A DNA stretch of 46,195 bases from Leptolyngbya sp. Prado105 (GTDB lineage: Bacteria > Cyanobacteriota > Cyanobacteriia > Leptolyngbyales > Leptolyngbyaceae), in the NCBI GenBank assembly GCA_025454375.1, contig JALOOO010000011.1, positions 1 to 46,195 on the forward strand. The letters are read 5' to 3'. A program made the position numbers and the translations under genes. The notes under the pieces were generated by a model, which was given only the letters and a program-made list of their open reading frames with translations, was not told the origin of the DNA and did not search any database. Every line of letters starts with the position of its first letter. Position 1 is the first letter of the stretch. This document shows positions 1 to 46,195 of this stretch, piece by piece.

Positions 1-667
1 AATCAGGCGTGATGTAATTCAACAACCGTTGATAATGCGTGATCATGAGTATTGCATTGTCGGGTGTCGTAATCGCGTTTACACCATTCGCAACGACTTT
101 CAACGCATCAATATCGAGTCCGGAGTCAATCTCATCCAAAATCCCTAACTTCGGTTCTAGCAAAGCCATCTGCAAGATTTCGTTTCGCTTTTTCTCCCCG
201 CCCGAAAATCCTTCGTTCACGCTGCGAGTCAAGAACCCTGCATCCATTTTTAGCAACTCAAGCTTAGAATGCACGACATCATCAAAGTCAAAAGCATCTA
301 GCTCTTCTAAGCCTTCTTGTTTGCGCTTCGCATTGTAAGACACGCGCAAAAAATCTACATTCGTCACGCCTGGAATTTCTAGCGGGTACTGAAATGCTAG
401 AAACACACCAGAGTTTGCACGTTCATGCGGCTCTAGCTCGAATAAATCCTGTCCTCGAAACAGAACTTCTCCCCCGGTCACAGTATAAGCGGGATGCCCT
501 GCCAAAATCTTAGAAAACGTACTTTTCCCCGATCCATTCGGACCCATAATTGCATGAATCTCACCTGCTTTAATTTCGAGATTCATTCCCTTTAAAATTG
601 GAGTCCCATCAATCTCAGCCGTGAGGTTCTTAACCGACAGAATCACATCACCATTTTCAACAATCAT
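1..667 (-). CDS. sufC: Fe-S cluster assembly ATPase SufC (3' end outside window)
   Basis: SufC is the cytosolic ABC-type ATPase of the SUF machinery; it binds SufB and SufD and drives conformational changes during Fe-S cluster assembly. The 222 visible residues show Walker A GPNGSGKS (about 42-49), the SufC-type signature FSGGEKKR (about 154-161), Walker B with [12 protein letters not shown] (about 174-185) and the switch histidine in MITHYQR (H211). SufC proteins are usually near 260 residues, so about 40 C-terminal residues lie outside the window. The ATG at 667 gives the usual N-terminus. The gene is in the same direction as sufB, but 274 bp with a decayed protease gene separate them, so sufC may have its own promoter or a long leader. 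sufD and sufS would be expected further to the left. Confidence 0.95.
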
Positions 668-705
668 TCGCTCCCTCCTAACTGCTGCATCCCATCACAT
701 CAACA

Positions 706-920
706 TCATTTTGGCGATTTCTGGACTTCAGGATTGACGATCAAACGTTGTCGTTTTGGATCAATCAACCCATCCATTCCCAATCTTGCGAAGATCAAGC
801 TACGATCGCACGATCTCAGGAATGGCAAGCATCGTCGTTCCACTACTCGCTAAGACTTGAACAGTACAGAATTACATCTGCGCCTCGCACGAATTCAATC
901 TCAGCGTAAACCAGTCCCAT
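706..920 (-). pseudogene. Remnant of a clan AA (retropepsin-like) aspartic protease gene
   Basis: No intact ORF is present, but three pieces read on the minus strand match, in order, the small cyanobacterial clan AA aspartic protease family as I remember it. The N-terminus from the ATG at 920 reads MGLVYAEIEFVRGADVILY. A core in another frame (about 863-795) reads VLASSGTTMLAIPEIVRS and is then cut by an in-frame TAG at 800-802. A C-terminal block from 777 to 706 reads MDGLIDPKRQRLIVNPE. The catalytic D-S/T-G triplet has become S-S-G, the part between core and C-terminus is deleted, and there are frame changes, so the gene is dead. It sits between sufC and sufB, where no gene would otherwise be expected. 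The family call rests on recalled sequence patterns and not on a search. Confidence 0.6.
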
Positions 921-941
921 GCCTGCCATCCATCCATTTTC

Positions 942-2378
942 CTAACCGACACTACCCTCTAGTTTGAGGCTCAGCAGCTTATCTGCCTCGACTGCAAACT
1001 CCATCGGCAATTGGTTAAACACATCCTGACAGAAGCCACTGATCATCATTGAGATCGCGTCTTCTGGAGAAATGCCGCGCTGAGCAAAGTAAAACAATTG
1101 GTCTTCACCAATCTTCGAGGTCGATGCCTCATGCTCCACTTTGCCCTGGTTATTCTGCACTTGGATGTAGGGGAATGTATTCGCTTGAGCACGATCGCCA
1201 ATCAGCATCGAATCACACTGCGAATAGTTCCGCGCACCCGTCGCTTTCGGGGACATCTTTACAAGTCCGCGATAGCTATTCTTCGACTGCCCCGCCGAAA
1301 TCCCTTTCGAGATAATCGTACTGCGGGTATTCTTGCCGATGTGAATCATCTTCGTTCCGGTGTCGGCTTGCTGATGATTGTTCGTCAGAGCAACTGAATA
1401 GAACTCGCCGACGGAATTATCGCCAACTAAGACACAACTCGGATACTTCCAAGTAATCGCAGAACCCGTCTCCACCTGCGTCCAAGAAATCTTGGAATTC
1501 ACACCCTGGCACAGTCCGCGCTTAGTAACGAAGTTATAGATGCCGCCTTTGCCATTTGCGTCGCCTGCGTACCAGTTCTGAACGGTCGAATACTTAATAT
1601 CCGCATCGTCTAAAGCAACGAGTTCGACGACTGCCGCATGAAGCTGATTTGAGTCGTACATCGGTGCAGTACAGCCTTCGAGATAGCTCACTTGTGCGCC
1701 TTCTTCTGCCACAATCAAGGTTCGCTCAAACTGTCCCGAATCGCCATTGTTAATGCGGAAATAGGTCGAGAGTTCCATCGGGCACTTCACGCCTTTGGGA
1801 ATAAAGACGAATGAACCATCACTAAAGACCGCAGAATTTAATGCAGCGAAGTAGTTATCGCCCACCGGGACAACACTGCCCAAATACTTTTTCACAAGCT
1901 CTGGATGCTCGCGAACTGCTTCCGAAATCGAGCAGAAAATCACGCCATCTTTCGCCAATTTCTCTTTGAAAGTCGTTGCAACAGAAACGCTATCAAAAAT
2001 CGCATCGACTGCCACATTACTGAGGCGCTTTTGCTCAGAAAGTGGAATGCCCAGCTTCTCAAAAGTCTCCAGCAGTTCAGGATCAACCTCGTCGAGGCTT
2101 TTCTTCTTCTCGCTGACTTTGGGAGCCGAGTAGTAAATGATATTTTGATAATCGATCGCCGGATATCCGACGGCTGCCCAGTCTGGCTCGGTCATCTTCA
2201 ACCATTGCCGATAGGCACGCAACCGGAAGTCCAGCATCCACTCCGGCTCTTCTTTCTTCGCAGAAATCAAACGGACTACATCTTCGCTCAATCCACGGGG
2301 GATTGTGTCGGATTCGATGTTGGTGACGAATCCGTACTTGTAGGGTTGGTTAACGAGCGTTTGAACAGTTGCACTCAT
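942..2378 (-). CDS. sufB: Fe-S cluster assembly scaffold protein SufB
   Basis: SufB is the scaffold subunit of the SufBC2D complex, on which new Fe-S clusters are built in the cytosol from sulfur delivered by SufS/SufE. The 478-residue protein has the usual full length. It carries the conserved C-terminal SufB block with [36 protein letters not shown] and the [16 protein letters not shown] motif; the cysteine of QCDSML and the glutamate of VEHEAS are the residues implicated in cluster assembly. It lies 85 bp downstream of ftrC on the same strand, so the two are probably co-transcribed from the SufR-controlled intergenic region. A 16-bp tandem duplication and a GC-rich hairpin lie in the ftrC-sufB gap. 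Confidence 0.97.
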
Positions 2379-2402
2379 GGTTGAATTTGTGAATCTCGTG
2401 TT

Positions 2403-2434
2403 CTCTTAATCTCTATGACTCTTAATCTCTATGA
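2403..2434. repeat. Perfect 16-bp tandem duplication in the ftrC-sufB spacer
   Basis: The unit CTCTTAATCTCTATGA occurs twice with no gap (2403-2418 and 2419-2434). It lies just upstream of the sufB start on the minus strand, in the leader region between ftrC and sufB, next to the hairpin at 2435-2456. It looks like a recent slippage duplication; a similar 16-bp event broke the hicA gene at 3897-3928. Confidence 0.9.
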
Positions 2435-2460
2435 GGAGGGGTGAAACCTCCCCTTTTTGA
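2430..2460. other. GC-rich hairpin between ftrC and sufB
   Basis: AGGGG and CCCCT pair around an 8-nt loop (about 2435-2452) and are followed by a T run on the plus strand. For the minus-strand suf transcript the run lies before the stem, so this is not a standard terminator for ftrC; it could be a processing or stabilising hairpin in the ftrC-sufB mRNA, or a plus-strand terminator. Confidence 0.4.
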
Positions 2461-2463
2461 ACC

Positions 2464-2826
2464 CTAGACTTGACTTGTAGCGCTACGAATCTCATCAAAG
2501 GTAATGTCTTGCTTCTCGCCTGCAAAATCGTTATCAGGAGTGAGGAACAACATGCAGTGACACTCTTTGCGCTCTCGCATCGGGACACAGGGGCAGTTCC
2601 AGTAAGCAGCCGCGACTTCTGCTTCCTTATCTTCGTAGTGACGACAGGGGCAGAGCGGTGATCCTAAGTCCTCTTTGTGCTTCGCCAATCCTTCGATCAC
2701 AACTGCGGTCACGCCTGGATCAACACAAAAATAGGTGCCAGTGCGCTTCGCATATTGCTCGGAAAAATGGCGCATCGCTTCAAGATTCTTGTCTGATGCT
2801 TGTGTAGCTTGGGTTTCAGTATTCAT
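2464..2826 (-). CDS. ftrC: Ferredoxin-thioredoxin reductase, catalytic subunit
   Basis: This is the catalytic chain of ferredoxin:thioredoxin reductase, which passes electrons from photosynthetically reduced ferredoxin to thioredoxins through a 4Fe-4S cluster next to a redox-active disulfide. The 120-residue protein has the diagnostic array CPC-X16-CPC-X8-CHC (from LCPCRHYED through WNCPCVPM to ECHCML), which supplies all cluster and active-site cysteines. It is first in the minus-strand group ftrC-sufB-sufC and divergent from sufR. Because the promoter region holds SufR operators, this Fe-S enzyme may be made together with the machinery that loads its cluster; this is inference from gene order. 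Confidence 0.96.
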   Translation of the reverse strand: MNTETQATQASDKNLEAMRHFSEQYAKRTGTYFCVDPGVTAVVIEGLAKHKEDLGSPLCPCRHYEDKEAEVAAAYWNCPCVPMRERKECHCMLFLTPDNDFAGEKQDITFDEIRSATSQV

Positions 2827-2866
2827 GAGCCAAATCAGCAGTACATCTAGTGGATCTTATTACTAA

Positions 2867-2889
2867 AACAACACCGATATTGCGTTGTT
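2867..2889. promoter_or_regulatory. Possible weak SufR half-site pair upstream of ftrC
   Basis: AACAAC and GTTGTT form an inverted repeat with an 11-bp spacer. With the 6-bp spacer of the two better sites the second half reads ATTG in place of GTTG. It lies nearest to ftrC and could be the operator for the minus-strand transcript. It is weaker than the sites at 2938 and 2971. Confidence 0.35.
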
Positions 2890-2926
2890 CGATCGAGAAA
2901 AGCGGGCAGAACGGAGCGAGGCGGTC

Positions 2927-2951
2927 TATAATTAAAACAACTTGGATGTTG
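2927..2951 (+). promoter_or_regulatory. sufR promoter -10 with overlapping SufR operator
   Basis: A consensus -10 TATAAT (2927-2932) is followed at once by CAAC-TTGGAT-GTTG (2938-2951). CAAC-N6-GTTG is the SufR operator form described for Synechocystis. Its place at the expected transcription start means bound SufR would block RNA polymerase, so sufR would repress itself. No clear -35 box is visible. Confidence 0.65.
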
Positions 2952-2970
2952 CTTAACTCTATTGTAGAGT

Positions 2971-2998
2971 ACTTTGACAACATTGGAGTTGTCAAAGT
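2971..2998. promoter_or_regulatory. Perfect palindromic SufR operator
   Basis: ACTTTGACAAC and GTTGTCAAAGT are perfect 11-bp inverted arms around ATTGGA, containing CAAC-N6-GTTG. It lies about 30 bp before the sufR ATG. It is the strongest operator candidate in the divergent sufR/ftrC region. Confidence 0.7.
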
Positions 2999-3028
2999 CG
3001 GTTAAAAATTGATGACTTGAGGCAGGAG

Positions 3029-3673
3029 ATGACGACGACTCAGCAGCCTTCGACGAAACAAGATATCCTGCGTCACCTTCTGAGGCAGGGCGAATCGACC
3101 GCGCAAGATTTGGCAGAGCAGCTACAGGTCAGTCCGCAGGCGGTTCGACGACATTTAAAGGATTTAGAAACTGAAGGCTTAATTCTTCACAAGGCGATTC
3201 AGACGGGAATGGGTCGCCCCAACTACTTGTATGAACTGAGTCGAGAAGGTCGATTGCAGTTTCCCGATCGCTATGACGAATTCGCCGTTTCCCTGCTTGG
3301 AACTTTGGCAGAAACGGTCAGCAAAGATCAAATGAAATCGATCTTGCAGAAACAGTGGCAGCGAAAAGCGATCGAATATCGTGAAAGACTCGGTTCAGGT
3401 TCTGTCTCTGATCGAGTGGCAAAGCTCGTCGATTTGAGAATTTCAGAAGGCTATATGGCGGAGTTTCGCCCAGTTGAGCCGAATGGGTTTGTTTTAACTG
3501 AATATAATTGTGCGATCGCGCAAATTGCCGAGTCATTTCCGAGTGTGTGCGGACATGAGTTAGAGATGTTTGCGATCGCGCTTCCCGACTGCAAAGTTGA
3601 GCGAACTCACTGGCTTGTGAATGGTGAGCATCGCTGCGGATATTTGATTCAAACAAAGCAAGATAAATTTTGA
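3029..3673 (+). CDS. sufR: Fe-S-sensing transcriptional repressor SufR
   Basis: SufR is a DeoR-like winged-helix repressor that holds a 4Fe-4S cluster and represses the suf genes when Fe-S supply is adequate. The 214-residue protein has an N-terminal helix-turn-helix (about residues 8-60, with STAQDLAEQLQVSPQAVRRH) and four C-terminal cysteines spaced C-X12-C-X13-C-X14-C, the cyanobacterial SufR pattern. The ATG at 3029 has AGG about 7 nt upstream and is preferred; a TTG four codons earlier is possible. It is divergent from ftrC-sufB-sufC, and two CAAC-N6-GTTG operators lie just upstream, indicating autorepression and control of the suf genes. Confidence 0.95.
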   Translation: MTTTQQPSTKQDILRHLLRQGESTAQDLAEQLQVSPQAVRRHLKDLETEGLILHKAIQTGMGRPNYLYELSREGRLQFPDRYDEFAVSLLGTLAETVSKDQMKSILQKQWQRKAIEYRERLGSGSVSDRVAKLVDLRISEGYMAEFRPVEPNGFVLTEYNCAIAQIAESFPSVCGHELEMFAIALPDCKVERTHWLVNGEHRCGYLIQTKQDKF

Positions 3674-3679
3674 AACCAA

Positions 3680-3817
3680 TTAGTCCAATAAGCTGATCAG
3701 ATCGTCTTTCGTCAGATCAGCATCTTTGAGAATTTTTAGAAGTAGCCCTTTGCCGCTCGTTTTATCTGCGGTGAACGAGAAGCGATCGAACCTGAAAAAC
3801 AACTGGTTGAGATTTCT
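3680..3817 (-). pseudogene. 3' fragment of a hicA-like gene, inverted
   Basis: On the minus strand an open stretch without a start codon ends at a TAA at 3680-3682. Its C-terminus, KILKDADLTKDDLISLLD, matches the tail of the hicA remnant at 3820-4045 (SILKDADLTEDDLE) at 11 of 13 aligned positions, and the DNA for KDADLT is nearly identical. It is therefore the 3' end of a second hicA-type toxin gene, without its 5' half, back to back with the other copy. No promoter, start codon or partner gene is seen. Confidence 0.45.
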
Positions 3818-3819
3818 TT

Positions 3820-4045
3820 ATGAAATCTATTTCAGGGAAGATGCTTTGTAGAGTTGTGGAGCGTCAAGGTTGGATATTAAAGCGAACTACAGGCAGCCAT
3901 CACATTTATTCTCTATCACATTTATTCTAAAGAGGGCGTAGATGTAATTCTCTCAATTCCAGTTCATGGCAATCGAGATTTGCCTAAGGGAACGCTGAGA
4001 AGTATTTTGAAAGATGCTGACCTGACCGAAGATGATCTTGAGTAA
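3820..4045 (+). pseudogene. hicA: hicA-type mRNA interferase toxin gene, frameshifted
   Basis: HicA toxins are small double-stranded-RNA-binding-fold proteins that cleave mRNA through a histidine in a G-S-H-H motif. The reading from the ATG at 3820 gives KSISGKMLCRVVERQGW, then RTTGSHHIYS, and then meets a stop at 3928-3930. Removing one copy of a 16-bp tandem duplication (3897-3912 and 3913-3928, 15 of 16 identical) restores a continuous frame through KEGVDVILSIPVHGNRDL and GTLRSILKDADLTEDDLE to the TAA at 4045, a complete HicA of about 70 residues. The gene is thus broken by a single slippage event. No HicB-type antitoxin follows; an unrelated small ORF starts 5 bp downstream. Confidence 0.75.
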
Positions 4046-4050
4046 TCCTT

Positions 4051-4425
4051 ATGCAACCAGATTCAGAATTTCTCACACCAGAAGAATGTCTTGAAGTCGA
4101 TAAAGCGCTTTTGACTTCAAGAGATAAGTTTTCTGCCCGAGTCGCGATTTATTCGCTGCGATCGCTCAAACAAGTCGCCCAAACTTCAGGCAAGACGATC
4201 GCGAATCTTGACTCGACTCAAATCGAAGATTGGATCTACCAGGATGAGAGCTTACAAGGTGGAATCGATAATGAATTTAAGAAATTTTTCTCCAAACTAG
4301 TAATTGCGTCAATCAACCCGTTGAATCAAGTTGCTACAGCAAACGGAAGTACGATCGAGGATCTGAACGTTCAGCAAGTAGTCGCTTGGTTTGAGGCAAA
4401 AGCTAAAGCGGAAATGCGAACTTAA
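4051..4425 (+). CDS. Small protein of unknown function downstream of the broken hicA
   Basis: I do not recognise this 124-residue protein. It is acidic and mostly helical, and contains two similar blocks: LTSRDKFSARVAIYSLRSLKQVA followed by a T/S-G-K-T-I-xx-L pattern, and later SKLVIASINPLNQVA followed by NGSTIEDL. Both end near a tryptophan (IEDWIYQ, VVAWFEA), which suggests an internal duplication of a roughly 50-residue unit. There is no signal peptide, membrane helix or HicB/ribbon-helix-helix pattern. It starts 5 bp after the hicA stop, so it was probably translated from the same mRNA; it may be a non-standard antitoxin or an unrelated passenger. Its frame is intact although hicA is broken. 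Confidence 0.6.
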   Translation: MQPDSEFLTPEECLEVDKALLTSRDKFSARVAIYSLRSLKQVAQTSGKTIANLDSTQIEDWIYQDESLQGGIDNEFKKFFSKLVIASINPLNQVATANGSTIEDLNVQQVVAWFEAKAKAEMRT

Positions 4426-4451
4426 CTTTAGGCAACTAATTCATATTTAAG

Positions 4452-4490
4452 CAAAAAAAGAATCCTCGATCGCTTTCACAATCGAGGACT
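4452..4490 (-). terminator. Intrinsic terminator of apcE
   Basis: TCCTCGAT (4463-4470) and ATCGAGGA (4481-4488) form an 8-bp stem with a 10-nt loop. On the minus strand the stem is followed by a seven-base U run (A run at 4453-4459). It lies about 20 bp beyond the apcE stop codon. Confidence 0.85.
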
Positions 4491-4508
4491 CCTTCATTTG
4501 TCATTCAA

Positions 4509-8050
<3,542 letters not shown>

Positions 8051-8524
8051 TTAATTGCTTGCCCGTACTGTTAAGCGATAATCCCGATTTGTATTGGGAG
8101 CAATCGTGCCGACCCAGACTTGATAGGTTCCAGGCTGGAAGTCTTTGTCCTGCAATTTGGCATCTTTGCTCGCTCCAGAATCAGTGCAGCGCACGCCTCC
8201 TGGTCCTGAAATTAATAAAGTCGTGTCGCTGCCGCCGCTATCGACGCGGATCGTCAACTTTGCTACAGGTTGCTTGAGTACGATCGTATGATCGGGATTC
8301 GGATCGCCAAAGCCAAGACATTTACGCTCTGAACGATCGCTGTTGCTGACGACCGCAGGGAGCGAAGTCGTGCCTCCGGTTGAACCCATCATCATGCCGG
8401 ATGAGGTTTTGTTATCCAGGGTCAAGGTTTTAAAGGTGTCAGGTTGGGCGATCACGGGTACGACCATGCTAACTCCGGCGATTAAAATTCCATAGTTTAA
8501 GATCCGTTGCAGTCGTCTCATCAT
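8051..8524 (-). CDS. Secreted protein with a PPC-like beta-sandwich domain, unknown function
   Basis: A 157-residue protein with a typical signal peptide (two arginines, a hydrophobic run ILIAGVSMVVPVIA, cleavage likely after A-Q), so it is exported to the periplasm or outside. The mature part contains two cysteines (KCLGFG and VRCTDS) that may form a disulfide, and a C-terminal stretch with alternating beta-strand patterns (KLTIRVDSGGSDTTLLISGP, TYQVWVGTI, YRLTVRAS), as in bacterial pre-peptidase C-terminal (PPC) domains. I do not recognise a specific family. The first ATG (8524) is followed at once by a second, and either may be used. It is the only minus-strand gene between apcE and rel. 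Confidence 0.7.
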   Translation of the reverse strand: MMRRLQRILNYGILIAGVSMVVPVIAQPDTFKTLTLDNKTSSGMMMGSTGGTTSLPAVVSNSDRSERKCLGFGDPNPDHTIVLKQPVAKLTIRVDSGGSDTTLLISGPGGVRCTDSGASKDAKLQDKDFQPGTYQVWVGTIAPNTNRDYRLTVRASN

Positions 8525-8695
8525 TTTGAAGATCCTCTTGGGAGATTGAATACCTGTTTCTTAATCGCATCAGAACTGTATTCTAGAGCCGATCCCATCT
8601 GCTATCCTGGGTCGAGTGTTCGCTTTTTTCGCTGCCTCACGGCAAAAGTTCAGTGCGTTAAGCGTAAATTTATACATAAATGGCAATCTGAATTT

Positions 8696-8851
8696 ATGTC
8701 GATCGCGATTTTGGCTGTGCTACTATTTCTAGGGCTAACAACAGTAAGGTTAATCTTACTTCCCTCAGAAGTTCTCACGTATCTCCAGGTTCCCGTCTGG
8801 TTATTCTGGTTTTCCGTCATCGCTTTACTGACTTGGTTGCTAAAAGATTGA
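8696..8851 (+). CDS. Small membrane protein, two predicted helices
   Basis: A 51-residue protein made almost entirely of two hydrophobic segments, AILAVLLFLGLTTVRLILL and VPVWLFWFSVIALLTWLL, joined by a short polar turn (PSEVLTYLQ). It is probably an inner or thylakoid membrane protein. The frame is open further upstream, but that part is not protein-like, and the ATG at 8696 gives a compact two-helix product. No family is recognised. It lies 99 bp before the hybrid kinase on the same strand. Its reality rests on the hydrophobic pattern only. Confidence 0.45.
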   Translation: MSIAILAVLLFLGLTTVRLILLPSEVLTYLQVPVWLFWFSVIALLTWLLKD

Positions 8852-8950
8852 CGAATTTTTTGCAGACTTTGTGATATAGCAACGATTAATACAGTCGAAC
8901 CTTGCCTAACCTGGTATCTAGTAAAAGTGCCAGTTGTCCGTTCAGAAACT

Positions 8951-11900
8951 ATGATCGCATCACCGGAACAAGAAGCGGCGAGACTCACCACGCTTTACGG
9001 ATATGGCATTCTGGACACGCCTTCTGAGGAGATGTTCGATAGCCTGACTCAGTTGGCGGCACAGATCTGTGGTGTCCCAATTGCGCTATTGGGGTTTATG
9101 GATACTGATCGGCTGGTTTTCAAATCGAAAATTGGCATTGATGCGATCGAGATGCCCCGTCGGAAGTCGATGTGTAATCACACCCTGTCGCAATCGAATG
9201 TGGTGGTGGTAGTCGATGCGTCTGGAGATGAGCGGTTTATTAATCATCCGTTGGGGACTACGGCTCCGCCGATTCGGTTTTATGCTGGGGTGTCGCTGGT
9301 CGATTCGGATGGATATGCCTTGGGGACGCTCTGTGTCATGGATTATGTGCCGCAGAGTTTGGATTCTCAGCAGAAAGCAGCACTGAGATCGCTTTCTAAA
9401 CAAGCGGTGACTTTTTTAGAGCAGCGACGACAGATTGCTGAACTGGAGCAATCTGCGGCTCAAGGACGATCGACGGGAATGCAACTTCAACTTCAGCTTC
9501 AGCATCTTGTGACGCGGGTGTTAGCCGAAGCTCCGAGGCTGAATGAAGCCACACCCCGACTGCTGCAAACGATCTGTGAACATGCGAACTGGGATTTTGG
9601 TGAATTGTGGCTTGTCGATCGCGATACTCCAGTGATTCGGTGTCAAGCGCATTGGAGTCGGTTGGCAGGACAGTTTAAGGAGTTTTCAAGTTCATCGGAA
9701 TCCTGGGTGTTTGCGCCGGGGTATGGTTTGCCGGGTCGGGTTTGGAGTAGTGGGCAGCCGCTGTGGATGAGCGATGTCGTGTATGACAAGTTGTTTTTGC
9801 GATCGCATATTGCGGCGAGAGTAGGACTTCATGCCGCGATGGGCTGCCCGATTTTGAGCCGGGACGAAACGGTTGGGGTGATTGCGCTATTTAGTCATCG
9901 AGTGCAGCCGCCCGACGAAGAAATGATGACGACGATGATGGTCGCAATTGCGTCTCAAGTGGGGCAATTTATCGAGCGCAAGCAGGCTGAGGAAGAAGTG
10001 CAGCGACAGAATATTCGATCGCAACTCCTCGCCGCGATTACGTTAAAAATTCGACGATCGCTGCATATTAATGAAATTCTCGAAACGACTGTGGCTGAGG
10101 TGAGGCAGTTTCTGCAAGCCGATCGTGTGATTATCTATCGCTTTGATCAAGGCTTAGAGGGTACGGTTGTCGTAGAGTCTGTGAATTCTGGGTGGAGTTC
10201 TGCGTTAGGCGCACATTTTGAAGAAGCTTGCTTCAAAGATGGGATCTGGCAAGGGCATCAGCAAGGCGAAACGACCGTGGTGGATGATACTGAGATTGCT
10301 GCGCTGATGCCCTGCCAACAGAGATTGCTGCGGCAGTTTGAAGTCAAAGCAACTTTAGTGGTTCCGATTTTGCAGAATCAAGAGGATCACTCAGAGCCGC
10401 AGTTGTGGGGATTGTTAATCGCGCATCAATGTGAGAGTCCGCGCCAGTGGCAGACCTTTGAAGTTGAATTTTTAGTCCAGCTTGCGGATCAAGTCGCGAT
10501 CGCATTGATGCAGGCAAGACTTTTAGAGCAAGAACGACAACAGCGATCGCGACTTGCCGCGCAAAATTCAGCATTAGTCCAGGCGAGAGAAGAGGCAGAG
10601 CGCGCTTCGCAAATGAAAAGCACGTTTCTGGCAACGATGAGTCATGAGATCCGAACTCCAATGAATGCGGTACTCGGCATGACTGGGCTATTGCTAGATA
10701 CAGAGTTAAATCCAACGCAGCAAGATTTTGTTGAGACGATCCGTACCAGTGGCGATAACTTGCTGACCTTGATCAATCAGATTCTAGATTTCTCAAAGCT
10801 CGAAGCCGGAGAAATGGAGCTAGAAACGCTCGATTTTAATCTCACAACCTGTATTGAGGAAGTTGCTGACTTATTTGCGCCGGCTGCGTTTGCTAAAGGC
10901 TTAGAAATTGCAACGCTGATTCATCACGATTTGCCGATCGCGCTGCGGGGAGATGTCAGTCGATTCCGGCAAATTCTCACCAATCTGGTTGGGAATGCGA
11001 TCAAGTTCACTAAGCGAGGGGAAGTTCTGATCGAAGCAATTTTGATCTCACAGACTGAAACAGAAGCGAGGATTGTTTTTTCTGTATCAGATACTGGAAT
11101 TGGCATTCCTAAAGACGCTCAAGCTCGGCTGTTTCATCCCTTTGCACAGGTCGATGCTTCGATGACTCGTCGCTATGGCGGCACTGGGTTAGGACTTGCA
11201 ATCTCGCGTCAGCTTGTTGAATTGATGGGAGGCTCGATCGAGGTTGAAAGCAATCCAAAAGTGGGATCAAAATTTTGGTTTACGCTAACCTTTGAGAAAC
11301 AATCTCAACCTCACTGTGCGGCAGAAAGCGACGCGATCTCTATGAGAACTTTAGACCTCGCAAATTTGCGCTTACTCGTGGTCGATGATAACGAAACCAA
11401 TCGCACGATCGTGCGGTATCAAGTTTCGGCTTGGGGCATTGAAGTAGAAGAAGCAGAGAGTGCCGCGATCGCACTTGAAAAAATGCGCGATCGTGTCACT
11501 GCTCAAATGCCCTACGATCTGGCAATTCTCGATATGCAGATGCCTAAAATAGACGGTGAAATGCTCGGCGCACAGATCAAAGCTGATCCGGCGCTCGCTC
11601 AAACTAAGCTGATTATGCTGACTTCTGCTCATAGTTGGAGCGATGCAAAACGGATGACAGAGCTTGGCTTTTCGGCTTGTCTGATCAAACCTGTAAAGCA
11701 ATCGCGATTGCTCGACTGCATCATGACGACGATGCAGAATGCGGACGCGATCGAGAGAAGAACTTCGATTCCTGCGTTGCCTAAGAAAGCGAATTCAAAA
11801 TTAAAGATTCTATTGGTTGAAGACAATATTGTGAATCAAAAAGTCACTTTGAACCAACTGAAGCATTTAGGCTACACTGCTGACGTTGCAGCAAATGGTA

Positions 11901-12529
11901 AAGAAGCGATCGAGATGCTGAATCAAATTCCATACAATCTGGTGTTGATGGATTGTCAGATGCCGATCGTCGATGGGTATGAAGCCACTCGTCTGATTCG
12001 ATCACAGCAATCGTCTCGTTGCAGTGTAATCATTGCGCTGACGGCGAATGCGATGCTCGAAGATCGTGATCGCTGCTTAGCGTCTGGCATGGACGACTAT
12101 CTGAGTAAGCCAATTTCCAAAGAAAAGCTCAGCGAAAAGTTAACCCACTGGGGCGAATTACTAGAACGGCAAGTTGTAAAGCAAACTATGAATTTAGCGA
12201 TCGATTGGGAGCATCTCCACCAAATTTCAGATCACAATGAAGCCTTTGAATTTGAACTGCTGCAAATTTTTGCAGAGGATTCACAGGCGCATTTGGACGC
12301 AGCGCGCACCGCTTTGGATCGTGAAGATACGATCGCGCTGTCTCATGAAGCACATCACATTAAGGGCGCAAGTGCGAATGTTGGACTCTATGAAATCAAA
12401 TCAGTTGCATCCATGCTAGAAGATCAAGCCTTGAACAATGATTTAACCCAAGCTTCAATGCTCATCGTTAAACTGGCAGAACTGCTAGTAGCATTAAATC
12501 GATTTCTGACAAGCCAGAAACAGATTTAA
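8951..12529 (+). CDS. Hybrid sensor histidine kinase: GAF x3, HisKA, HATPase, REC x2, Hpt
   Basis: A soluble phosphorelay kinase of about 1192 residues. The order is GAF1 (about 5-165), GAF2 (about 200-340), a phytochrome-like GAF3 (about 370-530), a short coiled coil, HisKA with the phosphoacceptor in [10 protein letters not shown] (about 560), HATPase with [10 protein letters not shown] and [12 protein letters not shown] (about 670-785), REC1 with VVDDNETN and [10 protein letters not shown] (about 806-925), REC2 with LVEDNIVNQ and [10 protein letters not shown] (about 945-1065), and a C-terminal Hpt with [12 protein letters not shown] (about 1135). All phosphorelay residues look intact. No membrane helix is present, so the signal is probably cytoplasmic. 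GAF3 keeps a cysteine at the cyanobacteriochrome position (MPCQQ), but the usual following histidine is glutamine, so bilin binding is doubtful. Start: the ATG at 8951 fits the family; a GTG at 8927 is in frame. Confidence 0.92.
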
Positions 12530-12538
12530 CGTTGCTAG

Positions 12539-12578
12539 ATCCCCTCTGCCTAATTCAGCGGGGGGCGAAATTTCGTAA
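12539..12578. terminator. Candidate shared terminator between the hybrid kinase and rel
   Basis: CCCC-CTG and CAG-GGGG (12541-12564, one mismatch) form a GC-rich hairpin in the 60-bp gap between two convergent genes. The short palindrome CGAAATTTCG follows. There is no strong U run in either direction. Confidence 0.4.
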
Positions 12579-12589
12579 AATCGAAAGGA

Positions 12590-14836
12590 CTAAACCTCCT
12601 CTATCTGACTCATCCGCCGCATATTTAGCACATCCGTCATCTTCTTAATCTGAACAAACGTGCGCTCAAGCTGAGCATGATCACAAATATCAATGCCCAA
12701 ATCAATCACCGCCGTTTGATCCGGGAAGGTTTTGACTTGGGCATTTCGGACATTGATATTGTTATCGGTCAGGCGAGAGAGAATATCCTTGAGAACGCCC
12801 ACGCGATCGATGACTTCAATTTGGATATCAATCGGATAAGTTTGAGCGCGACCTGCTGAGGGTTGAGTCGGATTCCAACTGAGCGGAACTAAGCGATCGC
12901 CTGGGATCGAATCAACATTTGGACAGCCTTGACGATGGATCGAAATGCCGCGATTGCTGCGAGTTACCACTCCAATAATCGGTTCGCCTGGGATCGGATG
13001 ACAACAGCCTGCCATGTAATGCAAGAGGTCTTCGACTCCTGCAATCGGATGCTTTGTGGTAGGAGCGGGAAGCGATCGCGGGGCAGACGGCAGCGGAATC
13101 ACGCCACTACTTAAGCTATCTGAAGGAGAAGGGGTCGGGTGAGACAGAGACTGCTGCGCTTTGACCGCTTCTCGAATTCGATTGAGTGCTAGATTTAGCG
13201 TAATCTCGCCATACCCAACCGCCGCAACAAAGTCTTCCACACTGTGATAGTTACATCGCTCAGCCGCCGTTAACATCGGAGCCGATTTCATTAACGCTTC
13301 AAAACCATTTTTGCCGAGTTCTTTCTCCAGCATCTCCCGACCGCGCACGACGTTTTCATCGTGATGAGAGCGCTTATAAGCTTGGCGAATTCGGTTTCTT
13401 GCGCCTGCTGTGACGACAAAGTTTAGCCAGTCCAGACTCGGACGTGCATTCTTTTGGGTGATGATTTCCACGATGTCGCCCATTTGCAGTGGCGTATCGA
13501 GTTGCACCATGCGACCATTGACCCTTGCGCCTGCACAGTGATTGCCGACTTCGGTGTGAATCCGATAGGCGAAATCCACCGGAGTCGATCGTGGACTGAG
13601 TGAGACGACTTCGCCTTTTGGCGTGAAGACAAAGACATCGCCATCAAACAAATTATCTTTGATGCCATCAAGATATTCTTGCGCGTCTTTGAGATCGTTT
13701 TGCCAGTCGAGCAGTTGCCTTAGCCAGGTAAACTTCTCATCGACTTTTGTAAGTTGCGAGGTAGAACCCCCGGATTCTTTGTATTTCCAGTGTGCGGCGA
13801 TCCCATATTCTGCAACATGGTGCATCTCTAGCGTGCGGATCTGAACTTCTAGCGGTTGTCCGGTTTCTCCAATCACAACCGTGTGCAGCGATTGATAGCG
13901 GTTTGGCTTGGGTAGACCGATGTAATCCTTGAATCGTCCAGGAATTGGGCGGAATGTATCATGCACGATCGCAAGTGCCCGATAACATTCATCATTGTTC
14001 TCCACAATGATCCGAATGGCTGCCACATCGTAGATCTGGTCGTAGCCTTTCTGCTGACGATTCATCTTTTGATAAATGCCGTACAGATGTTTCGGTCGTC
14101 CACTGACTTCGACACAGCGCACGCCCACTTGGTCGAGTCGTTGCTTGAATGCAGCAGCAACTTCGCTCAAGCGAGATTCTCGATCGGTGCGCTTTTCTGC
14201 GACTAATTTTTGAATATCTCGGTACGCCTCGGTTTCAAGATATTTGAAGGCAAGATCTTCAAGCTCCCATTTGATATTTCCGATCCCCAACCGATTCGCG
14301 AGGGGCGCAAAAATTTCGCGAGTTTCGAGAGAGATGCGCCGCTGTTTTTCGGATGCGAGGTGTTCTAGCGTTCGCATATTGTGTAAGCGATCGGCCAGTT
14401 TCACCACAATCACGCGAATGTCCTGTGCCATCGCAAGAAACATGCGGCGAAAATTCTCCGCTTGTCGCTCGGTTTTACTCGAAATATTCAGCTTTGAAAG
14501 CTTTGTGACTCCTTCAACCAAACACCGCACTTCTGAGCCAAATCGCTCTTCAATCTCTTCGACCGTGACATCGGTATCTTCTACCACGTCATGGAGAAAC
14601 CCTGCGGCGATCATGACGCTACTGCCGCCAAGATCGCGGAGAATCCCTGAAACCGCTACAGGATGGGCAATATAGGGTTCTCCGGAGGCGCGAGTCTGCC
14701 CTTCGTGCAGTTTGTAAGCAAACTCGAACGCGCGGCAGATTAGGTCAAGATCGTGATCTGAGCGTTTGAGGAAACACTCTCGTAACCAATCTGGTAAAGC
14801 AAAATCAATGGTGGGTAGAGATGCCGCTACATTCAT
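12590..14836 (-). CDS. rel: Bifunctional (p)ppGpp synthetase/hydrolase, RelA/SpoT family
   Basis: This enzyme makes and degrades the alarmone (p)ppGpp, from ATP plus GDP/GTP and by Mn-dependent hydrolysis. The 748-residue protein has an N-terminal HD hydrolase domain with the HDVVEDTDV motif, a synthetase domain with GRFKDYIGLPKPNRYQSLHT, a TGS domain (DVFVFTPKGEVVSLSPRSTP) and a C-terminal zinc-finger/ACT region with CCHPIPGE and IEVIDRVGVLKDILSRL. The RFKD motif, not EXDD, together with the intact HD motif indicates a bifunctional Rel and not a synthesis-only RelA. The ATG at 14836 (MNVAASLPTI) fits the family; the frame extends 35 codons further, but that part looks non-coding. It is convergent with the hybrid kinase. 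Confidence 0.95.
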   Translation of the reverse strand: MNVAASLPTIDFALPDWLRECFLKRSDHDLDLICRAFEFAYKLHEGQTRASGEPYIAHPVAVSGILRDLGGSSVMIAAGFLHDVVEDTDVTVEEIEERFGSEVRCLVEGVTKLSKLNISSKTERQAENFRRMFLAMAQDIRVIVVKLADRLHNMRTLEHLASEKQRRISLETREIFAPLANRLGIGNIKWELEDLAFKYLETEAYRDIQKLVAEKRTDRESRLSEVAAAFKQRLDQVGVRCVEVSGRPKHLYGIYQKMNRQQKGYDQIYDVAAIRIIVENNDECYRALAIVHDTFRPIPGRFKDYIGLPKPNRYQSLHTVVIGETGQPLEVQIRTLEMHHVAEYGIAAHWKYKESGGSTSQLTKVDEKFTWLRQLLDWQNDLKDAQEYLDGIKDNLFDGDVFVFTPKGEVVSLSPRSTPVDFAYRIHTEVGNHCAGARVNGRMVQLDTPLQMGDIVEIITQKNARPSLDWLNFVVTAGARNRIRQAYKRSHHDENVVRGREMLEKELGKNGFEALMKSAPMLTAAERCNYHSVEDFVAAVGYGEITLNLALNRIREAVKAQQSLSHPTPSPSDSLSSGVIPLPSAPRSLPAPTTKHPIAGVEDLLHYMAGCCHPIPGEPIIGVVTRSNRGISIHRQGCPNVDSIPGDRLVPLSWNPTQPSAGRAQTYPIDIQIEVIDRVGVLKDILSRLTDNNINVRNAQVKTFPDQTAVIDLGIDICDHAQLERTFVQIKKMTDVLNMRRMSQIEEV

Positions 14837-15340
14837 GCTATTTCGCGTGGCTAGAGTGCAGTTCAGAAGGTGAGTCTTATGAGATTGAATAAAGTGTCGC
14901 TCTATACAAAGTTTAGGAGTAATAGAAAAAGAGTCTAGCATGAGGAACTTGGTGATTCGCTAGACCGTGAAGATGAAATTAAGAATCGACAAGAGATAAG
15001 CCAAAATTTTCAAGCTTAAATGACTTGAATGATCTGTCTTATCGAGATCGATTGCGAGGGAAGATTGAGTGCTTGCCTTAAACTTGTTAAGCCGATCGTA
15101 ACGTTCATTTTATCAATGGTGATACGATTCTTGGCAAAGATCCTGGGTAGAATTGAAAACTTTTGATCGGACAAATCTGAGATGAATTCTCATGCTTTAT
15201 GAGTCAGTACTTTACACGATGAATTCAATTTTGGATCGAATTTACACTGAGTTTTCTGACATTCTACGGAAGCTTTTTTTTGCGTAAGTCCTACGACATC
15301 AGTGATCCCCGTCTTTATACTGAATTGAAAAAGTTTAAAT
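14837..15340. other. Intergenic region between rel and the patD-like gene
   Basis: About 500 bp of divergent spacer that should hold both promoters. No gene or conserved RNA is seen. A 5-bp hairpin (CTCAT/ATGAG, 15189-15203) and a TATACT box about 20 bp before the patD-like ATG are the only small features. Confidence 0.5.
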
Positions 15341-15691
15341 ATGTTAACAGAGAACCAGGTATATCTATTTCGTTCCTTCCAAATTGATTTAGGATCGTTC
15401 AATCAATTGTTAGATTCAGCCGCGTTCGATCGACAAATCTTTGATCAGAGTTGGCGATCGCTGCAAAAAAAGTTTGCAGAAGAAATTCAGCCGATGCAAT
15501 CTGACGACTATCGAATCCATTCAGTATTGGTTGAAATCAATAAACAGATGCGACTGCTTGGAATGGATAGTCTGTTTCTCAAAACGGCGCGACAGAGTGA
15601 GACGATGCAGGGGCGGGTGGGACAGATTCGCGATCGTATCGCTTTACTAATGAACTACTGCGCTGTACTTTTGGAGTCGGATGAGAGTTGA
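15341..15691 (+). CDS. patD: PatD-like protein (heterocyst-frequency control family)
   Basis: A 116-residue helical protein. The C-terminal half, with EINKQMRLLGMDSLFLKTAR followed by ARQSETMQGRV and an RDRIALLMNYCAVLLE tail, matches the pattern I recall for PatD, a small cyanobacterial protein reported to affect heterocyst frequency in Anabaena. There is no signal peptide or membrane helix. The start at 15341 gives the family's usual length. Nothing else in the window points to heterocysts, so here it may have a more general role. The zinc-ribbon gene starts 10 bp after its stop, suggesting an operon. The family call is from memory of the sequence pattern. Confidence 0.65.
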   Translation: MLTENQVYLFRSFQIDLGSFNQLLDSAAFDRQIFDQSWRSLQKKFAEEIQPMQSDDYRIHSVLVEINKQMRLLGMDSLFLKTARQSETMQGRVGQIRDRIALLMNYCAVLLESDES

Positions 15692-15701
15692 GGAGTGTGC
15701 G

Positions 15702-16292
15702 ATGCAGTGTCCTAAAGAACGGAAAATTACGCTAAATGACGGCTTGTTGTCTGAAGCTTTAGCGGTGAAGGAGTGTCCAGACTGTAAGGGAACCTGGATT
15801 CCGTCGGAGAATTATCAGGCGTGGCAGGCGAATCGCGATCGTCCAAAAACGGTGGCAAATTTGATTCCGAAGGCGCTGGATGTTGAGTTTGTGCAGTCGC
15901 CTTATGATGCGAGGGCTGCATTTTGTCCTGAGTGCGGTTGCTATTTAGCGCGGGCGAAGGTGGGCATGAAGATGCCGTTTTATGTGGAGCGGTGTTTGAG
16001 TTGTGGAGGAATTTGGTGCGATCGGGGCGAGTGGGAGGCACTGGAAACGATGGGATTGAATATTGCGATCGAGCAGTTATTTTCCAGTGAGTGGCAGGTG
16101 TTGTCGAGGGAGCGGGAGCATTTGGCGATCGAGCGTCAGGCGACGATTGATCGATTGGGGGAGGAGTTGGCGCAGCGGGTGTTTGAGTTGGCAGAGGAGT
16201 TGGAGAAGCATCCGAGCGGGGATTTTGGGGTGGCGTATTTGATGCGGCGGTTTGAGAATTTTACGCAGGAGTTGCAGCGAGCAAAAGAATAG
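15702..16292 (+). CDS. Zinc-ribbon (TFIIB-type) domain protein
   Basis: A 196-residue cytosolic protein with three zinc-binding clusters: CP at the N-terminus with CPDCKGTW, then CPECGCYLA, then CLSCGGIWCDRGEWEAL, the typical bacterial zf-TFIIB pattern (CPxC...CxxCxGxW.D). The C-terminal third (about 130-196) is a charged helix rich in E, R and L that probably forms a coiled coil. Its exact function is unknown; similar proteins are guessed to bind nucleic acid or protein. The ATG at 15702 has GGAG about 9 nt upstream and is preferred over the in-frame ATG at 15681, which would overlap the patD-like gene. It is convergent with the WD40 ATPase gene. Confidence 0.85.
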   Translation: MQCPKERKITLNDGLLSEALAVKECPDCKGTWIPSENYQAWQANRDRPKTVANLIPKALDVEFVQSPYDARAAFCPECGCYLARAKVGMKMPFYVERCLSCGGIWCDRGEWEALETMGLNIAIEQLFSSEWQVLSREREHLAIERQATIDRLGEELAQRVFELAEELEKHPSGDFGVAYLMRRFENFTQELQRAKE

Positions 16293-16347
16293 GTCGTGAG
16301 GGTTCTAGCAGAGTTAGCACCGAGATTTATGTCGCATATTCAAACGC

Positions 16348-19300
16348 TCAAGACCCACCCCGGCGATAGTCTGAAACGTCTTCAGAAATTGGAGCGCAGA
16401 CAGAACGATCGCTTGCTTTTAAGCTCGAATTATTTCGCAAATAGTTCTGAATCCAGTCACAGCTTTGAGACAGCAATTGATCAAGACTCGATCGCCATTC
16501 CCAGAGAATTACTGTTTTATCTCGACTTGCAGAGGCAAGAATGCGATCTCCCCTGGGACTAAAACTCAAGTCTTCGACAATACCAGAATGTCCCCTCAAG
16601 GTTTTGAGCAAATTTCCTTGTCGATCCCACAGGCGAATTGTGCCATCTTGATGTCCTGTTGCAAAGGTTTGACTATCTGAAGTAATTGCAATGCTGTAAA
16701 TCGCACCTGCATCACTTTTGGCTTGGGCAAGCTCTTTCCCTTGAAAGTCCCAAAATCTCAAAATTCCGTCATTTCCACCCGATACAATCACCTGATCATC
16801 CGGGCTAATCTCCGCATTGTAAACTCTACCACTGTGTCCCACAAATTGCCGGATCTGATTGCCCTGACGATCCCACAATCGTACCATCTCATCTCCCCCT
16901 GCTGACACAATAAACTGACCCTCATGACTAAATTCTGCACTGTAGATTCTGCCACTATGCCCACGCATTGTATGGAGCAATTTTCCTTGCAGATTCCACA
17001 GCTTAATCGAAGCATCGTAGCTTGCAGAAATAAGAGTCTGCCCCTCTGGACTAAAACTAATGTTGTACACTCTGCCGGAATGCCCTGAGAATGTTTTCAG
17101 CAGAGTTCCGTCCTTCCTCCAAAGTTTAACTGTGCGATCGCGGCTTGCGGTTGCAATTGTTTCCCCATCTGGGCTAAATATCGCACTTTGAAACCAATTG
17201 GGATGAGACGCGATCGTGCTTAAAAATCTTCCTTTGACATCCCAGAGTTTCACACTTCCATCCTGACTTGCACTGACAAGCTGCCGCCCATCCCGGCTAA
17301 AACTCACACTATTTACCTCAGCCGTATGCCCTCGAAGAACTTGCTGCAAGGGATTTTCCAATCGCCAGAGTTTCACACTATTGTCATAGCTAGCAGATGC
17401 GATCGTCTTGCCATCGGGGCTAAAGCTGACACTATAAACCGCGCCCTTATGTCCTGTGAATGTTTCGATTTCTCGCCCATCTGAAGTACGCCAGAGTTTA
17501 ATCGTTCCATCTTGATAAACAGCCGCGATCATCTGACCGTTGGGGCTAAAACTCGTACTATAAACCTGCCCATTCCGACTGCTCAAAGTTCGGACTAAGC
17601 TTCCGTCTCGCCAGAGCTTGATTGTTCCATCTCCACTGGCTGAAGCGAGTAGATCCTTGGAAAAGCTCAAGCTATTAATTTGAGTGCGATGTGCCTTCCA
17701 TTGTTTGACTAATCTGCCTTTTGCTGTCCAGAGCTTGATATCTCCATGTTCGCCAGCCGAAGCAATTTGCTGTTTGTCGGCTCGAATGCTAACCGAATAG
17801 AGTGCGCCTTTATGTCGCATGATTGGCGTTTTGATTTCGCCATTTTCATTCCAGAATTTGATCGTGTTATCCCAGCTTGCAGAGGCGATCAGGCGATCGC
17901 GAGAAGTCACATTCTCAATTCCCTGAGTGTGTCCAGATAGGGTTTGGATCAATTCCCCTTGCAGAGTCCAACGATAAATCTTGCCATTTTGGCTACTTGC
18001 AAGTAGAGCGTTCTTTGTAAAATGCATACTAGTAAAAGCACTACAGCGAGTCTCACCGCAGGGAAGTGTTTTGATTAGCTCTCCTTCTGCGGTCCATAAT
18101 CGAGCCGTTGCATCATCGCTCGCGGTTGCGATGAGTTTTCCATCTTGGCTAAAAGCAACGCCATTGACTTTATCCTGATGCTCTTGCAGCCGATTGAATT
18201 CGTGAATTCCATAGATCGACTGCTGTAATGTATTGCTCGTTTCTGCTGCGAGTTCAGCTTGCTTTTCGACGGGGAGCTTGAGAAAGATCTGAACCGCTTT
18301 AATGCTTTCAAGTAATCCGCCAAGCTGATCATTTTTCAGCGATCGCAGTTGTGACGCTGCATTTAAGCTTTTAATCTCAACTACTTTTCGCTCCGCCTGC
18401 AAATTTTGTAAAATGCTCCGCGCCTCTAAACTAATAAAAATTGCCACGATCGACATAAGTGCTAACATGCCAAACCCAATTCGGGCAACCCATCTCGCTT
18501 TCCATTGAGTTCGCTCAAGTTTCAGATTTGCCTTGCGTTCTTCGGCTTCAGCTTTGTGTCTTGCCTCTGTCAAGATCTGATTAGCAGCTTGAACTTCGCG
18601 CGTCTCCAGTTCACGACTCGCATCTAAAAACCAATAGTCTCGATCGCTCAAGCTTTTTCCGAGCGCCCAAGCCTGAGCTTCTTTTAGCGCTTGTTTTCGC
18701 AGTAGCCACGATTCGTCCTGTCCTGATTCGACCCAAGCGGTTAGTGCAGCAGAATAAGGGCAAATGCTAGTGAATGTTTGCTCAATCCAATCTGAGTTAA
18801 AGACTTCGGCATAAATCGGATTGTAAACGGCTAATTGTCCTTGACGTTCGACGACTAATCCAGAGAGCCGCAGTTCGATTTGATCGAGACTGCCATCGGT
18901 CGGTAAATTGCCCGTCAGTGCGTACTGATAAAGTCCAAGTAACCTTCCAGTGCGTTTGTTGAGCAAACGATCGCGAATCGTCTTCAAATGGGTCGGCTCG
19001 TCGTGGAATTCCCACTGTTCAATGATCTGCGATCGGACTAATTTCTGAATATCATCATTGCCTGTTTGGGCAACTAATCGGCAGAGCTTTTGAGTTAAAA
19101 AGGGCTGCCCACCCGTCCAGTAGAGAATTTCCTCCAGTGCAGCTTTCGGATCAAAAACGTTCAAGCCTTCTGCGAGTACATCGACTTCATGAAGCTGAAA
19201 GCCAGAAAGCTCGATCGCATATCCGATATTAAACGGAGTTCGCTGCTTATCTTGCATCAAATCAGAAGGAGAAGCGACCCCTAGCAACGCAAACGTCAAT

Positions 19301-19815
19301 CGCTGATAAGCAGAATTCTCCACGCGGCGATTGTAACAAGCGCGAATCGACGCAAAAAAATCTTCAACAGGAAATGTCAGGCTGAGAACACTGTCAATCT
19401 CATCAATAAAGATCACAATTTGAGCATCAATCTGAGCCAGTAAAATCTCTTCAAGAAAGTTGCTCCATTGTTGTACAGGAGTTTTAAGATGTCGATCGCG
19501 CCACCAGGTGACTAAATCGAATTTCAGCTTAAATCGATTTGCTAAGCTCCCGATCAGACTCGCATACCATTGTTCTGAAGTAATTTGTTCAATCCCGATC
19601 GTCGTGAGATCAATCACCGCACAAGCAATCTGCTCATTCTGAAGCCTGTGCATCGTTTGAACCCGCAAGCTCGATTTTCCCATCTGACGCGAATTCAGCA
19701 CATAGCAAAAGTCGCCCTGTTGCAGATGCTCATACAGAACGAGATCGGCAGTTCGTTTGACATAAGTAGGAGCATCGATCGGCAAATTACCGCCGACTTG
19801 ATAAGTGTGGGTCAT
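16348..19815 (-). CDS. STAND-type AAA-like ATPase with membrane helix and 14 WD40 repeats
   Basis: A 1155-residue protein. Residues about 1-350 are the cyanobacterial AAA-like domain: P-loop SRQMGKSSL (about 42-50), Walker B IVIFIDEIDSVL, and a sensor-like LLGVASPSDL. A linker rich in A, E and K (about 400-440) leads to one transmembrane helix (FGMLALMSIVAIFISL, about 450-466). After that come 14 WD40 blades, enough for two seven-bladed propellers; most end in the form SASxDxxxKLW. In such proteins the propellers sense a ligand or bind partners and the ATPase acts as a switch. No effector domain (TIR, caspase, nuclease) is fused, so signalling scaffold and defence roles both remain possible. 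It stands alone, convergent with the zinc-ribbon gene. Confidence 0.9.
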   Translation of the reverse strand: MTHTYQVGGNLPIDAPTYVKRTADLVLYEHLQQGDFCYVLNSRQMGKSSLRVQTMHRLQNEQIACAVIDLTTIGIEQITSEQWYASLIGSLANRFKLKFDLVTWWRDRHLKTPVQQWSNFLEEILLAQIDAQIVIFIDEIDSVLSLTFPVEDFFASIRACYNRRVENSAYQRLTFALLGVASPSDLMQDKQRTPFNIGYAIELSGFQLHEVDVLAEGLNVFDPKAALEEILYWTGGQPFLTQKLCRLVAQTGNDDIQKLVRSQIIEQWEFHDEPTHLKTIRDRLLNKRTGRLLGLYQYALTGNLPTDGSLDQIELRLSGLVVERQGQLAVYNPIYAEVFNSDWIEQTFTSICPYSAALTAWVESGQDESWLLRKQALKEAQAWALGKSLSDRDYWFLDASRELETREVQAANQILTEARHKAEAEERKANLKLERTQWKARWVARIGFGMLALMSIVAIFISLEARSILQNLQAERKVVEIKSLNAASQLRSLKNDQLGGLLESIKAVQIFLKLPVEKQAELAAETSNTLQQSIYGIHEFNRLQEHQDKVNGVAFSQDGKLIATASDDATARLWTAEGELIKTLPCGETRCSAFTSMHFTKNALLASSQNGKIYRWTLQGELIQTLSGHTQGIENVTSRDRLIASASWDNTIKFWNENGEIKTPIMRHKGALYSVSIRADKQQIASAGEHGDIKLWTAKGRLVKQWKAHRTQINSLSFSKDLLASASGDGTIKLWRDGSLVRTLSSRNGQVYSTSFSPNGQMIAAVYQDGTIKLWRTSDGREIETFTGHKGAVYSVSFSPDGKTIASASYDNSVKLWRLENPLQQVLRGHTAEVNSVSFSRDGRQLVSASQDGSVKLWDVKGRFLSTIASHPNWFQSAIFSPDGETIATASRDRTVKLWRKDGTLLKTFSGHSGRVYNISFSPEGQTLISASYDASIKLWNLQGKLLHTMRGHSGRIYSAEFSHEGQFIVSAGGDEMVRLWDRQGNQIRQFVGHSGRVYNAEISPDDQVIVSGGNDGILRFWDFQGKELAQAKSDAGAIYSIAITSDSQTFATGHQDGTIRLWDRQGNLLKTLRGHSGIVEDLSFSPRGDRILASASRDKTVILWEWRSSLDQLLSQSCDWIQNYLRNNSSLKASDRSVCAPISEDVSDYRRGGS

Positions 19816-19892
19816 CTAAAATTGCAAGGCTGATTCCCTATCTTATCTTCCACTGCTAAACTTGATCGCACTCTGTATCAGAAGGACAACAG

Positions 19893-20594
19893 ATGCCGAT
19901 CGAGACTTGGTTTCCCCTAGCGATTTATTATGAGGACTTGCCAGATGCGATAGAGCATCGATCGCAGTTGATCGATGCCGTGCTGAAATTAGAGCAATCT
20001 GGAGGCGACGCTCGGAACTATCCTGAAATGGCTTGGACAGGAGATTTGCATGGAGTTGAGCAGATCCATCTCGATCCTAATTTTCACTGGATTGTTGAAC
20101 AGGTTGAAACGCATGTTGCAACTTATCTCCAAGAGCTAGGCGTTGATTTGAGTCAAGTCGAACTTTACATCCAACGGGCTTGGCCGATCGTTTCGAGATC
20201 GGCTCAAGAAGTCGGAGCGCACTGTCACAATACGGCTCATGTGAGTGCGGTTTACTATATTGGCGTACCCGATGAAGCAGCAGGCGATCCAGGCAGTTTA
20301 GTTTTTTTCAATGATGCACGGGTCAATGAGGTGAGTCCGGGGCTAGGCAGCGAAAATACAAATATCATGGATGCTGAGAATGATTTGAACCCGCTTTATG
20401 CAGCTTATGTCCCCGTCGAAGGACGATTAGTTATCTTTCCTGCAAAACAACGCCATGCCGTCACGATGAATGAGACGGAGGAAGTGCGAGTTTCTGTCTC
20501 ATTCGACATTGTACTCACCGCGAAAAGTCAGGCAGCAGGAGTCTATGAGTTTCTCACTCCCCCTCCGACCCAGTGGAAAAAGTTCAAGCTTTGA
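19893..20594 (+). CDS. Putative 2-oxoglutarate/Fe(II) oxygenase, TIGR02466 family
   Basis: A 233-residue protein with the double-stranded beta-helix pattern of 2OG-Fe(II) oxygenases. It has H-x-H in VGAHCHNTAHVSAVYYIG (H110/H112), a distal histidine in VIFPAKQRHAV (about H192), and a following arginine in EVRVSVSFDI that could hold 2-oxoglutarate. The N-terminal WFPLAIYYEDLP and the W-P-I segment are typical of the TIGR02466 group, whose substrates are unknown. No signal peptide is present. It begins 77 bp after, and divergent from, the WD40 ATPase. exbB follows 150 bp downstream on the same strand. Confidence 0.85.
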   Translation: MPIETWFPLAIYYEDLPDAIEHRSQLIDAVLKLEQSGGDARNYPEMAWTGDLHGVEQIHLDPNFHWIVEQVETHVATYLQELGVDLSQVELYIQRAWPIVSRSAQEVGAHCHNTAHVSAVYYIGVPDEAAGDPGSLVFFNDARVNEVSPGLGSENTNIMDAENDLNPLYAAYVPVEGRLVIFPAKQRHAVTMNETEEVRVSVSFDIVLTAKSQAAGVYEFLTPPPTQWKKFKL

Positions 20595-20743
20595 CCGAGA
20601 AAAGATTGATACTTAAAGAGAATTTCTCTCTTTCATTACCTTGCATTAACCCGAACTCGATCGAAAATCCGATACGCTGTCTTACTGTGCATTGGTTTTA
20701 CCAATCCTGCACGCTTGACAATTTATCCCCGAATCGATTCCTC

Positions 20744-21424
20744 ATGTCTAATCTGTACGAAGTTCTCGCAAAAGGTGGTCCAATCATGATTCCATTGGTT
20801 GGATTGTCCGTGGTTACTTTCGCTTGTGCCTTTGAGCGGACAAAGTTTTGGCTGCGTCTGATTCGCAGTGAGAAGCAGCTTTCTCACGATGTCTTAGAAG
20901 CCGCGAAATATAGCCTTGTCGATGCGAAATCGATCGCGCAGCAAGACGACACTCCAATGGGTCGATTTCTACTCGCTCCCCTCAAATTACGCCAACCTTC
21001 CCCTGAGACATTTCGCCTTGCAATGGAGACCGCAGGCGATGAGGAATTCGTCAAAATGCGTAAAGGCGATAAATTGCTCGAAAGTGTGATTGCGATCGCG
21101 CCTCTACTTGGACTGCTTGGAACCGTAACAGGTCTGATGATTACCTTCTCAAACTTGAATGTTGGCAGCGGGACTGCATCAGCAGCAGATACAACCAAAG
21201 CCGCCGCCGGGATCGGGGAAGCATTAACCACGACGGCAGGCGGAATGGTCGTCGCGATCATTGCACTCTGCATTTTTCGAGCGAGTGTGACGCTGCAATC
21301 GCAACAGATGGATTACTTCTCGAAAGTAGGCGGAGCGTTAGAGCTAATTTACCGACAGTACTGGTATGAACCTGCAATGACGGAGATTGAGCGAATTGAA
21401 GCAGCAGCAGAACGTGCCAACTAA
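20744..21424 (+). CDS. exbB: ExbB/TolQ/MotA-type proton channel protein
   Basis: This is the inner-membrane proton-channel subunit of an ExbB-ExbD energy transducer, which uses the proton gradient to drive TonB-dependent outer-membrane transport or envelope functions. The 226-residue protein has three membrane helices (about 15-32, 118-140 and 155-180), with ESVIAIAPLLGLLGTVTGLM and the T/G-rich GIGEALTTTAGGMVVAI that line the channel. The ATG at 20744 (MSNLYEVLAKGG) gives the normal N-terminus; the frame is open upstream but not protein-like. exbD follows 12 bp downstream, and a TonB-like gene converges on the pair. Confidence 0.93.
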   Translation: MSNLYEVLAKGGPIMIPLVGLSVVTFACAFERTKFWLRLIRSEKQLSHDVLEAAKYSLVDAKSIAQQDDTPMGRFLLAPLKLRQPSPETFRLAMETAGDEEFVKMRKGDKLLESVIAIAPLLGLLGTVTGLMITFSNLNVGSGTASAADTTKAAAGIGEALTTTAGGMVVAIIALCIFRASVTLQSQQMDYFSKVGGALELIYRQYWYEPAMTEIERIEAAAERAN

Positions 21425-21436
21425 GAGGAAACGATT

Positions 21437-21844
21437 ATGAGATTTAAGAATCGCCAACGCGGATCACAAATGCCTGAGATTAACCTGGTTCCGATGATGG
21501 ATGTGGTGATGACGATTTTGACTTATTTCATCATTGTGTCGATGGCGATGACGAATTTTCAAGCAGTCGATGCAACCTTGCCCAGTTCAGAGAAAGGGGT
21601 GAATCAGGAAACGCCCGTTGAGCCTTTAGTCATTGGCGTGACGAAAGCGGGACAGATTGAAATTGCGGGTGCGCCTGCAACGGAGTCACAAATTGGCGAT
21701 CGAGTCTCTGCCTATTTTCAAAAAAATCCCAAAGGCAGTGTGGTACTAAAAGCAGATAAAGCTCTACCGTATGAACGAGTGGTGAAAACCTTGGGAGCAT
21801 TACGAGATGTGGGAGGAGATCGCGTTTCTTTAGCGATCGAATGA
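21437..21844 (+). CDS. exbD: ExbD/TolR-type biopolymer transport protein
   Basis: Partner of ExbB in the proton channel. The 135-residue protein has a short cytoplasmic N-terminus, one membrane helix (about 20-42) starting INLVPMMDVVMTILTYFII, and a periplasmic domain. D22 in PMMDV is the conserved aspartate that carries protons through the channel. The periplasmic part ends with LPYERVVKTLGALRDVGGDRV, the usual ExbD/TolR fold. It is in an operon with exbB (12-bp gap). Confidence 0.93.
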   Translation: MRFKNRQRGSQMPEINLVPMMDVVMTILTYFIIVSMAMTNFQAVDATLPSSEKGVNQETPVEPLVIGVTKAGQIEIAGAPATESQIGDRVSAYFQKNPKGSVVLKADKALPYERVVKTLGALRDVGGDRVSLAIE

Positions 21845-21872
21845 GTAGATGGGCGGAATTAAATATCAGAAT

Positions 21873-21903
21873 CCGTGGGTTGGACATCTTGCCCGACCCA
21901 CGG
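21873..21903. terminator. Strong hairpin between exbD and the tonB-like gene
   Basis: CCGTGGGTTGG and CCGACCCACGG (one G-U pair) form an 11-bp stem with a 9-nt loop in the gap between two convergent genes. There is no U run on either strand, so it may be a factor-assisted or bidirectional terminator, or a small dispersed repeat. Confidence 0.5.
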
Positions 21904-21978
21904 ACAGCCGGGACAACTACTCCACATTGAATTAGGTCACCCTACTTTGGCGTTTCTCCAATCCAAGCTCTCAAATCA

Positions 21979-23076
21979 TCACACTGGCGATTTCAACCAG
22001 GTTACCACGATCGTTCCAGGCTGACCCTTCACCGGAACTAAGCTCATGTAAAACGTCGTACTATCCTTTTTCAACTCATAGAGATTTCCGCCGCCATACT
22101 GTCCTTTCGGAGTCACTTTAAACGAACCAGAAAGCCCCGATGCCATCAGCGTTTGGAAGAAGACTTCTGGCGGTTGTCCCAGTGCTAATGTCGGACTTCC
22201 ATCTATGCCGGGACGCAACTCTGGAATCGCTCCGGTTTGTAACTCTGCCTCACTAACCACGTTATAAAACATTTGAGGTTGAGCAAACTGCTCGGGTCTA
22301 GCATTCGTCTCAGGATTATCAGCGCGATCAGCTTGCTGAGTTAAATCTGCTAGCAAGGTTACATAGTCTTCTGGGATCACGACTACATTGCCTGCTTTGA
22401 TCTCTTTTAAGAAGTTGGGAGTCTTGGCTTCACTCAGGTAAATCACCGTCGTTGCATCATCTTTGAACAGATGCAGATAGAGCGTTTTCTGATCGGGTGT
22501 GGTCACCTGAAAGATTTTCATCTCCGCAGTGTCATCCTCTGGTGTGACTGTAAATCCTTTCGCCTTGGGAGCCGATAGATAAAATGATCCAACATTCGCG
22601 AGACTGGCAGTGGCAATGCGGCAGTTTTCACCGAGTCCTTTGCCAAAGCAATCGGAAGTAGAGGGTTGATAGTGGGGAAAATCAGCAGCATTCGCCTGTC
22701 CAGGTTTCGCCGCAACTTCGCCTTTTTGTACTGGAGGCGTAATCGGTTCAGAAATTGGCTTTTCTTCTGTTTTTTGTACCACAATCGGATTTGCATTGGC
22801 ACGATTAATCTTAGGCGGAGTGGGTCTTTTCGGTTGAATCTGAACTTTCGGAGTTTGCTTGTCGATCGCTTTTGTTGTGGGTAACTGCGAAATCTTGACC
22901 GGTGCTTCTTTATTCTCAGGCGGCTTCTCTTTACGCTCCTTGGGAAATGGCGTAAATAAGAGCAACGCATGAAGTCCTAATGCTGCAAAGAGCATCGGAC
23001 GAATGAGCGATCGAGCAGAAGCTGGGACAGCAGGCAAAGTGGGAAGAGAGAGAGTCTTAGTCATGAGGTCAAACAT
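21979..23076 (-). CDS. TonB-like energy-transducer protein with a novel C-terminal domain
   Basis: A 365-residue protein laid out like TonB. It has a short cytoplasmic N-terminus, one membrane helix (about 25-44, RPMLFAALGLHALLLFTPF) with a histidine (H36) inside it and a serine (S23) just before it, recalling the S-H pair by which TonB contacts ExbBD. A K/P-rich spacer (about 45-125, with QIQPKRPTPPK and SEPITPPVQ) is long enough to cross the periplasm. The C-terminal 230 residues are a mixed alpha/beta region that I do not recognise and that lacks the classical TonB YP box. It lies convergent with exbB-exbD, which supports a working partnership. The start may be M1 (23076) or M5 (23064). 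Confidence 0.65.
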   Translation of the reverse strand: MFDLMTKTLSLPTLPAVPASARSLIRPMLFAALGLHALLLFTPFPKERKEKPPENKEAPVKISQLPTTKAIDKQTPKVQIQPKRPTPPKINRANANPIVVQKTEEKPISEPITPPVQKGEVAAKPGQANAADFPHYQPSTSDCFGKGLGENCRIATASLANVGSFYLSAPKAKGFTVTPEDDTAEMKIFQVTTPDQKTLYLHLFKDDATTVIYLSEAKTPNFLKEIKAGNVVVIPEDYVTLLADLTQQADRADNPETNARPEQFAQPQMFYNVVSEAELQTGAIPELRPGIDGSPTLALGQPPEVFFQTLMASGLSGSFKVTPKGQYGGGNLYELKKDSTTFYMSLVPVKGQPGTIVVTWLKSPV

Positions 23077-23225
23077 GCGCCGGAGAGTACTGTAGCTTCG
23101 ATTTGCGAACCCTGTATACGGTTTTAAACTATATCAATTTCTATCTTTATGAGGATCATTTTTTCTGTCTTCCGTGGCACTTTCTATATTAGTACTGATA
23201 TAAACAAGCTGTTGCGCTTAGTATC

Positions 23226-23266
23226 TCTTTAGCATTAATCTAAGTTTTAACTAGATTTAATCAAGT
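23226..23266 (+). promoter_or_regulatory. Pho-box-like direct repeats upstream of pstS
   Basis: Three TTAAYC-like units (TTAATC at 23235, TTAACT at 23247, TTAATC at 23257) are spaced 10-12 bp apart, about 90-120 bp before the pstS ATG. The cyanobacterial Pho box bound by SphR/PhoB is a set of TTAA-containing direct repeats at 11-bp spacing, so induction on phosphate starvation is likely. Confidence 0.55.
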
Positions 23267-23354
23267 GTTATCGTTCCGTTTGCGAAGGCTTAACTACTGA
23301 AGCTGTAGGGTTGTCATTGTTACCAAAATCGACACAAGATTTAGATAGGACACA

Positions 23355-24392
23355 ATGCTACTCTCTACAAGAACTCTCCGTCGCGCAGTCACTGCTTCTG
23401 CTGTGACTGCAGCAATTGCATTTAGCCCCGTTTTAAGCGCGATCGCTCAAGCTGTAACGCTCAATGGTGCAGGCGCAACATTTCCAGCTTTGCTCTACGA
23501 AAGATACATTGCAGAATTTAAGAAAAAGAGTCCGAACATCACGGTTAACTATCAAGCGATTGGTAGTGGCGGCGGGATTCGGCAAATCATTGCTGGAGTC
23601 GTTGACTTTGGCGGCAGTGATGCAGCCATGACCGATGAAGACATGGCAAAAGTGCAACGCGGTGTAATTTTAGTTCCGACGGCAGGAGGTGCTGTCACTC
23701 CGATCTATAACCTTCCTGGCGTGAACAATCTAAAGCTTTCGCGTGAAGTATTGCCCGAAATTTTCGCAGGGCGGATTACCAAATGGAACGATCCGAAGAT
23801 TGCAAAAGACAATGCAGGTGTGAATCTTCCAGACTCAAATATTAAGACCGTTGTGCGTTCAGATAGCAGTGGGACGACCTTCATTTTCACAAACCACATG
23901 AGTGCGGTTAGCCCTTACTTTAAAGGGCGTATCGGTGTGGGAACGGCTCCAAAGTGGACAACGAATCCGCTCAGAGGTCGAGGAAATCCAGGGGTTGCAT
24001 CAACGGTGAAAAACACTCCCGGCTCGATCGGGTATGTTGAATTCTCCTATGCCAAGAAGAACAACATTCCAGTTGCAGCAGTTCAGAACAAGAAAGGTGA
24101 GTTTTTGACTCCGTCTATTGATAACACCAACAAAGCCCTTTCTGCGGTGAATTTTCCAGATAACTTCCGAGTGTTTGAAGGCGATCCTGCGGATGGATAT
24201 CCAATCACAGGTCTAACCTGGATGATGGTCTACAGACAGTATGACTCTCCAGAAAAGTCAGCAGCAGTGAAGCAGTGGCTTGAGTATGTCTTGGGTGAAG
24301 GACAGAACTTGAACGGAAGCTTGGATTTTACTCAGATTCCAGAGAGTGTAAGACAACGTGCATTGCAGCAGGTGCGTCAAATCAGACCATAA
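23355..24392 (+). CDS. pstS: Phosphate-binding protein PstS of the Pst ABC transporter
   Basis: Periplasmic phosphate receptor that delivers phosphate to the PstCA membrane channel. The 345-residue protein has a signal peptide (MLLSTRTLRRAVTASAVTAA..., cleavage after AIAQA). The mature protein starts VTLNGAGATFPALLYERY, followed by YQAIGSGGGIRQI, FGGSDAAM and VVRSDSSGTTFIFTNHM, the segments that form the phosphate-binding pocket. It is first in the cluster pstS-porin-pstC-pstA-pstB and carries a Pho-box-like site upstream. There is no lipobox, so it is a free periplasmic protein. Confidence 0.95.
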   Translation: MLLSTRTLRRAVTASAVTAAIAFSPVLSAIAQAVTLNGAGATFPALLYERYIAEFKKKSPNITVNYQAIGSGGGIRQIIAGVVDFGGSDAAMTDEDMAKVQRGVILVPTAGGAVTPIYNLPGVNNLKLSREVLPEIFAGRITKWNDPKIAKDNAGVNLPDSNIKTVVRSDSSGTTFIFTNHMSAVSPYFKGRIGVGTAPKWTTNPLRGRGNPGVASTVKNTPGSIGYVEFSYAKKNNIPVAAVQNKKGEFLTPSIDNTNKALSAVNFPDNFRVFEGDPADGYPITGLTWMMVYRQYDSPEKSAAVKQWLEYVLGEGQNLNGSLDFTQIPESVRQRALQQVRQIRP

Positions 24393-24719
24393 AAATTAGA
24401 GGGGCAAAGCGATTCCTACACATTTGATTAATTCAAACCACAAGTCTCTCAAGAGATCCCTCTTAAAAAGGGAAAAGAAGATTTGAAGTGTGGATCTTTC
24501 TACTCAATCAGAGTCATCTCCAACCTTAAGCCCCCCTAGTTAAGAGCAGGTAAGCGGGGCAGGGAGGAGATTCGCTCAAGCAACAGATGCTTGAGCCATT
24601 TGATTTGGTGTTAACGCCTGTGCAGGTTTAGAAGTTGGGTTTCTCTAAAAAATCTGACTTCTGAACGACAAAATCGCTTGTCTCGATCGATGCAAAAAAG
24701 TGATGTGAGGGATATTTTC
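24393..24719. other. Spacer between pstS and the porin gene
   Basis: A 327-bp non-coding stretch. A perfect 9-bp inverted repeat (GCTCAAGCA/TGCTTGAGC, 24574-24596) and a smaller TCCCT/AGGGA hairpin near 24456-24472 could attenuate or stabilise the pst mRNA and let pstS be made in excess. No U run follows the main hairpin. Confidence 0.5.
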
Positions 24720-26579
24720 ATGTTTCGTTTCGTTTGGCGCGCTCTTGTGTTAGCTCCGGTGCTGGCAGTTTCAGTTTCGCTCGTTGCAGTTGCTGAAACC
24801 CGTGTAACTTCGATCGATGAAATCGTAAAAGGTAGCACAATCAAAGGTCAAGTAACTTCTGTTTCGCAACTCTCTGATGTTCGTCCGACCGATTGGGCAT
24901 TCCAAGCTTTGCAATCTTTAGTAGAACGTTACGGATGTATTGCAGGCTATCCAGACCGCACCTATCGCGGTAATCGGGCTTTAACTCGGTATGAATTTGC
25001 AGCAGGGCTGAATGCCTGTCTCGATCGTGTCAATGAACTGATCGCAGCGTCAACTGCCGATCTGGTTAAAAAAGAAGACCTCGCAACACTGCAAAAGCTG
25101 CAAGAAGAATTTACCGCAGAATTAGCAACGCTTCGCGGCATGGTCGATAGTTTAGAAGCAAGAACAACTACACTAGAAAAGCAGCAATTTTCGACGACAA
25201 CTAAACTAGCTGGGGAAGTAATTTTCTCGCTCAGTCAACCCTTCGGCGATGAACTCGCACTGAACTCCGACCAGCAGAGACAGATTGATAATCCAGCTTT
25301 AAGCGCTGCGGCTCGTACCAATCTAGAAGATGCACTATTAAGCGATCGACGATTTGTCAACTCAGACGGAACCAACGGTGCAACCAGTACCGCAGCCGTC
25401 GGAACTACGAATGCGGCAGGTGCAGTCGTGCGCCCGACTCGATCAAGAGATGTCAACGAAAATGCGATCGCGGCGGCTCGGATTCGTCTTGCCTTTGATA
25501 CGAGCTTTACCGGACGCGATCGCTTAAGAACTCGTCTACAAGCTCGCAACATTACTGCATTTAGTGGTGCTGTCACTGGAACGAATCAGACTCGCTTAGG
25601 GTATGACGGGAGTAACAATAACTCGGTTGAGCTAAATCGATTAGAATACCGCTTCCCTCTAAGCGAGCAAACGACGGTTTTCATTGGAACAGGAACCAAC
25701 GACGGTCTAGAATTCAACGACTCGATCCCAACGCTTAGCCCCTTTGAATCAAGTGGTAGCGGTGCAATCTCGCGCTTTGGGCGGTACAACCCAATCTACC
25801 GTTCTGCTACAGGGACAGGGATTATTATCAACCATAGATTAGGGCGAGAATTCACCGCAGGTAACAAGTTTACTCTGTCGGTGGGTTACTTAGTTCCAAC
25901 AGGTGATGCTCAAGATCCGTCACTCGATCGCGGATTGTTCTCTGGAAGCCATGCTGCGATCGCGCAATTGGTCTATCAACCGACTCCGAATCTAGGCATT
26001 GGTTTTACCTACGCCAATGCTTACTACAACACAGGTTCTGGAATCACAGGAAGTACAGGGACAGGATTTGCAAACAATCCTTTTGGCAGTAACCAAACGA
26101 TTAACTCTGCCGGAAACGTTCCAACCACCACGAATCAGTTTGGTCTACAAGCGAATATTCGCCTTAATCCTAGGCTAGCTTTAGCAGGCTGGGCAGGGTT
26201 GACCCATGCTGAAGCGAAGCGGACAATCGGCACGACTGCCGCAAATCGAACGGTGCGTGAAGGCGATAAAGCGACGATTTTGAATTGGGCAGTTGGCTTA
26301 GCATTTCCTGACTTGTTCAAGGAAGGGAGCTTAGGTGGCATCATCTTTGGAATGCCTCCAAAAATTACCGATAGTGATTTTGGATTAGCCACTCCAACTG
26401 CGACTTCTGCCCGTCGAGAAGACGAAGATACTTCCTACCATTTAGAAGCATTCTATCGCTATCGCCTTAACGACAACATTACGATTACACCTGGAGTACT
26501 CGTAATCTTCAATCCAGAAGGAAATGCTGCGAACAGTGCGATTTACGTTGGCACATTGCGGACAACGTTCACATTTTAG
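24720..26579 (+). CDS. SLH-domain outer-membrane porin (OprB/iron-uptake-porin type) in the pst cluster
   Basis: A 619-residue outer-membrane porin. The signal peptide (VWRALVLAPVLAVSVSLVAVAET) is followed by an SLH domain (about 45-105, DVRPTDWAFQALQSLVERYG and GYPDRTYRGNRALTRYEFA) that ties the porin to peptidoglycan-linked polymer. A coiled coil follows (about 110-150, KEDLATLQKLQEEFTAELAT), then an OprB-type beta-barrel ending in aromatic FTF, the outer-membrane insertion signal. The ATG at 24720 has GAGGG upstream. In databases such proteins are often called iron-uptake porins. Here it sits between pstS and pstC, so phosphate passage across the outer membrane is the likelier job; this is inference from position. 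A terminator follows at 26596. Confidence 0.88.
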   Translation: MFRFVWRALVLAPVLAVSVSLVAVAETRVTSIDEIVKGSTIKGQVTSVSQLSDVRPTDWAFQALQSLVERYGCIAGYPDRTYRGNRALTRYEFAAGLNACLDRVNELIAASTADLVKKEDLATLQKLQEEFTAELATLRGMVDSLEARTTTLEKQQFSTTTKLAGEVIFSLSQPFGDELALNSDQQRQIDNPALSAAARTNLEDALLSDRRFVNSDGTNGATSTAAVGTTNAAGAVVRPTRSRDVNENAIAAARIRLAFDTSFTGRDRLRTRLQARNITAFSGAVTGTNQTRLGYDGSNNNSVELNRLEYRFPLSEQTTVFIGTGTNDGLEFNDSIPTLSPFESSGSGAISRFGRYNPIYRSATGTGIIINHRLGREFTAGNKFTLSVGYLVPTGDAQDPSLDRGLFSGSHAAIAQLVYQPTPNLGIGFTYANAYYNTGSGITGSTGTGFANNPFGSNQTINSAGNVPTTTNQFGLQANIRLNPRLALAGWAGLTHAEAKRTIGTTAANRTVREGDKATILNWAVGLAFPDLFKEGSLGGIIFGMPPKITDSDFGLATPTATSARREDEDTSYHLEAFYRYRLNDNITITPGVLVIFNPEGNAANSAIYVGTLRTTFTF

Positions 26580-26595
26580 ACTCACACCCTAGACG

Positions 26596-26630
26596 GGGAC
26601 GCTTTCATTGTGTTGAGCGTCCCTTTTTTA
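26596..26630 (+). terminator. Intrinsic terminator after the porin gene
   Basis: GGGACGCT and AGCGTCCC form a perfect 8-bp stem with a 12-nt loop, followed by six T. It lies 16 bp after the porin stop and 26 bp before pstC, so it would lower but probably not abolish read-through into pstCAB. Confidence 0.85.
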
Positions 26631-26655
26631 GCTTCAATAAGATTAAAGAAAGATT

Positions 26656-27618
26656 ATGGCAACAGCTCGATCGAGAAATTTAACCCTCTCAGATTCGATT
26701 GAAGGAGGGAATGCAGTCTGGATTGATTCTGGGTTTGCTTGGGGATTGAGAATTCTAGCGGTTTGTGCGATCGTGCTGCTCCTCTGGATGGGTTGGATCA
26801 TTCTTAAAGCAGCACTGCCTGCAATTCAAACTTTTGGGTTAGGATTTATCACGCGCCAAGAATGGGATGTAAATCAGCTTCAATTTGGAGCAAAAACCTA
26901 TTTATATGGAACGATTGTGAGTTCAGCGATCGCGCTGTTATTTTCCGTTCCAATTGGAATTACAGTTGCGATCGTAACAAGTGAGAAATTCTTACCTGGA
27001 TGGTTACGATCGACTTTAGGATTTTTAGTCGAATTAATCGCCTCGATTCCCAGCGTAATTATTGGATTTTGGGGAATTTTCGTACTGATTCCATTTATGA
27101 AACCGATTCAAATCTGGCTATATCAGCAATTCAGTTGGATTCCTTTATTTAGTACTGAATCATTTGGACCGAGTTTACTCGTCGCTGGAACGATTCTTGC
27201 TGTGATGATTTTACCAACCATTGCAGCCATCAGTCGAGATGTCATGTTAGCGATTCCAAAAGATTTACGCACAGCATCTCTTTCGTTAGGTGCAACTCGT
27301 TGGGAAATGATTTTCACAGTATTGTTACCTGCAAGTCTTTCAGGAATTGTCGGCGCGATCATTCTAGCGTTAGGTCGAGCATTGGGAGAAACGATGGCAG
27401 TCACGATGGTGATTGGCAACTCGGATCAAGTCAGTTTGTCATTGCTTGATTCGAGTAATACGATTCCAGCGATTTTAGCCAATCAGTTCCCTGAAGCGTT
27501 GGAAGATTTGCATATTGGAGCATTGATGTATTTAGCATTGATTCTATTTGCGTTAACGCTCATAGTGAATATGCTAGCAATCTCGCTCGTCAAACTATTT
27601 GGCTTCAAAAATGACTAG
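26656..27618 (+). CDS. pstC: Phosphate ABC transporter permease PstC
   Basis: One of the two membrane subunits of the high-affinity phosphate importer. The 320-residue protein has six predicted membrane helices, the first at about 30-55 (ILAVCAIVLLLWMGWIILKA). The permease domain contains ELIASIPSVIIGFWGIFVL and the coupling-helix motif with SLSLGATRWEMIFTVLLPAS and ALGRALGETMAVTMVIGN, all typical of PstC. It overlaps pstA by 8 bp, indicating translational coupling. The terminator just upstream suggests partial separation from pstS and the porin. Confidence 0.95.
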   Translation: MATARSRNLTLSDSIEGGNAVWIDSGFAWGLRILAVCAIVLLLWMGWIILKAALPAIQTFGLGFITRQEWDVNQLQFGAKTYLYGTIVSSAIALLFSVPIGITVAIVTSEKFLPGWLRSTLGFLVELIASIPSVIIGFWGIFVLIPFMKPIQIWLYQQFSWIPLFSTESFGPSLLVAGTILAVMILPTIAAISRDVMLAIPKDLRTASLSLGATRWEMIFTVLLPASLSGIVGAIILALGRALGETMAVTMVIGNSDQVSLSLLDSSNTIPAILANQFPEALEDLHIGALMYLALILFALTLIVNMLAISLVKLFGFKND

Positions 27619-28489
27619 ACTCGAAGAGCAATTAACCAAGCCACTCTCGATTGATCGGCAATTTTTTAGCTATGGCATGAGTGCGATCGCAGTGATTTTC
27701 AGCCTGCTTGCACTACTGCCTTTACTTTCTGTCCTGTTTGAAATTCTCCGTCAAGGCTTACCCAGTCTCAAGTGGGAAGTCTTCACGTCACTCCCTGCTC
27801 CTGCTGGCGATATCAGTGTTCCGAATGGCTTCGCAAATGCAATTCAAGGAACATTGCTCATGGTCAGTCTAGCAAGCTTAATGAGTGTGCCTTTTGGAAT
27901 TCTGATCGCGATTTACCTATCTGAAATTGGCAAAGCTGGCGCGATCGCGCAAACGGTGCGGTTCGTCATGTCAATTTTGAGTGCAGTTCCGTCGATCGTC
28001 GTTGGGGTGTTTGCTTACGCTGTGATTGTTCTCTCTACGATTCTTGGGTATCGCGGTTTTTCTGCTCTAGCAGGCTCCTTTGCTTTAGCTGTAATTATGC
28101 TGCCAATCATTACGCTCTCAACGGAAGAAGCCTTAAAACTCGTGCCAAATTATCAGAGACTCGCTTCTGCTGCTCTCGGTGCAAACTCGATTCAAACCGT
28201 ATGCAAAATTGTTCTGACTTCTGCTCTACCCAGCATTACAACTGGGGTACTCCTCGCGATCGCTCGTGCTGCTGGTGAAACGGCTCCATTGATTTTCACC
28301 GCATTGTTTAGCCAAAGCTGGGTGGAAAAAATCTTGAACCCTGCTCCTTCGCTCTCTGTCATGATTTACAACTATTCGAGTTCTGCTTTTCCAGAACAAA
28401 CTCAGCTTGCTTGGACAGCCTCACTTGTATTACTAGGAATTGTTACGGTTACTAATCTGCTCTCTCGTCTGATTACTCGAAAATCATGA
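27611..28489 (+). CDS. pstA: Phosphate ABC transporter permease PstA
   Basis: Second membrane subunit of the phosphate importer. The 292-residue protein has six predicted helices; diagnostic segments are FVMSILSAVPSIVVGVFAYA, LASAALGANSIQTVCKIVL and AIARAAGETAPLIFTALFS. The ATG at 27611 lies inside the last codons of pstC; a TTG four codons earlier is in frame but less likely. Its stop overlaps the pstB start, so pstCAB is a tightly coupled unit. Confidence 0.95.
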   Translation: MTRLEEQLTKPLSIDRQFFSYGMSAIAVIFSLLALLPLLSVLFEILRQGLPSLKWEVFTSLPAPAGDISVPNGFANAIQGTLLMVSLASLMSVPFGILIAIYLSEIGKAGAIAQTVRFVMSILSAVPSIVVGVFAYAVIVLSTILGYRGFSALAGSFALAVIMLPIITLSTEEALKLVPNYQRLASAALGANSIQTVCKIVLTSALPSITTGVLLAIARAAGETAPLIFTALFSQSWVEKILNPAPSLSVMIYNYSSSAFPEQTQLAWTASLVLLGIVTVTNLLSRLITRKS

Positions 28490-29277
28490 AATCTGAAATC
28501 AGTCCCTCTAATCTTGCACTCTCGGCACAAAACGTCGATGTGTACTATGGCGATCGTCAAGCGCTTTCCTCCGTCTCAATGGAAATCTATCCCAGTCAAG
28601 TCACTGCAATTATTGGACCCTCTGGCTGCGGTAAATCGACCTTTATTAAAGCGCTCAATCGCATTGGTGAACTAGAAAGCAATATGCGAATCACCGGGAA
28701 GGTGCAATTTTTCGGACAAGATATCTACAATCCGCGTGTCAATCTCAATCGCCTGCGTCGTCAGATTGGCATGGTGTTTCAAAAACCGAATCCTTTTCCG
28801 ATGAGCATTTACGATAACGTTGCCTATGGTGTTCGGGTGTTCAGTCGCGTTTCTCGTTCTGTTCTCGATGAGATTGTCGAAACAGCTTTAGCTGATGCTG
28901 CACTGTGGAATGAAGTCAAAGATAATCTGAAAAAATCTGCCTTAAGTCTATCCGGTGGACAGCAGCAAAGACTTTGCATTGCCAGAGCTTTAGCCATAAA
29001 ACCGAAAGTGCTTTTAATGGATGAACCCTGCTCAGCACTCGATCCGATCGCAACAATGAAGATCGAAGAATTGATCAATTCTTTACGTCAGGAATTCACG
29101 ATCGTCATTGTGACTCACAATATGCAGCAAGCAGCGCGAATTAGCGATCGTACTGCTTTTTTTAGCACTGACGAGAGCCGCATTGGACAACTCATCGAAA
29201 TCGATCATACCGAGAAAATCTTCAATGCTGCCTCAAATTCTCGGACTCGCGATTATATTCAAGGTCTTTTCGGTTAA
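28486..29277 (+). CDS. pstB: Phosphate ABC transporter ATP-binding protein PstB
   Basis: Cytoplasmic ATPase that powers phosphate import. The 263-residue protein has Walker A GPSGCGKST, the Q-loop in GMVFQKPNPFPMSIYDNVAYG (typical of PstB), signature LSGGQQQRLCIARAL, Walker B VLLMDEPCSALDP and the switch histidine in IVTHNMQQA. It shares ATGA with the pstA stop. It is the last pst gene here; no phoU follows. Confidence 0.97.
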   Translation: MKSEISPSNLALSAQNVDVYYGDRQALSSVSMEIYPSQVTAIIGPSGCGKSTFIKALNRIGELESNMRITGKVQFFGQDIYNPRVNLNRLRRQIGMVFQKPNPFPMSIYDNVAYGVRVFSRVSRSVLDEIVETALADAALWNEVKDNLKKSALSLSGGQQQRLCIARALAIKPKVLLMDEPCSALDPIATMKIEELINSLRQEFTIVIVTHNMQQAARISDRTAFFSTDESRIGQLIEIDHTEKIFNAASNSRTRDYIQGLFG

Positions 29278-29846
29278 AGTAACACCCTGACCCCAAACAT
29301 CGAGCCACTCCAATCCGGCAAGAACTATACGAGACTTTATTGTTTTAGAAATCTGAGATCGAGCGGTTGTCAGGGTTATTAGCGCGCGAAAAGGTTGGCA
29401 AATGGATGCAGTCTGCCACTTGACTTTCATTGCTAAGCGCTTTAGAAGAATTGGAAACTTCTGCAAATTCTCATCAGATTCTGAATGCCGTGGGAGGCGC
29501 AATTAGTTGAATGGCTGCTCCATCCTAGTGGACTGTATCGATCGTAGTCATTCAAGCGCAATCTGCGACCTGCCAAACAAATTACACGTCACAAAAATAT
29601 AACAAGTAAAAACCGTAGGCTGAGGTGAAGATGAGATCATGTACCTGCTTGATCGCAACGGTGTTTTTCGATCGCAGAATCTAGGCATCCTCTACAGGAA
29701 ACTGAAAGAGAGTGGTATTGTTTACTCGATCACCTACAGACCCATTTTGGAGGTGAAGCCCCCACGATTTAATCCGCTTAAATTGCAAGATAAGCGCAAA
29801 CTCTTAACGATTTTTTCAGTTGCACGATTTAATCATTTTTTGCAAG
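29278..29846. other. Intergenic region after pstB
   Basis: About 570 bp with no convincing gene. Short open stretches on both strands (for example a 72-codon one at 29639-29857 that overlaps the next gene) show no family pattern. A short piece at about 29435-29508 (ending ALEELETSANSHQILNAVGG) could be the tail of a lost gene, but this is weak. Promoter elements of the pentapeptide gene should lie here. Confidence 0.45.
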
Positions 29847-31880
29847 ATGCCAAGTGATAGATACGGAGTAGACAATTTAGCTCAGGGCGACTCTGAACCA
29901 AAATTTTGCTGTGATTGCTCTCAACGCCCAACGTTCTCCGAACGTGATCTTCAACATCCTGAAGAAAAACAAAGTAACCCTCCCGCTTTTGAAGATTGGT
30001 GCAAAACAGCAGATCTAGCTTACGCCAATCTTGCAGGGGCAAATCTTACAGGTATAAATCTTGCAGGGGCAAATCTTGTCGGCGCAAATCTTTCAGGCAC
30101 AAACTTAAGCGGCGCAAACTTGCGAGGGGCAATTCTGCGAGGGGCAAATCTACAGGGCGCAAACCTACGCAAAGCAATTCTGCCCCGTACTGATCTTGTC
30201 AGAGCGAATTTTAGCAATGCGGATTTAGAAGAGGCTGATCTGGGTGGAGCAAGACTGATCGAAGGTCAGTTATGCGCCGCAAATCTCACCCGCGCCATCC
30301 TACGCAGAATCAACCTCAGCAAAACAGACTTAAGCAATGCCTGTCTGTCGGAAGCAGACTTAACCGGATCAAAACTCTCCGAAGCGCATTTTGCCCAAAC
30401 CAACCTCAGCTACGCCATTCTAGAGCGAGTCGATCTTTGTGGGGCGCAAATGCAAAACACAACCGAGCTATTCAAAGCGGATTTGAAAAATGCAGTCCTA
30501 CGAGGCACGAATCTAAGTCAAGCCAATCTTACAGAAGCGGATCTGACTGGAAGCGATCTCACTGATGCAATTCTCAATGATGCCAAGCTCAATCGAACAA
30601 TTCTCAGCGGAGCTTCCTTAAAATATGCACAGATGGAAGGCGCAGAGTTCAAAGACGCTTCCCTCTATGGGGCAAACCTGACCGGAGCCAATCTGAAGAA
30701 TGCGTCTCTCAAGCGAGCCATCCTACGTCGATCGCTCTTAAGTCAAGCCGATCTCAGCCATGCCAATCTAGAAAAAGCCCAACTCAATTCAGCCGTCATT
30801 CGTCGGGCAAAGCTCGTCTCTGCCAATCTCTCCAAAGCAAAGCTAGACGGAGCCACCTTAAGAAGCTCTGATCTAACCCATGCCAATCTAGAGCAAGCCT
30901 CATTCAGTCGAGCAAATCTATCTTTTGCAAATCTTCGCCATGCTCGTCTGATTCAAACCAATCTTAGAAATGTTGAACTCAATGGAGCCGATCTAACTGA
31001 TGCAGATTTAAGTCAGGCGAAACTCAGCAGTGCACGAGTAATGGCGGCAACCCTAACTCGTGCAGATCTGACCGGAGCAATATTAACTCGTGCTTCATTT
31101 CGAGATTCTGATCTGAGCCATTGCACTTTGATCGGCGCAAATCTTAATCGTGCATACTGTTGTGCCGTGAATCTCACAGCAGCACATCTCTCTTTTGCAG
31201 AAATGAGCGGTGTAAATTTACTCAGATCAAACCTCGATCAGGCAAATGTACAAAATGCAGTTCTCCGTCGAGCCTACATTAGCAATGCGATGCTGTATGA
31301 AACAGATTTGACGCGAGCAGAGCTAACAGGAGCAGATCTATCCAATGTAGACTTCAGTTGCGCGATCGTTCAAGATGCCCGATTTGAGTACAATCTCGGC
31401 TTAACAAATCCCCAGATCGGAGAACTACAAGATGCGTTAGCCATGTGTCTTCCTCAACCGGAGCGCCAAGGACTCAATCAACTCGCCGAGAGTCAGCGAA
31501 GAATGGACGAAGTTCGAGGCGATCTAGAACTAAGGTTCTCCGACTTGGAAGAATCCCTGCGATTATTTCAAGAAGCGATCGAAATTCTCAAAGATGGGTT
31601 AGACGAGCAACATGAAATTGGAAGAACGACCTGTTCCCCAAATTTTGCTCAGTTGCACCTTGCTTTTGAACAAATGGAGCAGCAATTTGCAAGAGACATT
31701 CAAGCTTATCGTGCCTACATCTTCCAATCTTTGGAAGACATGACGGCAAGACAGCAAGATTTGTGGATTCAAGAAGAGTTTCACGCCGTTCTCGATCACA
31801 TTCGAGAACAGATCCTCAAACTCACCCAGCATTCAAAGCTCGTCCATTCCATCTGGTTTACACTAGACGATGCTAGCTAG
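29847..31880 (+). CDS. Long pentapeptide-repeat protein with helical C-terminus
   Basis: A 677-residue protein. The N-terminal 50 residues are polar and include a cysteine cluster (FCCDCSQRP). From about residue 58 to 515 the sequence is an almost unbroken series of A(D/N)LxX pentapeptides (about 90 units), which fold as a right-handed four-sided beta-helix; at four units per coil this is about 22-23 coils, a rod near 11 nm long. The C-terminal 150 residues are helical and acidic, with likely coiled coil (LELRFSDLEESLRLFQEAIE). No signal peptide or membrane helix is present. Pentapeptide proteins act as scaffolds or DNA mimics, but no specific role can be assigned. The ATG at 29847 is chosen; one nine codons earlier is also in frame. 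It stands alone. Confidence 0.9.
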   Translation: MPSDRYGVDNLAQGDSEPKFCCDCSQRPTFSERDLQHPEEKQSNPPAFEDWCKTADLAYANLAGANLTGINLAGANLVGANLSGTNLSGANLRGAILRGANLQGANLRKAILPRTDLVRANFSNADLEEADLGGARLIEGQLCAANLTRAILRRINLSKTDLSNACLSEADLTGSKLSEAHFAQTNLSYAILERVDLCGAQMQNTTELFKADLKNAVLRGTNLSQANLTEADLTGSDLTDAILNDAKLNRTILSGASLKYAQMEGAEFKDASLYGANLTGANLKNASLKRAILRRSLLSQADLSHANLEKAQLNSAVIRRAKLVSANLSKAKLDGATLRSSDLTHANLEQASFSRANLSFANLRHARLIQTNLRNVELNGADLTDADLSQAKLSSARVMAATLTRADLTGAILTRASFRDSDLSHCTLIGANLNRAYCCAVNLTAAHLSFAEMSGVNLLRSNLDQANVQNAVLRRAYISNAMLYETDLTRAELTGADLSNVDFSCAIVQDARFEYNLGLTNPQIGELQDALAMCLPQPERQGLNQLAESQRRMDEVRGDLELRFSDLEESLRLFQEAIEILKDGLDEQHEIGRTTCSPNFAQLHLAFEQMEQQFARDIQAYRAYIFQSLEDMTARQQDLWIQEEFHAVLDHIREQILKLTQHSKLVHSIWFTLDDAS

Positions 31881-32044
31881 CACAGCCTCTCTCTGTCTCG
31901 CAACTTTCAGATTAGACTTTATCTTTATACTATTAATTATATAAATTATACATATTTTTTATGTATCCCCTTCCTCTTTCGCGCTCCACTCCCCATCCTT
32001 CGCTCAGTGTTATGATAAGGAAAAGTTAACTTATGTAAACAAGC

Positions 32045-32650
32045 GTGACTGCGACCTTTCGTTCTTCTGATAGCGCAATTCTGCCGACGACTTGGCACTA
32101 TCTTGATCCCATCTGGGAAGCAAGCGAACTTGAGATTCAGCAAGGATTACCGCATAGCAAATTGTCTCCTGCGTGGCAGATGATGTTGCTTGGAGATGGT
32201 TCTCCGACACGGCATTTACAACTCCTCACTGGGGAACCGACTGAAGTAGACGTGCTAGATATGTCGTCGATCGGGTTTTCATTGGACAATGCGCCCCCTG
32301 CGATCGAGCAAATTCCAGGCGGTCGATTGCGGCGACAAATTTGGTTGCGGACGGCTTCAGGGCAACGGTTAGGGTATGCCGCTTCCTGGTGGGAGTCGAG
32401 TCACATTGATGAATACTTACAGAATCGATCCCAACCGATATGGGCAAATTTATCGCGATCGCGCATGGAGTTATATCGCGAGATTAAAGGATTGCATTAT
32501 GGGCGATCGACTGCACTGGAAACCGCATTTGGAGTATCCGCTCCGCTCTGGGGGCGACATTATCTGTTTTGGCATCATGGAAAGCCGTTTACCCTAATTT
32601 ATGAGGTATTTTCACCATACCTAGAACATTATTTAGGCAAGGCGCATTGA
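32045..32650 (+). CDS. Chorismate lyase (chorismate pyruvate-lyase, DUF98-type)
   Basis: The enzyme splits chorismate into 4-hydroxybenzoate and pyruvate, the first step to the plastoquinone head group in cyanobacteria. The 201-residue protein fits the cyanobacterial chorismate lyase family: WQMMLLGDGSPTRHLQLLTGE near the N-terminus, then RRQIWLRTASGQRLGYAASWW, and a C-terminal FWHHGKPFTLIYEVFSP. The conserved R in RRQIWL and the final E are expected to contact the substrate. The start is a GTG at 32045 with AAGGA-like sequence upstream. No other quinone gene is close by. Confidence 0.85.
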   Translation: MTATFRSSDSAILPTTWHYLDPIWEASELEIQQGLPHSKLSPAWQMMLLGDGSPTRHLQLLTGEPTEVDVLDMSSIGFSLDNAPPAIEQIPGGRLRRQIWLRTASGQRLGYAASWWESSHIDEYLQNRSQPIWANLSRSRMELYREIKGLHYGRSTALETAFGVSAPLWGRHYLFWHHGKPFTLIYEVFSPYLEHYLGKAH

Positions 32651-32727
32651 CACTCCCCACCGCATGGCGGATGGGATATTCCGCGATCTCGATAAAAAGC
32701 GATTCATCGCCGATTCAATGCCAAGAT

Positions 32728-33267
32728 TCAAACTGATGCAATCAACTGATTTATCATCTCCGGCTTGAGATCTTGAACATAATCTAAAACGATCGACGCG
32801 CCCGCCTGTCTTAGCGTTTCCCGATAAGCATTCTTCCGCTCCTGCGTCTCTTGAACATGCGGCGGTAACACTCCGACTGCAACCCACAATCGCGCTTTCT
32901 CCCTCTCCCTTGCCTGTGCGATCGTATACATATCCGCAACTGTGTCTCCGACATAGATCACCGGACATTCACCACACTCCAACCGCTCCAACGTCAAAAA
33001 CAAGCCCGTCGGATCAGGCTTTCCAGGCGCATCCTCCATCGCAACTAATACAGGATCTATCAAGCCCAGTCGCTTCTCCAAAACATACCGTGCCGATCCC
33101 TGTGTTGCGCCACTAAAAAATCCCCAAACAATACCTGCCTCCGTCAACGACTCCAAATAAGCCGCTTCCAACAACAAAGGCTCACCACAAATATATCCAT
33201 CCCAATTGACAGGATCACTCCCCCGGTAACGCAATTGAAAGAACTGCACGATCGCTATCTCAATCAA
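32728..33267 (-). pseudogene. HAD-type phosphatase, TIGR01548-like, 5'-truncated
   Basis: The reading frame matches the C-terminal two-thirds of a cyanobacterial HAD-superfamily phosphatase: FFQLRYRGSDPVNWDGYIC, VWGFFSGATQGSARYVLEKR, VAMEDAPGKPDPTGLF and VIYVGDTVADMYTIAQA. Motifs II (S/T in FFSGAT), III (K in PGKPDP) and IV (GDTVAD) are present, but the N-terminal motif I with the nucleophile DxD is absent, as homologs begin about 80-90 residues earlier. Homology stops near 33250, where a truncated ABC ATPase begins in the opposite direction. Without the nucleophile it should be inactive as a phosphatase. A start codon exists by chance at 33267. Confidence 0.75.
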
Positions 33268-33624
33268 GATCTTGACGCACTCGCAGTCTCAATGCTTGAA
33301 TCCGTTGGGCTTGGACATCGAGCAGATTACTATCCTGATGGACTCTCTGGGGGTCAAAAACAGCGAGTGGCGATCGCACGAGCATTAATCAGTCATCCAA
33401 AGATTGTGCTAGCAGACGAACCGACTGCTGCATTAGATAAAAAATCGGGTCGAGATGTGGTCGAACTTATGCAGAAACTTGCGAAAGAGCAGCACTGTAC
33501 GATTTTGCTGGTGACGCATGATAATCGAATTTTAGATATTGCCGATCGTATTGTTTATATGGAAGATGGGCGACTTGTAAGTGATGGGAAAAGCTTATCT
33601 TCGACAGTGGAATCACGATCGTAA
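33235..33624 (+). pseudogene. DevA-like ABC transporter ATPase, 5'-truncated
   Basis: The 129-residue frame is the C-terminal half of a DevA/LolD/MacB-type ATPase: signature LSGGQKQRVAIARALI, Walker B IVLADEPTAALDK, switch histidine LLVTHDN and the C-terminal RIVYMEDGRLVSDG. Walker A and the Q-loop are missing, so it cannot bind ATP normally. Homology begins at KELHDRY (about 33238) exactly where the head-to-head HAD gene ends. DevA is usually the last gene of devB-devC-devA glycolipid or export operons; devB and devC are absent here, consistent with one deletion that removed them together with both 5' ends. Confidence 0.75.
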
Positions 33625-33900
33625 ATTTGAAGGTGAACGAGGATTCAGCAAGAAGAACAGACTGTCTAGTCGAAACCGTCGTTGAACAAGATGCAGAAAT
33701 TCTCAGTAAACTCTGCGATGACAGCCCGCAACTTATCAAATTAAATCATGAAATTGGCATGGACTGGGTGTGACGAAACTTTGACACCTTTCCGGAAATT
33801 AAGCGTTTAGATCCTAACGTTTAAAACGGAAATCAATCAATTAATTTTGCAGGATTCCCGGATTGATCCCCGAACTTTCAGCCCAAAGTCTAGGATCTGA
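33625..33900. other. Spacer after the DevA remnant, possibly with a gene fragment
   Basis: A plus-strand open stretch ending at the TGA 33771-33773 reads DCLVETVVEQDAEILSKLC and IKLNHEIGMDWV. It looks protein-like, but no family is recognised and no start codon is seen; it may be part of another decayed gene. Confidence 0.35.
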
Positions 33901-33934
33901 AAATCTTTACAAAACTTTACGATTGACAGAGTTT

Positions 33935-34105
33935 TCCCAAAGCTCTCCACAGGCATTCCACAGTTTTTCAGAGCTTTATCCACACCTTTTCCACATCAAA
34001 TTGAAAGTTTTCCACAGAGGATCGAGCTAAAATCAGCATTTCTCGGCAAGCTGTGGATAAGTCGTTGCCTCCGACGATCGCAGCTTAAAAAACGCTGATT
34101 TTGTG
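33935..34105. other. Cluster of DnaA boxes, candidate replication origin (oriC)
   Basis: Five to six DnaA-box-like 9-mers lie within 120 bp: CTCTCCACA (33943-33951), CATTCCACA (33954-33962), the perfect consensus TTATCCACA (33976-33984), TTTTCCACA (33987-33995), TTTTCCACA (34008-34016), and TTATCCACA on the minus strand (34052-34060). A further weaker one, ATTTCCACA, lies at 34264-34272. The TTTTCCACA form is typical of cyanobacterial origins. The last strong box sits inside a 9-bp inverted repeat (AAAATCAGC 34029-34037 and GCTGATTTT 34094-34102), and AT-rich tracts flank the cluster. The region is non-coding. dnaA and dnaN are not adjacent in the window. The origin call is inference from box density. 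Confidence 0.65.
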
Positions 34106-34121
34106 AAGCAATGTAACGAAA

Positions 34122-34160
34122 AATCGGCTGAAATACCGATTATGCCGTTAGGTATTTTTG
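34122..34160 (+). other. Two mutually exclusive hairpins, one terminator-like
   Basis: AATCGG (34122-34127) can pair with CCGATT (34136-34141), or AAATACC (34131-34137) can pair with GGTATTT (34151-34157), which runs into T-rich sequence. The two share CC at 34136-34137, so they exclude each other. This could be an attenuator before the DUF2811 gene, part of origin structure, or chance. Confidence 0.35.
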
Positions 34161-34400
34161 ATCTAATCGCTAGAGTTTACTTTTCTTGATGTTGATCTTC
34201 TGGCGATGATCGCGCAGAATGTAGCGACTAACCGAACATCGTTTAGCCGACCTGAACCGCGCGATTTCCACAACACATATCTGGATGGGAAATCAGAGCA
34301 AGGGATCGGACTAGCGTAAATTTCTGCTGCAAAAAAACAGTCAGAACATCGGATAGCTTCAAAGATACTCTCGCGATTTCACCTCTGAGGTTTGAATAAT

Positions 34401-34625
34401 ATGGATAGCAACATTAGCCTGTTCGTCGAAATTCCTGAAGCTCTGCATCAATCGTTTCAAACCTTTCTGGATACCCGCCCAGACTGGGATCAAGACCGAG
34501 TGATGTCTGCTGCTTTGTCATTGTTCTTGCTGCAAAATCGCCCTGCAAATGAGCGTCAGAACGATCGTCAAACTGCACGGATCTATCTAGACTCGATTTT
34601 TAAGCGTCCGGTCGAGCAGATCTAG
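34401..34625 (+). CDS. DUF2811-type small protein
   Basis: A 74-residue protein with the pattern I recall for the cyanobacterial DUF2811 family: ISLFVEIPEALHQSFQTFLD, then RPDWDQDRVMSAALSLFLLQ, ending in a basic ARIYLDSIF segment. Its function is unknown. The layout (a strand, two helices) is reminiscent of small ribbon-helix-helix regulators, but this is not established. The ATG at 34401 with GAGG about 10 nt upstream is preferred over a TTG at 34392. It follows the candidate origin and precedes the RecB-family nuclease on the same strand (51-bp gap), so the two may be co-transcribed. Confidence 0.75.
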   Translation: MDSNISLFVEIPEALHQSFQTFLDTRPDWDQDRVMSAALSLFLLQNRPANERQNDRQTARIYLDSIFKRPVEQI

Positions 34626-34676
34626 TTCGATCGTCTAGGTTCGTTTTTTCAGTCTTTAACCTTGTTTGCCTTAGCC

Positions 34677-35474
34677 ATGCCTTATCAGATTTCTGCCACA
34701 AAACTCCAGGCATATAGTCGCTGCCCTTATGCGTACTATCTGCGGTACGAGCGACGACTGACGAGTAACGATTTCTTTGGTTCAGCCGCATTAGGAACAG
34801 CTTTGCACCAAGCTTTAGCAATGGTTCATCGGGATTGGCACTACCACGATTCGATTCCCGATCGAGCATGGGTGTTACGCTGTTGGGATGAAGCCTCAGA
34901 GAGTTTAACCACCAATCAGTTTGAAGACGGTCGCTCAATTTTGGAAAACTACTATGAGACATTCATCCAAAATGAGCAGCATTCGTTGCGTAAACCGTTA
35001 GCGGTTGAAGGACGAATTCAAGCTTTTCTGCAAGTGGAAAGCCTCGAATTCTGTATTACGGGACGCTACGATCGTATTGACTATCTCGATGATGGGTTGG
35101 AGCTAATCGATTACAAGTCGAGTCGGGAGTTAAAAGTGCCAGAATCCGATGAGATGGATTTGCAGATCGGATTGTATTACCTGGCATTGGAGCAGACTTA
35201 CCACCAAAGTCTGAAATATCTAAGCTTGCTCTTTCTAAGAACGGCTGAGAAGGTTCGCTTCAAAGCAACTGATCGCCATAAAAAGCAAGTGCAAGCTGTG
35301 ATTTCAGATTTAGCAATGCGCCTGCGTCAAGATGAGACGTGGGAGCCAACACCGGGCAAACAATGCGATCGCTGTGCATATTCTCGCTACTGTTCAGCAG
35401 TAAATCTTGAACCCGCTCCTTTGCCTAGTACTGCAAGTGCATCTCCTGAATTGCAGCTTGCATTAGGTCTGTAG
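34677..35474 (+). CDS. RecB-family PD-(D/E)XK exonuclease with Fe-S cysteines
   Basis: A 265-residue nuclease of the Cas4/AddB/RecB-like type. The N-terminal ISATKLQAYSRCPYAYYLRY carries the first cysteine. The catalytic core is G-R-Y-D-R-I-D (aspartate) followed by LELIDYKSSRE (motif D-Y-K), and QIGLYYLALEQ follows as the usual QxxxY element. A C-terminal trio, CDRCAYSRYC, plus the N-terminal cysteine would bind a 4Fe-4S cluster, as in AddB and Cas4. There is no helicase domain, and no cas genes are present, so a DNA repair or end-processing role is more likely than CRISPR adaptation. The ATG at 34677 gives the standard start. Confidence 0.88.
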   Translation: MPYQISATKLQAYSRCPYAYYLRYERRLTSNDFFGSAALGTALHQALAMVHRDWHYHDSIPDRAWVLRCWDEASESLTTNQFEDGRSILENYYETFIQNEQHSLRKPLAVEGRIQAFLQVESLEFCITGRYDRIDYLDDGLELIDYKSSRELKVPESDEMDLQIGLYYLALEQTYHQSLKYLSLLFLRTAEKVRFKATDRHKKQVQAVISDLAMRLRQDETWEPTPGKQCDRCAYSRYCSAVNLEPAPLPSTASASPELQLALGL

Positions 35475-35976
35475 ATTGCTGCGCATCTGGCTAAGGAGTC
35501 GTCAGCTTCAAGTGTTCTCTGTTGCACGAGCGTATCGCAGCGCTCGGTTGCCGCATCCCGCAACGCCATCATCAGGCATGGCTCGAATCTTTTAAGGTAC
35601 GCTAAGGCGGAAGTTCCGCGCTATCTAGAAATGCTGCTGTATTGTCAATTACAGCAGCATTTTGCTTTATCTATGGTCAGGATTGATGCGAAACTTTGAA
35701 TCCGTCAATCGATCAGCAACCTAAGCAGAACAGCGCAATTATCTCGATGAAATAAGAGATACGAAGATTATTCCTTCAAAATAGATATAGGATATTTAAT
35801 GTATTGAGAATGACTTGAATTTTTTTTCTCTGGTCATACTGTCCCAAGAAAATCGAATATTTTGATCGCGAATTTGTATCACTTGAGACAAGAATCAACT
35901 GAATCTAGCCGCAAGATTACAGAAACGGCAGGGGGCAAATGTTGGATGATTTAACTGATTTAACAGTGAGACTGTG
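35475..35976. other. Intergenic region after the nuclease gene
   Basis: About 500 bp. Apart from the terminator at 35631-35665 nothing is recognised; the 35700-35900 part is AT-rich and should hold the promoter of the following membrane protein gene. Confidence 0.5.
35631..35665 (+). terminator. Terminator-like hairpin after the RecB-family nuclease
   Basis: ATGCTGCTGTA and TACAGCAGCAT form a perfect 11-bp stem with an 8-nt loop, followed by TTTGCTTTAT. It lies about 155 bp after the nuclease stop. Confidence 0.7.
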
Positions 35977-36327
35977 ATGAAAAACTTAATGATATTTTTC
36001 TCGATCGTGGTTTGCTGGATCATATTTGGTTTAACTAGCTTGCCCTTAAAAAACAACATGCTAGAACTCATCCGCAATGCTGGAATTTGTGGCGGAGTGA
36101 CGGGAGCATTATGGTACCGGGCGTACCCACTTAATCGTGGCTCCATCAAGTGGGATCAGATGGGTCTGTTTACGATAATTGGAGTCGTAGTAGGCATGGT
36201 CATTTGGTGGATCTTAGAGCCATTTGGTTCAGTGTTCGGAGGGGAACTGGCTGGACTTGGATTTGGAATTGCATTAGTTGTGCTTTTGATGTTGGACTTA
36301 ACTCAATATCGTCAGAAGCGTTATTGA
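35977..36327 (+). CDS. Membrane protein of unknown function, 4 predicted helices
   Basis: A 116-residue hydrophobic protein with helices at about 4-24 (MIFFSIVVCWIIFGLTSLPL), 34-50 (GICGGVTGALWYRA), 60-82 (FTIIGVVVGMVIWWILEP) and 88-108 (GLGFGIALVVLLMLDL), and a basic C-terminus (QYRQKRY), which suggests that the tail is cytoplasmic. No family is recognised. The start is the ATG at 35977; a GTG directly before it is possible. The 3' end overlaps the convergent pseudokinase gene by 7 bp. Confidence 0.6.
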   Translation: MKNLMIFFSIVVCWIIFGLTSLPLKNNMLELIRNAGICGGVTGALWYRAYPLNRGSIKWDQMGLFTIIGVVVGMVIWWILEPFGSVFGGELAGLGFGIALVVLLMLDLTQYRQKRY

Positions 36328-37751
36328 GCTTCGAGTTCTAACTCATAGTTCACTTCAGTTAGGGTCGTCGGGGCAATCACAATTTCATAAAAGCCTGTCT
36401 GCTGAATTTTGCCAGTCCAGTTTGCTTGCTGAAAGTCTTTAAGCAAGGTCGCTTCTGATGAGAAGATCCAAAGTGCAATCTGATTCGCAGGCGCATTAAG
36501 ACTTAGCTGCACAGTTTGCCCTTGCTTAAATCGCGATCGATAGACTTTACCAACTCCATTGGTCAGTGTGCCGCTGATACTCGAAGAGAATGTCTCAGGT
36601 TTTGCTTGTTTAATCTGATCGAACGCGATCGCATACCAAACCTGTCCGAATGTTCTTGGATTGAGAATCTTGCCTTTGTGATCGGGAAAGAGTGCGACAA
36701 ACTGAGCATCAGTCAGCGTTTCGATCGCTCGCCTGCTGAGGTTTGAATTTCGCTGATTTAGCCACGAATCATAGTTGACTCGCTTGTAAGTTCCCATGCC
36801 GCGACGAGCTTCTTGACTCAGGCGTTCTAGCAGTTTGAGAACTGATTCTGCCGATTGTGATGCTTCTTCTGCCAGGAGCGAAACTAACTGTTGTGGCACT
36901 TTCAAGCGATTGAGACGTTGCGGATAAGTTTCGCGTGGAGCCGCCGCATCCACTGAAATAGAAGGAGCAACGATCGCAGGTTGAGGATTAGAAAGGGTAT
37001 TGACTAAACGCAAAGCAAAGAGGCTGGCGAGTCCAGTCAAGGTAAAAGTAAAAATAACCGAAGTCAGATCTCGCGCAAATAAGGCTTGCATTGCTGCTGT
37101 GGCAGTTGGGTAGTTCTGATGATGCGATAACATACGATCGAGAACTCTAGCAAGCCGAGGATTGACCGTCACTCGATCGTGCCACTCCCATCTTTGAGTC
37201 CCTTGATTGTATAGCTCTTCAAGTGTGCAGCCTGTGAGTAAAGCAAGGGTCATGACCGCTAAGTTGTACAGATCTATGTCAAACCTTTCAGAAAAGCTGG
37301 CTTGCGTGAATTCTGTTAGCGTCACGGTTCCGTCTTCACGCTGTACGATCGAATTGAGCGACACACTTTGATGGGCGATTTCGCGCCGATGCAGCGATCG
37401 CAGAATCGACAAAACCTGCTTCAAAAACTGCATGACTTCCGCTTCAGAAAAACGCTTTTTCTGCTCTAGTAACTCCGCGTAAGAGCGTCCTGCGAAATGT
37501 TCTCGAACTAAATAAACTTGCCCAGAATGCTCGATCGCACCTTCATACTTTGCGATATGTCGCACCTTTATACTCGCTAAAAGTTCCTGGAACTCATTCG
37601 ACTCAGCCAGCGTTGCTTCTAGAACATAAGGCTTTTTCGTCGTCTGATCAATTGCGAAATAAACCCAACCTGCTGTCCCAAAATAAAGCGCCCTCAGGAC
37701 AGCATAGCGATCGGCAATTACAGAATCAGGAGGCAACGGTGTTCGCATCAC
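36321..37751 (-). CDS. Membrane-bound pseudokinase (degenerate Ser/Thr kinase) with C-terminal beta domain
   Basis: A 476-residue protein with a bacterial Hanks-type kinase fold (about 8-225) that has lost its catalytic residues. The beta-3 VAIK motif reads YVLEA (no lysine, about 43), the HRD-K-N loop reads HQSVSLN (about 127-133; aspartate and lysine gone), and DFG reads TEF (about 146-148). The overall frame (glycine-loop-like FGTAGWVYFA, HLHRREIAH-like helix, LYNLAVMTLALLTG) is kept, so this is a pseudokinase and not a random protein. One membrane helix follows (about 232-250). The 220-residue outer part ends in a PPC-like beta-sandwich (GQTVQLSLNAPANQIALWIF). Likely a ligand-binding or scaffold signalling protein. 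It stands alone. Confidence 0.85.
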   Translation of the reverse strand: MMRTPLPPDSVIADRYAVLRALYFGTAGWVYFAIDQTTKKPYVLEATLAESNEFQELLASIKVRHIAKYEGAIEHSGQVYLVREHFAGRSYAELLEQKKRFSEAEVMQFLKQVLSILRSLHRREIAHQSVSLNSIVQREDGTVTLTEFTQASFSERFDIDLYNLAVMTLALLTGCTLEELYNQGTQRWEWHDRVTVNPRLARVLDRMLSHHQNYPTATAAMQALFARDLTSVIFTFTLTGLASLFALRLVNTLSNPQPAIVAPSISVDAAAPRETYPQRLNRLKVPQQLVSLLAEEASQSAESVLKLLERLSQEARRGMGTYKRVNYDSWLNQRNSNLSRRAIETLTDAQFVALFPDHKGKILNPRTFGQVWYAIAFDQIKQAKPETFSSSISGTLTNGVGKVYRSRFKQGQTVQLSLNAPANQIALWIFSSEATLLKDFQQANWTGKIQQTGFYEIVIAPTTLTEVNYELELEAQ

Positions 37752-38011
37752 AAATCACATCGCCAAGGTTTTAAGCCTAGACAGTTAATAGTATTTGTGT
37801 ACTAAGTTAACACAGCTTTCTCATAAACGTAATAAGAAGTCACTATGAAAAAATTATAAAGAGAATCTGTTAGAAAATAAAAACATCAAGGGCAATCTAT
37901 GAATAAGGAAGTTACGTAACGATCTCAATGCCCTCGTGAGGCGTGAATTGCTATCCGAATGCGATCGACAACGTAAGTTCTGGAAACTTACAATATCAAG
38001 GTGGTCTTCTC

Positions 38012-38308
38012 ATGCGTCCTATTCCTTTGACTGACTCGCGCCCCAAGATCAGCACAATGCCCCGCCCGCAGACCGAAGCGACGGCTTATCTCAATCTATA
38101 CAAGTTAGCGATTGAGAAAAAGCGTCTCCAATATGAACTTGATTCAATTGAACAGCGTCGTCATCGCATTCAAAAGCGTCTTTCTTTTCTCGAAAGCCAG
38201 GTCGCTGAAATGCAGCAAGCTTCGCAAACCCCTGCACCAAAGTTGGCTCCTGTGACCAAAAACTCTGCTCCTGATTCTGCATTAAATACGTTGTTTCTGG
38301 AGTATTGA
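38012..38308 (+). CDS. Small coiled-coil protein resembling GvpV-type gas vesicle proteins
   Basis: A 98-residue basic protein. The segment KISTMPRPQTEATAYLNLYK followed by KKRLQYELDSIEQRRHRIQK and SFLESQVAEMQQ is a typical short coiled coil, and the S-T-M-P-R start resembles small cyanobacterial proteins often labelled gas vesicle protein GvpV. No other gvp gene is in the window, so gas vesicle function is not supported here. The ATG at 38012 has AAGGTGG about 8 nt upstream. A strong terminator follows. Confidence 0.6.
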   Translation: MRPIPLTDSRPKISTMPRPQTEATAYLNLYKLAIEKKRLQYELDSIEQRRHRIQKRLSFLESQVAEMQQASQTPAPKLAPVTKNSAPDSALNTLFLEY

Positions 38309-38337
38309 ATTTCAAAGTTTCAGTGTTGTGCTAATTT

Positions 38338-38373
38338 GCGATCGAAACTGCACCGTTTCGATCGCGTTTTTTA
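38338..38373 (+). terminator. Strong intrinsic terminator after the coiled-coil gene
   Basis: GCGATCGAAAC and GTTTCGATCGC form a perfect 11-bp stem with a 6-nt loop, followed by GTTTTTT. The stem is built from two HIP1-like GCGATCG elements in inverted orientation. Confidence 0.9.
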
Positions 38374-38499
38374 TGAAAATCGCTTGAGCGTCGATAAACC
38401 GGGACTCCCAAGTGCCTGAACCGCCCTAAAACTAAAGTGTCCTGGAGACAGTCCTGTAAAGTTTCTTTAAGGAAGTCCTCAGGCTGTTCAAAGACCGCG

Positions 38500-39780
38500 T
38501 TATAGCGTCAAGGATTGAACATCGGTTTCGATCAGTTTTGCTAAATCGCGTAAGAAAGCTGCCGCATCTGCACCGTAAATAATTCGGTGATCACAAGTAA
38601 TATTCACCTGCATTTGTCGCCGCACGCCGAGCATTCCATCATCAGTTGCAACTACAGTGGCACGAGAAGCCCCGATCGCAATGATTGATCCCTGTCCCGG
38701 TGGCAAAATTGCATCAAAGGTATCAACCCCGAACATTCCAAGATTCGAGATCGTGAATGTGCCAGAACTGTATTCATCGGGTTGAAGCTGCTTCGATCGA
38801 GCGCGATCGACTAAATCTTTCCAACTGCGAGAGAGCGAGTAAAGGTCTTGCTTGTCTGCATTCTGTAAGACAGGCGTGATTAGACCCCCGTCATCCATCG
38901 CAACTGCAACGGCAATATTGATCGATTCGTTAAAGTGAATACCATTCTCAACATAGCTTGCATAGAGAAGCGGATGTTTTTGCAACGTCATCGCGATCGC
39001 TTTTGCGAGCAGCGCAGACATTGTTACGCCCTTTGATTTTACTTGCTTGTACAGCTTATCGAGCGCGTCGGTTGTGATCGTGTAAGCAGCGCGGAATACT
39101 GGGACATCTAAGCTCGCATTCATGCTGCGGACGACGGCGGTTTGCAGCGTGGTCATCGGCTTGATTTGACCCGGTTGGGTAGGAGCCACAGGAGCCACCG
39201 CTCTAGGCGCAGGAGTTGCAGCGATCGTCGCAACGGGTGCAACAGGTTTTGCCGCAGGTTTTACTGTCGGAGGCTTGCCAGCCGCCTTTTCGACATCTTC
39301 TGCCACAATCCGACCATGAGGGCCGCTTCCAACTAACGCGCTCAGTTCAACTTTCAAATCTTTCGCCAGTTTTCGTGCCCGTGGAGATGCCACAATTCGC
39401 CCATTTTGAGCAGGTGTGCTGGAGCCATTCGTCACCGCCGCTGCAACAGGTTCGGGCGTGGGAGTTGTCGCGGCAGAGGTTGCCGCAGGAGCGCTGGGTG
39501 CGGCTTGGGTTGCTTGCTGTTTTGCCGCTTCGATTTCCGCTTCGGTTTCTGCTAAAAGCGCGATCGCAGAGCCAACCGGAGCCGAACTGCCTGCCTCGAT
39601 CACGATCGTCGCTAAGAAGCCTTCATAAAAAGACTCCACATCCATGTCAGCCTTATCAGACTCAACCACCACAACGGTTTCACCTTTCTCAACTTTGTCG
39701 CCCGGAGCTTTCAGCCAGGACACGATTTTTCCTTCGGTCATGGTGGAGCTAAGAGCGGGCATAAAAATTTCGTGGATCAT
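38500..39780 (-). CDS. pdhC: Pyruvate dehydrogenase E2, dihydrolipoamide acetyltransferase
   Basis: E2 of the pyruvate dehydrogenase complex; it moves the acetyl group from lipoyl-lysine to CoA. The 426-residue protein has one lipoyl domain with the lipoylated lysine K43 in VESDKADMDVES, an A/P-rich flexible linker (about 80-125), a peripheral-subunit-binding domain (ASPRARKLAKDLKVELSAL, GPHGRIVAEDVE), a second A/P linker, and the catalytic domain from about 205. The active-site histidine is in CDHRIIYGADAAAFLRDL, the cyanobacterial/plastid form of DHRxxDG. One lipoyl domain and the Y-G-A-D form match the plastid type. It stands alone; E1 and E3 are not in the window. Confidence 0.95.
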   Translation of the reverse strand: MIHEIFMPALSSTMTEGKIVSWLKAPGDKVEKGETVVVVESDKADMDVESFYEGFLATIVIEAGSSAPVGSAIALLAETEAEIEAAKQQATQAAPSAPAATSAATTPTPEPVAAAVTNGSSTPAQNGRIVASPRARKLAKDLKVELSALVGSGPHGRIVAEDVEKAAGKPPTVKPAAKPVAPVATIAATPAPRAVAPVAPTQPGQIKPMTTLQTAVVRSMNASLDVPVFRAAYTITTDALDKLYKQVKSKGVTMSALLAKAIAMTLQKHPLLYASYVENGIHFNESINIAVAVAMDDGGLITPVLQNADKQDLYSLSRSWKDLVDRARSKQLQPDEYSSGTFTISNLGMFGVDTFDAILPPGQGSIIAIGASRATVVATDDGMLGVRRQMQVNITCDHRIIYGADAAAFLRDLAKLIETDVQSLTL

Positions 39781-39868
39781 GGCAGTTACATTTCAGGTTG
39801 AATCAGGTCTGAACACAAGAATGCAAATTTTTGTGCAGATCAGATTGTATCGAAAATTGACAACAAAT

Positions 39869-41113
39869 TTAGGCGCGATCTCTGACCTGGTGAAAAAAGT
39901 CGCCGATTAGATACAAGGAACCGCACAGTACGGTCAAATTCTCAGCCTGTGCCGCCTCTAATCCAGCAAAAACATCTGAATACACTTGACATGCCTCTAA
40001 ACCCGGACAAATTTCTTTCGCCAGCGTCGCTAATTCATCTGGAGCAGCCGAGCTATGCCCTGGAACCGGAACCAAAAATAGTGAATCTTGCGATCGCAAC
40101 AATGCCTTAAAAATATCGGCATGATCTTTCGTCGTCAGCATTCCCATCACCCAATGAACCGGACGATCGAGTGTATCGATAAATTGCCGGAGTGCGATCG
40201 CGCTTGCGGAGTTATGCGCTCCATCGATTAAAATCTGATTTCCATTCCATTTGTACCATTGCATCCGCCCCGCCCATGTTGTGTTTGCAATTCCATTCGT
40301 AATCGCATCATCTGAGATGTTCCAATCTTGTTCACGTAGAAACTGAATTGCCGCGATCGCTAATGCCGAATTATGCAGTTGAATCTCGCCTTGGAGGGGG
40401 AGTTGATAGTTGAGCGATCCTTGATTTGCCCGACCGTCGATCAGTTGAGCAGGTTGAGGATAAACGGCAGGACAGCCGAGTGCGGCAATTTGGCGATCGA
40501 CGACATTTTTTGCACCTTCTGGTAACTGTCCAATTACGGCGGGACATCCCGCTTTTAGAATCCCAGCTTTCTCTCGGGCAATATTTGCGATCGTGAATCC
40601 CAATCGTTGCCAATGCTCTCGACTAATCGAAACAATCACACTGACTAAAGGGCGATCAATCACATTGGTTGCATCTAATCGTCCTCCCAGTCCCACCTCA
40701 ATCACAGCAATATCGACCTGCTGTTCAGCAAAGTACAGCCACATTGCTGCGGTAATTGCTTCAAACTGAGTCGGTGAAAAATTCGGATCGATTCGAGATT
40801 GTACCTTTAACAACGTGTGATACAACGTTTCCGAAGGAATTGGCTGATTGTTAATACAAATCCGTTCGTTCCAATCGATCAAATGCGGTGAAGTGTAGCG
40901 ACCTGTTTTATAGCCTGCTTCGGTCAAAATGCTTGATAAGTAGGCACAGACTGAGCCTTTGCCGTTACTTCCTGCCACATGAATGATTGGGACTTGGGCT
41001 TGAGGATTGCCTAAGTCTGAGAGCAGTTTCACACTTGCTTCTAGACCTAGATGCACTCCAAAACGCTCATAGGTCTGAAGCAGGGCGTCAATTTTTGTAG
41101 AGAAGTCAGTCAT
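39869..41113 (-). CDS. folC: Folylpolyglutamate synthase / dihydrofolate synthase
   Basis: FolC adds glutamate to dihydropteroate and to folates in an ATP-dependent ligase reaction. The protein of about 414 residues has the P-loop HVAGSNGKGSVCAYL, the folate-loop segment YTSPHLIDWNERI, the Mur-ligase-like VEVGLGGRLDATNV, and the C-terminal ligase domain with ILIDGAHNSASA. The ATG at 41113 gives a typical length; one seven codons upstream (41134) is also in frame. The upstream neighbour thrB is divergent, with about 85 bp between them. Confidence 0.93.
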   Translation of the reverse strand: MTDFSTKIDALLQTYERFGVHLGLEASVKLLSDLGNPQAQVPIIHVAGSNGKGSVCAYLSSILTEAGYKTGRYTSPHLIDWNERICINNQPIPSETLYHTLLKVQSRIDPNFSPTQFEAITAAMWLYFAEQQVDIAVIEVGLGGRLDATNVIDRPLVSVIVSISREHWQRLGFTIANIAREKAGILKAGCPAVIGQLPEGAKNVVDRQIAALGCPAVYPQPAQLIDGRANQGSLNYQLPLQGEIQLHNSALAIAAIQFLREQDWNISDDAITNGIANTTWAGRMQWYKWNGNQILIDGAHNSASAIALRQFIDTLDRPVHWVMGMLTTKDHADIFKALLRSQDSLFLVPVPGHSSAAPDELATLAKEICPGLEACQVYSDVFAGLEAAQAENLTVLCGSLYLIGDFFHQVRDRA

Positions 41114-41199
41114 AGGCTTACAGGAATCATCCATCTTAAAATCATCGCACGCAGGACTACAATGAAGGACTGAACAAAATTTTAGTGCGATCGCGTCTC

Positions 41200-42111
41200 A
41201 TGCCTATTACCGTTCGTGTCCCCGCGACAACTGCTAACCTTGGAGCCGGATTTGATTGTCTGGGCGCTGCCCTGACGCTCTACAACGAATTCCAATTCTC
41301 TGAAATCGAATCTGGTTTGAACATTACTGCAACTGGAGCCGAAGCGGATCGCGTTGCTCTTGATTCTAGCAACATGGTCTATCAGACCGTTGTGAAATTC
41401 TTCGATCGCATTCAGCAACCGATGCCTGCCTTGAAGATCGATATCAAGATGGATGTGCCGCTTGCAAGAGGATTGGGAAGTTCGGCGACGGCGATTGTCG
41501 GGGGCTTAGTGGGGGCAAATGCGATCTCCGGTACTCCCATGAGTCAGGATGAAATTGCGGCGTTTGCGACTGAGATCGAGGGACACCCGGATAATGTTGT
41601 GCCTGCTCTGATTGGTGGATGTCGATTGGCAGCAGCGGGAGTCGATCGAGCGTGGGAAATTTGTGATATTCCCTGGCATTCGAGCGTTGTGCCGATCGTT
41701 GCGATTCCAAATTTTGAACTTTCGACGGCTGAAGCGCGAAGTGTCTTACCCGCAACGTATAGCCGTGCTGATGCAATCTTTAATACAGCCCATCTGGGAC
41801 TTTTAGTTCGCGGCTTAGAGACTGGAAATGCGGATTGGTTAAAAGCGGCGCTACAAGACCGAATTCATCAGCCCTATCGCGAGACATTGATCAAAGGCTA
41901 CGACGCAGTGAGACAAGCTGCGATCGCGGCAGGAGCTTATGGAATGGTGATTAGTGGAGCCGGATCGACGGTTTTAGCCTTGGCGAATCAGGACGGTTCG
42001 GAGTCTGTCAGACTGGCAATGGAGGAGGCTTGGAGAGGATTCGGGGTTGGAGTCGATGCGAAATGTTTAGCGATCGACATGCAAGGAACCCAAATTGTGA
42101 ATAAACTTTAA
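41200..42111 (+). CDS. thrB: Homoserine kinase
   Basis: ThrB phosphorylates homoserine on the way to threonine and is a GHMP-family kinase. The 303-residue protein starts [20 protein letters not shown], has the ATP loop [16 protein letters not shown] (about 85-100), [15 protein letters not shown], and the C-terminal [15 protein letters not shown]. The ATG at 41200 is the standard start; a GTG five codons earlier is in frame. The enzyme is expected to be soluble and dimeric. Confidence 0.95.
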
Positions 42112-42230
42112 GAGAGTGTTTGAGAAGAAGTCGTTTATCGCTTGACCCGTCTCGGATGAGAAAGATGCGATTGGCGAATTCATTCGACCCTCTCCTACAT
42201 TCATCCATGAAATTTGCAGAATCAATTCCT

Positions 42231-42707
42231 ATGCTAAGAACCTTCACCCTTATCCTTCTGATCTCATGCTGCTGGCTTGTCTCTATCTCGCCTGCTCATG
42301 CCAGTATTTTTTCCTTCTCTGGGAGTCGTCCGATGAATTTGGGAGTGAACCACGATCGATTGAGCGATTGTCCTAGTACACCAAATTGCGTCAATAGTTT
42401 TAGTACAGATTCGACACATACGATCGAGCCGATCCAAGCTTCAGACCTGGAAAGAGCTTTCACCGACCTCAAACAAATTATCGAAGCTCAACCCAGAGCA
42501 AAAGTGATTGAAGCGACAGAGAACTATCTTTACGCTGAATTTACTAGCAAGCTGATGGGATTTGTCGATGACGTAGAATTTTATCTCGATCAGCCTGCAC
42601 ATGTGATTCAAGTACGATCGGCATCTCGTCTAGGAGAGTCTGACCTCGGTATCAATCGTCAACGCATTGAATCGATTCGCACTCAACTCAGGGCAACCTC
42701 TACCTAA
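42231..42707 (+). CDS. DUF1499-domain exported protein
   Basis: A protein of about 158 residues with a signal peptide (LRTFTLILLISCCWLVSISPAHA) and the DUF1499 pattern: LSDCPSTPNCVNSFSTDSTH, a long helix with LERAFTDLKQIIEAQPRAKV, and the C-terminal FVDDVEFYLDQPAHVIQVRSASRLGESDLGINRQR region broken into its usual strands. The two cysteines in DCPSTPNCV are conserved in the family. Function is unknown; related proteins are found in plastids and cyanobacteria. The ATG at 42231 gives a clean signal peptide; starts further upstream would add non-typical residues. Confidence 0.85.
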   Translation: MLRTFTLILLISCCWLVSISPAHASIFSFSGSRPMNLGVNHDRLSDCPSTPNCVNSFSTDSTHTIEPIQASDLERAFTDLKQIIEAQPRAKVIEATENYLYAEFTSKLMGFVDDVEFYLDQPAHVIQVRSASRLGESDLGINRQRIESIRTQLRATST

Positions 42708-42780
42708 AACAATCCCAAGATATCAAACTCGCATCTAAGATGTGGAATAGTAGAACAGTGTTTTATCTCCCTGTTTCACT

Positions 42781-43692
42781 ATGAATGAGTTATTGCATCT
42801 TCCGCTTCTCGTGCATCCCGGAACACTCTGGCAACGCACGATCGCGCAAACTGAACAGGCTCTCGCTTGCGGTGCATTGCTTTCGATTCCAACTCGGCAT
42901 GAGTTTGTTGAACAATCAGGCGTTCACTTTCTCGTGCGGATTGTAAACAATTTGATTCGCAAAGAAGCTTCGGATCTTAAGCAAAGACAAGAAGAAAAAA
43001 CGGGCAATCCGGTAAATCCGTTCTTACCTTACGAGCGCGATTTATTCGTGATGGATATTTCCGAGACTCATGTTTGCCTTTTAAATAAATTTAATGTCGT
43101 CGATCACCATCTCTTGATTGTGACCCGTGCCTTTGAAGAACAAGAATCACTCCTCACACTCCAGGATTTCACTGCAATGTGGGCATGTTTGTCAGAGGTT
43201 GAGGGCTTAGCCTTCTACAATGCAGGCAAAGAAGCTGGGGCAAGTCAGCGTCATAAGCATCTGCAACTCGTGCCTTTCCCGATTGAGAAAGAGATTCATC
43301 GCTTACCGATTGATCCCTTGATCGACAATATTTCAAATCACGATCGCATTACACAAATTCCTGAATTTCCCTTTGTCCATGCGCTAGCAAAGTTTGAGCC
43401 AGAGACAAAGCCTGAAGATTTGCTGCAATATTATTATCAGCTACTAGAAACGATTGGAATCCGCTCCAATCGGGTGATGCAGTCGGCTCCCTACAACTTA
43501 TTAGCAACCAGAGAATGGATGTTGATCGTTCCGAGATCGCAAGCGGGATTTAATGGGATTGGCGTGAATTCTCTAGCTTTTGCAGGCGCGCTTTTAGTTC
43601 CAAATGCTGAGAAGCTAGAGATTCTAAAACAATTACGCCCGCTGAATTTTTTAAAGAACGTTGCAATGATGTCCTCGATCAAGACAGATTGA
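42781..43692 (+). CDS. Ap4A phosphorylase (ATP adenylyltransferase family)
   Basis: The enzyme splits diadenosine tetraphosphate with phosphate to give ATP and ADP (HIT-like superfamily). The 303-residue protein matches the family in length and pattern: NPFLPYERDLFVMDISETH, LNKFNVVDHHLLIVTRAF, and the histidine triad-like GASQRHKHLQLVPFP with H-x-H-x-Q. The C-terminal SAPYNLLATREWMLIVPR is also typical. A PPK2 gene starts 31 bp downstream on the same strand, so the two are probably co-transcribed and both act in nucleotide and phosphate balance. Confidence 0.9.
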   Translation: MNELLHLPLLVHPGTLWQRTIAQTEQALACGALLSIPTRHEFVEQSGVHFLVRIVNNLIRKEASDLKQRQEEKTGNPVNPFLPYERDLFVMDISETHVCLLNKFNVVDHHLLIVTRAFEEQESLLTLQDFTAMWACLSEVEGLAFYNAGKEAGASQRHKHLQLVPFPIEKEIHRLPIDPLIDNISNHDRITQIPEFPFVHALAKFEPETKPEDLLQYYYQLLETIGIRSNRVMQSAPYNLLATREWMLIVPRSQAGFNGIGVNSLAFAGALLVPNAEKLEILKQLRPLNFLKNVAMMSSIKTD

Positions 43693-43723
43693 CCATAATG
43701 GAGAATTACCTCCATAGTCTGTC

Positions 43724-44590
43724 ATGAAACTCGATCGATTCATTGTTCCATCGAAGACAACAATTAAGTTAAAAGACTACGATCCTGCTTATACCGATGG
43801 CTTAACTGATAAAGCTGCGGCTCAAGCTGAACTAAAAGAGGGGGTGCAGAAACTTGCGAAGTATCAGGACATTCTCTATGCTCAAAATTCCTATGCGTTG
43901 TTAATTGTTTTCCAAGCAATGGATGCCGCCGGAAAAGACAGCACGATCAAACATGTAATGTCAGGAGTCAATCCTCAGGGATGTCAAGTTTTTAGCTTCA
44001 AATCCCCTTCTTCAGAAGAATTAGACCATGATTATCTTTGGCGAACAAATCGCGCTTTACCCGAACGGGGGCGAATTGGCATTTTCAATCGGTCTTACTA
44101 TGAAGAAGTGCTAGTCGTGCGGGTTCATCCTGAGCTACTCGCAAAGCAGACTTTACCCGCAGAGGCAAACGGCAAAGAGATTTGGGAGAAGCGCTTCAAG
44201 CAGATTAATCATTTTGAAAAGTACTTAGTCGATAACGGGGTGATTGTGCTGAAATTCTTTCTCAATGTGTCCAAGAAGGAGCAGAAGAAACGATTTCTCG
44301 ATCGAATTAACCAACCCGAAAAGAACTGGAAATTTTCCGTCTTTGATGCCAAAGAGCGCCAGCATTGGGATGAATACATGGAAGCTTACGAAGCAGTCTT
44401 TAGTAATACGAGTACGGACTATGCACCCTGGCATATCATTCCTGCTGATAATAAGTGGTTTACTCGCTTAGTTGTCTCTGACATTATTGTCAGCAAGCTT
44501 AAAGCGATGAATCTTTCCTATCCAACTGTCAGCGATGTGCATCGAACAGAACTTCTAGAAGCGAAAAAACTGTTAGAGAGTGAGGACTAA
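43724..44590 (+). CDS. ppk2: Polyphosphate kinase 2 family protein
   Basis: PPK2 enzymes move phosphate between polyphosphate and nucleotides. The 288-residue single-domain protein has Walker [20 protein letters not shown], the [16 protein letters not shown] segment, the lid and Walker B region [20 protein letters not shown], and [18 protein letters not shown]. Which nucleotide it prefers (ADP or AMP/GDP) cannot be read with certainty. It follows the Ap4A phosphorylase gene by 31 bp. A hairpin lies downstream (44652-44696). Confidence 0.93.
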
Positions 44591-44651
44591 TCGAACAAGC
44601 AAACTGATAAACTCATCTCCTGCCATTATCGGCTCAAGATTTTGCACAAGA

Positions 44652-44696
44652 AGGGGTTCCACCCTACCCAGATTAGATATTGAGGGGTGGAACTTA
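44652..44696 (+). terminator. Hairpin after ppk2
   Basis: GTTCCACCCT and AGGGGTGGAAC form a stem of about 10 bp with one bulge and a 14-nt loop, 60 bp after the ppk2 stop. There is no U run, so terminator function is uncertain. Confidence 0.45.
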
Positions 44697-44778
44697 TCCC
44701 AAGTGTAAATCCTGAGTGTGAGGAACCCCAAAGCGTCCAGACCTAAGATTAGAGAAAGTAGATCGGCACGGAATTGTT

Positions 44779-45255
44779 ATGAAAGCTTGGATGATGATTG
44801 TGGGGATTACCTCTTTAGTTGCGCTTGGAAGTTTCTTGATTCGACCTCGCGAGGATTTGCGCTGGGTGAAACGATTGAATCTACCCCGTTGGTTAGCGGT
44901 GATTGAACCCGCGATTCCCGTGATTTGGACGATCGTATTTTCCTGTGGTGCGGGTTCTGCGATTTTGATCTGGCAACAAAATCCTGGGACGCTCAGAACC
45001 TGGTTACTCATGGCGAGCTACTTACTCCTAGAGATTGTGACGGTTGCCTATATTCCTGTAACACTGAGGCTTCAAAGCTTAGCAATTGGCACGGTTTTGG
45101 GTGGTGTTGGCGTGGGTCTGGGCATCTTACTCACGATCGCGGTGAGTTTCATCCATGGAGGCGCAGGATTACTGTTACTGCCCTATCTTTTATGGAGTCC
45201 GATCGGGACTTACGCAACACGGAAATTAATCAACCTCAATCCAGAAGCAATTTAG
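44779..45255 (+). CDS. TspO/MBR-family membrane protein
   Basis: A 158-residue membrane protein with five predicted helices (about 3-20, 42-65, 75-95, 100-124 and 130-150). The segment RLNLPRWLAVIEPAIPVIWT and the later LLLPYLLWSPIGTYATRKLI are the pattern of cyanobacterial TspO/MBR-like proteins, which bind tetrapyrroles or related ligands in other bacteria. The classical WxxY...W residues are only partly kept, so it is a divergent member. The ATG at 44779 gives the usual N-terminus. It stands alone. Confidence 0.75.
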   Translation: MKAWMMIVGITSLVALGSFLIRPREDLRWVKRLNLPRWLAVIEPAIPVIWTIVFSCGAGSAILIWQQNPGTLRTWLLMASYLLLEIVTVAYIPVTLRLQSLAIGTVLGGVGVGLGILLTIAVSFIHGGAGLLLLPYLLWSPIGTYATRKLINLNPEAI

Positions 45256-45393
45256 TTGTCCCACCCGCCCGCCGTTCACAAGCGGACAGGACATGCAATC
45301 CCGAAGAGATTTGTCAGTCAATCAGGTGCAGAATCTCAGAATTGCTAAATCCTGTGCGACTTTGATAAAGTCAGAGTAGCGATTTGGGGACAG

Positions 45394-45588
45394 ATGATGC
45401 ACATCCTGCATGGCACTTGGATTTCTGACGACGCGGCGGACTTCGTGCAGCGTGGCAATTTTTACCTGTGGGTTGAAACCGCAGAAAAGCTAAAATCTCG
45501 CAAGGTTGCTATGGAAGGAAAACAGCGAAAAAACCAACAAAAATGGAAATTGAGAGAAATTATCTCAAAATTTACAAAGAAAGTTTTA
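45394..45588 (+). pseudogene. 5' end of an SNF2-type helicase gene, interrupted
   Basis: The first 35-45 residues (MMHILHGTWI, then a Q-R-G-N-F-Y-L-W-V-E-T motif) match the start of the large cyanobacterial SNF2/DEAD-box helicases, which are about 1000 residues long. The frame continues as a lysine-rich stretch and then runs into sequence that is not helicase-like and stops at 45727-45729. GTGTG begins at 45589, where an intron-like region starts; if that is a group II intron, the rest of the gene lies beyond the window and splicing would restore it. The exact point where homology ends is uncertain. Confidence 0.5.
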
Positions 45589-46195
45589 GTGTGCTGTCAA
45601 GCGGTATGCGCCTCAGAAACTTGTAAAAATGATGGGGATAGGTCTCTCCGACCAGTGATTAAAGGGTGGATGGGGTTGTATGGAAGATGTCATCCATCGA
45701 ACCCAACAAAAGAAAAACACTCCCACTGAGAAGAAATTGAAGTGAAGAAATCGATCTGCAGAGCCATCAGTGTTCGATCCCACAATTTTCAAACTTCACA
45801 GTATGTCTTGACAAGTTCATCCACTATTATCAACATATAACTTAACTGTACACGTAATGATGCAACTTAACTCAAGATTTATGAATAGTGTCGTAATATC
45901 GCCAAGGCTACGAAGCAGACTGACACTTAGGTGATGTTTTGAAGAACGGAAATTTATAATCCTCTGTACTAGTAGGCCCATGAGCGTTGCGCGACAGTTT
46001 TGTGGATAAGACGGAACTCACCACGTGGCAAGCGTGACTGTTCACTCATATCTGATATGCATTTATGGAACATCAAATCACACTAATAAGACACTGTGGA
46101 CATATCGCAAACCCTTCGAAAGCGCCCAGGAGGGTCAACTGCCACGTAGAGGCAGAACAAAACGAACATTTAACTGAAAAGCAAATTAAACGAAC
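45589..46195 (+). mobile_element. Probable 5' part of a group II intron
   Basis: A stretch of about 600 bp without a real ORF on either strand begins with GTGTG (group II introns begin GUGYG) directly behind the helicase N-terminus. It can form many hairpins: GGTC/GACC around 45638-45650, GGGTT..ATGGA/TCCAT..AACCC (about 45675-45707), CATATC/GATATG (about 46047-46061) and CTGCC/GGCAG (about 46139-46155). Purine-rich single-stranded motifs such as GCTACGAAGCAGACTGAC and GAAGAACGG look like domain I of bacterial IIB introns. The reverse transcriptase-maturase ORF and domain V would be expected just to the right of the window. The call is pattern-based inference. Confidence 0.45.

Follow-up and report, generated by a model that had tools for sequence, protein, structure and literature searches.

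The closest precedent for DnaA-box clusters outside a replication origin is found in Bacillus subtilis, where a few high-affinity DnaA-binding clusters have been described outside oriC, at sda/yqeG, ywlC, ywcI, vpr and other loci. According to two accounts, these clusters lie mostly upstream of genes and one of them controls the small regulatory protein Sda (PMC8203912, PMC4447404). In Escherichia coli, the non-oriC chromosomal regions datA, DARS1 and DARS2 act on DnaA itself; they are described as non-coding control regions that keep a conserved relative distance to oriC. DnaA boxes are present in datA, DARS1 and DARS2. In cyanobacteria, gel-shift and footprint evidence identifies TTTTCCACA as the DnaA box of oriCs (PMC4674748), and the origin, which carries TTTTCCACA boxes, is reported to adjoin dnaN usually, though not always (PMC4674748, PMC6323995, PMC5987646); predicted cyanobacterial oriCs away from both dnaN and dnaA are in print (PMC6323995, PMC5987646). 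Multiple losses of dnaA have been reported in this phylum, and Ohbayashi and colleagues describe the function of DnaA as unclear in those cyanobacteria which keep dnaA yet replicate without DnaA (PMC7198777).

The locus described here is a tandem array of DnaA boxes upstream of a small cyanobacterial gene encoding a DUF2811 protein. Unlike the B. subtilis clusters, it is carried by one gene family across a bacterial class, it is quantised in 21-bp steps and placed at a fixed distance from a promoter-like block, and its gene is mostly lost together with dnaA. Like datA, DARS1 and DARS2 it is probably a non-oriC chromosomal region, but it is tied to a gene, and its varying distance to dnaN departs from their conserved position. 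With the cyanobacterial oriC beside dnaN or dnaA the array shares the same 9-mer (PMC4674748) and the tandem arrangement seen at the dnaN of its own genome, whereas it has neither gene as a neighbour, fewer exact boxes and no AT-rich 3′ stretch. No report of the array was found in the papers available without subscription on cyanobacterial DnaA and its boxes, on datA/DARS and on the Synechocystis DnaA regulon.

The window, i.e., the whole stretch of DNA that was analysed, is a complete contig (C330, 46,195 bp) of a cyanobacterial draft genome of 383 contigs and 5.69 Mb. Scanning it with the DnaA-box consensus TTWTCCACA, on the choice of which all exact-box counts depend, revealed five exact sites, four of which lie within 85 bp (Table 1). 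Together with the degenerate sites at 33943 and 33954 they occupy 118 bp (33943–34060) without an annotated gene, and the scan thereby recovered the dense non-coding cluster of four exact and two near-match boxes that the preliminary description had reported. Its density is far above chance, as had been claimed: the maximum number of exact boxes per 120 bp was at most one in 299 of 300 first-order Markov simulations and two in the remaining one, as compared to four in the window. One-mismatch sites, on the other hand, are not enriched across the window (26 vs. 20.8 expected, with at least 26 in 15 of 100 shuffles), and the signal therefore resides in the exact, clustered boxes. The whole genome contains 93 exact sites as opposed to 44 for the reversed pattern.

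Table 1. Features of the box array and its surroundings, in window coordinates.
Feature	Position	Strand	Sequence	Remarks
AT-rich left-end element	33902–33920	+	AATCTTTACAAAACTTTAC	Other families often have TTTTTGCAATTCTTATC at the same place
Co-oriented DnaA-box array, 11/21-bp phase	33932–34016	+		Degenerate boxes at 33932, 33943, 33954; exact boxes at 33976, 33987, 34008
Degenerate site, two mismatches	33943		CTCTCCACA	
Degenerate site, two mismatches	33954		CATTCCACA	
Exact box	33976	+	TTATCCACA	TTWTCCACA scan
Exact box	33987	+	TTTTCCACA	TTWTCCACA scan
Exact box	34008	+	TTTTCCACA	TTWTCCACA scan
Exact opposed DnaA box	34052–34060	−	TTATCCACA	TTWTCCACA scan, genus alignment, 35-sequence consensus
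Promoter-like block	34192–34220	+	TTGATC-17-CAGAAT	175 nt past the last + box
Single one-mismatch box, presumed leader	34264–34272	+	ATTTCCACA	Identical in 7/7 genus sequences
DUF2811 gene (PF10929), 74 aa	34401–34625	+		ATG at 34401; 85.9 bits vs. curated cut-off of 26.6
PDDEXK (RecB-type) nuclease gene	34677–35474	+		Profile match

The box positions of the array are fixed in the genus alignment, and the place of the opposed box is occupied by a degenerate CTGGGGATT in the consensus of 35 sequences. Around the last box, a 9-bp inverted repeat had been described; a repeat search with a minimum length of 7 reported no exact repeat of this size, and the nearest equivalent is a 13-nt inverted pair (92%) on both sides of the box (34029–34041/34090–34102). 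A further 13-nt inverted pair (92%) joins the box at 33976 with the reverse box (34048–34060). Of the AT-rich flanks noted earlier, the 5′ one holds (63% AT in 33880–33931) and the 3′ one does not, with 48% AT in the 60 bp following the last + box.

Profile matches confirmed the neighbours named in the preliminary description, DUF2811 and a RecB-family nuclease. The opposite side of the cluster, which had been taken for a deletion scar, carries partial HAD-hydrolase and ABC-ATPase frames that overlap head to head (32728–33624). This side is not common to the genus members compared, where similarity to the window begins at about 33674 in one genome (G001) and at points from about 33851 to 33902 in the other five, and the partial frames likely reflect a lineage-specific rearrangement or an assembly join. 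An RNA gene between the array and DUF2811 was not found, either as an Rfam match at the gathering threshold in the window or up to an E-value of 5 in 33850–34450. A plasmid-borne origin was also considered and discarded, as 33601–34700 has no match in the plasmid collection. Further upstream, the window contains a 686-aa open frame starting from TTG (29820–31880), which by eye consists largely of pentapeptide-type repeats.

The array accompanies DUF2811 across the class, which was surveyed as a sample. The best 80 of 477 DUF2811 relatives were analysed for this purpose, of which one (L159) was dropped due to too little upstream DNA. Among the 79 remaining loci, 77 carry one or more exact boxes in the 900 bp upstream of the gene and 58 carry two or more; a box cluster that stays upstream of its gene through rearrangement is characteristic of a DnaA-regulated promoter, and boxes are kept in 77 of 79 loci of this set, whose downstream genes vary. 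Box density in the same 79 loci amounts to 2.36 per kb within the 900 bp upstream vs. 0.039 further upstream and 0.026 downstream, an enrichment of 60–90 fold over the flanks, while the reversed motif gave 4, 3, and 2 sites in these three zones. The boxes are predominantly co-oriented with the gene (155 on the same and 13 on the opposite strand), and neighbouring forward boxes are separated by 21–22 bp in 56 of 78 cases. The two exceptions have one-mismatch sites only (L129) or none (L160). Exact upstream boxes were likewise identified in further sets of loci (30/30, 14/20, and 18/20, the last of these being new loci), the eight misses being three dnaA-less genomes (G052, G147, G151), four genomes of genus g7 and one of the three copies of G112. 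The link to a small cyanobacterial gene that had been suggested from the window alone is thus substantiated by box linkage across the class. Downstream genes vary among the best 80 of 477 relatives, with the nuclease in 21/80 and a gene presumably related to HemJ in 19/80, and the array therefore follows DUF2811 rather than a place. For the same reason, a DUF2811-nuclease operon was rejected as a functional unit, of which the nuclease gene is probably not a part.

The geometry of the upstream region is equally constrained. In an alignment of 35 upstream regions, the left element TTTTTGCAATTCTTATC (AATCTTTACAAAACTTTAC in the window) is followed by the array and the opposed degenerate box, then by a stretch resembling TTTTGTAAAGTTATGTAACAAAAA, by GATTCTTTCGT and finally by the promoter-like block CATTGACA…GCGCACAATGA. 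The left element is invariant at 18 of 19 positions in 7/7 genus sequences and was also recovered in the consensus and by k-mer enrichment. Within the set of 79 loci (best 80 of 477), the gap between the last exact box and TTGACA could not be measured in 12; it is 171–175 bp in 47 of the 67 measurable loci and 194–197 bp in nine more, one 21-bp period further, and the second paralogue of the genus shows 166–167 bp in 6/6 cases. CATTGACA-18/19-CACAAT occupies the promoter-like place in 36 of these 79 loci. Conversely, the distance from TTGACA to the gene is variable, with an interquartile range of 140–240 bp. The left element's motif TTCTTAY is found in the 200 bp preceding the last + box in 53 of the 79 loci (best 80 of 477) and absent there in 26; in 50 of the 53, its distance to this box is 62–63, 83–85 or 104–106 bp, so that the length of the array corresponds to three, four or five periods of 21 bp. 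From TTGACA, the left element is mostly placed near 246, 267 or 288 bp, i.e., in whole 21-bp steps.

The fixed distance of the TTGACA block may point to a promoter, even though a generic scan called no sigma-70 promoter in 33600–34700 of the window. Here TTGACA is missing, and TTGATC stands at 34192 instead, followed after 17 nt by CAGAAT; the nearest relatives of the window locus (L103–L109) likewise lack TTGACA at this place. The promoter-like block of the window sits inside an almost invariant block in 7/7 genus sequences.

Within the genus, tandem boxes of this kind are restricted to few places per genome. A pattern of two co-oriented exact boxes 1–31 bp apart, run on eight genomes of the genus, retrieved 50 pairs in 32 clusters, as opposed to none for the reversed pattern. 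Judged by distance to known genes, 8 of these clusters lie at dnaN, 13 at DUF2811 and 11 elsewhere. The latter comprise one triplet in each of the eight genomes, two decayed second DUF2811 copies and one DUF2811-1 array cut by a contig end, so that the four loci common to the genus are dnaN, DUF2811-1 (the window locus), DUF2811-2 and the triplet. The scan for further clusters in the window genome, which had been suggested as a check on the origin proposal, thus ended with four tandem-box clusters, of which two precede DUF2811 paralogues. The array is present at both main paralogues of the genus. DUF2811-2 of the window genome (G000:C167:10219–10845; L010, L028) has its own array and lies upstream of the HemJ-like gene; in G004 and G005 it has decayed to its C-terminal half beside this gene, with boxes still present. 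Two extra DUF2811 copies in G001 are without an exact box.

The triplet lies at the same ORF in 8/8 genomes, presumably a DUF3122-like one, with guaA or a cation-efflux gene nearby. With a box spacing of 20–22 bp, it is represented in the window genome by L011 (G000:C63:2938–2988) and recurs at L063–L079 and L284–L286. Outside the genus, the pair pattern has matches in 48 of 52 genomes, compared to four matches overall for the reversed pattern. Among the matches listed (83 clusters in 47 genomes), 29 clusters are located within 2.5 kb of dnaN or dnaA, 23 at DUF2811 and 31 elsewhere; of the 47 class genomes among these matches, no more than 23 have DUF2811 marked by an exact pair. Thirteen of the 31 elsewhere-clusters listed are genus-like triplets (G038, G046, G060, G015, G081, G056, G042, G097, G078, G021, G114, G018, and G034), the remainder being mostly single pairs. 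Nine of the 13 share at least one neighbour with the genus locus (guaA, cation efflux or the small ORF) and four do not. Since it lies between convergent genes in G038 and G046, the triplet may serve to titrate or reactivate DnaA; no paper linking DnaA with guaA was found in the literature searched. Exact copies of five words of the array module are absent at the dnaN cluster, and only scattered short matches occur at the triplet loci.

Array and gene mostly occur where dnaA is present. In a first draw of genomes outside the genus, dnaA was found in 47 of the 48 DUF2811-bearing genomes, and all four class genomes without DUF2811 (G050, G054, G107, G117) are also without dnaA; three of these four keep dnaN, with no dnaN match in G050. 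Another set, drawn around G107 and comprising 60 genomes, 19 of them common to the first draw, contained both genes in 36 genomes, neither in 19, dnaA alone in two (G144 and G152, the latter 61% complete) and DUF2811 alone in three (G052, G147, and G151, the last 75% complete), and is thus concordant in 55 of 60. Fifteen of the 19 double-absent genomes belong to one family and further ones to families f32, f37, f42, and f47; G160, which has both genes, is of the same genus as G143 (f37). Fisher’s test returned 1.4e-10 for the 60 genomes with shared ancestry ignored and 5.9e-4 with one row per family, where genomes below 90% completeness were excluded, the broken dnaA of G144 was scored as present and two mixed families, f12 and f37, were divided manually; loss counts follow family labels rather than a tree. 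The only dnaA match of G144 (C97:4576–4674), a genome without DUF2811, covers 33 profile positions with a stop inside and looks like a dnaA in decay.

Exact boxes are present upstream of DUF2811 in 0/3 dnaA-less genomes vs. 19/19 dnaA-bearing ones in the same test. The three dnaA-less loci have degraded to different degrees: in G052 the boxes are gone while the left element and the CATTGACA block are still present, G147 has a degenerate array and no TTGACA, and in G151 nothing more than two isolated one-mismatch sites is left of the array. This absence is the strongest indication from sequence that DnaA reads the boxes. Maintenance of boxes only where DnaA exists is thus observed, yet four dnaA-bearing genomes of genus g7 (L087, L091, L095, L096) have one-mismatch boxes only, and the presence of dnaA therefore does not guarantee an exact array. 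The left element and TTGACA are kept in the g7 loci inspected (L087, L091), and DnaA is perhaps changed or unused in this genus.

These observations bear on what the array is. In the preliminary description it was proposed to be a chromosome replication origin, in agreement with its dense boxes, their tandem, oriC-like spacing and the AT-rich 5′ flank; DoriC moreover notes one species with a TTTTCCACA-box oriC far from dnaA and dnaN (PMC6323995). The proposal is not supported: a denser cluster near dnaN or dnaA, which the preliminary description itself had named as refuting, exists in the same genome, where seven exact TTTTCCACA boxes in 327 bp (C258:16904–17230), six of them within 161 bp, lie directly upstream of dnaN and represent the densest cluster of the genome, compared to four exact boxes in the array. 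The array adjoins neither dnaN (on C258) nor dnaA (on C109). It also lacks an AT-rich unwinding stretch beside the boxes, since the 60 bp past the last forward box are 77% AT at dnaN vs. 48% in the window and 33–58% in eight relatives, and the 5′ side reaches 63%. The four tandem-box clusters per genome in the genus argue against an origin as well, as does the position of the DUF2811-1 array, which lies about 2.8, 1.9, and 1.2 Mb from dnaN in G001, G002, and G003, respectively, if C1 is circular. GC skew was set aside as an origin locator in the near-complete congeners G002 and G003, where it is irregular (20 stretches of 20 kb each), as is reported for most cyanobacteria (PMC7198777); the distant G112, in which sampling at 20 places gave a V-shaped skew, has its minimum at the dnaN end, away from its three DUF2811 copies at 0.73, 1.36, and 1.44 Mb. 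The array is thus probably not the chromosome origin, a role to which the smallest chance of all is assigned here. A secondary or conditional origin, acting beside or instead of the one at dnaN, would likewise account for the oriC-like tandem boxes, and several cyanobacteria are reported to initiate at multiple sites (PMC7198777). However, the multiple origins described in that report are DnaA-independent, whereas the three dnaA-less DUF2811 genomes have lost the array or retain it in degenerate form; together with the missing AT-rich stretch 3′ of the boxes, this renders such an origin highly improbable.

An element of the datA/DARS type, which titrates, inactivates or reactivates DnaA and merely happens to lie before DUF2811, with the promoter-like block as an architectural part, would fit the whole-period steps between the left element and TTGACA. 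It would also fit the triplet counterparts in G038 and G046, which are situated between convergent guaA and cation-efflux genes and are therefore not promoters. Such an element is nonetheless unlikely, because the array stays with DUF2811 despite changes of neighbours and at widely varying distances to dnaN, and because a bystander gene is not expected to be mostly co-lost with dnaA. Finally, TTTTCCACA could be the site of another regulator which resembles the DnaA box, a view to which the extra conserved motifs flanking the array and the four dnaA-bearing genomes without an exact box lend themselves. The identical 9-mer makes up the dnaN cluster of the same genome, though, and the exact boxes are missing in 3/3 dnaA-less DUF2811 genomes, leaving this view with a chance that is slimmer still than that of a secondary origin.

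The preferred reading, with a probability of roughly three in four, is that the site represents a DnaA-binding cis-regulatory array belonging to the DUF2811 gene, and not a chromosome origin. In this view, DnaA would line up on co-oriented boxes that follow each other at one or two helical turns and lie a constant ~174 bp upstream of the putative DUF2811 promoter. It would thereby couple transcription of the gene, whether by raising or lowering it, to DnaA level or nucleotide state; the DUF2811 protein would in turn act back in the DnaA pathway. Since the gene is mostly lost together with dnaA, its product most likely works in this pathway, for example as a feedback regulator of DnaA or as an effector of the replication state. 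Against control of a promoter stands the spacing, as sites of classical bacterial activators or repressors tend to lie closer than 174 bp, and binding of DnaA near a promoter does not account for the left element or for the conserved sequence that separates the array from the promoter-like block. Furthermore, dnaA is reported to be deletable in three cyanobacteria without an effect on growth under optimal conditions (PMC7198777), and DnaA control of DUF2811 would therefore be dispensable in these three. A more far-reaching proposal is put forward tentatively, at less than even odds: an ancient, dedicated cyanobacterial DnaA-DUF2811 circuit, in which DnaA, forming filaments on the helically phased boxes, would govern the expression of DUF2811. 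The latter would be a DnaA-pathway protein of a new class, be it a partner, an inhibitor or an effector, and this circuit rather than initiation would keep dnaA in those cyanobacteria where DnaA is no longer needed to replicate.

The DUF2811 protein itself matched only DUF2811 or chance-level entries in Pfam, NCBIfam, PHROGs and the PDB sequences, and the term was not found in the papers available without subscription that were searched. A ribbon-helix-helix fold, guessed from the sequence pattern, found no support from hhalign, AlphaFold and Foldseek: comparison with 14 RHH_1 stretches of the genus by hhalign gave a probability of 3.5%, the AlphaFold models (pLDDT 53–56) are too poor for a judgement of fold, and Foldseek, run with one of these low-pLDDT models, says little in having no match at E ≤ 0.001. 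The array provides a first functional lead for DUF2811, and it names this gene, one of only four tandem-box loci in the genus, as a specific candidate target of DnaA, with an array that is conserved across the class and mostly missing, along with the gene, from genomes without dnaA. Origin finders that rely on boxes could, as the array further suggests, take DUF2811 clusters for oriC if these lie away from dnaN and dnaA.

Two additional loci were noted in the course of the survey. Besides dnaA, the window genome contains a second, weaker Bac_DnaA match (G000:C18:8296–8658, 35.9 bits). In a dnaA-less genome, a contig of 26.7 kb harbours 21-bp tandem repeats containing TTTTCCACA (L080, G107:C2:14150–22150), which are possibly plasmid iterons.
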